Assembly: GCF_903469665.1 (NCBI RefSeq)
Contig: NZ_CAGKLC010000009.1
Coordinates: 1 to 64,000 of the forward strand
Reading direction: 5' to 3'
Source of the DNA: Flavobacterium sp. UGB4466
GTDB lineage: Bacteria > Bacteroidota > Bacteroidia > Flavobacteriales > Flavobacteriaceae
Length of the DNA stretch: 64,000 bases
Below, one piece after another: positions 1-64,000 of this stretch. Within the stretch, counting starts at the first letter, position 1, and every line of letters begins with the position of its first letter. Position numbers and translations under genes: made by a program. The notes beneath the pieces were generated by a model that was given only the letters and a program-made list of their open reading frames with translations, ran no database searches and had not been told where the DNA came from.

Positions 1-206
1 CCCTCTAGATTTGAATACAATACGTATAGAATAGACAACATCTTTAGATGTTGGAACATATATTAACAATCAAAATGGCTTTAGCCGAATAACCCAATGA
101 ATCCTATTTTAAATTTAAAATGATAAAATTGCCTCCAAATTTATCTGGCGGACACATAAGATTACATCATAAAAGGCTTTAGCCAAATAAACAATCCTCT
201 TAAGAA
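1..206. other. Gene-free window edge with small repeats
   Basis: No convincing coding region. It holds a small perfect hairpin (36-53, arms CAACATCT/AGATGTTG) and two copies of GGCTTTAGCC (77-86 and 175-184) whose downstream flanks are also alike (AATAA, then an AAT..TCCT-like stretch). A short open frame reads to a stop at 64-66 but has no recognisable family signature. Confidence 0.5.
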
Positions 207-992
207 ATGAAAAAAGAACTGCATATTTTCTTTACCTGTTTAATGTTTTACACCAGAATCCCGTGTCCTAAAAACATCAATCATGATCCTGACTATTTAA
301 ATAAGGCAACACGCTACTTCCCTTTCATTGGCTGGATTGTTGGGAGTATTTCCTTTCTGGCTTTTTATCTTTTCTCGCTTTTTCTATCTATTGAAACCGC
401 AGTACTTTTGGCTATTATCGCCTCAATTTTAACCACGGGAGCTTTTCATGAAGACGGTTTTGCCGATGTCTGTGATGGTTTTGGAGGTGGCTGGACCAAA
501 GAAAAAATTCTGCTTATCATGAAAGACAGTGCGATTGGAGCCTACGGAGCGATCGGTTTGGTTTTACTATTTCTATTAAAATTCAAACTGCTTTCAGAAT
601 CCATTTCACTTTTTACCACTAACATTTTTCTAATTTTCCTTTTGTTTATTTCGGCCCATTCCTTAAGTCGTCTCGCAGCAATATCTATTATTTTTACTCA
701 CGAATACTCCCGCGATGATGCGACGAGTAAAAGCAAACCTATCGCTAAGAAACACAGTTGGAAAGAAATTACAGGTTCGTTCTTCTTCGGACTAATTCCA
801 TTATTGGCATTTTCATTTTTTCAATCTGAATTTCTTTTGGCAATTATTCCGGTATTCATCATGCGTTATTTTTTAGCCCGCTATTTCCAAAAATGGATTG
901 ATGGTTATACGGGCGACTGTCTGGGAGCAACGCAACAGGTTTGTGAAGTTATTTACTATTTGAGCATTCTTTTGATATGGAAATTTATCTAG
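207..992 (+). CDS. cobS: Adenosylcobinamide-GDP ribazoletransferase (cobalamin-5'-phosphate synthase)
   Basis: Joins adenosylcobinamide-GDP to alpha-ribazole (or its phosphate), the final assembly step of the cobalamin nucleotide loop, in the inner membrane. The 261-aa length is normal for CobS. Seen in the sequence: FYTRIPCP near the N-terminus, the acidic HEDGFADVCDG motif at 81-91 that binds Mg2+ in the family, MKDSAIGAYG at 105-114, and several hydrophobic membrane segments. The 3' end overlaps the next gene (cobC) by 16 nt, so the two are translationally linked. Family assignment is secure. Earlier pathway genes (cobU, cobT) are presumably outside the window. Confidence 0.96.
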   Translation: MKKELHIFFTCLMFYTRIPCPKNINHDPDYLNKATRYFPFIGWIVGSISFLAFYLFSLFLSIETAVLLAIIASILTTGAFHEDGFADVCDGFGGGWTKEKILLIMKDSAIGAYGAIGLVLLFLLKFKLLSESISLFTTNIFLIFLLFISAHSLSRLAAISIIFTHEYSRDDATSKSKPIAKKHSWKEITGSFFFGLIPLLAFSFFQSEFLLAIIPVFIMRYFLARYFQKWIDGYTGDCLGATQQVCEVIYYLSILLIWKFI

Positions 993-1510
993 TTCGTCAT
1001 ACCGAAACAACCTGCGCAAAAGGAATCTGCTACGGTCAGACTGATGTAGATTTGGCTATTCCATTCGAGGAAACCTTTAAGGATATTGTCTCGCAATTAC
1101 CTTCTGAGGCCCTACTCTTTTCAAGCCCATTGAAGCGTTGTACCCTACTGGCCCAATACATCCAAAATACTGTAAAACCCGTTTCCTTTGTTATGGATGA
1201 TCGTCTGATGGAAATGAATTTTGGCGATTGGGAATTGAAAAACTGGGATGCAATTCCTGCGGAAGAACTTAATCCCTGGATGGAAGATTTTGTCACCACG
1301 CAAGTCCCAAACGGCGAATCTTTTACAACACTTCACGAAAGAGTGGGTGCGTTTTTACAGGATTACGTTTTCAATCAAACTGCTCCTGTAGTCATTGTCT
1401 CACATGCAGGTGTGATCAGAAGTATTTTATGTCATCAGTCCGGATTGCCTTTAAAAGACGCTTTTACCAATAAAGTCGCATTCGGACAGGTTATTAAAAT
1501 AGTGAATTAA
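977..1510 (+). CDS. cobC: Alpha-ribazole phosphatase, histidine phosphatase family
   Basis: Removes the phosphate from alpha-ribazole-5'-phosphate (or adenosylcobalamin-5'-phosphate) in nucleotide-loop assembly. The 177-aa protein has the phosphoglycerate-mutase-like active site: LVRHTE at 5-10 with nucleophile His8, Arg54 in SSPLKR, Glu79 and His143 in SHAGVIRS. It starts inside cobS with a 16-nt overlap, which supports a cobalamin role rather than a generic phosphatase. The exact substrate is inferred from this neighbourhood. Confidence 0.92.
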   Translation: MEIYLVRHTETTCAKGICYGQTDVDLAIPFEETFKDIVSQLPSEALLFSSPLKRCTLLAQYIQNTVKPVSFVMDDRLMEMNFGDWELKNWDAIPAEELNPWMEDFVTTQVPNGESFTTLHERVGAFLQDYVFNQTAPVVIVSHAGVIRSILCHQSGLPLKDAFTNKVAFGQVIKIVN

Positions 1511-1551
1511 ATGATCATTTGTTCAGAATCCCTCTCTAAAACGAAAACAAA

Positions 1552-1584
1552 TTTGAAAATTCAATAATTTTAACTTTATCTTTG
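1552..1584 (+). promoter_or_regulatory. Bacteroidota promoter of the riboswitch-btuB transcript
   Basis: TTTG at 1552-1555 and TATCTTTG at 1577-1584, spacer 21 nt, match the Bacteroidota -33/-7 pattern. Transcription would begin about 7 nt downstream, just before the riboswitch aptamer. Confidence 0.65.
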
Positions 1585-1592
1585 CAGAAAAT

Positions 1593-1785
1593 TAAGGTTG
1601 TGTTCATTCATACACATTAAAAGGGAATCAAGTAATAAATCTTGAGCTGTACCCGCAACTGTAAGCTTTGTTCTGAAAAGAATGCTTGTTGTTAACTACA
1701 AAACCACTGTTCGCTCTGACGAATGGGAAGGTAAACAACAAGACGCAAGCCAGGAGACCTGCCTTTGTAATCAATATCGAGCTCT
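1593..1785 (+). promoter_or_regulatory. Cobalamin riboswitch
   Basis: The conserved B12-aptamer landmarks occur in order: GGGAA at about 1623, GAGCTGTACCCGCAACTGTA near 1645-1664, GACGAATGGGAAGG near 1719-1732, and the B12 box GCCAGGAGACCTGCC at 1749-1763. It lies 45 nt upstream of the btuB start codon and should reduce btuB expression when adenosylcobalamin binds. No strong terminator follows the B12 box, so control is more likely at translation initiation; this is inferred. Confidence 0.93.
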
Positions 1786-1807
1786 CGGGAAAAAGAGTGT
1801 AGAAATT

Positions 1808-3661
1808 ATGACTTTAAAAAAACTTTTTGCTCTTTGTTTCTTATTGTTGTGCCAGATTACCGTGGCGCAGAGCGATTCTATTACGAAACTTAAAACAGTA
1901 GTCGTTTCTGACGCTAATCTTAAAAAATACTCCAATTCACAATCGGTTTTAAAACTAAATGACTCTGTTATTGGCAAAAATGAAGCCTTATTAACGGATT
2001 TGTTAAACTTTAATTCGACCATTTATTTTAAAGAGTACGGCCGCGGAATGCTTTCTACAGTTGCTTTTAGAGGTACAACATCATCGCAAACGGCTGTAAT
2101 CTGGAACGGAATCAACATTAATTCCCAAATGAACGGAAGTACTGATTTTAATACCATTTCCGGATCCGATTATAATTCTATTAGTGTAAAAGCAGGAGGA
2201 GGAAGTGTTATTTACGGCAGCGGAGCCGTTGGAGGAACCGTGCACTTGAATACGGATCTCGCTTTTTACAATAAATTTGAAAACAGTTTAAGATTGGATT
2301 ACGGAAGTTTCAATACTATCGGGATTAATTATAAAACAAGTATCTCCAATAAAAAATGGAGTACTCAAATTGGTTTTTCCAAAAACAGTTCTACAAACGA
2401 TTATAAATATCTGAACCAATACAACTGGAAAGGCGAACAGCGTTGGAATCAAAACGGTCAGTATGATGTTATTACCCTAAGTGCTAATGCAGGATATAAA
2501 ATCGATGCCAAAAACAGTTTAAAGCTATATACCCAAACTTCAAACACCGACAGAAATACTTCATTGGTTTCGGAATCTGAAACTAAAAGCAAATATGTTA
2601 ATGGCTTTAATCGGAACTTATTAGAGTATGATGGTGATTTTGGCAGATTCAAAACCAATTTCAAAACAGCCTATATTTTTGAGAATTATAAATATTATGC
2701 CGACAATTCCAGCAATATTTATACCTACGGAAAAACAGAAAGCCTGACTACAAAAGCCGATTTAGGATATCAGTTATTAGAATCGCTGCAAGTAAATGGT
2801 ATTCTGGACTACAACCGAACTAAAGGATACGGAAGTGGTTTTGGTGATAATGTTAGAGAAATAAGTTCTGCGGCTTTACTTATAAAACAAGAGGTTTCTC
2901 CAAACTGGAAAAACGAATTTGGGGTTCGTAAAGAATTTACAGACAATTATAAATCTCCGGTACTATTCTCGGCAGGCTCTTCTTATCAGTTTGGAAAACT
3001 GTACAATTTAAAATTGAATGTATCCCGTAATTTCCGAATTCCAACTTTCAATGATTTGTACTGGGAACAAGGCGGAAATCCTAATTTAAAACCGGAGAGT
3101 TCTTATCAGGCCGAAATTGGAAACGTTTTCACCATTCAGAACTTCTCTTTGACTCAGACTTTTTATTATATCAAAATAAAAGATTTATTGCAGTGGGTCC
3201 CGGGAGCTAATGGTATCTGGTCACCGCAAAACACAGACAAAGTTAATAGTTACGGCGCCGAAACACTATTGAGTTGGAAAAAGAGTTTTGGCAAAAACAA
3301 CCTGACTGCAAATGCGACGTATGCCTATTCAATTTCAGAAAATGTAGAAACCAAAAAGCAATTGTTTTTTGTTCCTTTTCATAAAGTAACCGCTGCCATC
3401 GCTTACTCAAGAAATAACCTATCAGCCCATTATCAATTTCTTTATAATGGCTTTGTGTACACACAAGCTGACAATGACCCCGAAAAAATCGTATCGGCTT
3501 ACACCGTTTCTAATATTGGTGTAGACTACGATTTTAAATTTTTATCTTCTTTCAAAGTAGGTTTTCAGGTTTTGAATGTTTGGAATACCTTCTATCAAAG
3601 TCTGGAATACCGACCAATGCCCGGAAGAAATTATAACCTGTACTTAAACTTTAAATTTTAA
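1808..3661 (+). CDS. btuB: TonB-dependent cobalamin receptor, BtuB-like
   Basis: Outer-membrane receptor that imports cobalamin or cobinamide with energy from TonB-ExbBD. The 617-aa product has a signal peptide (cleavage near residue 20-21, before SDS), a plug domain at about 45-150 with the typical VAFRGTTSSQTAVIWNG and GSGAVGGTVHL motifs, then a beta-barrel ending in an aromatic residue. Its specificity follows from the upstream cobalamin riboswitch and the cobS/cobC neighbours. The open frame extends upstream to 1682, but that lies inside the riboswitch; the ATG at 1808 precedes a proper signal peptide. The next gene begins 4 nt after the stop. Confidence 0.92.
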   Translation: MTLKKLFALCFLLLCQITVAQSDSITKLKTVVVSDANLKKYSNSQSVLKLNDSVIGKNEALLTDLLNFNSTIYFKEYGRGMLSTVAFRGTTSSQTAVIWNGININSQMNGSTDFNTISGSDYNSISVKAGGGSVIYGSGAVGGTVHLNTDLAFYNKFENSLRLDYGSFNTIGINYKTSISNKKWSTQIGFSKNSSTNDYKYLNQYNWKGEQRWNQNGQYDVITLSANAGYKIDAKNSLKLYTQTSNTDRNTSLVSESETKSKYVNGFNRNLLEYDGDFGRFKTNFKTAYIFENYKYYADNSSNIYTYGKTESLTTKADLGYQLLESLQVNGILDYNRTKGYGSGFGDNVREISSAALLIKQEVSPNWKNEFGVRKEFTDNYKSPVLFSAGSSYQFGKLYNLKLNVSRNFRIPTFNDLYWEQGGNPNLKPESSYQAEIGNVFTIQNFSLTQTFYYIKIKDLLQWVPGANGIWSPQNTDKVNSYGAETLLSWKKSFGKNNLTANATYAYSISENVETKKQLFFVPFHKVTAAIAYSRNNLSAHYQFLYNGFVYTQADNDPEKIVSAYTVSNIGVDYDFKFLSSFKVGFQVLNVWNTFYQSLEYRPMPGRNYNLYLNFKF

Positions 3662-3665
3662 AATA

Positions 3666-4718
3666 ATGAAACTAACTAGATTATTCTTACTAGCATTAAG
3701 CGCATCGCTTTTTGTTTCTTGCTCTAATGACGACTCTGATGGACCTAAAGGAGTTTATGATAATGGCGTTTTCATCTTAAATGAAGGAAACTTTACTGAC
3801 GGTGGTTCCGTTTCTTTCACATCTGACGATTTAAATACTTTCACGAAAGATGTTTACAAAACTGTAAATACGAGCGATTTCGTTGGAAAATATCTTCAAA
3901 ACATCTTTTTTGACGGAGACAAGGCTTATATTATTGCCGGTGGTTCAAATGTTATTAATGTAGTAGACCGCTATAGCTTTAAGCTGATTGCAAAAATTGA
4001 CACCGGACTTGCTAATCCTCGCTATGGTGTTGTTAAGGATGGTAAAGCTTATGTAACTAATGCTAATACCTATCCTAGCTACACTGACCCGGAAAAAAAC
4101 CCTAACGCCAATATTGACGATTATGTTGCCGTAATTAATCTGAGTACAAATACTGTTGAATCTAAAATCGAATTGAAAGGTACAGGAAACAGAATTGTGT
4201 TAGATAATGGAAAACTATACATCACTGAGCCAAATAACAGCGACAAGTTGTTGGTGGTAAACATTACAACCAAAACAGTAGAAACTGTTACTATTGGTTC
4301 AGATGCAGATTCTATTGAAGAAGAAAACGGAGTTCTTTTTATCCTTAGAAAACCTTACGGTGCTGCCGGAGAAATTGTAAAAGTAAAAATTTCAGACAAA
4401 TCTGTTTCCAAAATTGCTTTGCCTGCTAATTTAGGAAATGCTGGTCAATTAGATATTGAAGGTGGTAAGATTTATTATACTGCTTCAAGTTCTGTTTATG
4501 TTATGAATACTACTGCTACAACAGCTTCTACTACACCAATCTTAACTTCTCCTGTAGGTTATTTATACGGATTTGCAGTAAACGATAATCGTATATATCT
4601 TGCTGACGGAGGTGATTTTAAATCAAACAGCAAAGCTTACATCTACAATTTAAGCGGAACATTACAAAAAGAATTAACAGTTGGTGTAGGACCAAACGGT
4701 TTTTATTTCAATGATTAA
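3666..4718 (+). CDS. YncE-like beta-propeller surface lipoprotein, BtuG-like candidate
   Basis: A 350-aa lipoprotein with signal peptide and lipobox LFVSC (Cys19), followed by SNDDSDG, an acidic stretch like the surface-export signals of Bacteroidota lipoproteins. The rest is beta-rich with repeated blades (GDKAYII, DGKAYVTN, NGKLYIT, GGKIYYT, DNRIYLA), as in YVTN/YncE propellers. It follows btuB by only 4 nt, so it shares the riboswitch transcript. In Bacteroides thetaiotaomicron, BtuG is a surface propeller lipoprotein that captures B12 and hands it to BtuB; this gene is a good positional and structural candidate for that role. Direct homology to BtuG is inferred, not shown. Confidence 0.8.
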   Translation: MKLTRLFLLALSASLFVSCSNDDSDGPKGVYDNGVFILNEGNFTDGGSVSFTSDDLNTFTKDVYKTVNTSDFVGKYLQNIFFDGDKAYIIAGGSNVINVVDRYSFKLIAKIDTGLANPRYGVVKDGKAYVTNANTYPSYTDPEKNPNANIDDYVAVINLSTNTVESKIELKGTGNRIVLDNGKLYITEPNNSDKLLVVNITTKTVETVTIGSDADSIEEENGVLFILRKPYGAAGEIVKVKISDKSVSKIALPANLGNAGQLDIEGGKIYYTASSSVYVMNTTATTASTTPILTSPVGYLYGFAVNDNRIYLADGGDFKSNSKAYIYNLSGTLQKELTVGVGPNGFYFND

Positions 4719-4748
4719 TTCCAGTAATTCGTTTGGATTATGACATAA

Positions 4749-4778
4749 AAAAGGCTTTCATTTCTGAAAGCCTTTTTT
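4749..4778. terminator. Bidirectional rho-independent terminator
   Basis: Hairpin AAGGCTTTCA-TTTC-TGAAAGCCTT with A-rich 5' and T-rich 3' flanks between two convergent genes. It can serve both strands. Confidence 0.9.
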
Positions 4779-4779
4779 A

Positions 4780-6252
4780 TTATTTCAATGCTCGTAAAAG
4801 TCCTTCCGGAGCTTTATCAATATACATTTGATTTTTAATTCCGTCCATTGCTTTAGCATCTGTAAACGCTTTCAATACTACCCCACTGTCGTCTCCTGCT
4901 TTTTTCGCACTGATTCCTGTTATTTGAGATATTGCTACACTCAGTAACGGTTCATTTGGATCTCCCAGAACTCCTAAGTTTGTAATGCGCTCTAATTTTT
5001 CATACGTTGGTTTCAAACCGTCTGTGTATTCTCCAAAATCAGATGCATTTACAATTTTTAAAACCAAAGGCTGCATCGCATACTTATGATTTGGATTACG
5101 GTTCGTTTTTCCAAAAGTTGGAGAATCGTATAAGGTTACTGATCCTACATTTTTACCAACAGTAGTCTCTCCTACCTGAACTACAGAAATATAAGGCACC
5201 AAACCGTTTATAACCAATTCACTTGCTGATGCTGTACCACTTGTGGTTAAAATATAAACTTTAGTCAGGTTCAGGCTGTTAATCGCAACACCGTCCATTT
5301 TATCTACAAATTTATTCAGCACCGACTCAGGATCTTCACTTTGATAATATTCGTTGATTTTGGCATTCCATTTCTCTTTCGAAAAAACTTTCCCGGTAAA
5401 CTGTCCGGTAATCATACTGGCCAAACGTGTTGAAGTTTGTATCGAGCCTCCTCCGTTATATCTCAAATCTAAAACCAAATCCGTAACCCCCTGCGCTTTT
5501 AATTCTCCAAAAGCCGCATTAAGCTGCGCATCATAATTGGCATAAAAACCATTGTACATCAAATAACCGATTTTGCGACCTCCGGATGTAATCACTTTAT
5601 TGATAAAAACAGGATTTTCATCTAAAGTTGTTTTTACTAATACAACTGTTTTTCCATTACCATCAAAACCGGTACCGTTAAAAGTAGCCATATTCAGGGT
5701 ATAACTATCCGCTGCCAATAGCGACTGATAATTTGAAACCGTCAAAGAAGTTCCGTTAATCCCTGTAAAAAGATCCCCTCTCTTGATCTCTTTTTTAGAA
5801 GCATCAGAATTAGGTATAATATAACGTACGTAACCCACTAAATCAGTAGTACTTCCCGGTTTGTAACTAAGCCTGAAATCCATACCGTTATTTTTTGAAG
5901 TCCCCTGAAGTTCCTGTTCCAAAACCGTATAATCGTCAACAATCCAGCTAAAACGATCAATTGCCTGACCTTTTGGAAATTTACTTATGGGTTTATTCAA
6001 TAAATCCTGAAATAAATCCTGCGGTTTAGAATATCCTCTCAAAAATGCATTTAATGCTTCCTGATTGCTAAAACGGTCATCCGCCAAAGTAGGAACATCA
6101 GCTTGCCATAAATAAAACTGATTCAGTCCTTTCCATACAAAATCATTAACCTGCAATGAGGCCGGAGCCGCAACATCATCCTGATCTTCACAAGATTGCA
6201 AAGAAAAAGCAAGTAAAAATAATAACAGTACACTTCTTAATATTGTCTTCAT
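4780..6252 (-). CDS. S41 family C-terminal processing peptidase, lipoprotein
   Basis: A 490-aa periplasmic or surface serine protease of the Ctp/tricorn-like S41 family. It has a lipoprotein signal (LQSC, Cys21), a PDZ-like region at about 130-210, and a catalytic domain with LDLRYNGGGS at 261-270, the nucleophile Ser342 in TASASE and the general-base Lys367 in TTVGK. The 25-residue Ser-Lys spacing is that of known Ctp enzymes. It is transcribed away from the ECF sigma operon across a 162-bp gap. The substrate is unknown. Confidence 0.9.
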   Translation of the reverse strand: MKTILRSVLLLFLLAFSLQSCEDQDDVAAPASLQVNDFVWKGLNQFYLWQADVPTLADDRFSNQEALNAFLRGYSKPQDLFQDLLNKPISKFPKGQAIDRFSWIVDDYTVLEQELQGTSKNNGMDFRLSYKPGSTTDLVGYVRYIIPNSDASKKEIKRGDLFTGINGTSLTVSNYQSLLAADSYTLNMATFNGTGFDGNGKTVVLVKTTLDENPVFINKVITSGGRKIGYLMYNGFYANYDAQLNAAFGELKAQGVTDLVLDLRYNGGGSIQTSTRLASMITGQFTGKVFSKEKWNAKINEYYQSEDPESVLNKFVDKMDGVAINSLNLTKVYILTTSGTASASELVINGLVPYISVVQVGETTVGKNVGSVTLYDSPTFGKTNRNPNHKYAMQPLVLKIVNASDFGEYTDGLKPTYEKLERITNLGVLGDPNEPLLSVAISQITGISAKKAGDDSGVVLKAFTDAKAMDGIKNQMYIDKAPEGLLRALK

Positions 6253-6414
6253 ATAGTAAATATCTATCTAGTAGTAACGTAAAAATACTATCTTTAGTTT
6301 TAACTCTAAGAGTTTTATTGCTTTTTTTATTGCAAAAAAAATTAATCCCCCGTGTAACAAAAATAATAGTGTCTCGTCTTCACTATATAAGCTAACGAAT
6401 AACCAACCAATTTT

Positions 6415-6924
6415 ATGAATCAGAATGTGTTTATAGAATTAATAAATCCTTTTAAAGACAAAGTTTTTCGTCTGGCAAAAAGATTGTTAACCAGCACCGA
6501 AGAGGCTGAAGATGCCACTCAGGAAGTTATGGTAAAGTTATGGAACAAAAAAGACACTCTGGATTCTTACAATAGTGTTGAAGCTGTTGCAATGACAATG
6601 ACCAAGAATTATTGTCTGGATCAGTTGAAATCGAAAAGGGCCGGGAATCTCAAAATCGTTCACAACAATTATACGGACCGGGAACCTCAACTGGACAAGA
6701 AACTGGAGGATTCGAATAGTTTAGAATGGGTTGAAAAAATTATAAGCCAATTACCCGAACAATTACAAATATTAATTCAATTGCGGGATGTAGAACAATA
6801 TGAATTTGACGAGATTGCAAAAATTGTCAATATGAATGAAACGGCTATACGCGTAGCCCTTTCAAGAGCGAGAAAAAAAATAAGAGAATCAATGGTTAAT
6901 ACACACAGTTATGGAATTCAATAA
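6415..6924 (+). CDS. ECF-type RNA polymerase sigma factor
   Basis: 169-aa sigma-70-family factor with region 2 at about 10-75 (RLAKRLLTSTEEAEDATQEVMVK is only partly needed to recognise it: EDATQEV is typical) and region 4 at about 110-160 with YEFDEIAKIVNMNETAIRV, a helix-turn-helix that reads the -35 element. No region 3, as in ECF factors. It overlaps the next gene by 14 nt, which suggests co-translation with its likely membrane regulator. The target promoters are not known. Confidence 0.93.
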   Translation: MNQNVFIELINPFKDKVFRLAKRLLTSTEEAEDATQEVMVKLWNKKDTLDSYNSVEAVAMTMTKNYCLDQLKSKRAGNLKIVHNNYTDREPQLDKKLEDSNSLEWVEKIISQLPEQLQILIQLRDVEQYEFDEIAKIVNMNETAIRVALSRARKKIRESMVNTHSYGIQ

Positions 6925-7369
6925 AATAGAAAATATACTAGAAAAATACTTTCAGGGAGAAACCACGATTGCCGAAGAAAATCAATTAAAAGAATATTTT
7001 TCTTCACCGGATGTTGCGCAGCATTTGGAGCAATACAAACCAATGTTTGGTTATTTCTCTCAGGTAAAAGAACAGAAATCGACGCAGACGATCCCACTAA
7101 AAACTAAAAAACGAAATGTGGCGTGGTTATCGATTGCAGCTTCAGCTGTTGTTTTGCTGGGAATTGGAACCTATTTCTATACGAGCGAAAAAAATGCAAC
7201 TCCGGTTACAGCTCAAACAGAATTGGGAACCTATGATGATCCGGAAGAAGCACTTGCCGCAACGCAAAAAGCTTTGGCCTTATTATCAAACAATGTTAAT
7301 GTAGGTATTGAAAGTGTACAATACATTAAAGAATACGAACAATCAAAAAACAAAATTTTTAAACAGTAA
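6911..7369 (+). CDS. Single-pass membrane protein, putative anti-sigma factor
   Basis: 152 aa with a cytosolic N-terminal part (1-68), one transmembrane helix at about 70-90 (VAWLSIAASAVVLLGIGTYF) and a short periplasmic tail. It has no zinc-binding HxxxCxxC motif. The 14-nt overlap with the sigma gene and the topology fit a membrane-anchored anti-sigma factor. That role is inferred from context; the sequence itself matches no family I recognise. Confidence 0.65.
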   Translation: MEFNKIENILEKYFQGETTIAEENQLKEYFSSPDVAQHLEQYKPMFGYFSQVKEQKSTQTIPLKTKKRNVAWLSIAASAVVLLGIGTYFYTSEKNATPVTAQTELGTYDDPEEALAATQKALALLSNNVNVGIESVQYIKEYEQSKNKIFKQ

Positions 7370-7386
7370 TTTAAATCTCAATCAAA

Positions 7387-7962
7387 ATGAAATCAACGAT
7401 TCACGAATACAGAAAAAACAATAAAAAAAGCATGAGTAAAAATTTTATCATAACACTAGTTTTAGTATTCATTAGCCATGCTTTTTACGCTCAGGGAGCA
7501 TTTGACAAATTTGATGGTCAGGACGACGTAACCTCAGTAATCGTAAACAAAAAAATGTTTGATTTAATGAGTAAGGTAAAAGCTGACACTTCAGATAAAG
7601 AAACGCAGCAATACATTAATCTGATTAAAAAATTAGACTACCTAAAAGTGTTTACCACTAAAAACCCTAAAATTGAAGCTGACATGAAAGCTTCTGCAGA
7701 TAAATATATAAAAACTGCCGGTTTAGAAGAATTAATGAGAGTGAACGACAGCGGTAAAAATGTTAGAATTCTAATCAAATCAGGATCAAGCGATACGCAG
7801 GTAAAAGAATTACTAATGTACATCGACGGAGCTAAGGGCAGTGAAACGGTATTACTGTCTCTTATTGGTAACTTTGACTTAAACGAAATCTCAGTACTAA
7901 CAGATAAGATGCAGCTTCCTGGAGGTTCTGACCTAAAAAAAGCTTCTAAAGGCAAAAAATAA
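7387..7962 (+). CDS. DUF4252 domain protein, exported
   Basis: 191 aa with a signal peptide ending HAFYAQ and a DUF4252 domain over the rest (DDVTSVIVNKKMFDLM at the start of the domain). A second ATG at 7432 would give a tidier signal peptide without the 15 extra basic/polar residues; the upstream ATG lies only 17 nt after the preceding gene, so both starts are plausible. It is followed after 1 nt by a second DUF4252 gene. The function is unknown; linkage to an ECF sigma factor suggests an envelope-response role. Confidence 0.85.
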   Translation: MKSTIHEYRKNNKKSMSKNFIITLVLVFISHAFYAQGAFDKFDGQDDVTSVIVNKKMFDLMSKVKADTSDKETQQYINLIKKLDYLKVFTTKNPKIEADMKASADKYIKTAGLEELMRVNDSGKNVRILIKSGSSDTQVKELLMYIDGAKGSETVLLSLIGNFDLNEISVLTDKMQLPGGSDLKKASKGKK

Positions 7963-7963
7963 G

Positions 7964-8503
7964 ATGAAAGCAAGCGTTATTACCTCAGCCCTATTAGTTT
8001 TACTAACTTTGGTAAGTTGTAATTCTACCCCTTCATTGCAGAAGTATTTTGTTGAAAACACAGACAATAAAGATTTTATTGCACTTGACATTTCATCATC
8101 GATTCTAAATGTGGAGAAAGCGAAATTATCTGCAGAGCAAAATGAAGCTTTAAAATCGTTCGATAAAATGAATATTCTGGCTTTCAAAGAAACCTCAAAA
8201 AATCAGGCGCAATTTGAAACAGAACGCAGCAAACTGAAAGAGATCCTGAAAAATCCAAAATATCAGGAACTAATGAAGGTCGGTTCAGGTAAAGACGGCG
8301 CATCGATAAGTTATGTAGGAGCCGACGACAACATCGAAGAATTTGTGGTTTTTGCCAACAAAAAAGAAAGCGGTTTTGTAGTGGTACGTGTGTTAGGAAA
8401 AAACATGAACCCTAACAACATTATGACCTTGATGTCGGTTATGAAACAATCCAATATTAACATGGATCAACTAAAGCCTTTGCAGCAATTAATGAAACCA
8501 TAA
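7964..8503 (+). CDS. DUF4252 domain lipoprotein
   Basis: 179 aa with lipobox LTLVSC followed by NSTPSLQKYFVEN, so a lipid-anchored paralogue of the preceding DUF4252 protein. Both end in a similar stretch: NEISVLTDKM in one, NNIMTLMSVM in this one. The ATG is 1 nt after the previous stop, making this the last gene of the sigma operon before a strong terminator. Its biochemical role is unknown. Confidence 0.84.
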   Translation: MKASVITSALLVLLTLVSCNSTPSLQKYFVENTDNKDFIALDISSSILNVEKAKLSAEQNEALKSFDKMNILAFKETSKNQAQFETERSKLKEILKNPKYQELMKVGSGKDGASISYVGADDNIEEFVVFANKKESGFVVVRVLGKNMNPNNIMTLMSVMKQSNINMDQLKPLQQLMKP

Positions 8504-8528
8504 CCTCTAACTTTATAGTAAAACAAGA

Positions 8529-8556
8529 GAGCTCCGTAATCCGGAGCTTTTTTTAT
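8529..8556 (+). terminator. Rho-independent terminator of the sigma/DUF4252 operon
   Basis: AGCTCCG-TAAT-CGGAGCT-like hairpin followed by seven T residues. Two further terminators with AGCTCC stems follow at 9110 and 10466. Confidence 0.9.
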
Positions 8557-8597
8557 TTAACATTTTTAGAAGATTATACTGAATAATATCGCATGTG

Positions 8598-8632
8598 TTT
8601 GTTTTAAGATGACCCGAATTTATCTATATTTG
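8598..8632 (+). promoter_or_regulatory. Promoter of the YiaA-like gene
   Basis: TTTG at 8598-8601 and TATATTTG at 8625-8632. Transcription would start near 8638, which rules out the upstream in-frame ATG at 8609 and supports the start at 8666. Confidence 0.6.
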
Positions 8633-8665
8633 TTCATCAACCAAAACAAAATTATTAAACTAAGT

Positions 8666-9064
8666 ATGGTACAAAAAACATCGAACGCCTTTATAGCGGC
8701 ATCATGGGTAGCTCTTGGAGCAGGAACAGTTGGATTTATAGTAGGACTTGCCAGAGCCGAAATGCTCTTAAACGAAAAAGGATATTATTTCACCGTTTTA
8801 ATGTTTGGTCTTTTTGCTGTTGTCTCCTTACAAAAAAGTGTTAGAGACCGACTGGAAAAACTTCCGGTAACTGATATGTATTACGGAATCTGCTGGTTCG
8901 GAACTCTTTTATCTATTGTATTATTAATTGTGGGCCTATGGAACGCTACGATCTTACCAAGTGAAAAAGGTTTTTATGCTTTTGCTTTTTTACTGGCTCT
9001 TTTTGGAGCTATTTCGGTACAAAAAAACACGAGAGACAATATGGCGTACTCTTCAAATGAATAA
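8666..9064 (+). CDS. YiaA/YiaB family inner-membrane protein
   Basis: 132 aa with four predicted membrane helices arranged as two repeats (residues about 8-55 and 70-120), each followed by QKSVRD/QKNTRD, the hallmark of the YiaAB two-helix domain. The ATG at 8666 is chosen because the promoter's -7 box sits inside the longer reading frame. Function of the family is not established. It stands alone between two terminators. Confidence 0.85.
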   Translation: MVQKTSNAFIAASWVALGAGTVGFIVGLARAEMLLNEKGYYFTVLMFGLFAVVSLQKSVRDRLEKLPVTDMYYGICWFGTLLSIVLLIVGLWNATILPSEKGFYAFAFLLALFGAISVQKNTRDNMAYSSNE

Positions 9065-9109
9065 TATTTCAACTAGAATTAATCAAAAACAACTTCCAAA
9101 ATTAACCAC

Positions 9110-9140
9110 AAAAAAAGCTCCATAACTGGAGCTTTTTTTA
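9110..9140 (+). terminator. Rho-independent terminator
   Basis: AGCTCCA-TAAC-TGGAGCT hairpin followed by seven T residues, after the YiaA-like gene. Confidence 0.9.
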
Positions 9141-9314
9141 TGACCGTATTTTGTGGTTTGCACGAACATCATTTCCCGTTGTGCTACTAAAGCAATCACA
9201 ACAGACCAAATAAATCCATTTATCAAACGAAAAATACATCATTACTACCATTTATTACAAATTACAAAAAATTAACCATACATAACTTACTTTAGCGGTT
9301 TAAAATATTTTTGT

Positions 9315-10448
9315 ATGAAAAAAAATCTCCTCTTAGCATTAGTATCAGCCTTTAGCCTTAATGCACAAACCGTCTCAAATTACACGACAGATTTTCTTCA
9401 AACTGCATACGCCGTCCCATTTGGCCTTGTGTTTGATTCAACTGGAAACTTATATATTGCTAATAATGATTATAATAAAAATTTAGGAATTACCAAAATG
9501 ACTCCAAATCTGGTTCAAAGTACTTTTATTTCATTAAAAAAATTTCCTAGGCAAATAGCTCTTGATGCCAACCAAAATTTTTGGGTAATCAGTCGTACTG
9601 AAAATGGGTATAAACTTTTTTCAGGTGAAAACGAAATTACAAAAATAACCCCCGGCGATGTAATAAGTTATCCTACTTCTGCAGACATATGGGGAATTGC
9701 TATCGATGCAAGGGGAAACGTTTTTTATTCAGAAAGGACTGGGAAAATTCAAAAAATAAGTACCACAGGAGAAATTAGCACCTTTTTTTCAGATCCTGCT
9801 ACTCTTAAATCCCCATCAGGATTAGCTTTTGATAAGGCAGGAAATTTATTCGTTATTGATGAAAGTGATGGTAATAATCCCCTCAGAAAAATAAATCCTG
9901 CCGGTGTCATTACAAAAATTCCTGTAACTTTTGAAAAGACATCACAAACAATAGAAAATGGATACCTCTCTTTTGCTTCAAATGGCGACTTATACATTTC
10001 TGGAAAAACAAGTGAAAATAATTTTTCTGCAAAAATTTTTCGTTTACCTGCTGCTGATGTAAGTGGTAAGCTAATACTTTTTTACGATTTTCCTTACGGC
10101 GCCATTAATGGAATAACTATTTACAATGGAAATCTTTATGCAAGTTTATATGTAAAAAACGAAAGTAAAGTAGTAAAAATAGCACCTAAAATTCTGGGAG
10201 TTGAAAACGCAACCAAATCTATTACTAAAGAAATTATAGTCTACCCAAATCCTGCAATCGACTATTTGTCTATTGACAGTAAAAACGAAGTTGTTGAATC
10301 AATCCAATTATTCGACCTTACCGGACACCTACTTAAAAGCTACAAACCTGCTGAAGTCAAAGAGGATAAAATCGCTTTACCGGCTTTAACTTCCGGAAAT
10401 TATATTTTAAAAATTAACAATACTTCTAAAAAGATTCTAATCAATTAA
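9315..10448 (+). CDS. Secreted NHL/SMP-30-like propeller protein with T9SS sorting domain
   Basis: 377 aa: signal peptide ending LNAQ, a beta-propeller body with repeated blades such as FGLVFDSTGNLYIANN, GIAIDARGNVFYSE and GLAFDKAGNLFVID (NHL-type), and a C-terminal type A sorting domain from about residue 305 (YPNPAIDYLSI, IQLFDLTGHLL, LTSGNYILKI). That tail sends proteins through the type IX secretion system to the cell surface or medium. A TATTTTTG box ends 1 nt before the ATG, so the mRNA may be leaderless if that box is used; no -33 TTG is seen. The ligand is unknown. Confidence 0.88.
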   Translation: MKKNLLLALVSAFSLNAQTVSNYTTDFLQTAYAVPFGLVFDSTGNLYIANNDYNKNLGITKMTPNLVQSTFISLKKFPRQIALDANQNFWVISRTENGYKLFSGENEITKITPGDVISYPTSADIWGIAIDARGNVFYSERTGKIQKISTTGEISTFFSDPATLKSPSGLAFDKAGNLFVIDESDGNNPLRKINPAGVITKIPVTFEKTSQTIENGYLSFASNGDLYISGKTSENNFSAKIFRLPAADVSGKLILFYDFPYGAINGITIYNGNLYASLYVKNESKVVKIAPKILGVENATKSITKEIIVYPNPAIDYLSIDSKNEVVESIQLFDLTGHLLKSYKPAEVKEDKIALPALTSGNYILKINNTSKKILIN

Positions 10449-10465
10449 ACAACCTCCATTAAACT

Positions 10466-10497
10466 AAAAAAAGCTCCAGTTATGGAGCTTTTTTTTA
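10466..10497. terminator. Bidirectional terminator between propeller gene and carB
   Basis: AGCTCCA-GTTA-TGGAGCT with A-run before and eight T residues after, between convergent genes. Confidence 0.9.
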
Positions 10498-10510
10498 TCA
10501 GAATTTGAGA

Positions 10511-13366
10511 TTATTTACTCAAGTACATTTTTCTTCTAGAATACAATTCGTAGAACTGATCGTCTTTTAAGTCATCAATAAACAAGATACTCTCTCCTGT
10601 CGATTTCATTTCAGGCCCTAATGCTTTGTTTACATTGTGGAATTTACTGAAGGAGAATACCGGCTGTTTGATCGCATATCCTTTCAACTGTGGATTAAAA
10701 TCAAAATCAGTTACTTTATTGTGCCCTAACATTACTTTGGTAGCGTAGTTCACATAAGGTTCTCCATAAGCTTTAGCAATAAACGGTACTGTTCTGGAAG
10801 CTCTCGGGTTTGCTTCGATAATGTAAACGGTATCGTCTTTTATCGCAAACTGAATGTTGATCAGACCCACTGTTTTTAAAGCTCTGGCAATTTTCTTTGT
10901 GTGATCTTTGATTTGCTGCATTACGAATTCTCCTAAGTTAAAAGGAGGTAAAGTAGCATTACTGTCTCCGGAGTGCACTCCACAAGGTTCGATATGCTCC
11001 ATAATTCCAATAATATAAACGTTTCCGTCTGCATCACAAATCGCATCCGCTTCTGCTTCAATTGCTCCGGCCAAATAGTGGTCTAAAAGCAGTTTATTTC
11101 CGGGAATCGTTTTCAATAAATTGATCACATGCTCCTCTAACTCTTTCTTGTTGATCACGATTTTCATTCCCTGACCTCCTAATACATAAGAAGGACGAAT
11201 TAATAGTGGGAAATCCAGCTGATCTGCCAGTGCAGAAGCCTCATCAGCCGTTTCTGCAATTCCGAATTGCGGGAAAGGAATGTGTAATTCTCTCAACAAA
11301 TCCGAGAATCTTCCTCTGTCTTCGGCTAAATCAAGTGCATCAAAACTAGTTCCGATGATTTTCACACCGTATTTAGATAATTTTTCTGCCAGTTTCAAAG
11401 CAGTTTGCCCACCTAACTGCACGATAACACCTTCCGGTTTCTCATGCTGAATGATATCGTATATATGTTCCCAGAAAACCGGTTCGAAGTATAGTTTATC
11501 CGCTGTATCAAAATCAGTCGAAACCGTTTCAGGATTACAGTTGATCATGATGGTTTCGTAACCACACTCTTTGGCCGCTAAAACTCCGTGTACACAAGAA
11601 TAATCAAACTCAATTCCTTGTCCAATTCTGTTTGGTCCTGAACCTAAAACGATGATTTTCTTTTTCTCTGTTACAACACTTTCGTTATCTACATAACGCT
11701 CACCGTTTGCTTTTTCAATTTCTGCCTCAAAAGTCGAGTAGTAATAAGGTGTTTTTGCTTTAAACTCAGCCGCGCAGGTATCTACCAATTTAAACACACG
11801 GTTGATATTTTTGTCCATACGCAAAGTGTGTACTTCACTTTCCAGACAATTCATCATGTGTGCAATTTGTCTGTCGGCGAAACCTTTTTGTTTGGCTTCA
11901 AGCAAAAGCTCTTTCGGAAGAGTCCCTATTTTATAATTTGAAATTTCTTTCTCTAAAGTATAAAGTTCCTCGTATTGTTTTAGGAACCACATATCGATTT
12001 TTGTGATTTCATGAATACGACTCAACGGAATTCCCATTGCGATGGCATCATAAATTACGAAAACACGATCCCAACTTGCAAAAGTCAGTTTTTCGATAAT
12101 CTGCTCGTAGTTTTTATATCCTTTTCCGTCAGCACCTAAACCGTTTCTCTTAATTTCTAAAGACTGGGTGGCTTTGTGTAATGCTTCCTGGAACGAACGT
12201 CCGATCCCCATTACCTCTCCAACAGATTTCATCTGAAGTCCTAAAGTTCTGTCGGCACCTTCAAATTTATCAAAGTTCCAACGTGGTATTTTTACGATTA
12301 CATAATCTAGAGTTGGCTCAAAAAGAGCCGAAGTTGATTTTGTAATTTGATTTTGTAATTCGTCTAAGTTGTATCCTAAAGCCAGTTTAGAAGCAATTTT
12401 AGCAATCGGGTATCCTGTTGCTTTTGATGCTAAAGCTGATGAACGCGACACACGAGGGTTGATCTCGATCGCTACGATATCTTCTTTTTCATCTGGTGAA
12501 ACTGCAAACTGTACGTTACAGCCTCCTGCAAAATTTCCGATACTACGCATCATCAGGATTGCATAGTCACGTAATTTTTGGAATGTTGTATCCGATAATG
12601 TCATCGCCGGTGCAACTGTAATCGAATCTCCTGTATGAATCCCCATTGGGTCCATATTTTCGATTGAACAGATGATCACAACGTTATCATTTTTATCTCT
12701 TAAAAGCTCTAACTCGTATTCTTTCCATCCCATTAAAGCTTTATCAATTAAAACCTCATGTATTGGAGAAGCTTCAAGACCTCTGGTTAAAAGCTCATCA
12801 AAATCTTCTTTTTTATAAACTACCGCAGCTCCGGTTCCTCCAAGAGTAAAAGAAGGACGAATTACTAACGGAAAACCAAACTCCTGTGCAATTTCTTTAC
12901 CTTCTAAATAAGAAGTCGCCGTTTTTGCAGGTGCAGTTGGTACATTTATTCTTTCTAAAAGCTGTTTGAACTGCTCTCTGTCTTCTGTAATATTAATGGC
13001 ATTGACATCAACTCCAATTAATCTCACTCCGAAATCCTGCCAAATTCCTTTTTCTTCAGCTTCCAAACACAAATTTAATGCGGTCTGTCCTCCCATTGTA
13101 GGTAAAACGGCATCAATTTGTGGATGTTCTTTCAGAATTTCAATAATCGATTTTGTCGTTAATGGTTTCAAGTAAATATGATCGGCCATACTTGGATCGG
13201 TCATAATTGTTGCTGGATTCGAATTTATCAAGATAACTTCAATCCCTTCTTCACGAATAGAACGTGCAGATTGAGAACCTGCATAGTCAAATTCGCAAGC
13301 TTGACCAATAACAATAGGTCCTGACCCTATTATTAAAACTGATTTTATTGATGTGTCTTTAGGCAT
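10511..13366 (-). CDS. carB: Carbamoyl-phosphate synthase large subunit, short form
   Basis: Makes carbamoyl phosphate from bicarbonate, ATP and ammonia delivered by CarA, for pyrimidines and arginine. Two homologous ATP-grasp halves are visible: N-terminal SVLIIGSGPIVIGQACEFDY with GGTGAAVV, and a second from about residue 568 (IIVLGSGPNRIGQGIEFDY) with PSYVLGGQG. At 951 aa it is about 120 residues shorter than E. coli CarB and ends right after GPEMKSTGESILFIDD plus a short tail, so the MGS-like allosteric domain is missing. carA is not adjacent; rpmH lies upstream on the same strand behind a terminator. Confidence 0.96.
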   Translation of the reverse strand: MPKDTSIKSVLIIGSGPIVIGQACEFDYAGSQSARSIREEGIEVILINSNPATIMTDPSMADHIYLKPLTTKSIIEILKEHPQIDAVLPTMGGQTALNLCLEAEEKGIWQDFGVRLIGVDVNAINITEDREQFKQLLERINVPTAPAKTATSYLEGKEIAQEFGFPLVIRPSFTLGGTGAAVVYKKEDFDELLTRGLEASPIHEVLIDKALMGWKEYELELLRDKNDNVVIICSIENMDPMGIHTGDSITVAPAMTLSDTTFQKLRDYAILMMRSIGNFAGGCNVQFAVSPDEKEDIVAIEINPRVSRSSALASKATGYPIAKIASKLALGYNLDELQNQITKSTSALFEPTLDYVIVKIPRWNFDKFEGADRTLGLQMKSVGEVMGIGRSFQEALHKATQSLEIKRNGLGADGKGYKNYEQIIEKLTFASWDRVFVIYDAIAMGIPLSRIHEITKIDMWFLKQYEELYTLEKEISNYKIGTLPKELLLEAKQKGFADRQIAHMMNCLESEVHTLRMDKNINRVFKLVDTCAAEFKAKTPYYYSTFEAEIEKANGERYVDNESVVTEKKKIIVLGSGPNRIGQGIEFDYSCVHGVLAAKECGYETIMINCNPETVSTDFDTADKLYFEPVFWEHIYDIIQHEKPEGVIVQLGGQTALKLAEKLSKYGVKIIGTSFDALDLAEDRGRFSDLLRELHIPFPQFGIAETADEASALADQLDFPLLIRPSYVLGGQGMKIVINKKELEEHVINLLKTIPGNKLLLDHYLAGAIEAEADAICDADGNVYIIGIMEHIEPCGVHSGDSNATLPPFNLGEFVMQQIKDHTKKIARALKTVGLINIQFAIKDDTVYIIEANPRASRTVPFIAKAYGEPYVNYATKVMLGHNKVTDFDFNPQLKGYAIKQPVFSFSKFHNVNKALGPEMKSTGESILFIDDLKDDQFYELYSRRKMYLSK

Positions 13367-13466
13367 TTTATTTGTATTGTGTAGTTATTATAAAAGTACT
13401 TCAAAAAACATTCGTAGTGTATTCTAAACTAGAACGTTGCAGATTTTTTTACCGACAAGGTATAAA

Positions 13467-13497
13467 AAAAGGCGATACTAAAAAAGTAACGCCTTAT
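13467..13497 (-). terminator. Terminator of rpmH
   Basis: Read on the minus strand: AAGGCGTTAC, loop, GTATCGCCTT, then a run of T. It lies directly after the rpmH stop codon. Confidence 0.8.
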
Positions 13498-13514
13498 TTA
13501 TGTTTATAGAAACA

Positions 13515-13676
13515 TTATTTCTTGTGTCTAGGTTCGCTAGAAACAGTTAATTTATGTCTTCCTTTAGCTCTTCTACGCGCCAGAACTTTTCTTCCATTCG
13601 CTGAAGCCATTCTGTCCATAAATCCGTGCTTATTTCTTCTTTTTCTTTTCGATGGTTGAAATGTTCTTTTGCTCAT
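13515..13676 (-). CDS. rpmH: 50S ribosomal protein L34
   Basis: 53-aa basic ribosomal protein found by direct translation of the minus strand. It begins [19 protein letters not shown], continues [20 protein letters not shown] and ends in a short RHKL..HKK tail. This is the standard L34 sequence (RTFQPS, RRxRxHGFxxRM, GRxVLxxRRAKGR). It has its own promoter at 13749-13778 and its own terminator. dnaA and rnpA, often next to rpmH in other phyla, are not here. Confidence 0.97.
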
Positions 13677-13748
13677 TGTTTTGTATCTTTAAAATGGTAT
13701 CTAATATCTCTTTTCTGTTTTTGAATATCATTATTCCAAAACCGAGTG

Positions 13749-13778
13749 CAAATATACAAAGACTTTTTTTTCTGGCAA
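13749..13778 (-). promoter_or_regulatory. Promoter of rpmH
   Basis: Minus-strand TATATTTG at 13756-13749 with TTG at 13778-13776, spacer exactly 19 nt. This is a textbook Bacteroidota promoter. Confidence 0.8.
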
Positions 13779-13842
13779 GTAGTTTTATAAAAATATTTTT
13801 AATTCCTTTTGCTATCTTTGCAATCACAAATTTACAATCATT

Positions 13843-14358
13843 ATGTTTCACAAAAATATTAAACTTATTTTAGCCGGACTTCTTGTAGTCGCTGGTATTT
13901 GGCAATTTACAGAGAGCAATATCGGGAATGGTATTTTCCTTATATTATTAACTGCAATTCCTATTTTTCTTTACTTCAAAAACGAATTTATCCTTTTAGC
14001 CTTCCTTAAATTAAGAAAACAAGACTTTGAAGGGGCTAAAAAATGGCTTGCCTATATCAAAAACCCTGAAGCTGCCTTAGTAAGAAAACAACAAGGATAC
14101 TTCAATTACCTGCACGGTATCATGTTATCTCAAACCAATATCAATCTGGCTGAGAAACATTTCAAAAAAGCAATCGAACTTGGATTATCAATGGATATGG
14201 ATCTTGCGGTTGCAAAATTAAACCTTGCCGGAGTAGCAATGTCACGCAGAAGAAAGCTTGAAGCAACTAATTTATTAAACGAAGCTAAAAAATTAGACAA
14301 ACAGGGAATGCTAAAAGAGCAAATCTCCATGATGAAAGAGCAAATGAAGAAAATCTAA
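13843..14358 (+). CDS. TPR-containing small membrane protein
   Basis: 171 aa with two N-terminal membrane helices (about 6-25 and 30-48) and a cytosolic part with tetratricopeptide-like helices at about 85-160 (FNYLHGIMLSQTNINLAEKHFKKAIELG). A TATCTTTG box at 13813-13820 lies just upstream. TPRs mediate protein contacts; the partner is unknown. It is divergent from rpmH and ends at a terminator. Confidence 0.75.
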   Translation: MFHKNIKLILAGLLVVAGIWQFTESNIGNGIFLILLTAIPIFLYFKNEFILLAFLKLRKQDFEGAKKWLAYIKNPEAALVRKQQGYFNYLHGIMLSQTNINLAEKHFKKAIELGLSMDMDLAVAKLNLAGVAMSRRRKLEATNLLNEAKKLDKQGMLKEQISMMKEQMKKI

Positions 14359-14378
14359 TTTTTCAATTCCAATATTTT

Positions 14379-14412
14379 AAATCCCAAATTCCACAAGAGT
14401 TTGGGATTTTTT
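14379..14412 (+). terminator. Terminator of the TPR gene
   Basis: AAATCCCAAA, 11-nt loop, TTTGGGATTT then T-rich sequence. Confidence 0.8.
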
Positions 14413-14474
14413 ATTTAGATCTTCTTTCTAATATAAAGATTAATGTTGAATTTGTCATTTCGACCAATATTGCC

Positions 14475-14566
14475 ATCCCGAGGAATGAGGGATCACACAA
14501 TTAACTCGACAAAGATTCACGATTCAGCTTACAAAATTTCTGGTGCCATCCCTCATTCCTCGGGAT
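14475..14566. repeat. Perfect 19-bp inverted repeat
   Basis: ATCCCGAGGAATGAGGGAT at 14475-14493 and its exact reverse complement at 14548-14566, with 54 nt between. Each arm also has self-complementary ends (ATCCC...GGGAT). Confidence 0.9.
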
Positions 14567-14580
14567 AACAAGATTACGGC

Positions 14581-14703
14581 TAAAAACTTTAAAACCTGAA
14601 ACTTGAAACTTGAAACCTGAAACCTGAAACTTAAAACTTAAAACCTGAAACCTGAAACCTGAAACCTGAAACCTAAAGCCTGAAACCTGAAACTTGAAAC
14701 TTG
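14581..14703. repeat. Heptanucleotide tandem array (AAACCTG/AAACTTG)
   Basis: About 16-17 copies of a 7-bp unit, mostly GAAACCT with GAAACTT and AAAACTT variants, in near-perfect register. It ends at the stop codon of the alpha/beta hydrolase gene. Confidence 0.9.
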
Positions 14704-14708
14704 GAATT

Positions 14709-15368
14709 TTAATTTTCCAAAATGATCGAAGGCAGATTCTCGTTGAGCCATTTGTATTTATTAAGAATCATAATATGTGTTCCTCCTTTGACTACAATGC
14801 AGCTATTAATATACTTTATAGGAAAAACATCATCCTGATCTCCGTGAATATGAATCACTTTAGGATCGATTTCACTTCTGTTCCATAAAATAATCGATTC
14901 GACCGCCCATTGCAAATAATTGAGATCTCGTACCGCGAGAAACTTTTCATACAACTTAATACGTTTGTTTACTTTTTCTCCAAAAGAATATTTCGCCAGA
15001 TTTTCGATATTCAAAATTAATTTCATCGGAATGAGCTTATAGGCTTTTGTTGTTTTTCCGATTTTCATTCGTCTTGGAAATTCTTTATTACTTCTTACAC
15101 TCGAAATAACAATTACTTTTCGGGCATTAATATGTTTTGCTATTTCCTGAACCAGAACACCTCCGAAAGAAACCCCTACCAGGACCGGATTCTCATGTTT
15201 AATGTTTTTAGAAATTCGAAGAGCATAATCTGACAAAGATTCTTTCGGCTGCGGAATCTCCCATTCCAGCAAACACATTTCAAAAACAGACTCGTCTAAA
15301 CTGATTCTCTCAAAAATAGCGGGACTAGCCGCAAGACCGGGCATAAAGTATACAGGAATTTTACTCAT
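14709..15368 (-). CDS. Alpha/beta hydrolase
   Basis: 219-aa cytosolic hydrolase. The catalytic triad is visible: nucleophile Ser67 in GVSFGG, Asp177 or Asp180 in HGDQDDVFP, and His198 in GGTH. An N-terminal YFMPGLAASP supplies the oxyanion loop. No signal peptide. The lid region (about 100-160) is short. Substrate unknown; it is a single gene convergent with the TPR gene. Confidence 0.85.
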   Translation of the reverse strand: MSKIPVYFMPGLAASPAIFERISLDESVFEMCLLEWEIPQPKESLSDYALRISKNIKHENPVLVGVSFGGVLVQEIAKHINARKVIVISSVRSNKEFPRRMKIGKTTKAYKLIPMKLILNIENLAKYSFGEKVNKRIKLYEKFLAVRDLNYLQWAVESIILWNRSEIDPKVIHIHGDQDDVFPIKYINSCIVVKGGTHIMILNKYKWLNENLPSIILEN

Positions 15369-15658
15369 TTGACTGCAAGAGAATTTAAGGTTACCGCTTT
15401 TTTTAAGCTAAAATTACTTTTTTTAGCGATATCCAATGCAAATCTTACCCCATAAATTACTCCACAAACCAAACAAAAGCAGTAAACATGCACAATTCAG
15501 AGCTATTTCAGGGGAATAAAAAATAATTTTATATTGAAAATCAATTGATTAACTTTGCAATCCCGTTAACTTATATTGAAACATTTTTTCCAGAATGTTC
15601 TTTATAAAATTACCAAATGTTCTTTTCTATTATTTTTTTTAATTCAATCCCCCAAAAC

Positions 15659-15970
15659 ATGACAAATATGGAACACATTGAAACTATGGAAATCAAAGAC
15701 AATACTTTTGCAAGACAATTTGAAACCATAGTCCCTGAAGGCTTACTTTCTGTGGAGTATTCTTTTCAGGAAAAGAAAATTTTCTTAACCAAAATCAACT
15801 CCCCTGAAGGCTTTGATAATCAAGCCACAATTGACACTTTATTAAAAGGCATCATGGAAGTGGTTAGCGAAAAGAAATTCCGAATAATGCCTATCCATCC
15901 AAAAATTGTATTGTTTATTAAAAAGAATCCGGAATACAAAGAGTTACTTCCTCCGGGAATCCGTATTTAG
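15659..15970 (+). CDS. Small GNAT-like acetyltransferase (YjdJ-type)
   Basis: 103 aa from the ATG at 15659 (the frame extends to 15617 through a T-rich hydrophobic stretch unlike the family). It fits the short Acetyltransf_CG type: EYSFQEKKIFLTKINSP early, then VSEKKFRIMPIHPKIVLFIK and a C-terminal NPEYKELLPPG. The Gly-rich acetyl-CoA loop (normally RGxGxG) is replaced by NQATID, so catalytic activity is uncertain. A TAACTTTG box lies at 15550-15557. Its stop overlaps the stop of the convergent transporter gene. Confidence 0.72.
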   Translation: MTNMEHIETMEIKDNTFARQFETIVPEGLLSVEYSFQEKKIFLTKINSPEGFDNQATIDTLLKGIMEVVSEKKFRIMPIHPKIVLFIKKNPEYKELLPPGIRI

Positions 15971-17397
15971 AAATCCCCAATTAACCGGAGCCATAACCCT
16001 CCTATTACCATATAAATAAAGAGCATAACCAAACCGGTTATCAAACCTTTGACCCACCAGCTTTTCAGGTCGACATAACCGCTTCCGAAGAAAACTGGTG
16101 CCGGCCCATGTCCGTAATGGGTTAAAGTTCCGTATAGAGACCCCACAAACCCCAACATAAAAGCCAACAGCAAGCCCGGAATTCCAAGTGAAATTCCAAC
16201 ACCCAATAACGCAGCATACATGGCAGCCACGTGAGCTGTTGCACTTGCAAAAAGGTAATGACTAAAAAAGTATACCAATACAATAATAGGAAATGCCATT
16301 TGCCAGCTTAAACCTCCTATTTCAGCTTTTACCACATCGCTAAACCAGCCAATAAATCCAAGTTCATTGAGAGAACTTGCCATCATCACCAAAACCGAGA
16401 ACCACACTATAGTGTCCCAGGCTCCTTTTTCGGCTTTTACATCATCCCAGGTTAATACCGAAGTCAGCAATAAAATAACCAAGCCGATAAAAGCAGTAGT
16501 TGTCGCGTCAATAGAAAACAGATCACCAGTCATCCAAAGAAACAACAGAATAAAAAAGGTTAACAGCATCATCCATTCGTTTCGCGTGATCGCTCCCATT
16601 TCCTTTAGTTTCTGAGCTGCAATTTGCGGAGCATCACCTGTTTTTTTCAATTCCGGCGGGTATATCTTGTACAACACCAAAGGAATTACAAAAAAAGCGA
16701 CCAGACCCGGAACTATCGCTGCTGTTGCCCACGAAATCCAGCTAATTTTAATCCCAAGATTCAACGCAAACTTCTGACACATTGGGTTACTTGCCGTTCC
16801 TGTTAAAAACATTGATGATGCGATCAGATTTGCATTGTAACTGCTAAGGGTAAGATACGATCCTAATTTTCGATGTGTTTCAGGCTGATCCGGCATCGAA
16901 CCAAAACTCATTGACATTGATTTCATAATAGGGTAAATAATGCCCCCTCCTCTTGCCGTATTACTGGGCACTGCCGGAGCCAAAACTAAATCGGCAAGTC
17001 CAAGGCCATAAGCCAGTCCAAGTGAACTTTTTCCAAATATCCTGATAAACAAAAAAGCTATTCTGTTCCCCAAACCTGTTTTGATAAATCCTCTCGCAAT
17101 AAAAAACGAAATTCCGATAAGCCAAATTACCTTATCACCAAAGCCTTTCAAAGCCAAAGTGATCGATTTTCCCGCATCTCCGGGAGCCAGCACCTGTGTA
17201 AAAGCGGTTAATGCAATCGCAATCATACACATAGTACCCATAGGGGCTGCTTTTAAAATGATTCCAAGAATAGTAGCCACAAAAATGGCAAACAAATGCC
17301 AGGCTTCTGCAACAACACCATCCGGTGCCGGAATAAACCAAATTGCAATTCCAACGGCAAGTGTAATCAGGGTTTGAGGTATTTGTACTTCTTTCAT
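15967..17397 (-). CDS. DASS family sodium-coupled anion (dicarboxylate) transporter
   Basis: 476-aa inner-membrane protein with about 12 helices. Family motifs are present: PAVPSNTARGGGIIYPI in the first half and FLTGTASNPM soon after, the substrate- and sodium-binding loops of SLC13/CitT-type carriers. Likely substrates are C4-dicarboxylates, 2-oxoglutarate or citrate; sequence alone does not decide. The porin gene lies 20 nt upstream on the same strand, giving an outer- plus inner-membrane uptake pair. Stop codons of this gene and the convergent acetyltransferase overlap. Confidence 0.9.
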   Translation of the reverse strand: MKEVQIPQTLITLAVGIAIWFIPAPDGVVAEAWHLFAIFVATILGIILKAAPMGTMCMIAIALTAFTQVLAPGDAGKSITLALKGFGDKVIWLIGISFFIARGFIKTGLGNRIAFLFIRIFGKSSLGLAYGLGLADLVLAPAVPSNTARGGGIIYPIMKSMSMSFGSMPDQPETHRKLGSYLTLSSYNANLIASSMFLTGTASNPMCQKFALNLGIKISWISWATAAIVPGLVAFFVIPLVLYKIYPPELKKTGDAPQIAAQKLKEMGAITRNEWMMLLTFFILLFLWMTGDLFSIDATTTAFIGLVILLLTSVLTWDDVKAEKGAWDTIVWFSVLVMMASSLNELGFIGWFSDVVKAEIGGLSWQMAFPIIVLVYFFSHYLFASATAHVAAMYAALLGVGISLGIPGLLLAFMLGFVGSLYGTLTHYGHGPAPVFFGSGYVDLKSWWVKGLITGLVMLFIYMVIGGLWLRLIGDF

Positions 17398-17417
17398 AAA
17401 AAGGAAATTAAATTGTG

Positions 17418-18551
17418 TTATAGACGAAGTTGTAACTGAAGCAGGAATAGATTATCATTATAAAATGAGGTGTCAGGAATATTTTTATCGAAACGATCTA
17501 TTTCAAATCCCAATTCTATTCGTCCCGTATACGCTTTTCCAAACTCAAGACTCAACATAGGCGTATACGTCTGACGTACATTTGAATTGACTTTATAATT
17601 ATTGTCAAACGATTCAAAACGACAGGACAGTTCCAGTGAGGTTAACTTTTTATAATCGACCAAGTATCTCAAATTAGGCAAAAAGTAAATTCCCCGCATT
17701 TGATAATCGTCAACATGTGACGTTCTCGCATCTGCCGGTAATGAAAAATACAAATTATGATTGGTTCCCTGCTTGTATTCAATCTGCAAATCAAAAGTCA
17801 GTCTGTCGGTAAGTTTAAAGTCACTGGTAATATCAATCCCCAAAGCAAAAACTTTCTGATTGGATCTTTTCCCGATTCCACCATTTAAGCCCAGATTAAT
17901 CTTATGTTCCTTAGACAGACCAAAACCCCATCTGGTTGTATACAATTTTCCGTTATCATTATCTTTTTCCTGATTTTTTCCGTTACCATTTAAAACAGAA
18001 ACTGCATAGTTAACCGGAATCTTTCCAATATCAAAAGCTCCCGTTGCCGAAGCTCCAATCTGAAAACTTGTCCATCCGTTTTTACCAAACTCATAGTACT
18101 GATTGGAAAAATCAAATGACTTTATAATATCAACAGGAACCAACTCTTCAATACCAAATGCAGGACGGAACTGACCACCTGTCAAGGCTAAATATTTACT
18201 GAAAGTATATTTTCCATAAGCATTTTCAAGAACTTTAGATTTGGGATCAGACTTAAAATCAGCAAGATTTACGAGAATTACGACTTCTGTAGCTTCGCTT
18301 AATTTGGTATTGAGTCCAACACGCATTCTTTTAATATCAAAGGAGCTTTGTGTTACTTCACCCGTAGAATGATGAACTCCCAAAACATCTACATTTTTTC
18401 CGGTGTTTTCCAAGTAACGTGCCTGTAGAAGTCCTTTGAACTGAAATTGTGGATATTTAACCTCACTTTCTTTATCAGCGGCTGTTTGCGCATTCATAAA
18501 AAATGACGTTATAAAGAGAAAAATAATTTTTAGTAGTAGCGTTTTATTCAT
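17418..18551 (-). CDS. OprO/OprP-type outer-membrane porin
   Basis: 377 aa with signal peptide (ending FFMNAQ) and an amphipathic beta-barrel typical of the phosphate-selective porin family (GLLQARYLENTGKN, ALTGGQFRPAFGIEEL, NQYYEFGKNGWTSFQIG). It lies 20 nt before the DASS transporter gene and is probably co-transcribed, so it is likely the outer-membrane channel for the same anion rather than for phosphate. That substrate assignment is inferred. Confidence 0.82.
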   Translation of the reverse strand: MNKTLLLKIIFLFITSFFMNAQTAADKESEVKYPQFQFKGLLQARYLENTGKNVDVLGVHHSTGEVTQSSFDIKRMRVGLNTKLSEATEVVILVNLADFKSDPKSKVLENAYGKYTFSKYLALTGGQFRPAFGIEELVPVDIIKSFDFSNQYYEFGKNGWTSFQIGASATGAFDIGKIPVNYAVSVLNGNGKNQEKDNDNGKLYTTRWGFGLSKEHKINLGLNGGIGKRSNQKVFALGIDITSDFKLTDRLTFDLQIEYKQGTNHNLYFSLPADARTSHVDDYQMRGIYFLPNLRYLVDYKKLTSLELSCRFESFDNNYKVNSNVRQTYTPMLSLEFGKAYTGRIELGFEIDRFDKNIPDTSFYNDNLFLLQLQLRL

Positions 18552-18595
18552 AAATGCCGTAAATCAAAAATTAGCTTAATATTTATAATCTAACC

Positions 18596-19816
18596 TTACC
18601 TCCTATTGGCACCAGAACCACGATTGGAAGCTGGTGGCGCTGCCATACCTCTATTACCTGCAGGTCGGGTCGCGGGACGTGTTACCGGCCGGGTCGTTGG
18701 TCTTGTAGTTGGGTTTGTTGGCCGATTCACGGATTGAGATGGTCTTACCGCTGGTCGGGTTGATGGATTTATTGGGGTCACCGGCCGCGTCGTTGGATTT
18801 GTTGGCCGATTCTCTGGCCGAGATGGTCTCGCCTCTGGTCGGGTTGATGGATCTGTTGGAGCCACCGGTCTCGTCGTTGACGGATTTGTCGGACGTGTTA
18901 CCGGTCTTGTTGACGGATTGACGGGACGGGTGGTAGCGGGTCTCGTTGGTCTTGTATTGGTAACCGGAGCAGGTCTCTTATAATCCCTTCCGTTATAAGT
19001 TGCATTATAACGACCGCTGGTTCTATAATTTCGAACTACAGCCGATGAATTTCTTCTAGTTGTATAATTACTATAATAACGCTGGTTTCTTATAGTGATC
19101 GTTCTTCTGTAATAAGGATTTCTATAGTAATGCCCGTGATATCCCCAATAATCATGATAATAAACCGGACGCCACGGACGCCAATAAGGAGGATAATATC
19201 CCCAATACCACGGAGATCGGTACACTACATATACAGGAGAAAACAAGTACAATACAACCGGCCATACGTTTATGTTGGTTGTCACATAACCCGGATTACC
19301 GGCTGTTGTATTATAATTATTGGTTGTATTATTATTTACAATTACGGGAGCATCTCCTTTATATCCGGGATTAGGTGTTCCGGCTGCAGCACCTGAAGGC
19401 TCTACAATATAATTTTTGCCGTACAAATCCGCATCTCCTATGATCTGAACATGTACATTATTCTTTTTATCTTTATCTACCTCAATAACAGCAACATCCT
19501 GCTTTTCTGTACTGCTTACCGCCACCTGAAGTACAATCACATGTGTATTCCCTTTCTTTTGACTTTCGATTTCGATATAATCAATCTCGCCATCATTATT
19601 CAAATCCAGATTATTCACCTTACTATCCTGTTCATTTAAAACTTTTTCAAAATCTTCTAAAGTTTTGGATTTCTGAAAGAGGTCTAAAACAGCATACAAA
19701 TTAAGATTATCACCCGGCAAACCTAAAGCAACAGGTTCGTTATCAGTTTGAGAAAACAATGGCAAACTAAACAAATAAGCCATCAAAACTACCAAAAATA
19801 AAAAACTCTTTTTCAT
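18596..19816 (-). CDS. Exported protein with EF-hand loop and Arg-Pro-Thr-rich tail
   Basis: 406 aa. Signal peptide to about residue 22; an N-terminal domain with a complete EF-hand calcium loop at 71-82 (D71, N73, D75, E77, D79, E82 in DLNNDGEIDYIE); an Asn/Thr-rich linker; an aromatic Tyr/Trp/Arg-rich segment at about 195-255; and a low-complexity tail from about 285 made of TRPxxxP and NPTTRP repeats ending GSGANRR. The tail DNA is correspondingly repetitive. It sits 44 nt upstream of the porin gene. I do not recognise a named family; a cell-wall or matrix-binding role is possible. Confidence 0.7.
   Translation of the reverse strand: MKKSFLFLVVLMAYLFSLPLFSQTDNEPVALGLPGDNLNLYAVLDLFQKSKTLEDFEKVLNEQDSKVNNLDLNNDGEIDYIEIESQKKGNTHVIVLQVAVSSTEKQDVAVIEVDKDKKNNVHVQIIGDADLYGKNYIVEPSGAAAGTPNPGYKGDAPVIVNNNTTNNYNTTAGNPGYVTTNINVWPVVLYLFSPVYVVYRSPWYWGYYPPYWRPWRPVYYHDYWGYHGHYYRNPYYRRTITIRNQRYYSNYTTRRNSSAVVRNYRTSGRYNATYNGRDYKRPAPVTNTRPTRPATTRPVNPSTRPVTRPTNPSTTRPVAPTDPSTRPEARPSRPENRPTNPTTRPVTPINPSTRPAVRPSQSVNRPTNPTTRPTTRPVTRPATRPAGNRGMAAPPASNRGSGANRR
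18620..18960 (-). repeat. Degenerate coding repeats for the Arg-Pro-Thr tail
   Basis: Repeated in-frame GGTCGGGTTGATGG- and GGTTTGTTGGCCGATT-like blocks (as seen on the plus strand) encode TRPxNPST and NRPTNPTT units. The frame is kept throughout. Confidence 0.8.
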
Positions 19817-19960
19817 GTTAAAAATAAGTTAATTTGGAAATACATTTACTAAGGTATGAAAAAACAGACAAACTCCAATGCAAGCCGATAACTTTCTGTA
19901 ATACAAGTATAAAATACTAAAAAAGTTTCAATCACTGTTTACTTTTTAATTCCTTCAACC

Positions 19961-19992
19961 TTGATAATGTAAGACTTATATTCTTAACTTTG
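19961..19992 (+). promoter_or_regulatory. Promoter of the TolC-HlyD-permease operon
   Basis: TTG at 19961-19963 and TAACTTTG at 19985-19992, spacer 21 nt. Confidence 0.6.
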
Positions 19993-20083
19993 TAATAATC
20001 GCCATTTTTATTCCTTCCCATCTCTTGTACTATCTTACAAAACCTGTTTCATGATTTGTCAAATAACAGAAATAAAAATTGTA

Positions 20084-21466
20084 ATGAAAAAACACTTACT
20101 CCCTTTTCTTTTTTTTCTTTCTTTCCACTCTGTACAAAGTCAGATTGCAGTTTCTTCAACTCTGGAAGAAGCCATTCAGAAGGCTATTGAAAAAAGTACT
20201 TCATTAAAAAATAAAGATTTAGATATTGAAAAATTAAATCTTCAGGAGAAAGGCGTCTGGAACAAATACATTCCAACAATTGAAGCCAGTGCCTTATATT
20301 CATATTTTGACAACAAACTCACGGTCGATCTCCCTACGGCTACCATTCCAATTGTAAACTATCCTTTGTTTGACGGAAAAACCGCTTTTAAAAACTATGG
20401 CAACATTTTTACAGGAAGTGTCATGGCCAAAACCGTACTATTCAGCGGCATGCAAATCCCAAACGGAGCAAAAGCCATCAAAGAGAAAACGAAGGGAACG
20501 GTATTTTTAAAAGAAACCGAAAAAGATGCCATCACAAAAGAAGTCATCAACACTTTTGACCAACTGGAGCTGCTAAAGGAAATAGACAAACTTATTAAAG
20601 AAAGTGAAAACCGACTGGGTACGGAAACCAAACGTGTTACAAAAGCAATTGAACAAGGACTTGCTATTCCGTATGACAGAGATAAGATCAAACTAGCGGC
20701 ACTGGAACTTTCCTCCAAAAAAATTGAACTGGATGGAAAACGAAAACTAATTTATAAAAAAATTCAATATTTAACCGGCTATTCGATTACCGAGATAGAT
20801 CATGTTCAATATACCTTAACACCTTATCTGATTACGGACGAGAAATTAAGCACACAAAACAAGCAGGAAATAAAAGCTTTAGAATCTTTCAAATCAGCTT
20901 ATGAATATTTATTAAAAAAGGAAAAAGGAACTTACTTACCCACACTCGGAGCTTTTGGAGGTGTATCCTATTCCAGTTTATTCAATGCCAATGCAACGAC
21001 TCCCATTGTTACAGGAATCAATCAGGCCTTATATTTAGGTCTTAATGAACTGACCATAAGTCAGAACTGGGTCGTGGGAGCAGCTATGAAATGGGAAGTC
21101 TTTTCCGGTTTTGAAAGAAAACACAAAGTACACGAAGCGAAGATTAACATTGAACAGGTACAAAATCAAATTGATGATACGAAAGAAAAACTTGAACTGC
21201 TTCTTGAAAAAAATCTTGTTGATTATACGGTTCTGACTCAAAAAATAGACATCACCCAGCAACAGGAAAAAGTCGCCAGTAATAATTTGAATCTGGCTAT
21301 AAAACAATACAAAGAAGGCCTCATCAACATATCGGAACGACTTGAAGCAGAAAACGATTCTTATAAAGCAGCAGTAAACAAAACCACCACTTTAATCGAG
21401 CAAAGACTTGCTGCTATTGAAACCATAATTGCCACTGGCGATCTGTCGAAAAAACTATCCAAATAA
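20084..21466 (+). CDS. TolC family outer-membrane efflux protein
   Basis: 460 aa from the ATG at 20084, which directly precedes a standard signal peptide (KKHLLPFLFF...VQSQ). Two OEP repeats of long helices with barrel strands follow; LDIEKLNLQEKGVWNKYIP and LAIKQYKEGLINISERLEAE are typical. It forms the outer-membrane duct of a tripartite exporter with the HlyD-like adaptor and permease encoded downstream (12 nt and 2 nt gaps). The earlier in-frame ATG at 20051 would put 11 polar residues before the signal peptide. Confidence 0.9.
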   Translation: MKKHLLPFLFFLSFHSVQSQIAVSSTLEEAIQKAIEKSTSLKNKDLDIEKLNLQEKGVWNKYIPTIEASALYSYFDNKLTVDLPTATIPIVNYPLFDGKTAFKNYGNIFTGSVMAKTVLFSGMQIPNGAKAIKEKTKGTVFLKETEKDAITKEVINTFDQLELLKEIDKLIKESENRLGTETKRVTKAIEQGLAIPYDRDKIKLAALELSSKKIELDGKRKLIYKKIQYLTGYSITEIDHVQYTLTPYLITDEKLSTQNKQEIKALESFKSAYEYLLKKEKGTYLPTLGAFGGVSYSSLFNANATTPIVTGINQALYLGLNELTISQNWVVGAAMKWEVFSGFERKHKVHEAKINIEQVQNQIDDTKEKLELLLEKNLVDYTVLTQKIDITQQQEKVASNNLNLAIKQYKEGLINISERLEAENDSYKAAVNKTTTLIEQRLAAIETIIATGDLSKKLSK

Positions 21467-21478
21467 AAGTTCTGTTTT

Positions 21479-22432
21479 ATGAAAAAAGCAATCATTAGCA
21501 CCACAATCATTTTTCTTTTCGTAGCCTGTCAAAAGACAGAAAAAGGAAATTTAATTCAGGGAAAAATAGAGAAAGAACAAATTGCCGTTGTGAGTAAAAT
21601 TCCGGGCAAGATTTTAAAAATATGGGTCAAAGAAGGCGATTTGGTTCAAAAAGGAGACACGCTCGCTGTTTTGGATATTCCTGAAGTAGACGCTAAAAAA
21701 AGTCAGGCCGAAGGAGCTGTTGTCTCAGCAAAAGCCCAATACAAAATGGCTGTAAAAGGAGCCACGGAAAACCAAATCAAGCAATTGGAAGCTAAAAGAA
21801 CGGGGCTGAAAGAACAATACGAATTTGCTCAAAAATCGATCAGACGACTGACCAACATGCTCAAAGATTCTCTCATATCACAGCAAACTTATGATGAAAC
21901 TTTCGCCAAATATCAGGGCGCACAAGCACAATATAACGCTGTTATCGCAGAATTAGACGACGCTAAAAAAGGAGCCCGAATCGAACAGCAAACGATGGCA
22001 CTCGGACAACAGGACCGGGCACTTGGAGCTTTACAGGAAGTAGAAACTGCAGACAAGGAACGCTACATCATTGCTCCGCAAAATATGAGTATCGAAACCA
22101 TCACCTTAAATCTTGGCGAACTGGCCCTACCCGGTTATACTTTGTTTAATGGCTATATCGATAACAGCATTTATTTTCGCTTTACGATTCCTGAAAATCA
22201 ATTGGGAGAATTTAAAAAAGGACAGGAAATTACCGTTCATGTTCCCTATAAAAATGAAAACATAAAAGGAAGAATCTCAACGATAAAACAACTGGGAGCC
22301 TATGGAAATATTGCTACGGCCTATCCTGATTATGAAATGCAGGAAAGCTTGTTTGAAATAAAAATTACACCTGTTAATATGGAACAAACCAAGGATCTGA
22401 TTACAAAAACAACTGTCACCTTATCTCATTAA
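21479..22432 (+). CDS. HlyD/EmrA family periplasmic adaptor, lipoprotein
   Basis: 317 aa with lipobox FVACQ (Cys17). Biotinyl-lipoyl halves flank a coiled-coil hairpin: IAVVSKIPGKILKIWVKEGD at about 35-55, the coil at about 70-195, then IIAPQNMSIETITLNLGEL, and a beta-barrel domain. It bridges the TolC channel and the inner-membrane permease. Gaps of 12 nt (upstream) and 2 nt (downstream) indicate an operon. Cargo unknown. Confidence 0.9.
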   Translation: MKKAIISTTIIFLFVACQKTEKGNLIQGKIEKEQIAVVSKIPGKILKIWVKEGDLVQKGDTLAVLDIPEVDAKKSQAEGAVVSAKAQYKMAVKGATENQIKQLEAKRTGLKEQYEFAQKSIRRLTNMLKDSLISQQTYDETFAKYQGAQAQYNAVIAELDDAKKGARIEQQTMALGQQDRALGALQEVETADKERYIIAPQNMSIETITLNLGELALPGYTLFNGYIDNSIYFRFTIPENQLGEFKKGQEITVHVPYKNENIKGRISTIKQLGAYGNIATAYPDYEMQESLFEIKITPVNMEQTKDLITKTTVTLSH

Positions 22433-22434
22433 CT

Positions 22435-23592
22435 ATGCAAAATTTCTTTTCATTGCTTAAACGGGAATTTCAATTGTTTTGGAAAAACAAAGTCCTGAGA
22501 ATCCTTTTTATCGGTGCACCTATTTTATATGGTGTTTTATTAGGCTACGTTTACGGAAAGGGCAAAGTTACCGACTTACCCATTCTTGTAGTCGATCAGG
22601 ACCGTTCTGAGCTAAGCTCAAAAGCCATTCAAATGTTTGAAGACAACGAAGTATTATCCATTTCATCCATTTTATACGACCAGAACAATCTTTCTAAACT
22701 TGCCATACAAAAAGATGCCACTTGCGTCGTTATCATTCCGAAAGATTTTGAAAAAATGACGCTCACCAAAAAATATCCTGAAATTACAACTATCGTTAAC
22801 ACCTCTAATGTACTCACTGCTAACTATGCCTCAACAGCCATACAAATTTGTCTGGGCACTTTAAAGGCTGGCGTTCAAATCGAAACCTTAAGAAAACAAG
22901 GAGTCCCGGAAAACTTGCTTGCCTCCCAATATGAACCCTTCAAAACTACGTTTATCAAAAAACACAACCGAAGTACCAATTATATGTATTTTCTCTGGCC
23001 GGGGGTTTTGGCGACTGTTCTTCAACAGGTTTTACTATTAGGACTGGCGCTTTCATTTGCATCAGAATTTGAGAATGGAACTTTTAAAGACCTTGTGAAA
23101 AAATGCCCTTCTCTTCTGAAAATGCTCGCAGTGAAAATAATCCCTTACCTGATCATGAGCTTTGGAATCTGGATCATTTACTGGCTCTTCACTTTGTGGT
23201 TCCGACTGCCATTTTACGAAAACTTAGCGCCTCTTACTTTTATTGCCGGAATTTTTGTGCTGGCGGCTTCCTTTATCGGAATTCTGGTCAGCATCGTAGT
23301 TCCGAATCAGTTAAAAGCAACCGAGATTTTAATGGTAATAGCCACACCAAGCTTTATCTTAAGTGGTTTTACCTGGCCATTAAGTCAAATGCCACAGACA
23401 GTACAAGCCATTGCCAATGTAATTCCGCTCACCCATTTTTTAAAAGCTTTCAGAATATTAATTATAGAGAACGGTACCTTTTCACAAACCACAGCCTCTA
23501 TACGCAACATGATCATCATTGGACTCGTGTGCGCCATAGCTGCCTACATTGCCTTATACTTTAAAAAGAAAGAAGCACTTAAAGAAATTTAA
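22435..23592 (+). CDS. ABC-2 type transporter permease (YhhJ/YbhR-like)
   Basis: 385 aa: an N-terminal helix, a large periplasmic domain (about 40-175) and five C-terminal helices with the ABC-2 signature region (MVIATPSFILSGFTWPLSQMP, then NVIPLTHFLKAFRILIIENG). Such permeases normally need an ATPase subunit (YbhF or RbbA type), but none is encoded here: the gene is followed by a terminator and the next gene is on the other strand. The partner ATPase must be elsewhere, or the protein works in another way. Confidence 0.88.
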   Translation: MQNFFSLLKREFQLFWKNKVLRILFIGAPILYGVLLGYVYGKGKVTDLPILVVDQDRSELSSKAIQMFEDNEVLSISSILYDQNNLSKLAIQKDATCVVIIPKDFEKMTLTKKYPEITTIVNTSNVLTANYASTAIQICLGTLKAGVQIETLRKQGVPENLLASQYEPFKTTFIKKHNRSTNYMYFLWPGVLATVLQQVLLLGLALSFASEFENGTFKDLVKKCPSLLKMLAVKIIPYLIMSFGIWIIYWLFTLWFRLPFYENLAPLTFIAGIFVLAASFIGILVSIVVPNQLKATEILMVIATPSFILSGFTWPLSQMPQTVQAIANVIPLTHFLKAFRILIIENGTFSQTTASIRNMIIIGLVCAIAAYIALYFKKKEALKEI

Positions 23593-23611
23593 CTCCTTTA
23601 TTACGATACAT

Positions 23612-23647
23612 AAAAAAAGCACAGAAAATTCAATTCCTGTGCTTTTG
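23612..23647. terminator. Bidirectional terminator
   Basis: AAAGCACAG ... CTGTGCTTT hairpin with A- and T-rich flanks between convergent genes. Confidence 0.85.
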
Positions 23648-23668
23648 TATCTTAAGAGTAAACGAAAA

Positions 23669-25303
23669 TTATTTTTCGATTTCTCGCATAGAATCCATTT
23701 TCTTATGCGCCAGGAATCCTGCAACATCTTCAAAGTGCTCTTTTACACGTTTGTTTCCAAATTCAAACACTTTAGTAGCCAAGCCGTCAAGGAAATCACG
23801 GTCGTGAGAAACCAAAATTAAAGTTCCGTCGAAATCACGTAAGGCATCTTTAATAATATCTTTGGTTTTCATGTCCAGGTGATTCGAAGGCTCATCCAGA
23901 ATCAATAAGTTTACAGGCTCTAACAATAATTTAATCATTGCCAAACGAGTTTTTTCTCCTCCTGAAAGCACTTTTACTTTTTTGGTAATATCATCTCCCT
24001 GGAACATAAACGCTCCCAGAATATTTTTAATCTGAGTACGGATATCTCCTACCGCAATAGCATCGATCGTTTCAAAAATAGTAGCATTTTCATCTAATAA
24101 AGAAGCCTGATTCTGTGCAAAATATCCAATTTGTGCGTTATGTCCAATCTCAACACTTCCGGAATCAACTCCAATTTCCTTCATGATCGCTTTGATCATG
24201 GTCGATTTTCCTTCTCCATTTTTCCCCACAAATGCTACTTTCTGACCACGTTCGATAACGACATTAGCATCTTTAAATACCACATGGTCTCCATAAGCCT
24301 TAGACATTTCTTTTACAATAACTGGGTATTGCCCGGAACGTGCCGCTGGCGGGAATTTTAAACGTAATGCAGAAGTATCTACTTCATCAACCTGAACAAT
24401 TTCAAGCTTCTCCAGCATTTTTACACGAGACTGAACGGCGTCTGTTTTTGAGAATGTTCCTTTAAAACGATCAATAAAAGCCCTGTTATCAGCGATCATT
24501 TTTTGCTGTTCATCGTATGCTTTTTGTTGGTGTATACGACGGTCTTTTCTCAATTCTAAATAATGAGAATATTTCGCTTTGTAATCGTAAATCCTTCCCA
24601 TGGTCACCTCAATAGTACGATTCGTAATATTATCTACGAATGCTCTATCGTGTGAAATCACAACTACTGCTTTTGCCGAATTAACCAAAAACTCTTCCAA
24701 CCATTGAATACTTTCAATATCCATGTGATTGGTTGGCTCATCCAGTAAAATCAAATCCGGTTTTTGAAGAAGAATTTTAGCCAATTCGATACGCATTCTC
24801 CATCCTCCTGAAAATTCAGAAGTCTGACGAGTAAAATCTTCGCGCTCAAAGCCTAAACCAGTTAATATTTTTTCAACTTCAGCTTCGTAGTTTACTTCTT
24901 CGATCGCATAGTATTTCTCACTTAAATCTGAAACTCTCTCGATTAGTTTCATGTAAGCATCACTTTCATAGTCGGTACGAACCGTTAATTGCTCGTTGAT
25001 TTCATCGATTTCAGCTTTCATTTTAAAAATTTCTCCAAAAGCCTTAGAAGCTTCTTCCATTACAGTAGAACCATCTTTTGTTAACAAATGCTGAGGCAAA
25101 TAAGCCACAACAGCATCTTTCGGAGTCGAAACACTTCCGGTAGAAGGTTTACTTTGACCGGCAATTATTTTTAAAAGTGTCGATTTTCCCGCACCATTTT
25201 TACCCATAAGGGCAATTTTATCATTTTCATTGATAGCAAAAGAAACATCGCTAAATAATGTAGTTCCACCAAACTGAACCGAAATATCGTTAACTGTAAT
25301 CAT
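23669..25303 (-). CDS. ABC-F family ATP-binding protein (YbiT-like)
   Basis: 544 aa, two ABC ATPase domains with no membrane segments. First: Walker A GKNGAGKST, signature SGGWRMR, Walker B DLILLDEPTNHMD. Second: GKNGEGKST, LSGGEKTR, LLILDEPSNHLD. A P-site tRNA-interaction motif linker of about 80 residues (KAYDEQQKMIADNRAFIDRF) joins them. ABC-F proteins act on ribosomes (translation factors or antibiotic resistance), not in transport, so it is not the missing ATPase of the adjacent efflux operon. It resembles the housekeeping YbiT branch. Confidence 0.92.
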   Translation of the reverse strand: MITVNDISVQFGGTTLFSDVSFAINENDKIALMGKNGAGKSTLLKIIAGQSKPSTGSVSTPKDAVVAYLPQHLLTKDGSTVMEEASKAFGEIFKMKAEIDEINEQLTVRTDYESDAYMKLIERVSDLSEKYYAIEEVNYEAEVEKILTGLGFEREDFTRQTSEFSGGWRMRIELAKILLQKPDLILLDEPTNHMDIESIQWLEEFLVNSAKAVVVISHDRAFVDNITNRTIEVTMGRIYDYKAKYSHYLELRKDRRIHQQKAYDEQQKMIADNRAFIDRFKGTFSKTDAVQSRVKMLEKLEIVQVDEVDTSALRLKFPPAARSGQYPVIVKEMSKAYGDHVVFKDANVVIERGQKVAFVGKNGEGKSTMIKAIMKEIGVDSGSVEIGHNAQIGYFAQNQASLLDENATIFETIDAIAVGDIRTQIKNILGAFMFQGDDITKKVKVLSGGEKTRLAMIKLLLEPVNLLILDEPSNHLDMKTKDIIKDALRDFDGTLILVSHDRDFLDGLATKVFEFGNKRVKEHFEDVAGFLAHKKMDSMREIEK

Positions 25304-25378
25304 TATCTTCTGTGAATTTGTTTAATCGGTTAATCGTTTATTTGACAACCCATTTTTTTCGTGGTGCAAAGATAGATT

Positions 25379-25518
25379 AATTAGATAATTAGGCAATTAG
25401 ATAATTAGAAAATGTGGCAATGTGATAATTCTTCAAAACCTATTCCAAAACAAAACCCGACAGGATTTTAAATCCTGTCGGGTTTGCTAAAATTATCTAA
25501 TTGCCTAATTATCTAATT
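25379..25518. repeat. Nested palindromic element
   Basis: Outer perfect inverted repeat of 28 bp: 25379-25406 pairs with 25491-25518 (core TTAGATAATTAGGCAATTAG). Inside it lies a near-continuous hairpin with 16-bp arms (25453-25468 / 25470-25485, AAACCCGACAGGATTT). The outer arm reaches into the stop codon of the GlmU-like gene. The inner hairpin followed by T-rich minus-strand sequence may terminate that gene. Confidence 0.9.
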
Positions 25519-26693
25519 TAGTCTTTCCTCCATTTTTTAGTTTCTTCGAAAATGTGTTCTAAAATTGAAGCTTCTGTTTCGTCAAATTCAATATTTCGGC
25601 GTCCCATAACTAATTTCGCTGTTTCAAAAGCTTTTTTAGTCACATAAGTTGTAAAACCAGCTGCCCCGCCCCAAGAAAAACTTGGAACAAAATTGCGCGG
25701 AAAACCGCTCCCGAAGATATTAGCACTTACTCCAACTACTGTCCCGGTATTGAACATAGTATTGATACCACATTTACTGTGGTCTCCCATCATTAAACCA
25801 CAAAACTGAAGTCCGGTTTTAGCAAAACCTTCGGTTTCGTAGCTCCATAATTTCACCTCTTCGTAATTGTTCTTCAGGTTCGAATTGTTACTATCTGCAC
25901 CAATGTTACACCATTCGCCTAAAACAGAATCCCCTAAAAATCCATCATGACCTTTGTTTGAATTCGCAAAAAGCACCGAGTTCTTAACTTCTCCACCAAT
26001 TCTCGATCCGGGACCTACTGTTGTAGCTCCGTAAACTTTGGCGTTTAGTTTCACCTGTGCATTCTCACATAAAGCAAAAGGTCCGCGAATTACGGTTCCT
26101 TCCATAATTTCTGCATTCTTACCTATATATATTGGCCCATTAGAAGCATTCAGTGTTACGAACTCTAATTTTGCTCCTTCTTCCAGAAATACGTTTTCGG
26201 GAGCAATAACGTTTACACTTTTTGGGATTGGCTGCGATTTTCTGTCTTCGGTCAAATACTGAAAATCTTCACGGATCGCAGCATCGTTTTTAGAAAAAAT
26301 ATCCCAGGTATGTTCTACGGTCAGACAAGCGTCATTGTATGGAATGATTTCATACGAATCAAAATCAACTTCTTCCTGATTTTCATTCGTAAAAAAAGCA
26401 ATTACATCATCCCCTTTAAAAATAGCCTGATTAGCCTTTAAATCTGAAACCATCTCAGCAAGTGCATCATTTGGTAAATACGCTGCATTGATCATTACAT
26501 TCTCTTCCATTTCTACCATTGGAAATTTTTCCGATAAATAATCTTCGGTAATGGTCGTTATAGTAGAACCTAAACGCGCTTCCCATTTCTGGCGAATCGT
26601 CATAATTCCAATTAATATGTCGGCAACAGGTCTTGTAAAAGTAAAAGGTAATAATGCATTCCGGACGGGACCGTCAAAAAGAATGTAATTCAT
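25518..26693 (-). CDS. GlmU family protein (alternative bacterial GlmU type)
   Basis: 391 aa with an N-terminal domain that only weakly resembles a nucleotidyltransferase (ILFDGPVRNALLPFTFTRPV; no GxGTRM pyrophosphorylase motif) and a C-terminal left-handed beta-helix with hexapeptide repeats at about 155-340 (PIYIGKNAEIMEGTVIRGPF, VGPGSRIGGEV). This matches the Bacteroidota group annotated as UDP-GlcNAc diphosphorylase/GlcN-1-P acetyltransferase, alternative. It would supply UDP-GlcNAc for peptidoglycan. Activity of the first domain is uncertain. Confidence 0.82.
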   Translation of the reverse strand: MNYILFDGPVRNALLPFTFTRPVADILIGIMTIRQKWEARLGSTITTITEDYLSEKFPMVEMEENVMINAAYLPNDALAEMVSDLKANQAIFKGDDVIAFFTNENQEEVDFDSYEIIPYNDACLTVEHTWDIFSKNDAAIREDFQYLTEDRKSQPIPKSVNVIAPENVFLEEGAKLEFVTLNASNGPIYIGKNAEIMEGTVIRGPFALCENAQVKLNAKVYGATTVGPGSRIGGEVKNSVLFANSNKGHDGFLGDSVLGEWCNIGADSNNSNLKNNYEEVKLWSYETEGFAKTGLQFCGLMMGDHSKCGINTMFNTGTVVGVSANIFGSGFPRNFVPSFSWGGAAGFTTYVTKKAFETAKLVMGRRNIEFDETEASILEHIFEETKKWRKD

Positions 26694-26987
26694 AAATAAT
26701 TAAATTTGATACTTGTTAAAATCTTGATTTGGTTATCGGGTTCAAAGTTACAATTATTTTATTTGTGTCATTTGTACTGTAACAGATATAGTTTATTTTT
26801 TTTAACCGCAAAGAGCGCGAAGATTTCACACAAAGTTCGCCAAGTTATATTTGCAGGTATGCCTTTTTAAAGGGGTAAAGCTCGCAAAGCTTTGTAAATA
26901 GAGACTTTACATGAAACCTTGTACTTGTTTCTATTAAATAAAAAAAGCCTTCCGAGTGGAAGGCTTTTGTATAATTTTAAACCGCTA
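26694..26987. other. Intergenic region with degenerate repeats
   Basis: 294 bp without a gene. From about 26803 to 26845 there are degenerate CGCAAAG/CGCGAAG/CACAAAG/CGCCAAG units like those often found between flavobacterial genes. The L31 terminator lies at its right end. Confidence 0.6.
26942..26968 (-). terminator. Terminator of rpmE2
   Basis: AAAGCCTTCC-GAGT-GGAAGGCTTT hairpin; on the minus strand it is followed by a T-run. Confidence 0.9.
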
Positions 26988-27242
26988 TTATTTTTTAGCG
27001 TGTTTTGCATATTTAGTTTTGAATTTATCAATACGTCCTGCAGTATCGATAAGTTTAGATTTACCAGTATAAAATGGGTGAGATGTTCTAGAAATCTCCA
27101 TTTTTACAACTGGATACTCAACTCCGTCAACTTCAATTGTTTCTTTTGTATCTGCAGTAGATTTAGTGATAAAAACTTCGTCATTTGACATGTCTTTAAA
27201 TGCAACTAATCTGTAATTTTCTGGGTGAATTCCTTTTTTCAT
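26988..27242 (-). CDS. rpmE2: 50S ribosomal protein L31 type B
   Basis: 84 aa beginning [17 protein letters not shown] and with [11 protein letters not shown], diagnostic of L31. The zinc-binding cysteines of type A L31 are absent (no Cys at all), so this is the C-minus type B form. Such forms can replace zinc-bound L31 under zinc limitation, but in many Bacteroidota it is the usual one. It has its own promoter and terminator. Confidence 0.97.
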
Positions 27243-27359
27243 CTTTTTATTTTATTTATTGTTTAGAGCATTTTTATTTTGAAGCTTTTCCATGGTTAGA
27301 AAAAGGTGTAAACAACGATACTCTTTTTTGTTTAAAACTTTTAATTATTTTTAAGTGTG

Positions 27360-27388
27360 CAAATTTACAACTTTTTTCGAATTAACAA
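27360..27388 (-). promoter_or_regulatory. Promoter of rpmE2
   Basis: Minus-strand TAAATTTG (27367-27360) with TTG at 27388-27386, spacer 18 nt. The leader to the ATG would be about 110 nt, longer than usual for this window. Confidence 0.7.
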
Positions 27389-27503
27389 ATCTTTTAATCA
27401 ATATTTTTAACGAGTCGGCGATTTGCATTAAAATTTTTAATATCTATCTCCTGTGTACTCGTAATTACTATATTTGTGGATTAATTTTAAAACATATACA
27501 AAT

Positions 27504-28034
27504 ATGATCAATGAAGTTATTAAAAAGAATGGAATTACTTACGGTGTAATGATTGGAATTGCATCTGCATTATTTACTGCTACGATATACGCGATTGATC
27601 TGAATCTGTTCACAGCCTGGTGGATGGGTATCATAGGTATTGTAATCAGTTTGACAATCAGCATTGTTTTACTTTCTAAAACCAAGAAAGAATTAAAAGG
27701 AGTTTTCCCTTTCAAAGATGCTTTTACCACTTACTTTATAGCAGCTGTGATTGGGGTTCTAATTTCTACTTTATTTAATATTGTTTTATTTAACGTTATT
27801 GATCCGGGCGCAAAAGATACTTTAAACGAAATCATGATCAAATACACTGCAAACATGATGCAGAAATTTGGAGCTCCTGCTTCATCAATTAATGAAGCCA
27901 TTAGCAAAATGAAAGAAAGCAGCCCTTACTCGACTTTTGAATTATTAAAGGGATCTGTTTTTGCAATTGTTATCAGTGCCATTTTCGGATTAATTTTCGC
28001 CGCATTTTTTAAAAGCAAAACTACACAAGAATAA
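27504..28034 (+). CDS. DUF4199 domain membrane protein
   Basis: 176 aa from the ATG at 27504 (a TATATTTG promoter box at 27469-27476 lies inside the longer frame, excluding a start at 27474). Four membrane helices (about 12-32, 37-57, 72-95, 145-168) fit DUF4199. It is 8 nt upstream of the GT2 glycosyltransferase gene and probably co-transcribed. Function of the family is unknown; linkage suggests cell-envelope glycan or lipid work. Confidence 0.83.
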   Translation: MINEVIKKNGITYGVMIGIASALFTATIYAIDLNLFTAWWMGIIGIVISLTISIVLLSKTKKELKGVFPFKDAFTTYFIAAVIGVLISTLFNIVLFNVIDPGAKDTLNEIMIKYTANMMQKFGAPASSINEAISKMKESSPYSTFELLKGSVFAIVISAIFGLIFAAFFKSKTTQE

Positions 28035-28042
28035 AAAAATAA

Positions 28043-28999
28043 ATGAATTTATCTATACTTATACCGCTTCTTAATGAGGAGGAATCACTAAAAGAACTCT
28101 ATTCGTGGATTATTAAAGTGATGCAATCTAACAATTACTCTTATGAAATCATTTTTGTGGATGATGGAAGTACGGATGATTCTTGGAATATCATTGAAAG
28201 TTTCTCTAACGAAAATCCGAATGTAAAAGGAATTCGTTTTATGAAAAACTTTGGAAAATCGCAGGCTCTGCATGCCGGTTTTGCCAAAGCACAAGGAGAT
28301 GTTATCATCACCATGGATGCGGATTTACAAGATAGCCCGGACGAAATTCCGGGTTTATATGAAATGATCACAGTTCAGAAATTTGATTTGGTTTCAGGAT
28401 GGAAAAAGAAACGTTACGATTCTGTAGTAGCAAAAAATCTTCCTTCAAAACTATTTAACTGGGCCGCCAGAAAAACTTCAGGTGTCGAGTTAAACGATTT
28501 CAACTGCGGATTGAAAGCTTATAAAAATGCAGTAGTTAAAAACGTTGAAGTTTCGGGCGAAATGCACCGTTACATTCCGGTTTTGGCCAAGAATGCCGGT
28601 TTTAATAAAATCGGAGAAAAAGTGGTTATTCATCAGGCCCGTAAATATGGTGAAACTAAATTTGGGATGGAACGTTTTATAAACGGCTTTCTTGATTTGA
28701 TTACGATTTGGTTCTTATCCCGATTCGGAAAAAGACCTATGCACTTGTTTGGTGCCATTGGATCTTTGATGTTTATCATCGGATTTTTACTGGCGGGTTA
28801 TATCGGAATTTCAAAATTATACCATATGTATAACGGAATGAAATACAGCCTAATCACCAATAATCCATGGTTTTTCATTGCTTTGACTACCATGATACTG
28901 GGAACGCAATTGTTCCTGGCTGGTTTTCTGGGTGAAATTATCCTGAGAACCAAAAACAACGAAGCTCGTTACAAAGTAGCCCGAGAGGTTAATTTTTAA
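28043..28999 (+). CDS. Family 2 glycosyltransferase (DPM1/ArnC-like)
   Basis: 318 aa: GT-A catalytic domain with LSILIPLLNEEESL at the start, VDDGSTDDS, and the DxD-type TMDADLQDSPDEIP, followed by two C-terminal membrane helices (about 232-258, 270-298). The architecture is that of polyprenyl-phosphate glycosyltransferases that load a sugar on a lipid carrier at the inner membrane. The sugar donor is not predictable. It follows the DUF4199 gene by 8 nt. Confidence 0.9.
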   Translation: MNLSILIPLLNEEESLKELYSWIIKVMQSNNYSYEIIFVDDGSTDDSWNIIESFSNENPNVKGIRFMKNFGKSQALHAGFAKAQGDVIITMDADLQDSPDEIPGLYEMITVQKFDLVSGWKKKRYDSVVAKNLPSKLFNWAARKTSGVELNDFNCGLKAYKNAVVKNVEVSGEMHRYIPVLAKNAGFNKIGEKVVIHQARKYGETKFGMERFINGFLDLITIWFLSRFGKRPMHLFGAIGSLMFIIGFLLAGYIGISKLYHMYNGMKYSLITNNPWFFIALTTMILGTQLFLAGFLGEIILRTKNNEARYKVAREVNF

Positions 29000-29010
29000 C
29001 GCAAAACCTT

Positions 29011-29088
29011 AGCCCCGATAGTAGTGAAAATCCTTTTTCTTTTTCCTTTAAAAAGAAAAAGATTGAAACGGATAGCGGGAATAAGCTC
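29011..29088. repeat. Dispersed intergenic hairpin element
   Basis: Starts AGCCCCGATAGTAGTG, has a central hairpin CTTTTTCTTTTT (29033-29044)/AAAAGAAAAAG (29051-29061), and ends GATAGCGGGAATAAGCTC. I recognise this layout as a common intergenic repeat of flavobacterial genomes. Confidence 0.65.
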
Positions 29089-29125
29089 TATAAAAAACTT
29101 ATTATTTTAATACAAAAAGACACGA

Positions 29126-30856
29126 ATGATGAATATAGCACCTAATATTCTAAATGCAGTAAACGAATGGCTAACCCCTACATTTGATAGCGAAACGCAA
29201 GCTGCTGTTAAAGAATTAATGACAACCTCACCAAAGGAACTAGAGGAAAGTTTTTATAAAAATCTGGAATTTGGAACTGGCGGAATGCGTGGTGTGATGG
29301 GTGTTGGAAGCAACCGAATTAACAAATACACCCTTGGAAAAAACACTCAGGGCTTATCTGATTATTTACATATTGCATTCCCAAACCAACCATTAAAAGT
29401 AGTTATTGCGTATGATTGTCGTCACAACAGCAATACCTTAGCAAAGATTGTTGCAGATGTTTTTTCGGCAAACGGAATTCATGTGTATTTATTTTCAGAT
29501 TTGAGACCAACTCCGGAATTATCCTTTGCTCTTAAATATTTAGGCTGCCAATGTGGAATTGTATTAACGGCCTCTCACAACCCACCGGAATATAACGGTT
29601 ATAAAGTATACTGGGAAGATGGCGGACAAATTGTACCTCCACAGGATACTGCAATTATCGACACGATCGAGAATTTAGGTTATGATAGAATTAAATTTAA
29701 AGCTAACGAAAGCCTGATCGAGTATATCGATAGCGAAATCGACAAAGCTTTTGTAAAATCGTCTATCGAAAACGCAAGCTTCAATACTCCTGCTAAAGCA
29801 AAAGACAACCTACATATTGTTTTTACTTCTTTGCACGGAACCTCTATAAAATCTATTCCTGATACTTTATCACAGGCAGGTTATAAAAACGTACACATCG
29901 TACCGGAACAAGCTATTCCTGATGGAAATTTCCCAACGGTAAAATCTCCAAATCCTGAAGAACCTGAAGCTTTAACTATGGCTTTGGCTTTGGCTGATAA
30001 AACGAATTCCGATATTGTAATCGGAACAGATCCTGATTGCGATCGTCTTGGAGTTGCTGTTAGAAACAACGAAGGCAAACTGATTTTACTGAACGGAAAT
30101 CAAACTATGGTTATGATGACTGCTTTCTTATTGAAACAATGGAAAAAAGCGGGTAAAATTAACGGAAAACAATTCATTGGATCTACCATTGTTTCCACTC
30201 CGATGATGATGGAATTAGCCACTAATTATGGTGTTGAATGCAAAGTAGGATTGACAGGTTTTAAATGGATTGCCAAAATGATCAAAGATTTTCCTCAACT
30301 TCAATTTATTGGAGGCGGTGAAGAAAGCTTTGGTTTCATGGTTGGTGATGCCGTAAGAGATAAAGATGCCGTTGCTGCAACCTTATTAATCTGTGAAGTT
30401 GCCGCTCAGGCAAAAGCAGCAGGAAGCAGTGTTTACAAAGAACTTCTTCAGCTTTATGTTGAAAACGGTTTCTATAAAGAACATTTGATTTCTATAACCA
30501 AAAAAGGAATGCAGGGTCTGGAAGAGATCAACCAAATGATGATCAGTTTGCGCGAAAATCCATTGAAAGAAATCAGCGGACAACGTGTGATCATGATGGA
30601 AGACTACCAGACATCAATTGCTTTGAATTTATTGACCGGAGAAGAATCTGTAATGGATATTCCAAAATCAAATGTATTGATTTATTACACTGAAGACGGT
30701 TCTAAAATTTGCGCAAGACCAAGTGGAACTGAGCCAAAAATTAAATTCTACATTAGTGTTAATGCACAGTTGGATTCCGTTGAGGATTTCGATGCGGCAG
30801 AAAGCTACCTGGACGAAAAGATACAAAGCATTATTGCAGGTATGCAATTGAAATAA
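29126..30856 (+). CDS. Phosphohexomutase (phosphoglucomutase/phosphomannomutase)
   Basis: 576 aa, alpha-D-phosphohexomutase family. The phosphoserine loop [15 protein letters not shown] has Ser150, the metal loop is [10 protein letters not shown], the sugar-recognition loop GGGEESFGF, and the phosphate-binding loop [11 protein letters not shown]. It interconverts hexose 1- and 6-phosphates for glycan precursors; glucose versus mannose preference cannot be read from sequence. It is 4 nt before the DUF1016 nuclease gene. The start may be either of two adjacent ATGs (29126 or 29129). Confidence 0.95.
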
Positions 30857-30860
30857 AACA

Positions 30861-31901
30861 ATGAGTGACAAGCCTGACACAAATGACAAACCTGAACTAT
30901 TAGACTCGATAATTGGACTAATAGATCAGACACGTCATTTTGTTGCCAAAACGGTTAATCAGGAATTAACAATACTTTATTGGAAAATCGGAAAAACGAT
31001 TAATGAAGAGATTCTAAAAAATGATCGGGCCGATTATGGAAAAAAAACAGTTCAAATCTTAAGCCTGGAATTATCCAAAAGATACGGAACGGGGTTTAGT
31101 AAAAGAAACATTCATAGTTTTATAAAACTTAACACTATTTTTCAAGACTTTACAATTGTGCAGACACTGTCTGCACAATTGAGTTGGTCTCATTTATATT
31201 CAATACTAAGCATTGACAACAATATAAAACGTGAATTCTACATCCAAATGAGTATTCACGAAAGATGGAGCGTTCGAACTTTACAAGACCGCGTGGACAG
31301 CATGCTTTTTGAAAGAACTGCGATCAGCAAAAAACCCGAAGAAACAATCATTAATGATTTAGCTTTACTCAAAAACGAAAAACTAATTAGTCCGGACTTA
31401 ACTTTTCGCGATCCGTATTTCTTAGATTTTTTAGGATTACATGACACTTATTCCGAAAAAGACTTAGAAAGTTCCATCTTAGCTCAATTACAAAACTTCA
31501 TCACAGAGATGGGCAGTGAATTTGCTTTTCTAGCCCGTCAAAAAAGAATCACTATTGATAATGAAGATTTTTATATTGATTTACTTTTTTACCATAGGGG
31601 ATTAAAATCTCTGGTCGCTATTGATCTAAAACTTGGAAAATTTAAAGCCGGCTATAAAGGCCAAATGGAATTGTATTTACGCTGGTTAGAGAAAAACGAA
31701 CAAAAAGAAGGAGAAAACAAACCAATTGGATTAATTTTATGCAGTGAGAAATCACCCGAACAGATTAATTATCTAATGCTGGACAATGACGAACAAATCA
31801 AAGTCTCAGCCTATTTAACCCAATTACCTGAAAAAAAATTATTATTAGAAAAGCTAGAAAAAGCAATTGCCATAGCAGAAAATAACATCAAAAATAAATG
31901 A
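30861..31901 (+). CDS. DUF1016 (YhcG-type) PD-(D/E)XK nuclease
   Basis: 346 aa: an N-terminal DUF1016 domain (about 15-165; RHFVAKTVNQELTILYWKIG) and a C-terminal PD-(D/E)XK nuclease domain (about 190-335) with catalytic D240, D255 and K257 (IDLLFYH, IDLK). Members of this family are often linked to defence loci, but the substrate is not known. Here it is inserted between a phosphohexomutase (4-nt gap) and an ABC exporter (ATGA overlap), an unexpected place for a nuclease. Confidence 0.9.
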   Translation: MSDKPDTNDKPELLDSIIGLIDQTRHFVAKTVNQELTILYWKIGKTINEEILKNDRADYGKKTVQILSLELSKRYGTGFSKRNIHSFIKLNTIFQDFTIVQTLSAQLSWSHLYSILSIDNNIKREFYIQMSIHERWSVRTLQDRVDSMLFERTAISKKPEETIINDLALLKNEKLISPDLTFRDPYFLDFLGLHDTYSEKDLESSILAQLQNFITEMGSEFAFLARQKRITIDNEDFYIDLLFYHRGLKSLVAIDLKLGKFKAGYKGQMELYLRWLEKNEQKEGENKPIGLILCSEKSPEQINYLMLDNDEQIKVSAYLTQLPEKKLLLEKLEKAIAIAENNIKNK

Positions 31902-33727
31902 GTAATTTCAAAAAAATAGTTCCTTTTATATACCCGTATAAAAGATATGCATTCTTAAATATCTTTTTTAATATTTTGTATGCACTTTTTAGCACGCTTT
32001 CTTTCATGGCATTAATTCCGATGCTTCAGGTTTTGTTTGACAAAACGAAGAAGAATTATGTGATGCCCACTTATGACGGAATTACCCATGCAAAAGAATT
32101 TGCCGAAAACTATCTGAGCTATTACATTACAAAGAATACCGATCCTAATAATCCCGGATTTATACTTTCTGTGATGGTTGCTCTTATCATTTCGATCTTT
32201 TTACTGAAAAATTTAGCCGACTATCTCGCTATGTTTTTCATTAATTTTTTACGAAATGGTGTATTGAGAGACATGCGAAATGCATTGTATAAAAAAACAT
32301 TGGAACTGCCTTTGGCTTTTTATTCTGAAAAAAGAAAAGGAGACGTTATCTCCCGAATCTCTGCTGATGTCAATGAGGTTCAGACTTCGTTTTTAGCCAT
32401 TTTAGAACTTATCGTAAAAGAACCCTTAACGATTGTTTTTACCATATGTGCTATGTTAATCATCAGCGCTAAACTTACCCTGTTTGTATTTGTTTTTATT
32501 CCTGTTTCCGGATATATTATCTCCTTAATCGGGAAACAATTAAAAAAACAGTCGGGTAAAGCTCAACAGGAACAAGGCAGCTTTTTATCGACTATCGAAG
32601 AAACGATTGGTGGTTTAAAAGTGGTAAAAGGATACAATGCTGAGAACTATTTCAATACTATCTTTCAAAATTCAACGGAACGTTTTTTCAAACTGTCCAA
32701 CAGTATTGGAAATCGCCAAAACTTAGCCTCGCCTGCCAGTGAGTTTATGGGAATTACTGTAATTGCAATATTACTTTGGTACGGAGGCCAAATGGTTCTG
32801 ATTGAAAAAACACTCGACGGTCCCTCTTTTATTGCCTATATGGGATTAGCTTATAATATTTTAACTCCTGCAAAAGCAATCTCTAAGGCTTCTTACGGGG
32901 TAAAAAGAGGAAACGCCGCTGCAGAACGTGTTCTTGAAATTTTAGAGCAGGAAAACACCATTACCTCTAAAGACAAAGCAGTTGAAAAAACAACGTTCGA
33001 CAGTAACATTAGCGTTCAGAATATCAACTTTAAATATGAAGACGAAACTGTTCTGAAAGACTTTTCTCTTGACATCAAAAAAGGACAAACCGTTGCACTT
33101 GTTGGACAATCCGGTAGCGGAAAAAGCACAATTGCCAATTTGTTAACCCGTTTTTATGATGTAAACGACGGAACAATTTCGATTGACGGCATCAATATAA
33201 AAGATATGAACTTACAGTCTCTTCGCAGTTTGATGGGACTGGTAACTCAGGACAGCATTTTATTCAATGATACCATCAAAGCCAATATTGCCTTAGGAAA
33301 ACTAGACGCTACAGACGATGAAATTATCGAGGCCTTAAAAATTGCAAATGCTTTTGAATTTGTAAATAACCTCCCTTTAGGTATTTACACCAACATTGGC
33401 GACAGCGGAAACAAACTTTCAGGAGGACAAAAACAACGATTATCAATTGCCAGAGCGGTCTTGAAAAACCCGCCAATTATGATTCTGGATGAAGCCACAT
33501 CAGCATTGGACACTGAAAGCGAAAAATTTGTTCAGGTGGCTTTAGAGAACATGATGCAAAACAGAACTTCAATTGTAATTGCTCACCGACTTTCAACCAT
33601 TCAGAAAGCGGATGTCATTGTTGTGATGCAAAAAGGTAAAATCGTAGAACAAGGAACTCATGACGAATTGATTGCCCACAACGGAACCTACAACAAACTG
33701 GTGACTATGCAATCTTTCGAATCATAA
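31898..33727 (+). CDS. MsbA-like ABC transporter, fused permease and ATPase
   Basis: 609 aa: six membrane helices in the first 350 residues (exporter type I fold), then an ATPase domain with Walker A GQSGSGKST, signature LSGGQKQR, Walker B IMILDEATSALD and the H-loop in IAHRLST. It acts as a homodimeric exporter, probably of lipid-linked material given the GT2 and phosphohexomutase neighbours. The start codon overlaps the nuclease stop (ATGA). Confidence 0.93.
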   Translation: MSNFKKIVPFIYPYKRYAFLNIFFNILYALFSTLSFMALIPMLQVLFDKTKKNYVMPTYDGITHAKEFAENYLSYYITKNTDPNNPGFILSVMVALIISIFLLKNLADYLAMFFINFLRNGVLRDMRNALYKKTLELPLAFYSEKRKGDVISRISADVNEVQTSFLAILELIVKEPLTIVFTICAMLIISAKLTLFVFVFIPVSGYIISLIGKQLKKQSGKAQQEQGSFLSTIEETIGGLKVVKGYNAENYFNTIFQNSTERFFKLSNSIGNRQNLASPASEFMGITVIAILLWYGGQMVLIEKTLDGPSFIAYMGLAYNILTPAKAISKASYGVKRGNAAAERVLEILEQENTITSKDKAVEKTTFDSNISVQNINFKYEDETVLKDFSLDIKKGQTVALVGQSGSGKSTIANLLTRFYDVNDGTISIDGINIKDMNLQSLRSLMGLVTQDSILFNDTIKANIALGKLDATDDEIIEALKIANAFEFVNNLPLGIYTNIGDSGNKLSGGQKQRLSIARAVLKNPPIMILDEATSALDTESEKFVQVALENMMQNRTSIVIAHRLSTIQKADVIVVMQKGKIVEQGTHDELIAHNGTYNKLVTMQSFES

Positions 33728-33745
33728 ACATAAGTAGACAGGCTT

Positions 33746-33832
33746 AGCCACAAATTATACAGATTACCACAGATTATTTTTCTCTCAACGAATTAAAATC
33801 TTATATTTATCTGTATAATTTGTGGCTTTTTT
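33746..33832. terminator. Long inverted repeat / terminator between convergent or adjacent units
   Basis: Perfect 19-bp arms AGCCACAAATTATACAGAT (33746-33764) and its complement (33809-33827) with a 44-nt loop, followed by TTTTTTATTT. It follows the ABC exporter gene. Confidence 0.75.
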
Positions 33833-33859
33833 ATTTCGAATATTCTTAAATCCGTAAAA

Positions 33860-34561
33860 ATGTACCTTAATACTTCAAACATAAAACTTCCGGATGACCC
33901 GGATACAATTGTCTGGAAATACTTAGACTTATCTAAATTCCTTGATTTATTAATGTCCAAAAAACTATTCATGTCCCGTTCTGACAAGTTTGAGGATCAG
34001 TACGAGGGTACTTTTAGCGAGCCAACCTTTGAAGAGATTAAAAAACTGGCCATAGACAATCCTGATTTTTTAAATTACTACAAAACCCATCGCGAACAGG
34101 TAGCCATAAGCAGCTGGCACATCAACGAATATGAATCGTTTGCCATGTGGCAGATTTTCACCAAAAACAATGAGGGTTTAGCTATTCAGTCTACCATTAG
34201 AAGGTTACAGAATGCTGTAAAACCGGAAAACAATTTCGATCAATACATTGGCGAAGTAAATTATATCGATTACAAAAAAGAATACATTCCGTTTGAAAAT
34301 TTATTTTTCCCCTTTTTATTTAAGCGCAAAAGCTTTCAATATGAGCGCGAAGTTCGAATTCTTACCGATACTTCAAAAAGTGACATTAAACTAAACGATG
34401 GATTAAAAATCAACGTTGACCTAAAGCAATTGATCGAAAAGATCTACATTCATCCAAAATCCGAAAACTGGTACAAAAAACTGGTAATTGATTTAACGGA
34501 ACGCCTGGGATTTGATCTCGATATTGAGAAATCGGATCTGGAAAGTGATATTTTGATATAG
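33860..34561 (+). CDS. DUF2971-like protein
   Basis: 233 aa, soluble. It shows the DUF2971 pattern: an opening IVWKYLDLSKFLDLL, then KLFMSRSDKFEDQYEG, a central ISSWHINEYESFAMWQIF..EGLAIQST, and YIHPKSENWYKKLV near the end. Function of this family is not established. It is a single gene, convergent with the EF-hand lipoprotein gene. Confidence 0.72.
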   Translation: MYLNTSNIKLPDDPDTIVWKYLDLSKFLDLLMSKKLFMSRSDKFEDQYEGTFSEPTFEEIKKLAIDNPDFLNYYKTHREQVAISSWHINEYESFAMWQIFTKNNEGLAIQSTIRRLQNAVKPENNFDQYIGEVNYIDYKKEYIPFENLFFPFLFKRKSFQYEREVRILTDTSKSDIKLNDGLKINVDLKQLIEKIYIHPKSENWYKKLVIDLTERLGFDLDIEKSDLESDILI

Positions 34562-34575
34562 TTTTTTTAAAGGTG

Positions 34576-34699
34576 CTAAGGTACTGAGATTCTAAGGTTC
34601 TGAGTTTTTTCTTATCAGCTGTCAAGGATATAAAAAAGCCATTTAAAAATTGATTAACAATTTTTAAATGGCTTTCATCTTAGTATCTCAGTACCTTAG
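34576..34699. repeat. Octamer-type CTnAG hairpin (family A, copy 1), with inner terminator
   Basis: Outer arms 34576-34596 and 34679-34699 are complementary except one position (built from CTAAG, CTGAG, CTAAG units every 8 nt). Inside is a strong hairpin with 18-bp arms (34635-34652 / 34658-34675, AAAGCCATTTAAAAATTG) acting as bidirectional terminator between convergent genes. Confidence 0.85.
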
Positions 34700-34705
34700 A
34701 ACCTT

Positions 34706-35428
34706 CTAAATAGGCTTATAACTCTTCACTTCCCATTTTTTTGAAGCTAAGTCAATATAGTTATAGTGTAAAACATCATTTTTATCAAACTGCCCGTTTT
34801 GATTGGTATCTTCAATCGTTCTAAAATACAAACGATTTCTTGATTCGATTAAATTCCAGTCTACCAATTCCTGAAAATCTTCTGAAACTTTAGTAAAGTG
34901 TTCACCACTGATATTACTTAAATACAAGGTCTTAATATCACTAGTATCAATTTTACCATCTTTATTAGTATCTGAGTCGGCCAGAGTATAGACCATAATC
35001 TGATTCTGTGTTTTATCAGCAACCGTTTTTAAATAAGTAGCCGTCAAAATCAGGGCTGGTTTATCTGTCAAAGGACGTATGGAATCTGAATCAACTTTCT
35101 GAAACTTCAGGTTCTGCAAATAACCCGTGATTTCAAATTCTCCTAAATTAGAGATTGTAAAACTTACATCATTTACACTCGAAGAGCCATAACGGGCTTT
35201 TGTTCCTTTTTCAAAAACACGCAAGTCTCCAACCGGATGAATCAAATAACTTGTTCCTTCCATTTGAATCGGCAAATCGGCTATTTCAATCTGTGTAGAA
35301 TCTGTTTTTGTAACAGTATTCGTTTTACTGGCGGTATCGTAAATTACTTTAGGTTTCTTCACTTCATCCTTACAACTTGTAAGTGTTCCGATGCTTGCCA
35401 GGGCTATATAGGTTAAGATCTTTTTCAT
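34706..35428 (-). CDS. Lipoprotein with two EF-hand-type calcium loops
   Basis: 240 aa with lipobox TLTSC (Cys19). Two calcium-loop motifs are complete: 153-164 (DTNKDGKIDTSD) and 207-218 (DTNQNGQFDKND), both dockerin- or EF-like. The rest is beta-rich. A minus-strand TATATTTG box lies at 35460-35453, just upstream of the ATG. No named family recognised; likely an envelope calcium-binding or scaffold protein. Confidence 0.72.
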   Translation of the reverse strand: MKKILTYIALASIGTLTSCKDEVKKPKVIYDTASKTNTVTKTDSTQIEIADLPIQMEGTSYLIHPVGDLRVFEKGTKARYGSSSVNDVSFTISNLGEFEITGYLQNLKFQKVDSDSIRPLTDKPALILTATYLKTVADKTQNQIMVYTLADSDTNKDGKIDTSDIKTLYLSNISGEHFTKVSEDFQELVDWNLIESRNRLYFRTIEDTNQNGQFDKNDVLHYNYIDLASKKWEVKSYKPI

Positions 35429-35567
35429 GTATGCTAATTCTATTAGGATATCAAATATAGTATTTTTGATTGTATTATCTAGTTTTATTGAATTTTACTA
35501 GAATCCACTTCTATAAGTTGTTCACGCAGATACTTGCCTGCTTAGTAGAAAGAACGAAATCAATATT

Positions 35568-38027
35568 TTATAATCTCGCATTCAGCTTCACATTAAAAAC
35601 CCTTGAGGTCATATAATTTGGAATTGCATACTGGTTTTTAGAATACACATCGCGAACCCAGGTATTGGTAATCGCATTTTGATTATTGAAAAGATTAAAA
35701 ATTTCAACTCCAACAGACAATTCTTTAAAATTCTTCAACCATTTAGCCTTAGCAACTTTCGTGTTTCCATCTACAAAAACTTTCGCAAAACCAACATCGG
35801 CTCTGCGATAATCATTCAATCTCCTTTGATACAGATATGGATCTGAATAGGCCGGTGCTCCTCCGGGTAAACCGGTATTATAAACCAGATTCAAATACAA
35901 CTTTACACTTGGAATACTTGGCATATAATCCTGAAACAGCATCGCAAATTTCAATCGCTGATCTGTAGGCCTCGCGATATAACCTTTGTTTTCATAGTTT
36001 TCTTCAGTTTTTAAATACCCAAAGCTAATCCATGATTCTGTTCCGGGTACAAACTCGCCATTCAGTCTGAAATCAACTCCTTGCGCGTAAGCTTTTGCAT
36101 TATTATTGGCAACATATCGAATTCTGACATTATCGATCGAATACACATTTACATCCGAAAGCGATTTATAATAAAGTTCTGTAACCCATTTAAAAGGACG
36201 GTTCCACATTTTAAAATTATAATCGTTCCCCAAAACGATATGAACGGATTCCTGCGCTTTCACATTTGGATTTACCACACCATTTAAATCCCTAAGCTCT
36301 CTATAAAAAGGGGGTTGATGGTACAATCCTCCGGAAAGTCGGAAGAGCATGTCCATATCCCAATCCGGTTTTAAAGTAAATTGGGCACGCGGACTGAAAA
36401 CGGTTTGAGTCTTACCTTCAACAGCACCTCCTGAAACATTCCAACTCTGAAAACGAGCTCCCAGATTGTACCAAACCTGACTGGATCCTATTTCTGATTT
36501 TTTATTCCATTGCGCATATCCCGAAAAGCGGTTTATGGTATTAAAATTTGTCGCTCGTACCTCCTGATACGGTAATAACGGCCCCGTATAAGGCTTATAA
36601 GGCTGATTGTTCTTCGGTAAAAAAGCGATAGGTGGATTAATCGAGAATCCAGCCGAATCAATCATCTCCCACTCTACAATTCGATCCCGAATCGATTCAC
36701 GCGTATATTTCAAACCAAATTCCAACTGGCTGTCATTTTTCCATTCTTTAAAACCTTTGATTTCTGCATTGGCAATTAACGCATCCAAATCATTTCGGGC
36801 ATGGCTCAATTGCGAACCTATTCCACGAGTGAAATCAACATTTGAGGTGTCTTCATTCTCTATATTACCCAAACGATATTGTGCGAGAATATCAAAATGC
36901 TCCTGTTCTATGGTATGAAAAAGGGAACCAATTAATTTCAAAGTAAAAGTAGGTGAAGCTTTGTAAGTCGTTTTCAAGGCACCGAAGTAGGTATTGTACT
37001 GATCCCGTTCCCTGCCTTCATAATACACGGCAAGCGCCATCGGTTGATCTATGGTCCCGAATTTTGTCTCACGGGTTAAAGGCTGATACAAATATTTGTT
37101 TTGAGAGATATTCCCTAAAAAGCTCATTTGCCATTTTTTAGAAATATCATAATTAACATTGGTCTGAATATCTGCAAAAGTTGGAGTATAATTCGTTTGC
37201 GTGTCCTGACTATTCACCAACAAGCTATTATTTCTATAACGAACTCCGGTTACAGCCGACCATTTCTTATTTTTAGAAACCGCATCGACCGATATACTTC
37301 CGCCAAGCAAACTGGCTTCAAGCGAAGCGCCAAACTGCGTTGGTTTTCTATAAGTGATGTCTAAAACAGAGGATAATTTATCTCCAAACTTTGCCTGAAA
37401 TCCTCCTGCCGAAAAGTCAACATTCTGCACTAAATCGGTATTGGTAAAACTCAACCCTTCCTGTTGCCCGGAACGAATTAAAAACGGGCGATAGACTTCG
37501 ACTTCGTTCACATACACCAGATTTTCATCATAATTTCCACCCCGAACAGCATATTGTGTACTCAGTTCATTATTGGAATTTACACCTGACAGTGTTTTCA
37601 AAATATTCTCGATTCCGGCATTGGCTCCCGGTATTTTCTTAATAGTAGCGACATCGACATTTGCGATACCCTGAATCCTCTTCTTACTTTTAGAAGAAAC
37701 AAAAACTTCTCCCATTTGTTCTTCGGAACTGCTCATTAAGGGATTAAAAACGAAAATCTCATTTGAGGCTAAATGTACGGTCAGACTCATCATTTTTAAA
37801 GAGACGTGGGTAAAAATCAACGAAATCTTTTTACCTGAAGGCACTATAATTTCATAAAAACCATCTGAATCAGATTGCGAAACATTCCCGGAAGAACTGA
37901 TATTTACTCCAGCCACAGGATGTTGCTGCTCATCCAGAATAACACCTTTTACATGAGCCTTCTGAGCAAATGAAATACTGGTCGTGCATAAAAAAAGGAA
38001 AACGGCTATTAACTTAATTTGATTCAA
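35568..38027 (-). CDS. TonB-dependent receptor with carboxypeptidase-like domain
   Basis: 819 aa: signal peptide (ending SFAQ), carboxypeptidase-regulatory-like beta-sandwich at about 22-105 (VKGVILDEQQHPVAGVNISS), plug domain at about 115-230 (KTLSGVNSNNELSTQYAVRGGNY is the typical plug stretch), then a barrel to the C-terminal RVFNVKLNARL. No SusD partner is adjacent, so it is not a typical glycan-uptake pair. It follows an M23 peptidase by 11 nt on the same strand. The ligand is unknown. Confidence 0.9.
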   Translation of the reverse strand: MNQIKLIAVFLFLCTTSISFAQKAHVKGVILDEQQHPVAGVNISSSGNVSQSDSDGFYEIIVPSGKKISLIFTHVSLKMMSLTVHLASNEIFVFNPLMSSSEEQMGEVFVSSKSKKRIQGIANVDVATIKKIPGANAGIENILKTLSGVNSNNELSTQYAVRGGNYDENLVYVNEVEVYRPFLIRSGQQEGLSFTNTDLVQNVDFSAGGFQAKFGDKLSSVLDITYRKPTQFGASLEASLLGGSISVDAVSKNKKWSAVTGVRYRNNSLLVNSQDTQTNYTPTFADIQTNVNYDISKKWQMSFLGNISQNKYLYQPLTRETKFGTIDQPMALAVYYEGRERDQYNTYFGALKTTYKASPTFTLKLIGSLFHTIEQEHFDILAQYRLGNIENEDTSNVDFTRGIGSQLSHARNDLDALIANAEIKGFKEWKNDSQLEFGLKYTRESIRDRIVEWEMIDSAGFSINPPIAFLPKNNQPYKPYTGPLLPYQEVRATNFNTINRFSGYAQWNKKSEIGSSQVWYNLGARFQSWNVSGGAVEGKTQTVFSPRAQFTLKPDWDMDMLFRLSGGLYHQPPFYRELRDLNGVVNPNVKAQESVHIVLGNDYNFKMWNRPFKWVTELYYKSLSDVNVYSIDNVRIRYVANNNAKAYAQGVDFRLNGEFVPGTESWISFGYLKTEENYENKGYIARPTDQRLKFAMLFQDYMPSIPSVKLYLNLVYNTGLPGGAPAYSDPYLYQRRLNDYRRADVGFAKVFVDGNTKVAKAKWLKNFKELSVGVEIFNLFNNQNAITNTWVRDVYSKNQYAIPNYMTSRVFNVKLNARL

Positions 38028-38038
38028 GTGTTTGGGTT

Positions 38039-39742
38039 TTATTTTTGTTGGCTTCTAAAAAAATGAGTCTCAAAGATAGCAGAATTTCCTACATTATCAA
38101 TCACTTCAATTTTTAAATCATTTGCTCCTTCTGCAAGGAGAGTATCATCAAAAGTATGTGTTATTTTTCTTGATTTACTTTCATATTCAAACAGAATCCA
38201 GTTCCCATTAAGATAACCGTTGTACGATTTGATTCCGGAAGAAGCATCATTAATGGTAAATTCTATCTTTTTAACTCCCGTAATCCACTTGTCCTGAATT
38301 GGTTTTACGATTTTAATGACAGGCGCTATAGTGTCCAGAACTAATCCAAATTGCCCTAATATTTTTGATTTGGCAGTAAAAACATCTCCTTTTCTCACTG
38401 TTCCGTTATAACTGGCAGAGTTTCCGCTAAATCTTCCAATAAAAAGTTTATCCTTCAGGGTTTCCGGAAACGAGCTGTCCTTAATCGTAATGGTAAAATT
38501 GGAGTGTACCGGAACGGTATCGTCGTGAACGTAAATACGATTATTTTTAACATCAAAGTTTAAATTAAAATCATCATAAAAAGTTCCAGCCGGAAAAAAC
38601 ACAGACCCATTGTCTTTTTCAAAATTTGAATCTTTATTGGCTTTAATAAAGTATTTTGAAGTTACTGGCTCCTCTTTGACAATTGGCGTTGCCGTGTCGT
38701 ATTCAACCGGAACAGTAACCGTGCTTAAATTTCCAAAATAATCCGAAACCTCAATTCTATAAGTGGATGCTAAATTAGGTTGGGCCGAAACAATTCCACG
38801 TAAGGAATCAGTCTTAATAATGCTCAACGCATAAGGTGTTTTCATAAAGAGTTTCTGAACCCGCTGACCCGACTTTTTATATTTACCATAATCGATAAAA
38901 GCATTTATGTATCGCATCTCATCGAAGGAATAGGTATTGAATTGATAATTGTAATTTTGATTTCCGTTCAGAAAAGTAGAAACATTAAAAACACCATTTT
39001 TATTAAACGAAACATCATCATAATCTACCGCAGAAATCCCGAAACCAATTCTACCATTGGCTTTTACTTTACCAGCCAGATAAGTCCCGTCTTTCTGCAA
39101 GGCGACATTCAGTAACAAAGGCTGTTTGGACTGATTTACCGTTGCATTATCCATCGGATAAACATACACACTCGAAATACCAGGCTTTTTAGTGTCTTTT
39201 AGATTTTTATCGAAGCCAAAAAATAGGGGATTAATCACAAATTCTGTTTTAGTATCCCGAATTTCAAAATGAAGATGCGGTCCTTCTGATGAACCTGTAT
39301 TGCCGGAAAGTCCAATCAGATCACCTTTTGTAACCGGTAGTTCGTTGGGTTTTGGAAACATTTCAATTTCATAGGCCTTTTCTTTATAATGCGTTTTTGT
39401 CACATAATCCAAAATGGATCCTACCGGAGTTTGCAAATGTCCATATACCGAAGTGTATCCGTTTGGATGTGTAATGTAGATGCATTTACCGTTGCCGAAA
39501 GTCGAAATTTTAATTCTCGACACATATCCGTCAGCAATGGCGTACACCTTTAATCCTTCCCTCTGATTCGTTTTCAAATCAAACCCCGCATGGAAATGAT
39601 TTGGCCTCAACTCCCCGAAATTACCGGAAAGCTGCATGGGAATATCCAGTGGCGGACGAAAATAATCTTTTGGATATTGCGTCTGCGCAAAAATAAACGG
39701 ACTAAAAAGCAGGGCAAGTAACGAAAATCTCATAAGTAACAT
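38039..39742 (-). CDS. M23 family metallopeptidase (LytM/peptidoglycan endopeptidase type)
   Basis: 567 aa with an N-terminal signal peptide, the M23 domain at about 20-170 and a long C-terminal region of beta-rich repeats. Zinc ligands are visible: HFHAGFD (HxxxxxD) and the HLHFE motif in GPHLHFEIRD, so all catalytic features are present. Such enzymes cut peptidoglycan cross-links or glycine-rich peptides. It is the first gene of a pair with a TonB receptor. The start may be one of two ATGs (39742 or 39733). Confidence 0.9.
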   Translation of the reverse strand: MLLMRFSLLALLFSPFIFAQTQYPKDYFRPPLDIPMQLSGNFGELRPNHFHAGFDLKTNQREGLKVYAIADGYVSRIKISTFGNGKCIYITHPNGYTSVYGHLQTPVGSILDYVTKTHYKEKAYEIEMFPKPNELPVTKGDLIGLSGNTGSSEGPHLHFEIRDTKTEFVINPLFFGFDKNLKDTKKPGISSVYVYPMDNATVNQSKQPLLLNVALQKDGTYLAGKVKANGRIGFGISAVDYDDVSFNKNGVFNVSTFLNGNQNYNYQFNTYSFDEMRYINAFIDYGKYKKSGQRVQKLFMKTPYALSIIKTDSLRGIVSAQPNLASTYRIEVSDYFGNLSTVTVPVEYDTATPIVKEEPVTSKYFIKANKDSNFEKDNGSVFFPAGTFYDDFNLNFDVKNNRIYVHDDTVPVHSNFTITIKDSSFPETLKDKLFIGRFSGNSASYNGTVRKGDVFTAKSKILGQFGLVLDTIAPVIKIVKPIQDKWITGVKKIEFTINDASSGIKSYNGYLNGNWILFEYESKSRKITHTFDDTLLAEGANDLKIEVIDNVGNSAIFETHFFRSQQK

Positions 39743-39854
39743 TTTTGCTAAGATAAAAAATTAAGCAGCGAAAACCGAGTATCACGCCACAAAAATACAA
39801 TCGATTGAATTTCATTCGTTTGTTTATTTTTAATGTAAAAAAATCGATAAAAAA

Positions 39855-39884
39855 TTGCATTAATAAAAAGGAATACTAACTTTG
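39855..39884 (+). promoter_or_regulatory. Promoter of the coiled-coil/zapA transcript
   Basis: TTG at 39855-39857, spacer 19 nt, TAACTTTG at 39877-39884. Matches the Bacteroidota consensus exactly. Confidence 0.75.
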
Positions 39885-39912
39885 TAGGATTAAGTAATGA
39901 ATAGGATTTATA

Positions 39913-40203
39913 ATGAGTGTAATTGCCGAAATAATTGATACTCTTGAATATAAAGTCGAAAAGCTTTTTGAGAAATCGAAAGGCTTGGAGCATAATAATC
40001 AGGCTTTACAATTAGAATTAGCCAAAGCTGCGCAAATTATCCAGAAACAATCTGAAGAAATTGAAGCTTTGAAAAGGCAACATGAAACACTTAAGATCGC
40101 CAATTCGTTACTCGGCAGTGACAACAACAAGAGAGAGACAAAGCTTAAAATAAATTCATTAATTCGCGAAATTGACTACTGTATAGCACAGTTATCCGAT
40201 TAA
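39913..40203 (+). CDS. Small coiled-coil protein, ZapB-like by position
   Basis: 96 aa, almost entirely a coiled coil (about residues 10-85; ALQLELAKAAQIIQKQSEEI gives the heptad pattern). It is 10 nt upstream of zapA. ZapB of E. coli is a small coiled-coil partner of ZapA, so a divisome role is inferred. Size and layout resemble ZapB; homology is not shown by sequence alone. Confidence 0.72.
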   Translation: MSVIAEIIDTLEYKVEKLFEKSKGLEHNNQALQLELAKAAQIIQKQSEEIEALKRQHETLKIANSLLGSDNNKRETKLKINSLIREIDYCIAQLSD

Positions 40204-40213
40204 CCAAGACGAC

Positions 40214-40507
40214 ATGGACGGAAAGCTTAAAATTAAAATATCAGTTGCAGACAGAGTTTACCCTTTAACGGTTGAACCTGCTCAGGAAGAAGGACTCAGA
40301 AGTGCTTCTAAAAAAATTGATGCTATGATTAAGCAATTCGAAGAAAGTTACGCGGTTCGTGACAAACAAGATGTTCTGGCGATGTGTGCCCTGCAATTTG
40401 CATCGCAAGTCGAACAAAAACAAATTGACAATGCGATCGATGGAGAAGAAACTATCGAAAGAATTAAAAGATTAAATGCGCTATTAGATCAATATCTCGA
40501 AAATTAA
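40214..40507 (+). CDS. zapA: Cell division protein ZapA
   Basis: 97 aa, the usual size. Begins with the ZapA N-terminal strand pattern LKIKISVADRVYPLTVE, then a helical dimerisation part (LRSASKKIDAMIKQFEES and a C-terminal coil ERIKRLNALLDQYL). It stabilises FtsZ filaments at midcell. It follows the coiled-coil gene by 10 nt, and a 6S-like RNA and RNase Y gene follow. Confidence 0.92.
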   Translation: MDGKLKIKISVADRVYPLTVEPAQEEGLRSASKKIDAMIKQFEESYAVRDKQDVLAMCALQFASQVEQKQIDNAIDGEETIERIKRLNALLDQYLEN

Positions 40508-40532
40508 ACGTTCTTTTACAACAACTAAGATA

Positions 40533-40697
40533 CTGCCTACATTAGTTCACAATTGGTAAACTCAACACTAACAATTTAGAATGAGCAAATCGTCGCTACT
40601 ATAGTATGCCATGCTTCGGCTTGGAAACTTGAACAGTGAGTTAGCTCAAAACTTGTCTTTACGAGTTTATTCAAGCAATTAATGTAGGCTTTTTTTA
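40533..40697 (+). ncRNA. 6S-like RNA (flavobacterial type)
   Basis: A 165-nt stretch closed by a perfect 10-bp stem, GCCTACATTA (40535-40544) with TAATGTAGGC (40680-40689), followed by a T-run terminator. The interior shows a large open bulge with smaller stems, including GCCATGCTTCGGCTTGG-type pairing near 40610. In E. coli ssrS (6S RNA) also follows zapA, supporting homology by position. 6S RNA binds the housekeeping RNA polymerase holoenzyme. Assignment rests on layout and stem; a covariance search was not possible. Confidence 0.78.
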
Positions 40698-40716
40698 TAT
40701 ATAAATTTTTACAAAC

Positions 40717-42279
40717 ATGGACATAATAACGATCATTATTTCAGGTATTATAGGAATTGCGGTAGGTTTTGCAATTGCTAAAATTATCGAAAAAAGCAAT
40801 ATTTCTAACCTCATTAAAAACGCCAAAAAAGAAGCAGCTTCCATTTTAAAAGATGCTAATTTAGAAGCAGAAAATATCAAAAAAGATAAAATTCTTCAGG
40901 CAAAAGAGCGTTTTATCGAACTAAAATCAGAGCACGAACAAGTTATTTTAGCGAGAGACAAAAAAGTAGCGGAGGTTGAAAAAAGAGTACGCGATAAGGA
41001 ATCACAAGTTTCTAACGAACTTTCGAAGGCAAAAAAAGTAAACGACGAGTTTGAATCCAAAACACAGGAATACAACAACAAAATTGACGTTTTAGACAAA
41101 AAACAAACTGAAGTTGACAAATTACACAAAAGTCAATTGCAACAGCTTGAAGTAATCTCAGGACTTTCTGCCGAAGAAGCAAAAGAACAATTAGTAGAAG
41201 GATTAAAAGCCGAAGCTAAAAGCAAAGCAATGTCTCACATTCAGGACACTATCGAAGAGGCAAAACTTACTGCGCAGCAAGAAGCGAAGAAAATTATCAT
41301 CAATACGATCCAGAGAGTTGGAACCGAGGAAGCAGTTGAAAATTGCGTTTCAGTATTCAACATTGAATCTGATGATGTAAAAGGTAGAATCATTGGACGT
41401 GAGGGACGTAACATTAGAGCTCTTGAAGCTGCAACGGGAGTTGAAATCATTGTTGACGACACACCTGAAGCGATCATCCTTTCTTGTTTTGACCCTGTTC
41501 GTAGAGAAATTGCCCGTTTATCTTTGCATAAACTAGTAACAGACGGACGTATTCACCCTGCAAGAATTGAAGAAGTAGTTGCTAAAACAGCGAAACAAAT
41601 TGACGACGAAATTATCGAGGTTGGTAAACGTACTGTTATCGACTTAGGAATTCACGGTTTACATCCTGAATTGATTAAAGTTGTAGGTAGAATGAAATAC
41701 CGTTCTTCTTACGGACAAAACTTATTACAGCACTCCAGAGAAGTTTCTAAACTTTGTGGTATCATGGCTGCCGAATTAGGCTTAAACGTAAAATTAGCCA
41801 AAAGAGCTGGTTTACTTCACGATATTGGTAAAGTTCCGGATACTGAAAGTGATTTACCTCACGCCTTACTAGGTATGCAGTGGGCAGAGAAATATGGCGA
41901 AAAAGAAGAAGTTTGCAACGCTATTGGAGCGCACCACGACGAGATCGAAATGAAATCATTACTTTCTCCGATTGTTCAGGTTTGTGATGCTATTTCAGGT
42001 GCACGACCAGGAGCGAGACGTCAGGTTTTAGATTCATACATTCAGCGTTTGAAAGATCTTGAAGAAGTTGCTTACGGATTTAGCGGTGTGAAAAATGCAT
42101 ACGCAATTCAGGCTGGTAGAGAACTTCGTGTAATTGTAGAAAGCGAAAAAGTTTCTGATGACAATGCTGCGAATTTATCTTTCGAGATTTCACAAAAAAT
42201 CCAAACTGAAATGACTTATCCGGGTCAGGTAAAAGTTACTGTAATTAGAGAAACCAGAGCGGTTAATATTGCAAAGTAA
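40717..42279 (+). CDS. rny: Ribonuclease Y
   Basis: 520 aa: an N-terminal membrane helix (about 3-22), a long coiled coil (about 25-190), a KH RNA-binding domain at about 210-275 ([19 protein letters not shown]) and an HD domain at about 330-430 with [17 protein letters not shown] and LLHDIGK. It starts mRNA decay with an endonucleolytic cut at the membrane. The gene begins 20 nt after the 6S-like RNA and ends at a terminator. Confidence 0.97.
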
Positions 42280-42300
42280 TCTCAATATATTATTCATAAA

Positions 42301-42340
42301 AATAAAGGCTATCTTCTAAAACGGATAGCCTTTATTTTTT
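42301..42340 (+). terminator. Terminator of rny
   Basis: AATAAAGGCTATC ... GATAGCCTTTATT with a T-run after. Confidence 0.9.
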
Positions 42341-42385
42341 ATATCACTACCACTACGGTCTGGTAATTTACACTTAGCTCATCAG

Positions 42386-42480
42386 TCTTCGACTTCGCTC
42401 AGACTGACACTCAAATCTTCGCTCAGACTGATACCCAAATCTTCGCTCAGACTCACATTTTCGACTTCGCTCAGGACGAC
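42386..42480. repeat. Short tandem repeats, CTTCGCTCAGACTGA type
   Basis: Four related units of about 20-30 bp (TCTTCGACTTCGCTCAGACT, then TCTTCGCTCAGACTGATACC, and two shorter forms), between rny and the convergent kinase gene. Irregular spacing and no spacers like CRISPR. Confidence 0.85.
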
Positions 42481-42573
42481 AACCTTGATAAACCGTCCTA
42501 AATATTGATACTAACATTATCAATAAAACTACTGCCATGACTACTGTCACTGCGACTGAGACTGCAACACCCC

Positions 42574-44094
42574 CTAAATATCGTTAAAGATAATTTTAAA
42601 GCTCGTTCCTACTCCCACTGTACTTTCTACTGAAATACTCCCTTTCATTGCCTCGATTTGATTCCTGGTAATATAAAGTCCAATTCCCCTTGCCTCCTGA
42701 TTTTTGTGAAAAGTTTTATACATTCCAAACAACAAATCACCGTACACCGCCAAATCGATTCCCAAACCATTATCCGTAATTTTTAACGACTTGTAACCGT
42801 CCGGTTCGATTGAAAAATCAAAAACAATAACAGGATCTCTGTCCGGATGCGCATACTTTATAGCGTTTGTTGTAAAATTCAGTAAAACACTTTCCAGATA
42901 AGCCGGGTTAAAATTAATTGTCAAATACCTTGGAACATTATTTACAATGGTAACTTTCTTATCCTTGTCATACCCTCTAATCGTTGAAATTGTTTTCTCA
43001 ATGTATTCTGAAAGCTTTAATGGCGCCACAGCAATATTGATATTACTTTGTGTCTTTACAATCTGGGTTAAATTGGCAATCGTATCGTTCAGATCATTAG
43101 AAACAGTTCGCAAATGTTCTAACATTTCGTTTACAGTTTGTTTGTCAACATCCGCGTCAATGAAATCGAGGATCGACTTTATATTTCCGGCCTGCGTATT
43201 CAAATTATGTGAAACGATATGTGAAAAATTCACCAATCGGCTATTTTGATCACTGTACAATTTCATCGTTTTTAAGAGCTCCAACTCTTTCTCTTTTTGT
43301 AAAGAAACATCAGTATGTGTCCCAATCACACGCAATGGCTTTCCATTTTCATCCCTTTCAATCACCTTTCCACGATCCAGAATCCACTTATAATTACCAC
43401 TTGAAGTCATGACACGATGGTAATTTTCGTAATATGGGATCTTATTATCAAAATGCTCCTGTATATCCGAATAGTACTTTGGAAGATCCTCGGGATGCAC
43501 AATCTTATCCCAACGTTCCGGATCATCGAAAATATCAGCGGAATCTAATTCTAAAATTTTTAACGACAATGACGAATAGAAAACCCTATTGGTTACCATA
43601 TCCCAATCCCAAATTCCGGCAGTAGAGGCCTCTAGAGCAAATTGAAAACGCTCTTCAGAAATACGTAGTTTTTCTTCCTTATCTTTCAATTCCGTAATAT
43701 CCGAAACATGTCCAAAAAAGCTAACACACCCGTCAGCGGACTGCTCTGTTTTGGCAGAAACCTTGAACCATCGCATCCCTTTTTTAGGTAAAACAGCTCT
43801 AAATTCAACATTCCAGGGCTTTGCTTCTTTACGTGCTTTGACTAAAGACTGAAAAAACACATCACGATCCTGAGGAAAAATCCGGTCGTAAATGACCAAT
43901 TTAATGTCATTGGTAAACTCTTTTACACTAAGTTCAAAAATATCGTCAGCTGATTTACTAACCAGAGGGAAAGTATACCTGTTTTCGCTGTCCACAACAA
44001 ACTGAAACAGCAGATCCGGCATTTCGGCAAGCAATTTTTTATAAAAATTATTTACCTCTAAGCAATTCTCATTTCCATATAAATCAAAAACCAT
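42574..44094 (-). CDS. PAS-domain sensor histidine kinase
   Basis: 506 aa, cytosolic (no membrane helix). Two PAS domains at about 15-135 and 145-265 (each ending in a PAC-like FFGHVSDITE and IGTHTDVSL), a dimerisation/phosphoacceptor region with His296 in VSHNLNTQ, and a catalytic domain with N-box NFTTNAIKYAHP, G1 ITDNGLGID and G2 ARGIGLYITRNQIE. No response regulator is adjacent. The signal sensed by the PAS domains is unknown. Confidence 0.9.
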   Translation of the reverse strand: MVFDLYGNENCLEVNNFYKKLLAEMPDLLFQFVVDSENRYTFPLVSKSADDIFELSVKEFTNDIKLVIYDRIFPQDRDVFFQSLVKARKEAKPWNVEFRAVLPKKGMRWFKVSAKTEQSADGCVSFFGHVSDITELKDKEEKLRISEERFQFALEASTAGIWDWDMVTNRVFYSSLSLKILELDSADIFDDPERWDKIVHPEDLPKYYSDIQEHFDNKIPYYENYHRVMTSSGNYKWILDRGKVIERDENGKPLRVIGTHTDVSLQKEKELELLKTMKLYSDQNSRLVNFSHIVSHNLNTQAGNIKSILDFIDADVDKQTVNEMLEHLRTVSNDLNDTIANLTQIVKTQSNINIAVAPLKLSEYIEKTISTIRGYDKDKKVTIVNNVPRYLTINFNPAYLESVLLNFTTNAIKYAHPDRDPVIVFDFSIEPDGYKSLKITDNGLGIDLAVYGDLLFGMYKTFHKNQEARGIGLYITRNQIEAMKGSISVESTVGVGTSFKIIFNDI

Positions 44095-44246
44095 ATATCA
44101 CTTATTTATGTAGATTGAAATATTAAAACAATGATCCCAATAGTAAAAAACAAAAGCTGAAACTGGCTCTTTTATTCTCTAATTACCACAAAATATTATA
44201 CAATATATTACTTTTTTGATTTAAAAACGACTTCCGGCTTCAAAAA

Positions 44247-45143
44247 TTACTTCCGTGGATGAAAAGATAACATTACCTCTTTCAAAAAACTCCTGTCTAA
44301 ATGCACATAAATTTCGGTCGTAGTAATCGATTCGTGCCCTAACATCAACTGAATTGATCTTAAGTCGGCACCATTTTCAAGTAAATGAGTTGCAAAAGAA
44401 TGTCTTAATGTATGTGGACTAATACTTTTATGGAGGTTAATTTTTACAGCAAGATCTTTTATAATGGTAAAAATCATGGCGCGTGTAAGCTGATTACCTC
44501 TCCTGTTCAAAAATAAAGTATCTTCACAACCTTTTTTTATTTTAAGATTCACCCGAATCTCCTTCTGATAAATCTGGATGTATTTCTGAGCGAATTTACC
44601 CACCGGAACAAAACGCTCTTTATTTCCTTTTCCGGTAATCTTAACGAACCCTTCTTCAAAAAATAAATCTGAAATTTTTAAAGAAACCAATTCCGAAACC
44701 CTAAGTCCGCAGCCGTACAAAGTTTCTAGCATTGCCCTATTTCGTTCACCTTCATTGGTACTCAGATCAATTGCCGCAATAAGAGAATCAATTTCATCTA
44801 AAGACAGCGTATCGGGCAATTTCCGCCCTGTTTTAGGAGTTTCGATCAGCTCCATCGGATTGTCGTTTCTGTAATCTTCAAAAACCAGATAATTAAAAAA
44901 ACTTTTCAATCCCGAAATAATTCTCGCCTGTGATCGTGGATTGACTTCTTTAGCTACCGCATAAATAAACTGCTGAACCGTTTCGTCATCAATCTTTATG
45001 GGAGAGATCTCTATACTATTAGTTTCCAGAAAAAGACACAAGCGTTCAATGTCAAAACCATAGTTTTCGATCGTGTTTTTAGACAAACCTCTCTCGATGC
45101 GCAAATACGACTGATAATCTTTTATGTAACGGGTCCAATTCAT
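44247..45143 (-). CDS. xerD: Tyrosine recombinase XerD
   Basis: 298 aa from the ATG at 45143; an upstream in-frame ATG at 45161 adds only MFYFVA. With the chosen start the catalytic residues fall at R148, K172, H244, R247, H270 and Y279, the same positions as in E. coli XerD, which strongly supports start and function. It resolves chromosome dimers at dif with XerC. No dif site was sought here. Confidence 0.95.
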   Translation of the reverse strand: MNWTRYIKDYQSYLRIERGLSKNTIENYGFDIERLCLFLETNSIEISPIKIDDETVQQFIYAVAKEVNPRSQARIISGLKSFFNYLVFEDYRNDNPMELIETPKTGRKLPDTLSLDEIDSLIAAIDLSTNEGERNRAMLETLYGCGLRVSELVSLKISDLFFEEGFVKITGKGNKERFVPVGKFAQKYIQIYQKEIRVNLKIKKGCEDTLFLNRRGNQLTRAMIFTIIKDLAVKINLHKSISPHTLRHSFATHLLENGADLRSIQLMLGHESITTTEIYVHLDRSFLKEVMLSFHPRK

Positions 45144-45173
45144 AGCTACAAAGTAAAACATTTTCAGGCATAA

Positions 45174-45199
45174 AAAAACCTTCCGGATTAGGGAAGGTT
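45174..45199 (-). terminator. Terminator of the outer-membrane barrel gene
   Basis: AACCTTCC ... GGAAGGTT hairpin; minus strand reads into a T-run. It lies between the barrel gene and xerD. Confidence 0.85.
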
Positions 45200-45222
45200 A
45201 CAAATTTTATTATTGGATAAAA

Positions 45223-45801
45223 TTAGAATTTGTAGGCTAAAGATAACGCAAGGTTACTGTTTTTAGCACTATCATAATAATCATCTGAATTATCAATATC
45301 TTTATCAGAAAGCGGAGATAATCCGATTGTGTAACGAAGACCTGCTGAAAGGTTATCCGTAAAACTGTATCCGGCTCCTAAGTTAAAACCAAGATCTACC
45401 GATCTGGTCAAATCTTTAATGTTATTACCATTTACTTTAGCCGATAACAAAACACCAAGCTGTGGACCCGCTTCAACATTGAATTTTTTATCAATGATAT
45501 AATACTTCGCAACTACAGGAATATTCAAATAGTTCAACTTAATATCCGTGTCATTCAATGAACCGTCAACTTTAGTTCCCTGAGCAGAAAATAAAAGCTC
45601 AGGCTGAATAAAAAATCTTTGAACCACATGAATTTCTGCAAAACCTCCAACGTGAAAACCAACAAGAGCTTTAGTATCTTCAACATCTCCTCCAACTACT
45701 GATGAAATATTAAGACCTCCTTTTACTCCGAATCTCGTCTTTTGTGCATTAGCAAAACCAAATACCATTACTGCCATAGCAGCCAAAATTATTCTTTTCA
45801 T
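45223..45801 (-). CDS. Small outer-membrane beta-barrel protein (porin family)
   Basis: 192 aa: signal peptide (ending GFANAQ) and an eight-stranded barrel-like body (TRFGVKGGLNISS, VGFHVGGFAEIHV, FFIQPELLFSAQG, LSLAYKF end). These OmpW/OmpA-like barrels are common Bacteroidota outer-membrane proteins of unknown cargo. Minus-strand TATATTTG box at 45837-45830. It is paralogous to the divergent gene at 46204. Confidence 0.85.
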   Translation of the reverse strand: MKRIILAAMAVMVFGFANAQKTRFGVKGGLNISSVVGGDVEDTKALVGFHVGGFAEIHVVQRFFIQPELLFSAQGTKVDGSLNDTDIKLNYLNIPVVAKYYIIDKKFNVEAGPQLGVLLSAKVNGNNIKDLTRSVDLGFNLGAGYSFTDNLSAGLRYTIGLSPLSDKDIDNSDDYYDSAKNSNLALSLAYKF

Positions 45802-46203
45802 TACAATTTGTTTTTTGAGTTATTCACCCCAAATATAAAGATAACCTTATTAAAAAAGAACTTGGATGCTAATTAATAAATTGTAAATACCGTTTTATGT
45901 CTATATGAACAGACCTTTCTTCTTCATTATAACCCAATATCAAATCCAGAATATCAAAATAAACTTACGAAATAAAAAATTTTCAAAACACAATTTGAAC
46001 TATAAATCTGACTAAATAATAAATACAACCTAAAAAACCGATCACAAATAAACTTCTTAAATAGAGCCAATTACAAGCCTAAAACCAATAAAAATGGGAA
46101 ATTTAGTAATTATTTAAACCAAAATATAAAACAATAAATTCCTAATTCTGTAGTTTTGACTAATAAATAACATTAAAAAAAAACAAATTTTAAAACCACT
46201 TTT
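45802..46203. other. AT-rich divergent promoter region
   Basis: 402 bp without an open gene. It carries the TATATTTG box of the left gene near its left edge and a TAGTTTTG box (46151-46158) for the right gene. I see no other structure. Confidence 0.6.
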
Positions 46204-46770
46204 ATGAAAAAGATAATCTTAGCAGCTGTATTGTTTATTGCAACTTCAGCTACAATTCAGGCGCAATTAGTACAATTTGGAGTTAAAGCAGGGGTTAACT
46301 TTGCAAGCCAACCAGGAGACGCATCATTACGAGGTGTAGCATTTGACAAAGAAGGAATCACAAGTTATCATGTTGGTGTCGTTGCAGAAGTTAAATTGTT
46401 AGAAAAATTCTCGATTCAACCAGAACTTTTATATTCTACTCAGGGAGCAACTTACAAATTTAAAGATGCTCAACAAGACTTTAAAAACGAATTAGCTTAT
46501 TTATCTGTTCCTGTAATGGCTAAAATTTATATGACAAAATCATTAAGTCTGGAAGTTGGACCACAAGCTTCCTTTTTAGTTAGTCAAAAAAAAGATGTAC
46601 GATTTAATGATGCTAATACATTTGACTTTGCTCTTAATGCTGGATTAGGATTAAAAATCACCAAAAGTATTTTTGTTCAGGGCCGCTATAGTTTAGGTTT
46701 AACAGATGCTTCATCTAGTGCAGATGTTAGAAACTCTGTAGTTCAGTTATCAGCAGGGTTCTTATTCTAA
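46204..46770 (+). CDS. Small outer-membrane beta-barrel protein (porin family), paralogue
   Basis: 188 aa with signal peptide (ending TIQAQ) and a barrel with the same landmarks as the divergent neighbour (FGVKAGVNFAS, YHVGVVAEVKL, FSIQPELLYSTQG, LSAGFLF). Duplicated and then diverged in sequence and orientation. Probably a minor outer-membrane protein. Confidence 0.85.
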   Translation: MKKIILAAVLFIATSATIQAQLVQFGVKAGVNFASQPGDASLRGVAFDKEGITSYHVGVVAEVKLLEKFSIQPELLYSTQGATYKFKDAQQDFKNELAYLSVPVMAKIYMTKSLSLEVGPQASFLVSQKKDVRFNDANTFDFALNAGLGLKITKSIFVQGRYSLGLTDASSSADVRNSVVQLSAGFLF

Positions 46771-46793
46771 AAAATATATCACATACTTTTACC

Positions 46794-46827
46794 AAAACCG
46801 TTCTATTAATTGGAACGGTTTTTTTAT
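46794..46827 (+). terminator. Terminator of barrel gene
   Basis: AAAACCGTTC-loop-GGAACGGTTTT with a T-run. Confidence 0.9.
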
Positions 46828-46906
46828 TTTTACAACTGTTCAATGGCGATGGCAAAAATCAATGGCAATGGCAATGTCAAAATTCAATGATACTATCAAT
46901 CGTTTC

Positions 46907-46934
46907 ACATTTTACATATTACATTTTACATATC
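46907..46934. repeat. Tandem 14-mer before aroQ
   Basis: ACATTTTACATATT (46907-46920) followed directly by ACATTTTACATATC (46921-46934). Upstream, 46846-46880 holds TGGCAA/TGGCGA-type repeats. Confidence 0.9.
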
Positions 46935-46948
46935 ACACCTTACTATCC

Positions 46949-47362
46949 ATGAAAATCTGCATCATCAACGGACCCAATTTGAATCTTTTAGGAAAAAGAG
47001 AACCGGAAGTTTACGGAAGTCAAACTTTTGAAGATTATTTTGCAACGTTACAGGACAAATTCCCAAACATTGAACTTTCCTATTACCAAAGCAATATTGA
47101 AGGCGAATTGATTGGAAAAATTCAGGAATGTGGTTTTACTTTTGACGGAATTATTCTGAATGCCGGAGCCTACACTCATACCTCTATAGGATTGGGAGAT
47201 GCCATGAAAGCCGTTACAACTCCGGTAATCGAAGTACACATTTCGAACACCTACGCCCGTGAAAGTTTCAGACATCAATCGTATTTATCCGGAAATGCTA
47301 AAGGTGTTATCCTTGGTTTCGGACTAAAAAGCTACGAACTGGCCATTCAGTCTTTTCTATGA
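46949..47362 (+). CDS. aroQ: 3-dehydroquinate dehydratase, type II
   Basis: 137 aa from the ATG at 46949 (the open frame upstream to 46862 covers repeat DNA, and type II enzymes begin just here). Motifs: GPNLNLLGKREPEVYG at the start with the catalytic Tyr, NAGAYTHTSIGLGDA, EVHISNTYARESFRHQSY with the catalytic His. It converts 3-dehydroquinate to 3-dehydroshikimate in the shikimate pathway. It stands alone. Confidence 0.96.
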   Translation: MKICIINGPNLNLLGKREPEVYGSQTFEDYFATLQDKFPNIELSYYQSNIEGELIGKIQECGFTFDGIILNAGAYTHTSIGLGDAMKAVTTPVIEVHISNTYARESFRHQSYLSGNAKGVILGFGLKSYELAIQSFL

Positions 47363-47370
47363 GATATGAG

Positions 47371-47532
47371 ATGTAAGATGAGAACCGTGTAGGATAGGTA
47401 ACTATTACCAATAAATAATTTTGATTAACGATTTTTGATTCTTAAGTCGTGACCAAATGTATTATGTTCCTGGATTTACTATTTAAACAAATACAACATT
47501 TCAGATCACATTTCACACTTAGCATCTTACAT
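47371..47532. repeat. Short inverted repeat downstream of aroQ
   Basis: ATGTAAGATG (47371-47380) and CATCTTACAT (47523-47532) form a perfect 10-bp inverted repeat flanking 142 nt of otherwise unremarkable sequence. Confidence 0.7.
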
Positions 47533-47594
47533 TTAACAAATTTTTAATAGCCTCATTTTTAACTTATTCTATTTTTGTGAGAGATACGACTCTC

Positions 47595-50084
47595 ATGAAA
47601 AACTATACTTTACTTGCCTTTTTATTCTTTTCCGTTTCAAATTTCGCCCAAATTAAGGGAACCGTAACCGATGAAAAAGGGACACCTTTGCCCTTTGTAT
47701 CCGTCTTTGAAGAAAACACCTATAGCGGAACGACTTCTAACGAGCAGGGAAAATACCAGCTTACCGTAAAAGAGCCGGGCAAAAACAAAATCGTTTTTCA
47801 ATACCTGGGATATAAAACTCAAAAAATAACAATTCCTGCTGACGCAAAAACGACACTGCCGGATGTGAAAATGTCTGAGGAAAGTTTTGCTTTAAATGAG
47901 GTGGTGATTGACCCTAAAAACAATCCTGCCAACGCCATTATTAAAAGTGCTATGGCGGCCAAAAAAGACAACTCCGACAAAATTGCGCGATATACCGCCG
48001 ATTTCTACTCCAAAGGAATGTTTAAAGTCAAAGACTTACCTAAGAAGATTTTGGGACAAAAAGTAGATCTGGGTGACGATCTTGCATCAAATTTAGATTC
48101 TACCGGAACTGGTATTTTATATTTATCCGAAACCATTTCTAAGGTTACTTTTGAAAAACCTAACAAATTAAAAGAACGCATTATCGCTTCTAAAATCTCG
48201 GGAAACAATAGAGGATATAGCTACAATACTGCTTCACGGTCGACTTATGATTTTTATGAAAACACGATAAACTTCGACACCAAACTCATTTCTCCTATTG
48301 CCGACAATGCTTTCGCTTATTATAAATACAAACTCGAAGGTACTTTTTTTGACGACAATAAACAGCAGATCTATAAAATCAAGGTAATCCCAAAACGCGA
48401 TAAAGAACCTGTTTTTGAAGGCTACATTTACATTGTAGATGACAGCTTTGCCATTTACGCTATCGATTTGGACATCAAAGGCTATCGCATGAAAAACGAA
48501 TTCACGGAGGTAATGAATCTAAAACAAAATTTTACCTACAATACACAAAATAAAATCTGGATTAAAAATGCACAAACCTTAGATTTCACTGCCGGTATTT
48601 TTGGTATTAAATTCTCCGGAAAATTTGCTTATATATATTCCAATTACGACTTTCCTGCTTCGTTTGAAAACAAAACATTCGGTAATGAAATTGTCTCTTT
48701 CGAACTCAACGCAAACAAAAAGGATGATACTTTCTGGAACAACATTCGTCCAATTCCTCTAACCATTGAAGAAAGTACCGATTACACTAAAAAGGATAGT
48801 CTGCAAATAATCAGAAAATCTCAAAAATATACGGACTCCGTTGATGCCAAAAACAACAAATTTAAAGTTCTGGATGTCTTAATGGGCTACGATTATAAAA
48901 ATACTTACAAAAGACATTCTTTCGAATATAAAGGATTGTTGAATTTGGCCTCGCTAAGTTTTAATACCATTCAGGGATTTAATCTGGATTCCGGTTTCTC
49001 TTTTAAGAAATGGAGTGAAGACGAAAGTAAAACGACTTCGTTAAGTACCACTTTTAATTATGGCTTTTCAGATGAACACTTTAGGATTACCGGAGAATTC
49101 ACTCATAAATTCAACAATATAAATCACGCTACGATTAGTGCCTCAGGGGGGACTAAAGTAGCACAATTCAATAGTGCCGAACCCATAACCAAGTTGATCA
49201 ATTCTATAAGTTCTTTATTTTTTAAAGACAATTACATGAAACTGTATAATTTAGAGTTTGCACAGATCAACTATTCGCAAAACGTTCTAAATGGTGTCAG
49301 TCTCAATGCAAAATTGGGTTATGAGCAGCGAAAACCGCTTTTTAACACCACCGATTATTCTTTCTTCAAAAGAGATGACTTATACTCTTCCAACAATCCA
49401 TTAGCTCCAAACGATTTCACCACTCCTGCATTTGAAAAACATCATTTGTTCAAAACAGCTTTAAGTGCCCGAATTAACTTTGGAAACAAATACATTTCGA
49501 GACCAGATGGAAGATATAATTTTAAAAACGACAAATTTCCAACACTCTTCTTAAATGTTGAGAAAGCCTTTGCAGCAAGCGAAAAGAAATATGAGTTTGA
49601 AAAAATAGGAGCGGCAGTTCTCTACGATTTATCATTGGGTAATAAAGGCGTTTTAGGAATGAGTTTTAAAGCCGCCAAATTCTTTAATGCTGATAACATT
49701 TCGTTTGTCGATTACAAACATTTTAACGGAAACCAGACTCACATTGGCACAAGCAGCCGTTACCTGAATGTGTTCAACCTGATGCCTTACTACACCAACA
49801 GCACCAACGACAGTTATTTCGAAATGCATTTGGAACACAACGACAAAGGCTACATTATGAATAAAATCCCGCTTTTGAATCTTTTAAAATCAACGATGAA
49901 CATTGGTTTTCATTCACTGGCCGTACCGAACAGAAAACCTTACACTGAGTTTACTGCTGGTTTAGACAATTTAGGATTTGGGAAGTTCAAAATCTTCAGA
50001 GTAGATTATGTTCATTCTTACCAGGGAGGCATTCAGCAAAATGGCGTTGTCTTCGGATTGAAGATTTTGAATGTTCTAGACTAG
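47595..50084 (+). CDS. DUF5686 and carboxypeptidase-regulatory-like domain protein
   Basis: 829 aa from the ATG at 47595, which precedes a clean signal peptide (KNYTLLAFLFFSVSNFAQ); 47577 is a GTG with six extra residues. Domains: carboxypeptidase-regulatory-like fold at about 22-110 (IKGTVTDEKGTPLPFVSV), then DUF5686, an outer-membrane-barrel-like region to the end. Function unknown; an outer-membrane protein of Bacteroidota. Confidence 0.87.
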   Translation: MKNYTLLAFLFFSVSNFAQIKGTVTDEKGTPLPFVSVFEENTYSGTTSNEQGKYQLTVKEPGKNKIVFQYLGYKTQKITIPADAKTTLPDVKMSEESFALNEVVIDPKNNPANAIIKSAMAAKKDNSDKIARYTADFYSKGMFKVKDLPKKILGQKVDLGDDLASNLDSTGTGILYLSETISKVTFEKPNKLKERIIASKISGNNRGYSYNTASRSTYDFYENTINFDTKLISPIADNAFAYYKYKLEGTFFDDNKQQIYKIKVIPKRDKEPVFEGYIYIVDDSFAIYAIDLDIKGYRMKNEFTEVMNLKQNFTYNTQNKIWIKNAQTLDFTAGIFGIKFSGKFAYIYSNYDFPASFENKTFGNEIVSFELNANKKDDTFWNNIRPIPLTIEESTDYTKKDSLQIIRKSQKYTDSVDAKNNKFKVLDVLMGYDYKNTYKRHSFEYKGLLNLASLSFNTIQGFNLDSGFSFKKWSEDESKTTSLSTTFNYGFSDEHFRITGEFTHKFNNINHATISASGGTKVAQFNSAEPITKLINSISSLFFKDNYMKLYNLEFAQINYSQNVLNGVSLNAKLGYEQRKPLFNTTDYSFFKRDDLYSSNNPLAPNDFTTPAFEKHHLFKTALSARINFGNKYISRPDGRYNFKNDKFPTLFLNVEKAFAASEKKYEFEKIGAAVLYDLSLGNKGVLGMSFKAAKFFNADNISFVDYKHFNGNQTHIGTSSRYLNVFNLMPYYTNSTNDSYFEMHLEHNDKGYIMNKIPLLNLLKSTMNIGFHSLAVPNRKPYTEFTAGLDNLGFGKFKIFRVDYVHSYQGGIQQNGVVFGLKILNVLD

Positions 50085-50323
50085 GAAAAGTTACTGAGAA
50101 ACTAAGGTTCTAAGATTCTAAGTTTTTCCTTAGCATCTTAGAACCTTAGCCACTTAGAGTATTTCCCCTCAATATAATCATCTCCTATTCTATAGGAAGA
50201 ATCCAGCAAAATGATTTGAAAAAGTTACCGAGAAACTAAGGTTCTAAGATTCTAAGTTTTTCCTTAGCATCTCAGAACCTTAGCATCTTAGGTCCTTAGC
50301 CACTTAGAGTCTTTCTCCTCAAT
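50085..50323. repeat. Duplicated intergenic hairpin block (family A, copies 2 and 3)
   Basis: Two near-identical hairpin blocks, 50085-50178 and 50219-50318, each with arms CTAAGGTTCTAAGATTCTAA and CTTAGCATCTTAGAACCTTA (or close to it). The second has an extra CATCTTAGGTCCTTAG. They also share flanks, CCTCAAT/AATCATC and CAGCAAAATG, with the ends of the two adjoining genes. Confidence 0.85.
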
Positions 50324-51194
50324 GATAATCATCCGGTTCAATATGAATCAACACATTGCCCAATTGCGGAATTTTTTCTTTTAAGGTATCCTGTAGTTTG
50401 TGTGATAACTCATGCCCTTCTTTCACCGAAATTTTAGCCGAAACTATGGCATGAAGGTCTACGTGATATCGCATTCCTGCTTTACGGATAAAACATTTTT
50501 CGGTACCCAGAATACCCGGAACTGTTAAAGCCTTTACACGGATTTCTTCGACTAAATCATCGTTCAGATTTTCGTCCATAATTTCACCCAAGGCTGGTCT
50601 GAAAATTTTATAACTGTTGTATAAGATAAAAAAAGCAGCAAAAAGCGCCGCCCAGTCATCTGCTGATTCATACCCCTGCCCCATAATCAAGGCAATCGAA
50701 ATTCCGGCAAACGCCGCTACTGAAGTGATCGCGTCACTACGATGGTGCCAGGCATCTGCCGCCAATGATGAGCTGTTGGTTTGTTTGCTTCTTTTCATTA
50801 CCAAACGAAATGAATATTCTTTCCATATGATAATAGCTCCCAAAACATAAAGTGTCCAGGTTTTTGGTAAATCATGCGGAGTCTGGATATTAGCAATACT
50901 CTCATATCCGATAATAGTCGCTGAAGTAATCAGAAAACCAACCACCAAAAACGTAATTAAAGGTTCTGCCCGACCGTGACCATAAGGATGATTTTCGTCT
51001 GCTGGTTTATTCGAATACTTAATTCCGAACAGGACCAAAAATGACGAAAATATATCGGTTGTCGATTCGATTGCATCGGCAATTAGGGCATATGAATTGC
51101 CAAAAAAACCTGCCAGCCCTTTTAAGATGGCTAAGCAGGTGTTTCCTATAATACTGAAATAAGTAGCTTTTACAGCTTTTTGTTCATCTGTCAT
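50319..51194 (-). CDS. Cation diffusion facilitator (CDF) metal transporter
   Basis: 291 aa with six membrane helices and a C-terminal cytosolic domain. Metal-site motifs: ADAIESTTDIFSS in helix 2 region and HHRSDAITSVAAF in helix 5 region; PADENHPYGHGRAEPL is the conserved inter-helix loop. It exports a divalent metal (Zn2+, Fe2+ or Mn2+) in exchange for protons. It is the last gene of the minus-strand run after murA, but a repeat and gap of 100 nt separate them. Confidence 0.92.
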   Translation of the reverse strand: MTDEQKAVKATYFSIIGNTCLAILKGLAGFFGNSYALIADAIESTTDIFSSFLVLFGIKYSNKPADENHPYGHGRAEPLITFLVVGFLITSATIIGYESIANIQTPHDLPKTWTLYVLGAIIIWKEYSFRLVMKRSKQTNSSSLAADAWHHRSDAITSVAAFAGISIALIMGQGYESADDWAALFAAFFILYNSYKIFRPALGEIMDENLNDDLVEEIRVKALTVPGILGTEKCFIRKAGMRYHVDLHAIVSAKISVKEGHELSHKLQDTLKEKIPQLGNVLIHIEPDDYH

Positions 51195-51215
51195 TTAACT
51201 ACGTTTATACTTTTT

Positions 51216-51283
51216 TTTGCCACGAATTCACGAATTATACAAAAAAGTATAATCTTAGTTTAAACTCGTGAATTCGTGGCAAA
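51216..51283. repeat. Perfect 18-bp inverted repeat
   Basis: TTTGCCACGAATTCACGA (51216-51233) and its exact complement (51266-51283) with a 32-nt loop, between murA and the CDF gene. A related half-site, GGAATTCGTGGCAAA, recurs at about 53930-53944. Confidence 0.85.
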
Positions 51284-51294
51284 TATTTCTACGC

Positions 51295-52608
51295 TTACGC
51301 TCTCACGATTTTTGCTCCAATGGCTCTCAAACGCTCATCGATACGTTCGTAACCACGGTCAATTTGCTCGATATTTTGAATCGTACTTGTTCCTTTTGCT
51401 GAAAGAGCGGCAATCAACAATGAGATTCCTGCACGAATATCAGGAGACGACATGGTTGTTGCTTTCAGTTGAGACTCAAAATTATGTCCCATAACCACCG
51501 CTCTGTGCGGGTCGCATAACATAATTTTTGCTCCCATATCGATTAATTTATCTACGAAAAACAAACGGCTTTCAAACATTTTCTGGTGAATTAAAACATC
51601 GCCTTTGGCTTGTGTTGCTACAACCAAAACAATACTCAATAAATCAGGAGTAAATCCTGGCCATGGTGCATCAGCAATAGTTAAAATAGAACCATCAATA
51701 TCCGTTTTTACTTCGTATCCGTCTTTATGAGCAGGAATGTAAATATCGTCATTGCGTTTTTCAATGGTAATTCCCAATTTTCTAAATGTGTTTGGAATTA
51801 AACCTAAATTTTCCCAGCTTACATTTTTGATTGTAATTTCGCTTTTTGTCATCGCCGCAAGACCAATCCATGAACCAATTTCGATCATATCCGGAAGAAT
51901 TGTGTGCTCACATCCACCAAGGCTTTCCACCCCTTCAATAGTCAATAAGTTTGAACCTACTCCGGTAATTTTAGCTCCCATAGAGTTTAACATTTTACAC
52001 AACTGCTGTAAGTAAGGCTCACACGCAGCATTGTAAACAGTTGTTGTTCCTTTTGCCAAAACAGCAGCCATGACAATGTTTGCTGTTCCGGTTACTGATG
52101 CCTCATCAAGCAGCATATCTGTTCCGGTAAGACCTTCTTCAGGAGATTCTACTCCATAAAAATGATCTTCTCTGTTGTATCTGAATTTTGCTCCAAGATT
52201 AATGAAACCTTCGAAGTGTGTATCTAATCTGCGACGCCCAATTTTATCTCCTCCAGGTTTTGGAATATATCCTTTACCAAAACGTGCCAAAAGCGGTCCA
52301 ACAATCATAATAGATCCACGAAGAGCTCCACCTTCTTTTTTGAAAGCTTCAGTTTCCAGATAACCTACATTAACCTCATCTGCCTGAAACGTAATCGAAC
52401 CTGGCTCATTTCGTTGGATTTTCACACCTAAATTACCCAATAAAGTAATTAATTTATTGATGTCAATAATATCGGGAATATTATTAATTCTCACTTTATC
52501 CCCCGTTAAAAGCACGGCGCATAAAATTTGTAATGCTTCATTTTTTGCTCCTTGCGGAGTGATTTCTCCTTTTAAAGGTGTTCCTCCTTCGATTTTAAAA
52601 ATTCCCAT
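51295..52608 (-). CDS. murA: UDP-N-acetylglucosamine 1-carboxyvinyltransferase, Cys-to-Asp variant
   Basis: 437 aa; first committed step of peptidoglycan synthesis, phosphoenolpyruvate plus UDP-GlcNAc. N-terminal GAKNEALQIL carries the substrate Lys-Asn pair. The loop that normally reads PGGCxIGxRPxDLH reads PGGDKIGRRRLDTH, with Asp121 where the fosfomycin target Cys115 of E. coli stands. MurA enzymes with Asp there (Mycobacterium, Chlamydia) are active but not alkylated by fosfomycin. The gene follows DUF4290 by 97 nt on the same strand. Confidence 0.95.
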   Translation of the reverse strand: MGIFKIEGGTPLKGEITPQGAKNEALQILCAVLLTGDKVRINNIPDIIDINKLITLLGNLGVKIQRNEPGSITFQADEVNVGYLETEAFKKEGGALRGSIMIVGPLLARFGKGYIPKPGGDKIGRRRLDTHFEGFINLGAKFRYNREDHFYGVESPEEGLTGTDMLLDEASVTGTANIVMAAVLAKGTTTVYNAACEPYLQQLCKMLNSMGAKITGVGSNLLTIEGVESLGGCEHTILPDMIEIGSWIGLAAMTKSEITIKNVSWENLGLIPNTFRKLGITIEKRNDDIYIPAHKDGYEVKTDIDGSILTIADAPWPGFTPDLLSIVLVVATQAKGDVLIHQKMFESRLFFVDKLIDMGAKIMLCDPHRAVVMGHNFESQLKATTMSSPDIRAGISLLIAALSAKGTSTIQNIEQIDRGYERIDERLRAIGAKIVRA

Positions 52609-52620
52609 ATTTCTTTTTTA

Positions 52621-52698
52621 GGTTCTAAGGTTCTGAGATTCTCAGGTTCTAAGACTCTAAGAAAAAATCTTAGTACCTCAGTCCCTTAGCATCTTAGC
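52621..52698. repeat. Octamer-type CTnAG hairpin (family A, copy 4)
   Basis: GGTTCTAAGGTTCTGAGATT-type units, then the complementary TCTTAGTACCTCAGTCCCTT, in the gap between the DUF4290 and murA genes. Same 8-nt period as the copies at 34576 and 50085. Confidence 0.85.
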
Positions 52699-52705
52699 TA
52701 CTTTT

Positions 52706-53428
52706 TTACTTCTGATTATTATTTTTCTGAAAAGGTTTCGGTTTTCCTGGACCTTTATTGTTTTTATTGTTTTGGATTTTTGGTTGTCCTGCCGGTGTAA
52801 TCTTATTCGACATACGCTTATTGGTACGCAATAAATCAGTTGTATTTAAAAGCTCTTCTGAACTTTGAAGCAAATTGATTTTACCTCCCGACAACTCATA
52901 CAGATGCTCAAAAATCACATCGTCTTTTACGGTATCCTTGTTCCAGCTTAAATAAGACTTTTTCATGTGATTGGCAATCACCATTACCAAAGCATTTTTC
53001 ATCTCGCCATCTTCCCATTTATTGGCAACATCGATCATGTACTTGATATTGTTTCCGTAAAATCTGTATTTTGGAAAATTCTGCGGATACTGTAAAGCAT
53101 CCGGTTTTAACTGCAAAACATCACGAGACGGAATTGGGTACGGCGAATCAACATTCAATTTGAAATCAGACATAATAAAAAGCTGATCCCATAATTTATG
53201 CTGAAAATCCGGCACATCCCGCAAATGCGGATTCAGACTTCCCATTACCTGAATAATGTATTTAGCAGCTTTGTTGCGTGTTTCGGCATCTTCAATTGCA
53301 GTAGCCTGATCGATCAATTTTTGCAAATGACGACCGTATTCCGGAATGATTAACCGTTGTCTTTCAGAATTGTATTCTAAATTAAAAACAACGTCATTCG
53401 CACTTTCTTTTTTATATTTTTCGTTCAT
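52706..53428 (-). CDS. DUF4290 domain protein
   Basis: 240 aa, soluble. The DUF4290 body spans about 10-185 (VFNLEYNSERQRLIIPEYGR, MGSLNPHLRDVPDFQHKLWDQ-type landmarks), followed by a basic, Asn/Lys/Pro-rich tail (about 195-240). The basic tail suggests nucleic-acid or acidic-surface contact; function is unknown. It lies between the DUF493 gene (3-nt gap) and murA, a layout I recognise as common in flavobacteria. Confidence 0.83.
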   Translation of the reverse strand: MNEKYKKESANDVVFNLEYNSERQRLIIPEYGRHLQKLIDQATAIEDAETRNKAAKYIIQVMGSLNPHLRDVPDFQHKLWDQLFIMSDFKLNVDSPYPIPSRDVLQLKPDALQYPQNFPKYRFYGNNIKYMIDVANKWEDGEMKNALVMVIANHMKKSYLSWNKDTVKDDVIFEHLYELSGGKINLLQSSEELLNTTDLLRTNKRMSNKITPAGQPKIQNNKNNKGPGKPKPFQKNNNQK

Positions 53429-53431
53429 AAG

Positions 53432-53728
53432 TTATAATGAAACTATACCTTCTATGGTAGAAACTTCTTTGTATTTGCTAATCACCTGCTCAGCACTATG
53501 CATGGTAACATCAACCGAAACACTGGTAAATTTACCGGTTTTAGATTTTGTGGTTTTGATAACCGCTCCCATACTGTCAAAAGCTTTTTCAACTCGCTCA
53601 ACATTATCGTCTACTGAAGGAACTATGAATTTATACAAGTATTCTGCTGGCCAGGTATTTGAATTGTCTAACTCAACTTTTAATCTTTCGTAAAATTCAG
53701 CGGTGTTTTTTTCTTTATCGTTCTCCAT
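53432..53728 (-). CDS. DUF493 (YbeD-like) family protein
   Basis: 98 aa. The ferredoxin-like fold pattern is visible: EFYERLKVELDNSNTWPAEY, then the core FKFIVPSV and a C-terminal VSKYKEVSTIEG. Members are small allosteric-type domains of unknown function. It is the first gene of the DUF493-DUF4290-murA run. A minus-strand TATATTTG box lies at 53755-53748. Confidence 0.83.
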   Translation of the reverse strand: MENDKEKNTAEFYERLKVELDNSNTWPAEYLYKFIVPSVDDNVERVEKAFDSMGAVIKTTKSKTGKFTSVSVDVTMHSAEQVISKYKEVSTIEGIVSL

Positions 53729-54015
53729 TCGTAATTAAAAATAAACGCAAATATACGGTTTTGATTTCAGACTTTCGGTTTTAGATTTTAGATTTTTCAG
53801 AAGGAAATAATGATTGTTTTTTTACTACAAATTCCACTAATTATCACTAATTAAAACAACAGATAAAAACTGTAGTTTTTGCACCATTTTAAAACAAGTT
53901 ACTACCTAAAAAAGCAGCTGAAATTAGTGGAATTCGTGGCAAACTTTTATATTTGAAAAACTTCACACCTTTGCTCCCGATAGCTATCAGGATTACGGGA
54001 TTGAACCACACCACA

Positions 54016-54927
54016 ATGAAAAAAATTATCATCTTTCTTTTTACTACTCTCACTTTTCACAACATTCACGCACAGGAAATTAAAACTTTAACCTATTTCC
54101 AAAACGACACACTCAGACTGGATTTAGATTTATACCTGCCCCAAAAAAAAACAAATGAAAAAACTCCATTAATCTTATTCGCATTTGGAGGAGGTTTTTC
54201 GGGTGGAGAACGAACCAGTGAAAAAGATTTTGGCCTTTTTATGGCGAAAAACGGCTACGCGGTTGCCAGCATCTCCTACAGCCTGTACATGAAAGGAAAA
54301 GATTTTGGCTGTAAAGGCACTTTAACCGAAAAGATAAAAGCAATTCAAATTGGCGTTAGTGATATGTGGCAAGCCACCTCATTTTTAACTGAGAATGCAG
54401 CCCAATACAATCTCGACACCTCAAAATTCTTTATTTCAGGGATCAGCGCAGGTGCCGAAATTGGCTTTCACGCTTCTTTCTGGGATTACAAACTGATGAA
54501 TTTGTACCCAAACAATTTATCTCCTGATTTCAAATATGCCGGTTTCATTGGAGGCTCGGGTGCTATTATGGACATTAATCTAATTACCAAAGAAAAAGCG
54601 ATTCCAATGTTGTTAGCACACGGAAACAACGACGAAACGGTTCCTTACAATGCAGGCTCGCATCGCTCCTGCCTACCAAATGCTTCTGGCTGGCTGATTT
54701 TATTTGGATCTTATGCCGTATACAATCACATGAAAGACTTACACAAAAATATAGAATTGATTACTTTTTGTGGAGGCGGACACGAATTTTCGGGATATTT
54801 ATTTCATGAAGGACAACAATATGTTCTGGATTTTGTAAATAACGTTTTGAAAGGCAAAAAAATCGAATCGCATTTGATTATTCCTTCACAAAAGAAAAGC
54901 CCCGGGAATTATTTGTTTTGTGAATAA
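54016..54927 (+). CDS. Exported alpha/beta hydrolase (carboxylesterase type)
   Basis: 303 aa with a signal peptide (ending IHAQ) from the ATG at 54016; the TATATTTG promoter box at 53948-53955 sits where the longer frame would begin, so that frame's start is excluded. Catalytic features: oxyanion region FAFGGGFSGGERTS, nucleophile Ser144 in GISAGAEIG, and His in GGGHEFSG. Periplasmic or secreted esterase; substrate unknown. Confidence 0.85.
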   Translation: MKKIIIFLFTTLTFHNIHAQEIKTLTYFQNDTLRLDLDLYLPQKKTNEKTPLILFAFGGGFSGGERTSEKDFGLFMAKNGYAVASISYSLYMKGKDFGCKGTLTEKIKAIQIGVSDMWQATSFLTENAAQYNLDTSKFFISGISAGAEIGFHASFWDYKLMNLYPNNLSPDFKYAGFIGGSGAIMDINLITKEKAIPMLLAHGNNDETVPYNAGSHRSCLPNASGWLILFGSYAVYNHMKDLHKNIELITFCGGGHEFSGYLFHEGQQYVLDFVNNVLKGKKIESHLIIPSQKKSPGNYLFCE

Positions 54928-55317
54928 TCATTTCACCCCAATGGGGGTTCTATAAATATTACGTCCCGATGGGACTTATCAATATTTTCTAAGATATATT
55001 GGCTTTTCAAAAAAATCCTGAAATCTAGACATCTTTTGAAACTGCTCCAGCGCAGCACAATATCTCTAACGAATACGATTTCCCAATACCAAAAGCTCCA
55101 ACGGAGCGATATATCCCGGCTAAAATTTATTTCTCCCCAATGAGGGTCCTATAAATATTACGTCACTTCGGAGCTTCTTGAAATTCAAAAAACAAAAGAT
55201 TTTTAACAAACCGCCGAAGCTTACATTTATTTTAAATTGCGAAATCGTTCGTTTAAGGCAAAATAATCTTTTTAAATACCAATAAGTTTAGGTAAATTTG
55301 CGCTTTATTTTTAGAAA
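54928..55317. other. Repeat-rich intergenic stretch
   Basis: 390 bp without a gene, filled with imperfect direct and inverted repeats: CCCCAATGGGGGTTCTATAA (54936-54955) recurs as CCCCAATGAGGGTCCTATAA (55135-55154), both followed by ATATTACGTC, and GCTCC-n-GGAGC type hairpins at about 55043-55058 and 55095-55108. Confidence 0.85.
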
Positions 55318-55851
55318 GTGCAAAAACAAATTATAGTTCTCATTGGTGGCCCGGGAACGGGAAAATCTACTCTAATCAACGAATTGGTAGCTCGTGGCTA
55401 CTGCTGTTACCCTGAAATTTCAAGACAAGTTACACTCGAAGCGCAACAAAGAGGCATCGAGCAATTATTTTTAGAACAACCTTTATTGTTCAGCGAAATG
55501 TTATTGAATGGCCGAATTAAACAATTTGAAAATGCGATTGAAGAACCTCACAATGTAGTTTTTATCGACCGTGGAATTCCCGATGTTGTAGCTTACATGG
55601 ATTACATTAATGATGATTATCCTGAAAGTTTTGTAAAAGCCTGTAAGGATTATAAATATTCAAAAACTTTCATTTTACCGCCATGGGAAGAAATTTACGA
55701 AAGCGACACCGAGCGTTACGAAAATTTTGAGCAGGCCGAAAAAATCCAAAAACACCTTGTTGATACCTATAAAAAATATGGCTACGACTTAATTGAAGTA
55801 CCTAAAGATACGGTTGAAAACAGAATTCTTTATATCTTAGATAAAATTTAG
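55318..55851 (+). CDS. AAA family ATPase (NadR-like P-loop protein)
   Basis: 177 aa with Walker A GGPGTGKST at 9-17 and a likely Walker B region in VVFIDRGIPDVVAY. The start is the GTG at 55318, because Walker A must lie near the N-terminus and no ATG precedes it in frame; TAAATTTG at 55293-55300 gives a promoter just upstream. It resembles the small AAA_28/NadR group. Possibly a nucleotide kinase-like enzyme; function not established. Confidence 0.8.
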   Translation: MQKQIIVLIGGPGTGKSTLINELVARGYCCYPEISRQVTLEAQQRGIEQLFLEQPLLFSEMLLNGRIKQFENAIEEPHNVVFIDRGIPDVVAYMDYINDDYPESFVKACKDYKYSKTFILPPWEEIYESDTERYENFEQAEKIQKHLVDTYKKYGYDLIEVPKDTVENRILYILDKI

Positions 55852-55916
55852 GCAGGCGTTTAAAGTTGCAAAACTAGAAACTGATTTCTAAATTTTTTAA
55901 CTTTAAAACACGACCA

Positions 55917-57812
55917 ATGCCACAAGCACAGGAAATTCTTTCAAAATACTGGAAACACGACAGTTTCAGACCGATGCAAAAGGAGATTATTGACTCTGTT
56001 TTGGACGGTCAGGATACCTTTGCCCTGCTGCCAACAGGTGGAGGAAAATCGATTTGTTTTCAGGTTCCAAGTATGATACTGGAAGGCATTTGCTTAGTCA
56101 TTTCACCTTTGGTTGCTCTTATGAAAGATCAGGTTGCCAACCTGCAGAAACGCAACATAAAAGCTATTGCACTAACAGGAGGTATTCATACCGAAGAAAT
56201 TATAGATCTTCTTGACAATTGCCAATACGGCAATTACAAGTTTTTATATCTTTCTCCCGAAAGACTGCAATCAGACTGGATACTGGAACGCATTAAAAAC
56301 CTTCCGATTAATCTAATTGCAATCGACGAAGCGCATTGTGTTTCACAATGGGGACACGATTTTCGCCCTGCCTATCTGAAAATTTCAGAACTTAAAAAAT
56401 ATTTTTCAAAGATTCCGTTTTTAGCTTTAACTGCAACAGCAACACCCAGAGTCATCGAAGACATTAAAACAGAACTGGGATTAAAAGACCCCGTACTTTT
56501 TCAGCAATCTTTTGAAAGAAAAAATATTGCCTACATGGTTTTTGAAGTCGAAGACAAGCTGTATCGCACCGAACAAATCTTAAAGAAAAACCCGCAGCCC
56601 TCTATTATATATGTACGAAATCGAAAATCGTGCATCAACCTTTCCACTCAATTACAATCATTAGGTTTTACTGCAACCTATTACCATGGCGGACTTTCGG
56701 CTAAAGAAAAAGACAAAAACATGCAGCTTTGGATGTCGGAACAAGCACAGGTTATTGTAGCGACTAATGCGTTTGGAATGGGAATCGACAAAGACAATGT
56801 AAAAACAGTCATTCACACACAACTACCCGAAAACTTAGAAAACTATTATCAGGAATCCGGAAGAGCCGGACGAAATGGAGAAAAAGCTTTTTCGGTATTG
56901 CTCTTTAATAATTCAGATGCCACTCAAACTGAACAGCAGTTTTTAAGCATTCTGCCCGATAAAAAGTTTCTAAAAGCAATGTATATAAAACTCTGTAATT
57001 ATTTTCAAATTGCGTATGGAGAAGGTTTAGACGAGTCCTTTTCTTTTAAACTAAATAACTTTTGCAACAAATACGATTTCCCCACTTTAAAAACATACAA
57101 TGCATTGCAGTTTTTAAACCAACAGGGAATCATTACTTTGTCGCAGGAATTCTCAGAAAAAATTACTTTACAATTTATAATCGAATCCAAAGAGGTGATT
57201 CGATACATGAATCTCAATCCAAACGACGAGGAAATTATATTAGCAATTCTAAGAACTTACCCCGGAGTTTATGACATCAAAACTCCTTTTAATCTTTCGC
57301 TGATTGCAAAAAAATCACACCATACAGAAGAACAGGTTTTATCTCTTTTAGAAAAATTAAAAGAGAAAGAAATTATCGAATACAAAGCCAAAAACAACGA
57401 TTCAACTGTGTTATTTAATGAAGTGCGTGAAGACGAATTAACTATAAATCGCGTTTCTAAATATCTGGAAAAACAGAATGAACTCAAAAAAGAACAACTT
57501 TCTTCCGTCCTCTATTATATAAAAGAAAACAAAACCTGTAAAAACAGATTGATTCTGGATTATTTTGGAGAAGAAACCAACGAAAATTGTGGCGTTTGCT
57601 CCTATTGCATTACGCTAAAAGGCAAAATCACTGAAGCCGATTCGATTGCAGATAAAATTCTGTATTTGCTAAAATCAACCGCTTTGACTTCTAGAGAAAT
57701 TCAGTCTCAAATTAAAATGGATGCCAATGATATTATTTTGGTACTTCAGAAATTATTAGAAAACAATCATATCACCATACTGGCGAACAATAAATACACT
57801 TTAAAATCATAA
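55917..57812 (+). CDS. recQ: RecQ family DNA helicase, zinc cluster at C-terminus
   Basis: 631 aa, ATP-dependent 3'-5' DNA helicase. Helicase lobe 1 has FALLPTGGGKSICFQVPS (Walker A) and DEAHCVSQWGHDFRP; lobe 2 has ATNAFGMGIDKDNV and QESGRAGRNG. The zinc cysteines are C541, C558, C561 and C564, with the same 17-3-3 spacing as E. coli RecQ, but about 180 residues lie between helicase and zinc site instead of none. No HRDC domain. The stop overlaps the fmt start (TAATG). Confidence 0.92.
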   Translation: MPQAQEILSKYWKHDSFRPMQKEIIDSVLDGQDTFALLPTGGGKSICFQVPSMILEGICLVISPLVALMKDQVANLQKRNIKAIALTGGIHTEEIIDLLDNCQYGNYKFLYLSPERLQSDWILERIKNLPINLIAIDEAHCVSQWGHDFRPAYLKISELKKYFSKIPFLALTATATPRVIEDIKTELGLKDPVLFQQSFERKNIAYMVFEVEDKLYRTEQILKKNPQPSIIYVRNRKSCINLSTQLQSLGFTATYYHGGLSAKEKDKNMQLWMSEQAQVIVATNAFGMGIDKDNVKTVIHTQLPENLENYYQESGRAGRNGEKAFSVLLFNNSDATQTEQQFLSILPDKKFLKAMYIKLCNYFQIAYGEGLDESFSFKLNNFCNKYDFPTLKTYNALQFLNQQGIITLSQEFSEKITLQFIIESKEVIRYMNLNPNDEEIILAILRTYPGVYDIKTPFNLSLIAKKSHHTEEQVLSLLEKLKEKEIIEYKAKNNDSTVLFNEVREDELTINRVSKYLEKQNELKKEQLSSVLYYIKENKTCKNRLILDYFGEETNENCGVCSYCITLKGKITEADSIADKILYLLKSTALTSREIQSQIKMDANDIILVLQKLLENNHITILANNKYTLKS

Positions 57813-58759
57813 TGGAAAAATTGAGAATTATTTTCATGGGGACTCCCGAATTTGCTGTCGGCATTTTGGACACCATTCTTAAAAACAACTACGATGTTGT
57901 GGGTATAATTACTGCGGCAGACAAACCTGCAGGACGCGGACAAAAAATAAAATACTCAGCAGTAAAAGAATATGCATTGGCAAATAACCTTACGTTACTT
58001 CAGCCAACAAACTTAAAAGACGAGACTTTTTTAGCGGAGTTAAAAGCGCTGAATGCAAATTTACAAATTGTAGTTGCCTTCAGAATGCTTCCAAAAGTCG
58101 TCTGGGAAATGCCGGAATTTGGAACATTTAACCTTCACGCTTCTTTATTACCAAATTACCGTGGTGCCGCACCAATTAACTGGGCCATTATTAACGGAGA
58201 AACCAAAACTGGAGTCACCACCTTCTTTATCGATGACAAAATAGATACCGGAGCAATGATCCTGAATTCGGAAATTGCAATTGAGCCGGAAGAAAATGCC
58301 GGACAATTACACGACCGACTTATGGCATTAGGAAGCGAAACTGTTATTGACACTTTAAAAGTTATTGAAAGCAGAAATGTAAAAACTACCATTCAGGAAG
58401 ACACCGCCGAAATAAAAACCGCTTACAAATTAAACAAAGAAAACTGCAAAATCGACTGGACCAAATCCGGTGCCGAAATCAACAATCTCATTCGCGGTTT
58501 AAGTCCGTATCCTGCATCCTGGTGCTTTTTAAAAGACAGAGAAGAAGAACAAACCATCAAAATATATGAGGCAAAACTGCTTCCTGAGACACATTCTCAC
58601 GAAGCTGGAAGTCTGATTTGCAGCAAAAAAGAAATCAAAGTTGCAGTTAAAGATGGTTACATTCAACTTTTGAGTTTACAGCTGCCCGGAAAAAAAAGAA
58701 TGCAGGTAGCAGAATTACTCAATGGAATCACTTTTTCTGAAAGTGCCAAAGTCTATTAA
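57812..58759 (+). CDS. fmt: Methionyl-tRNA formyltransferase
   Basis: 315 aa, formylates initiator Met-tRNA. Landmarks: RIIFMGTPEFAVGIL at the N-terminus, catalytic-site FNLHASLLPNYRGAAPINWA with the HxSLLP motif, GVTTFFIDDKIDTGAMI, and the C-terminal anticodon-stem-binding part (about 205-315). Its ATG shares the A of the recQ stop codon, so the two are co-transcribed. Confidence 0.97.
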   Translation: MEKLRIIFMGTPEFAVGILDTILKNNYDVVGIITAADKPAGRGQKIKYSAVKEYALANNLTLLQPTNLKDETFLAELKALNANLQIVVAFRMLPKVVWEMPEFGTFNLHASLLPNYRGAAPINWAIINGETKTGVTTFFIDDKIDTGAMILNSEIAIEPEENAGQLHDRLMALGSETVIDTLKVIESRNVKTTIQEDTAEIKTAYKLNKENCKIDWTKSGAEINNLIRGLSPYPASWCFLKDREEEQTIKIYEAKLLPETHSHEAGSLICSKKEIKVAVKDGYIQLLSLQLPGKKRMQVAELLNGITFSESAKVY

Positions 58760-58865
58760 GGTCAATAAAACAGGGGTTTCTACCTGATTTTGACCAACTA
58801 ACGCTCTGCTTTATGAACAAAAAAAGCAAGTTATTAACAATTTTTACTAAAAATAAAGAAAACAC

Positions 58866-58895
58866 TTGCAAGGAACGGATTTCCTATTAAATTTG
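58866..58895 (+). promoter_or_regulatory. Promoter of the HU gene
   Basis: TTG at 58866-58868, spacer 19 nt, TAAATTTG at 58888-58895. Confidence 0.8.
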
Positions 58896-58938
58896 TGTAT
58901 TAACAATTTTTTTTAACCAACAATTAATAACTAATATT

Positions 58939-59211
58939 ATGAACAAATCAGAATTAATCGATGCTATCGCTGCTGATGCAGGAATCACAAAAGCTGCGGC
59001 AAAATTAGCTTTAGAGTCATTTTTAGGGAACGTAGGAGCTACTCTAAAGAAAGGTGGGAGAGTTTCATTAGTAGGTTTTGGATCATGGTCTGTATCTGCT
59101 AGAGCTGCAAGAGACGGTAGAAACCCACAAACAGGAAAAACTATTCAAATCGCTGCGAAAAATGTTGTAAAATTCAAAGCTGGAGCTGAATTAGAAGGTG
59201 CAGTGAACTAA
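58939..59211 (+). CDS. hup: HU family DNA-binding protein
   Basis: 90 aa nucleoid protein that bends DNA. MNKSELIDAIAADAGITKAA at the start, GFGSWSVSARAARDGRNPQTG and KTIQIAAKNVVKFKAGAEL follow, all typical of HU. It has its own promoter and terminator, as expected for a highly expressed single gene. Confidence 0.97.
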   Translation: MNKSELIDAIAADAGITKAAAKLALESFLGNVGATLKKGGRVSLVGFGSWSVSARAARDGRNPQTGKTIQIAAKNVVKFKAGAELEGAVN

Positions 59212-59242
59212 GTAAGAAAGTTCTCTAAACTAATAATATAAT

Positions 59243-59273
59243 CAAAACCCTTCTTATGAAGGGTTTTTTTTTG
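59243..59273 (+). terminator. Terminator of the HU gene
   Basis: AAAACCCTTC-TTAT-GAAGGGTTTT hairpin with a long T-run. Confidence 0.9.
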
Positions 59274-59339
59274 CGCTTCAACGATTTTATTTGGGATTTT
59301 AGAAATTTTATGATTAAATTTAATAAAAATTGTAGCCGT

Positions 59340-59900
59340 ATGATTTCAGAAAAATTAAAAAAAGGACACCTGCTTATTGCCGAGCCTTCTATAATTGGAG
59401 ATTTATCATTTAATAGATCGGTAATTTTATTAGCAGACCATAACAAAGAAGGATCAATAGGATTTATCATTAATAAACCTTTAAAGTACACTATTAATGA
59501 CCTGATTCCTGAGATTGAAGCCTCTTTCAAGATATATAACGGAGGTCCTGTTGAACAGGACAACCTTTATTTTATTCACAATATTCCAGAGTTAATCCCG
59601 AATAGTGTTGAGATTTCTAATGGAATTTATTGGGGAGGTGATTTTGAATCGACCAAGGACTTAATAAACAACGGATCTATCAGTAAAAATAACATTCGTT
59701 TTTTCTTAGGGTATACCGGTTGGGATGAAAATCAGCTTGAGAATGAAATGCAGGGGAACTCCTGGATTATTGCCGATAATAATTATAAAAATAAAATTAT
59801 CGGAAAATCAACCACCCATTTCTGGAAAGAGCAAATCATTGAACTTGGAGGCGATTACCTTATCTGGTCAAATGCACCTGAAAATCCATATCTGAATTAA
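59340..59900 (+). CDS. YqgE/AlgH family protein
   Basis: 186 aa from the ATG at 59340; family members begin ISEKLKKGHLLIAEPSIIGD just here, and the frame above it runs through the HU terminator. Core motifs: SVILLADHNKEGSIGFIINK, NGGPVEQDNLYFIH, RFFLGYTGWDENQLENE. Cytosolic protein of unknown function, often near hup. Stop overlaps the convergent pabC-like gene by 4 nt. Confidence 0.92.
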   Translation: MISEKLKKGHLLIAEPSIIGDLSFNRSVILLADHNKEGSIGFIINKPLKYTINDLIPEIEASFKIYNGGPVEQDNLYFIHNIPELIPNSVEISNGIYWGGDFESTKDLINNGSISKNNIRFFLGYTGWDENQLENEMQGNSWIIADNNYKNKIIGKSTTHFWKEQIIELGGDYLIWSNAPENPYLN

Positions 59901-60736
59901 TTTTCAGAAATGGATTCATTCAGCTTTTGTAACAACAGCTGAGCCAAATTACTTGTAAAGTCCTTTTTTCGATATTTCGTGATCGGCTGTATCCCCATGA
60001 TCACATTAGTCAGAAATAACTCATCAGCTTTTTGAAGATCAAATGGTGAAATTATTTCCTCCACTACTTCTATGCCCTCTACTTTTTTAGCCAAAGCTAA
60101 AATCTGCTTGCGCATCACACCGTTCAGACAACCTTCAGAAACCGGTGGAGTTATAAGTTTTTTACCCATAACCATAAATAAATTCCCCTGTAATACCTCA
60201 ACTACATTTTTTGTATCGTTAAGTAAAATACAATTGGCCAGACCATTTTCATGAGCAAAAACACTTCCGGTAACATTTATCATCTTATTAGTAGTTTTGA
60301 TCGACGACAACAATTGCTTCGTCACATAAAAATCTTTATACAAATCCACTTCGTATTCAGCTGAATTTAAAGCATATAAAACATCTTCAAGTACTGTTGC
60401 ATGAATCAAATACGAAACCTCATTTGTTTTAGGCAAATAAAGTCCGCCCTCTTTTCTAAAAACAGTAATTCTGGCTCTGGCTGATGCCGAAATTCCTTTT
60501 TGCTGAACGAGGTTTAAAATCTGCTCTTCAAAATATTCCATGGTAAAATTCATCGGAATTTCCATTCGAACCACACGCATGGAAGCCATTAATCTGAAAT
60601 AATGATCTTCTAGGAACAAGATTTTATTATTGATAATTTTTACTGTTTCAAAAACACCATCTCCGTATAAAAATGCGCGGTTTTGAGTTAATATATTATC
60701 TTCTTCTGCTACTATATTTCCGTTAAAATTAATCAT
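59897..60736 (-). CDS. Aminotransferase class IV (4-amino-4-deoxychorismate lyase-like)
   Basis: 279-aa fold-type IV PLP enzyme. AFLYGDGVFETVK at the N-terminus, catalytic Lys in SIKTTNKMIN, and EVLQGNLFMV for PLP phosphate contact. The lyase PabC makes p-aminobenzoate for folate; branched-chain and D-amino-acid aminotransferases share the fold, so PabC is probable but not certain. A TATATTTG box (60770-60763) and an overlapping hairpin lie just upstream of the ATG. Confidence 0.84.
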   Translation of the reverse strand: MINFNGNIVAEEDNILTQNRAFLYGDGVFETVKIINNKILFLEDHYFRLMASMRVVRMEIPMNFTMEYFEEQILNLVQQKGISASARARITVFRKEGGLYLPKTNEVSYLIHATVLEDVLYALNSAEYEVDLYKDFYVTKQLLSSIKTTNKMINVTGSVFAHENGLANCILLNDTKNVVEVLQGNLFMVMGKKLITPPVSEGCLNGVMRKQILALAKKVEGIEVVEEIISPFDLQKADELFLTNVIMGIQPITKYRKKDFTSNLAQLLLQKLNESISEN

Positions 60737-60739
60737 AAA

Positions 60740-60762
60740 AAAACCCTGAATTTTGTTCAGGG
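60740..60762 (-). terminator. Terminator of the START-like gene, at the pabC-like start
   Basis: Minus strand CCCTGAA-CAAAA-TTCAGGG then seven T; the T-run abuts the ATG of the next gene and the hairpin overlaps its predicted transcription start. Confidence 0.75.
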
Positions 60763-60790
60763 CAAATATAAGGTATAAAATAGAATTTTA

Positions 60791-61183
60791 CTAAACAGAT
60801 CCAATAAGATGTTTCAGGTCTGAGATCTGATTCTCCCACAGTTGTTTAGCTTCTCCTACTTCTTCTTTATCAGCGAAATCAACTACCATTAACGATACGT
60901 CTTTGGTAAGTTCATCAACCAGAATATGCAATTCAAAAAAATACTCCGTGTCTTTACTACTTTCATCCACCCATTTGAATTTGACTTTTTCACCTGTTTT
61001 TTTGGAAGCCAAACGTGCTTTTTCCTGTGAGTCATTCCAGATAAAAGTAAAAAATTCTCCTCTTGAATTCACATTATCAGCAAACCATTCTGATAATCCT
61101 GACGGAGTTGATATATATTGATACAATAGTTGCGGCGAAGAATTGATCGGAAACTCGATTTCGTAACGTATTTTTGGATCCAT
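60791..61183 (-). CDS. START-like domain protein (AHSA1/SRPBCC type)
   Basis: 130-aa small soluble ligand-binding fold: YEIEFPINSSPQLLYQYIST, then LSEWFADNV and the C-terminal helix EAKQLWENQISDLKHLI, as in SRPBCC/START-like proteins. Might bind a hydrophobic ligand or act on Hsp90-like partners; function unknown. It is upstream of the pabC-like gene, separated by a terminator. Confidence 0.82.
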   Translation of the reverse strand: MDPKIRYEIEFPINSSPQLLYQYISTPSGLSEWFADNVNSRGEFFTFIWNDSQEKARLASKKTGEKVKFKWVDESSKDTEYFFELHILVDELTKDVSLMVVDFADKEEVGEAKQLWENQISDLKHLIGSV

Positions 61184-61271
61184 GTGCTACTTTTAATTTT
61201 TTTGGAAATATAAGAATATATGTCCAAAAACAACACATTTTTAAAAATATTTTTTTTTCTTCATTTTATGC

Positions 61272-61301
61272 TTGTATGCTTTAATATTATTTCTATCTTT
61301 G
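61272..61301 (+). promoter_or_regulatory. Promoter of tRNA-Met
   Basis: TTG at 61272-61274, spacer 19 nt, TATCTTTG at 61294-61301. Confidence 0.8.
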
Positions 61302-61338
61302 CACCCGCAATGAGGAACACGGTTCTACTTGCAGTCTT

Positions 61339-61412
61339 GGCGAGGTAGCTCAGTTGGTTAGAGCGCAGGATTCATAACCCTGAGGTCACGGGTTCAATTC
61401 CCGTCCTCGCTA
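61339..61412 (+). tRNA. tRNA-Met (CAT), elongator-like
   Basis: 74-nt cloverleaf: acceptor GGCGAGG/CCTCGCT with a G1-U72 wobble, D-arm GCTCAGTTGGTTAGAGC, anticodon loop TTCATAA (anticodon CAT), T-arm ACGGGTTCAATTCCCGT. The anticodon stem CAGGA/CCCTG has an A-C mismatch at 31-39. The D-arm and the lack of the initiator's three G-C pairs point to the elongator Met tRNA; a lysidine-modified Ile tRNA (also CAT) is an alternative. CCA is not encoded. Confidence 0.93.
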
Positions 61413-61420
61413 CAAAAAAT

Positions 61421-61457
61421 AAACCCCTAATCATCAATTGATTAGGGGTTTTTATTT
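61421..61457 (+). terminator. Terminator of tRNA-Met
   Basis: AAACCCCTAATCA ... TGATTAGGGGTTT with a T-run. Confidence 0.9.
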
Positions 61458-61637
61458 AAATTTACACCCTCTCTAACCAGTTGATTTAGAATGAGGAAAT
61501 TAAAAAAAGCAACTGGAATTCGAACAATGTAAACAATACGACAGCGGACTTCAGACTTTATACTTCTTCTTTTTTTATAAGAAAAGTATGCGGACAGTTC
61601 AGAATAGTATTTTATAAGCTAAATCATTTATAAAAAC

Positions 61638-61895
61638 ATGGATATAGTTAAATTTAAAATCACGTCAAAAACGATAAAAGTAGAAGTACGCAATTCGAAT
61701 AACTACGTTTTTAATTTCAACACTGCTTTAGAGATTGAAAAAGAAGACAGAGAGGTTTTATTAAGACTGTACAATGCCCTGGACCTTCTTTTTAAAAAAG
61801 AAACTCATCCTGAGATTAAAAACTATATTTCACCTAATCAAACTAACATTTTGGATCAGATTTCTGCTGCTGATAATCTGGAGCAGGAAAAATAA
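61638..61895 (+). CDS. Small hypothetical protein
   Basis: 85 aa, acidic to neutral, no signal peptide, no Cys. N-terminal beta-like stretch (IVKFKITSKTIKVEVRNSNN) then helices with LLRLYNALDLLFKKE. I do not recognise a family. No clear promoter box upstream. It could be a real small gene; coding likelihood rests mainly on reading-frame composition. Confidence 0.55.
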   Translation: MDIVKFKITSKTIKVEVRNSNNYVFNFNTALEIEKEDREVLLRLYNALDLLFKKETHPEIKNYISPNQTNILDQISAADNLEQEK

Positions 61896-62304
61896 ACCAT
61901 CGTTAGTATATCATTGAAAATTTATTTTCTAAAAAGAGGAAGTCTGCACACCGTGAGATTTTCTCTTTTTTTTTGTTTTTTTGTTAGATTCTAAACAATT
62001 TCAGAACATCCAAATTCTAATCTCCGGCTTTTGTTATTCAAAAATAACTTCTCCAAAACCTTAATCTGAGGCTCACACTGTCTTTTACGAGACGAAAATC
62101 AAAAACTTACTTCAAAATCCAAACCAAAATCAGGTATTTCTACTTAGTGAATTCATCTATTAAAAAACGATTTTTGTTGCGAATTACGTGAAACCGTAAG
62201 TTATTCTCTGAAAACTGATATAACTTAGCGTATTAAAAAGAATAAAAATCACAAAAAGAAAACTATAATACTTAACCATAAAATAAAAACCAAAAAAACG
62301 AACC
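61896..62304. other. Intergenic stretch, little structure
   Basis: 409 bp without a gene. A weak hairpin with AAAAAGAG/CTCTTTTT arms at 61931-61970 and a T-run could terminate the small gene. Nothing else stands out. Confidence 0.5.
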
Positions 62305-62745
62305 ATGGAAAAACTTTGGTGTTGGCGTTGCAAAACAGAAGTTCCTATGTTACATACAGAAGAATATCAAATTGCAACTAAACTCTATCGTAATGGCTTT
62401 GAACATGGAAAATGTAATATGACCAGAACAGAGCGATTCAGTGAACTTCTAAATTACTATAAAGAACTAACCGGATTTAAAGAAACCAATCCCAATGCTA
62501 TTATGCATCATCGAATTGATCTTTACGGTCCGCCTTGTGAATGTTGTTCTAAACCTTACCGAACTCCTCAGGCAAAATTTTGTGCAGCCTGTGGACACAA
62601 AAGAACAGCTACAGTAACCAACAGTAATCACACCTTTACAGAGGAGGAACAAAAATGGTGGCAAAAACTACTGGAATCAAACACCATTAGTCAGCCAGTG
62701 CTTGCTGTTAGTACTTTAATTGCAAAACTGGATTTAAATTTATAA
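62305..62745 (+). CDS. Hypothetical protein with two cysteine pairs (zinc-ribbon-like)
   Basis: 146 aa. C6 and C9 (WCWRC) form one pair, and C78, C81 with C93, C96 (CECC..FCAACGHKR) form a treble/zinc-ribbon-like site, so up to two zinc sites. The middle (about 40-65) is helical (RFSELLNYYKELTGF), and a helix-rich C-terminus has FTEEEQKWWQKLLE. No signal peptide, so cytosolic. I recognise no named family; the ribbon suggests nucleic-acid or protein binding. Confidence 0.65.
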   Translation: MEKLWCWRCKTEVPMLHTEEYQIATKLYRNGFEHGKCNMTRTERFSELLNYYKELTGFKETNPNAIMHHRIDLYGPPCECCSKPYRTPQAKFCAACGHKRTATVTNSNHTFTEEEQKWWQKLLESNTISQPVLAVSTLIAKLDLNL

Positions 62746-62922
62746 AAATCAAAAAAACGAAATCAATCCTGGAATCCATTTTTAGTTGTACTAAAAGTGG
62801 ATTTTCTGCTTTCAGGAATATACAGCTGTTTTTTTAATGTAAAAAATGCGTTAAAATAGCTTTCGGACAACAATTCTTCGACAATTAAAAATACTTTTGT
62901 GAGAACGAAAACACACATTGGT

Positions 62923-63486
62923 ATGGATTCCGAAAAATTCATCTTCTGCCTCGAAGGTGTTCCTGACATCGAAAACAATTTTGTTACCCAGGTAGTAAAA
63001 AACCTGGAAGAAATCGCTATTGATCAGGGTATCGCCAGTATTTACAAAACTTGCGACACCATTGAAGGCTTAGAAGAAAGCCTGAATGTTTTACTTTATG
63101 AAGATCACAATTTTAAAGATTACGAAATTATTTATTTGGTAATGCCAGGCGGACCCAACAACATCTGCCTGCATGATTACTATTATAGTCTGGAAGAAAT
63201 CGCAGAACTTTTTGAAGGAAAAATGAAAGGAAAAATTATTCATTTTGCCAATTTAAAAGTACTTGATTTAAACGACGAAGAAGCGCAGTACTTTTTGGAC
63301 ATTACCGGTGCACGGGCGATTTCGGGTTACGGCTCTTCTTATAATAAGATAGCGAGCTGTAGTACCATCGACAAAGCTTTTTTTAGTCTGTATCAGGAAA
63401 ATGACGACATTACTGAAGTGGTGGAAGAACTTTATCAAAAACATTATGCGCTTTGTAAATTACTTGATTTTAGACTGTATTATTAA
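62923..63486 (+). CDS. DUF6642-like hypothetical protein
   Basis: 187 aa from the ATG at 62923; a TACTTTTG box at 62892-62899 overlaps the GTG at 62899, so the upstream start is unlikely. The soluble alpha/beta-like chain has FIFCLEGVPDIENNF, YEIIYLVMPGGPNNICLHDY, and FANLKVLDLNDEEAQYFL. I associate this pattern with DUF6642 of flavobacteria; function unknown. It lies 3 nt upstream of the AraC-type gene, so co-transcription is likely. Confidence 0.7.
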   Translation: MDSEKFIFCLEGVPDIENNFVTQVVKNLEEIAIDQGIASIYKTCDTIEGLEESLNVLLYEDHNFKDYEIIYLVMPGGPNNICLHDYYYSLEEIAELFEGKMKGKIIHFANLKVLDLNDEEAQYFLDITGARAISGYGSSYNKIASCSTIDKAFFSLYQENDDITEVVEELYQKHYALCKLLDFRLYY

Positions 63487-63489
63487 ATT

Positions 63490-64000
63490 ATGAAAAGCAA
63501 TGCCAACGGAGAGATAAAAACCTATGGTGCGAAAGTGTTTCGTGAAAAATTTCTGGGACAGGAAAACCCCATGCATTTATTGTTTAAATCCAGCTCTGAC
63601 CATTTTTTTTGTCTGGAAATGGAAGAAATGATGCAGCTTCGTTACGCTGTTCCTCCTTCAAAACACAGTTGTCATACCATACTTTTTGTGACTTCCGGAG
63701 TTCATGTTGCAAAGGTTGGTTTCGAAGAATACCAAACCAATCCAAATGAAATGCTTATTGTTCCGGCCGGGCAGATTTTCTCTATTGAGCATATTAACAC
63801 GAAACATATTGGTTTTATTTGCCAGTTTCATCCGGATGTTTTGATCGGCAAATACGGCAACAGTGAAATGCTAAATGATTTCGACTTTCTTAAAATTGGA
63901 GGAAATCCAAAAATTACAATCTCTCCGGACCACTTTCATTTTATAGTGAATCTCTTTGAGCGTTTACAAGCTGCTTATCTTGAAACTGAAATCGACAATG
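63490..64000 (+). CDS. AraC-type regulator, N-terminal sensor part (truncated by window)
   Basis: 170 codons are visible from the ATG at 63490; the gene runs off the right edge. Residues about 60-100 show the cupin-like sensor domain of AraC regulators (HTILFVTSGVHVAKVG, NPNEMLIVPAGQIFSIEHI). The DNA-binding half would lie outside the window, so AraC identity is inferred from the sensor fold. It begins 3 nt after the DUF6642-like gene. Confidence 0.7.
   Translation, partial: MKSNANGEIKTYGAKVFREKFLGQENPMHLLFKSSSDHFFCLEMEEMMQLRYAVPPSKHSCHTILFVTSGVHVAKVGFEEYQTNPNEMLIVPAGQIFSIEHINTKHIGFICQFHPDVLIGKYGNSEMLNDFDFLKIGGNPKITISPDHFHFIVNLFERLQAAYLETEIDN

Follow-up and report, generated by a model that had tools for sequence, protein, structure and literature searches.

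A Bacteroides-type BtuB-BtuG corrinoid uptake unit predicted in Flavobacterium, with a BtuG that appears to be mosaic

The locus studied here, from Flavobacterium sp. UGB4466, places a cobalamin riboswitch, a gene for a TonB-dependent transporter and a gene for a lipid-anchored propeller protein side by side, and raises the question of whether the BtuB-BtuG system of Bacteroides extends to this genus or whether another propeller has come to occupy a similar place. We analyzed it within a window of 64,000 nucleotides (contig NZ_CAGKLC010000009.1, positions 1 to 64,000), to which all coordinates refer; all features lie on the forward strand unless stated otherwise. Judging from sequence, a structural model and analogy with the characterized systems, we consider it highly probable that the locus encodes a Bacteroides-type unit for corrinoid uptake. 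The middle part of its btuG gene has a history of its own, and we discuss what that history may mean for corrinoid capture.

The riboswitch-btuB-btuG unit and its transporter

The cobalamin riboswitch aptamer (1578 to 1780) matches RF00174 over the full model length with 99.5 bits, against a gathering threshold of 31.5, and an E value of 1.1e-23 that rules out a chance riboswitch. The start of the unit given in an earlier note, 1593, lies near the likely transcription start, and the aptamer match begins slightly upstream of it. By eye, a promoter-like element TTG-N21-TATCTTTG can be read at 1553 to 1584, which we take to be of the Bacteroidota type. A sigma-70-type scan also gave a weak match there, but it is uninformative, as the scan returned 13 matches with 11.8 expected by chance. 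The btuB stop codon ends at 3661 and btuG starts at 3666, leaving 4 nt between them. In the interval between btuG and a convergent S41 peptidase gene, a strong terminator-like hairpin (4745 to 4780, no strand assigned; -18.9 kcal/mol, z -6.99) closes the two-gene unit. It is absent from the output of a simple terminator scan, we think because its T-run lies within the stem. The earlier description of riboswitch, btuB and lipoprotein gene as one unit is borne out by the RF00174 match, the open reading frames and the spacing.

The mechanically called btuB frame begins at 1682, inside the riboswitch. The sensible start is the ATG at 1808, 27 nt past the riboswitch, from which the protein begins with a signal peptide (by eye) and has 617 residues (1808 to 3661), compared with 693 to 713 in the PDB chains of BtuB2 and BtuB3. 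It matches PF07715, PF00593 and the enterobacterial BtuB equivalog TIGR01779, the last with 6.4e-23 and 81.1 bits, under the curated cut-off of 599.7; such a shortfall is expected for a distant BtuB, and this match would in any case be no proof of substrate. Against PDB chains, the E values are 6.1e-48 for BtuB2, 1e-44 for BtuB3 and 5.2e-20 for BtuB1. By its sequence, with a plug and barrel related to BtuB1-3 and an aromatic residue in extracellular loop EL8, the transporter is assigned to the Bacteroides type. Alignment of GIWSPQN with KGFFSPRN and KGFYSPVN puts W471 (3218 to 3220) at the position of the EL8 aromatic, which is Trp in BtuB1, Phe in BtuB2 and, by our recount, Tyr538 in BtuB3. 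A functional role of this residue is described in PMC10404256. The same paper places the EL8 tip at Ser524-Leu531, which the printed BtuB3 sequence, with Ile as residue 524 and Leu as residue 531, does not bear out, so the exact numbering of the loop is unsettled.

Upstream of the unit lie cobS, for adenosylcobinamide-GDP ribazoletransferase (207 to 992; PF02654 8e-56, NF001277 300.7 bits with a cut-off of 273), and cobC, for alpha-ribazole phosphatase (977 to 1510; TIGR03162 173.3 bits with a cut-off of 162.9). In the genome we also found cobT, three matches to B12-binding domains, one FecCD permease and, on another contig (C27), a second BtuBG unit of the BtuG1 type (8blw_B, 3.9e-53). Neither of the two corrin-ring genes searched for, those for CbiD and CbiC, was found in the genome, in searches whose controls worked.

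BtuG: fold, pocket and export

The product of btuG (3666 to 4718, 350 aa) matches PF16819 with 2.3e-14. In a phmmer search, it matched BtuG3 (8p97_B) with 4.1e-15 and BtuG1 with just 0.03, and a profile search gave 1e-51 to BtuG2 (8bmx_D). The AlphaFold2 model (pLDDT 89.2, pTM 0.86) consists of strands throughout except for a few short helical turns. With this model, the best Foldseek match was 8bmz_A (9.7e-21), and all of the 16 best matches are BtuG structures, 3DSM included; VIA gave a Z of 36.7 to cobalamin-bound BtuG2 and 28.6 to the best non-BtuG structure. Together with the adjoining Bacteroides-type btuB, these sequence and model comparisons identify the lipoprotein as a BtuG homologue, and the structure prediction and search that had been called for come out in favor of the BtuG-like assignment. 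The idea of an independently evolved propeller can be set aside, since similarity in both sequence and fold to BtuG stands well above that to other propellers.

A second Bacteroides lipoprotein, the B12 binder BtuK1 (BT_1486, 9s6c), has a related fold and turned up in the same searches, with 3.4e-15 in the profile search and a Z of 28.1. That our protein is a BtuK-type binder rather than a BtuG is nonetheless most improbable: BtuG2 is much the nearer relative by both measures, the gene adjoins btuB as btuG genes do, and the genome encodes, at another place, a separate DUF5074 protein that ends in a type IX secretion tail and for which the search ranked BtuK1 first among the solved relatives. 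Among the BtuGs, the protein is nearer to BtuG2 and BtuG3 than to BtuG1 of the BtuB1-BtuG1 pair, which has the same fold and is a fusion of BtuG and BtuH; the window BtuG has no BtuH domain. Like BtuB2-BtuG2 (BT1953/BT1954) and BtuB3-BtuG3 of B. thetaiotaomicron, the Flavobacterium pair shares riboswitch control, adjoining btuB and btuG genes and an export signal.

The resemblance to BtuG2 and BtuG3 is one of fold and pocket core, with 21 to 24% identity in structural alignment; at the 23% found for BtuG2, individual loops cannot be aligned with certainty. At least 55 of the 56 alignment rows keep each of the BtuG2 residues N54, E55, G56, N84 and Y316, which appear in the window protein as N39, E40, G41, N68 and Y301. 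In BtuG, the corrin side chains are held through 13 hydrogen bonds by conserved residues of blades 1 to 4, to which N54, E55, G56 and N84 may contribute. Other features of the BtuG2 pocket are missing: W194 is replaced by P189 and W272 by G257, with no Trp at either position in any of the 56 rows, and the beta5A plier loop is absent, the position of its Y239 being a gap in 53 of the 56. In BtuG2, W194, W272 and the loop with Y239 are described as narrowing the cavity and holding the vitamin on its upper-ligand side, so corrinoid affinity and upper-ligand preference may differ in the Flavobacterium protein. To judge by the alignment, it lacks the pocket of the BtuG2 sub-type, which is not required for BtuG membership, as BtuG3 also lacks W272. 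The combination of a kept core with missing W194, W272 and plier loop is new. A further difference from BtuG2 and BtuG3 is an extra loop of about 20 residues in blade 3 (residues 133 to 152; 4062 to 4121), modeled less surely than the rest (pLDDT 77 for residues 131 to 140 and 74 for 141 to 150).

In Bacteroides, surface lipoproteins also partner TonB transporters for different ligands, as is reported for iron and, in PMC10404256, for SusCD. A receptor and propeller lipoprotein for a siderophore or similar ligand, with an incidental cobalamin riboswitch, would agree with the absent tryptophans and plier loop, but we regard this as very unlikely, given that BtuB and BtuG are the best relatives in sequence and structure, that the five mapped pocket-region residues are so consistently kept, and that among the 80 closest named loci a B12 box is present in all and cobC lies upstream in 76.

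Export to the cell surface is suggested by a lipobox, FVS-C19, followed by SNDDSD, which gives a predicted lipidated Cys19 and an acidic surface-export signal, CSNDDSD (3720 to 3740). A cysteine with at least two acidic residues at +3 to +6 occurs in all 82 BtuGs of our set. PMC5080379 gives SDDFE as the signal of F. johnsoniae, with rules for such signals. By sequence and by this analogy, BtuG is probably a surface-exposed lipoprotein.

For the BtuB-BtuG uptake unit that we favor, the following course of events is proposed. When corrinoid is scarce, the riboswitch would permit expression of btuB and btuG. BtuG would be lipidated and moved to the external side of the outer membrane, there to act as a hinged lid on BtuB and to catch corrinoids in a central cavity that faces the transporter. 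EL8 of BtuB, with W471, would dislodge the bound corrinoid, which the TonB-driven channel would import. The surface location, corrinoid binding, the complex with BtuB and the hand-over are carried across from the Bacteroides work. In the cytoplasm, CobT, CobS and CobC would finish or remodel incomplete corrinoids, as the two ring-synthesis genes mentioned above are missing.

An exchanged middle segment of btuG

Compared with its sister locus (L146), the window is 80 to 100% identical in the other 100-nt bins across 200 to 9100, and btuB is 93% identical, whereas a segment of about 520 nt in btuG (4080 to 4600, about residues 139 to 312, blades 3 to 6) is only 58% identical. Synonymous divergence is 0.36 in btuB and was not computable in the segment, where it was returned as -1 and taken as saturated. 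An assembly chimera is unlikely, as the frame is intact, the sequence on either side agrees with the sister and the same pattern recurs in two further lineages. In those lineages, the L100 segment shares 88% identity with that of L103 and the L111 segment 86% with that of L070, unlike btuB, which groups L100 and L111 with L067 and L125. Approximately unbiased (AU) tests on the segment rejected descent with the sister in three of five groups, the window's included, the groups having been picked after the identities were known, so that the p-values lack the meaning that a blind test would give them. The other two groups, the pair L122/L134 and the triple L082/L085/L106, look similar by identity, but their common descent was not rejected (p 0.42 each) and they are left out of the tally. 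For the N-terminal part of btuG, the four pairs tested were kept together or not rejected, and each of the three pairs used as controls was either recovered or left unrejected.

These comparisons indicate that blades 3 to 6 of BtuG have been replaced by recombination between flavobacterial lineages and that the N-terminal part (anchor, linker and blades 1 and 2) and the C-terminal end have stayed. Fast evolution under positive selection could also lower identity in the middle of the gene and would suit both the two groups in which common descent stands and pocket-side loops that vary at 34 to 40 of 69 positions in four pairs. We think it improbable, however, in view of the apparently saturated synonymous divergence, of segment affinities that run against the btuB grouping, and of an AU rejection of sister descent that the N-terminal part does not share. 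The middle of btuG behaves, in these alignments, as an exchangeable module, here reported as new; keyword searches of open PMC text showed no report of BtuG mosaicism. For gut Bacteroidetes, horizontal transfer of btuH and btuB is proposed in a passage of PMC8941943.

Blades 3 to 6 of flavobacterial BtuG might be an exchangeable specificity cassette. Homologous recombination would then swap the upper-ligand-side half of the propeller and its opening edge and re-tune corrinoid capture or the hand-over to BtuB. The anchor, linker, blades 1 and 2 and C-terminal blade would stay fixed so that the lid still fits BtuB. Surface receptors are common targets of phages and toxins, and a possible though doubtful driver, in place of corrinoid specificity, is the evasion of phages or antibacterial toxins for which BtuG serves as receptor. 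The segment takes in the edge opposite the hinge, where BtuG2 D236 marks the widest opening (PMC10404256). The loops, assigned to faces from the strands and the BtuG2 residues, give a mixed answer: between the window and its sister, 10 of 21 outward positions differ, a share not far from the 38 of 69 of the pocket-side loops, so that the pocket-face argument is weak there, but in the other three pairs only 2 to 5 of 21 outward positions differ, against 34 to 40 of 69 on the pocket side.

Distribution and meaning of the B12 lid

The unit of riboswitch, btuB and btuG is kept in all 80 of the closest named loci, which are the best 80 of 339 relatives and hence close ones (79 titled Flavobacterium and one [Flexibacter]), with estimated gaps of 3 to 25 nt between btuB and btuG. 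In a phylum sample of 20 btuG loci chosen by hand, all have the riboswitch and 19 have btuB adjoining btuG. The known range, which the earlier note expected to widen, is widened only modestly, as a Flavobacterium member is to be expected of a unit found across the phylum sample. A 2018 survey of 313 human-gut genomes calls BtuG exclusive to Bacteroidetes (PMC6143338), and keyword searches of open PMC text showed no report of BtuG in Flavobacterium. In F. psychrophilum, a passage of PMC9723704 describes THC0290_1776, an expressed "unknown TBDT" near cob genes with a riboswitch upstream, and that passage names neither a lipoprotein nor BtuG. A genome of this species (L132) carries the locus with btuG, and we infer that its transporter is THC0290_1776.

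In published work, the B12 lid has been considered a response to competition in the gut. Its retention in flavobacteria, including the fish pathogen F. psychrophilum, means that gut competition cannot be the sole reason for a lid. Flavobacterial lids without the cavity-narrowing residues offer a natural test of what gives extreme affinity, and the exchanged segment provides ready-made chimeras with which to ask whether BtuG sets corrinoid choice.

The BtuB-BtuG unit and its distribution

The unit stands at the start of contig C9 in a genome of 306 contigs and 5.3 Mb whose named relatives are Flavobacterium. Running rightwards are cobS (207-992), cobC (977-1510), a cobalamin riboswitch (1578-1780, 99.5 bits), btuB (ATG at 1808 to 3661) and, after a gap of 4 nt, a lipoprotein gene (3666-4718), which is followed by a strong hairpin (4745-4780) and, beyond it, by an S41 peptidase gene in convergent orientation. 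As listed, the btuB ORF begins at 1682, inside the riboswitch, and 1808 is the sensible start. The arrangement of riboswitch, btuB and closely spaced lipoprotein gene that the earlier note had described is thereby borne out.

The lipoprotein belongs to DUF5074 in Pfam (2.3e-14), and a search of NCBIfam gave a single match, far below its cut-off. All nine top PDB sequence matches, 3DSM among them, are of the BtuG2/BtuG3 type (8p97_B, 4.1e-15); 8puj_A is titled merely "YncE family protein," yet its printed letters are identical to BtuG3. A 13-row profile matched BtuG2 at 1e-51, BtuG1 at 2e-35 and BtuK1 at 3e-15. With an AlphaFold2 model built from a 44-row alignment (pTM 0.86, pLDDT 89.2), the top 16 Foldseek matches were all BtuG, again including 3DSM, and VIA-align superposed the model on BtuG2 with cyanocobalamin at Z 36.7 (2.0 Å over 299 residues), compared with Z 33.4 for BtuG1 and Z 28.6 for the best protein outside the BtuG family. 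The sequence, profile and structure comparisons therefore make the lipoprotein a homologue of BtuG, nearer to BtuG2/3 than to BtuG1, and both the BtuG-like reading and the structural comparison put forward in the earlier note came out in favor of BtuG.

Relatives of the protein at E 1e-3 occur in 88 of 296 genomes of the phylum and 82 of 149 genomes of the genus (own genome included in each), counts in which some weaker relatives may be only the BtuG1-like paralogue or other propellers. A scan of named genomes gave at least 339 relatives, and we kept the best 80 (79 titled Flavobacterium and one [Flexibacter]). Among these best 80 of at least 339, btuB lies directly upstream of btuG at an estimated gap of 3-25 nt in 80/80, a B12 box is present in 80/80, and cobC is upstream in 76/80; of the other four loci, L113 and L121 begin so close to the end of a contig that cobC may lie beyond it. 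From the 88 phylum genomes with relatives we hand-picked 20 and fetched the stretch 5' of btuG, a sample that speaks for BtuG-matching genomes. The riboswitch is present in 20/20, about 1 kb 5' of btuB in one of them (L196), and btuB adjoins btuG in 19/20; in the exception (L183, from genome G037), the riboswitch is directly 5' of the btuG homologue and btuB was not found in the fetched 6.7 kb. The riboswitch-btuB-btuG unit is old in the phylum. A 2018 survey of 313 gut genomes places BtuG in Bacteroidetes only (PMC6143338), and a Flavobacterium psychrophilum transcriptome study describes, close to cob genes, an "unknown TBDT" preceded by a cobalamin riboswitch and notes upregulation in fish plasma (PMC9723704).

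Other features were observed in the window. At the contig edge before cobS, positions 1-190 carry a 37-nt repeat in two copies (core GGCTTTAGCCRAATAA) and align poorly to the sister genome (locus L146). Some 1.3 kb at about 9150-10500, with a single ORF of more than 150 aa (9315-10448), is absent at the matching place in the sister genome, and a Flavo-1 RNA (RF01705, 82 bits) lies at 29007-29086.

A divergent pocket and its BtuB partner

We mapped the pocket in BtuG2 numbering, which agrees with the 2023 paper (PMC10404256) at W194, D236, Y239, P249, K266, W272, S274, Y316, Y335, N54 and T64, over 56 rows: the window protein, 43 of its best 80 named relatives and 12 further, mostly more distant loci. 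N54 (55/56), E55, G56 and N84 (56/56 each) and Y316 (55/56) are kept, and the Y335 position holds F in 44 rows and Y in 12. W194 is not conserved in the 56 rows (P in 37, A in 8, S in 7, others in 4), the beta5A loop with Y239 falls in a gap in 53/56, and W272 is Trp in 0/56; BtuG3 likewise lacks this Trp and has Ala there. Blade 3 of the window BtuG has an extra loop of about 20 residues (133-152); at this level of identity to BtuG2, the alignment of single loops is uncertain. The paper counts 13 hydrogen bonds to the corrin side chains. In our reading of this partial comparison, the flavobacterial pocket seems to have kept one side, while the side closing over the upper ligand appears open or rebuilt. 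The window unit belongs to the BtuB-BtuG system, and its pocket is divergent.

The window BtuB matches BtuB2 (6e-48), BtuB3 (1e-44) and BtuB1 (5e-20) in the PDB. Its GIWSPQN aligns to KGFFSPRN of BtuB2 and KGFYSPVN of BtuB3, where the aligned Tyr is residue 538 of the printed sequence. The 2023 paper (PMC10404256) names Tyr538 of BtuB3 as the EL8 residue touching bound B12, a position occupied by Phe in BtuB2 and by Trp in BtuB1; the corresponding aromatic of the window BtuB is W471. The paper also reports that replacing the EL8 tip (Ser524-Leu531) with two glycines abolished growth on B12. These names do not match the printed BtuB3 sequence, in which position 524 is Ile and position 531 is Leu, and the tip was therefore not placed on residues of the window BtuB.

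The operon, export signal, conserved core, homology and riboswitch are established at the level of sequence. By analogy with Bacteroides experiments, corrinoid would repress the unit, BtuG would sit as a lid on BtuB and capture corrinoid, EL8 would drive the hand-over to BtuB, and TonB-dependent import would follow. We infer that pocket closing may differ from that of Bacteroides BtuG2.

Other riboswitch loci and the B12 economy

The genome has three cobalamin riboswitches, in the window and on contigs C27 and C74. The C27 riboswitch precedes btuB and a BtuG1-type lipoprotein gene (3.9e-53 to BtuG1). These belong to a second B12 operon, in which a riboswitch is followed by btuB, by lipoproteins of BtuG1 and BtuH type and by a 756-aa DUF5074 protein, and whose gene pairs are split over C27 (L142, 9925-13431) and C101 (L144, 6509-10009); in loci L212 (2106-9250) and L213 of other genomes, all four genes are consecutive behind a riboswitch. 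The ends of the two contigs carry the same tandem heptamer repeat, GAGTGAA, apparently between btuG1 and btuH, and share a 71-nt exact overlap, which the repeat alone could produce. The 756-aa protein has a type IX secretion tail, and its middle matches the B12-binding BtuK1 (9s6c, 1.4e-9), which suggests a B12 binder exported by the T9SS. On the minus strand of C74 (L143, 2100-7605), the riboswitch precedes lipoproteins of 429, 413 and 412 aa and a DUF4465 protein, of the family of BtuJ; the 413-aa lipoprotein matches BtuH domains (9.8e-34, 7.4e-29), and those of 429 and 412 aa are paralogous to it.

Searches that detected CbiD in 6 and CbiC in 7 of the 14 control genomes found neither in this genome, which does have CobT, a single FecCD permease and three matches to B12-binding domains. 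A nitroreductase-family-CobT fusion gene lies just before cobS in the sister genome (L146, 685-2391) and in F. resistens (L067, 2701-4389), where cobU precedes it, and the CobT of the window's genome (C45, 614-1609) is within a similarly long open frame of 590 aa. The fused nitroreductase-family domain possibly performs BluB-like lower-ligand synthesis. Taken together, the missing CbiD and CbiC, the CobT, permease and B12-domain matches and the relatives' fusion gene make it probable that the organism takes up corrinoids from outside and is able to complete or remodel them.

Exchange of blades 3-6 in btuG

In 100-nt bins, positions 200-9100 are 80-100% identical to sister genome G245 (L146), but 4000-4600 only 52-72%. 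Identity is 93% in btuB, 90% in the N-part of btuG, 58% in its middle (about 520 nt, 4080-4600, blades 3-6) and 83-89%, depending on the cut, in its C-part. The dS is 0.36 for btuB and 0.40 for the N-part; for the middle the calculation returned -1, which we took as saturation, so silent and coding sites would have changed together. The BtuG1-type paralogue is 99% identical between the same two genomes.

Among 82 sequences (the window, the best 80 named loci and L146), we defined 22 mutual-nearest pairs by btuB. In the 20 pairs with btuB at ≥85%, identity fell ≥15 points below btuB in 4 for the middle, 0 for the N-part and 2 for the C-part, and in 1/19 for cobC and 0/19 for cobS. Across 38 non-independent pairs at ≥90%, windows below 72% numbered 71/1216 in btuG, 0/2052 in btuB, 5/770 in cobS and 2/525 in cobC.

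In the btuB tree the window falls together with L146, L060 and L061 (support 99), and the pairs window+L146, L067+L100 and L111+L125 are recovered at 100 each; L122+L134 was left out of this test. For the middle, the pairing window+L146 is rejected (p 4e-4, with a log-likelihood drop of 129), as are L067+L100 (drop 158) and L111+L125 (drop 233); neither L122+L134 (p 0.42) nor the earlier triple L082/L085/L106 (p 0.42) is rejected. On the N-part the four pairs were recovered or not rejected, as were three control pairs on N-part and middle alike. The middle of L100 is 88% identical to that of L103 and the middle of L111 86% to that of L070, so L103 and L070 appear to be related to the donors. 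The best match of the window's middle is only 72%, to L079, and its donor is therefore not among the sampled sequences.

Differing positions in the middle of the window pair number 38/69 in putative pocket-side loops, 33/84 in strands and 10/21 in putative outward loops, a slight contrast between faces; in the remaining three pairs, among them L122/L134, the counts are 34-40/69, 16-37/84 and 2-5/21. On the sequence evidence, recombination replaces blades 3-6 of btuG. The exchange may tune which corrinoids are chosen, how they are handed over, or how well the cell resists phages and toxins, and the exchanged blades are the part of the find that merits following.
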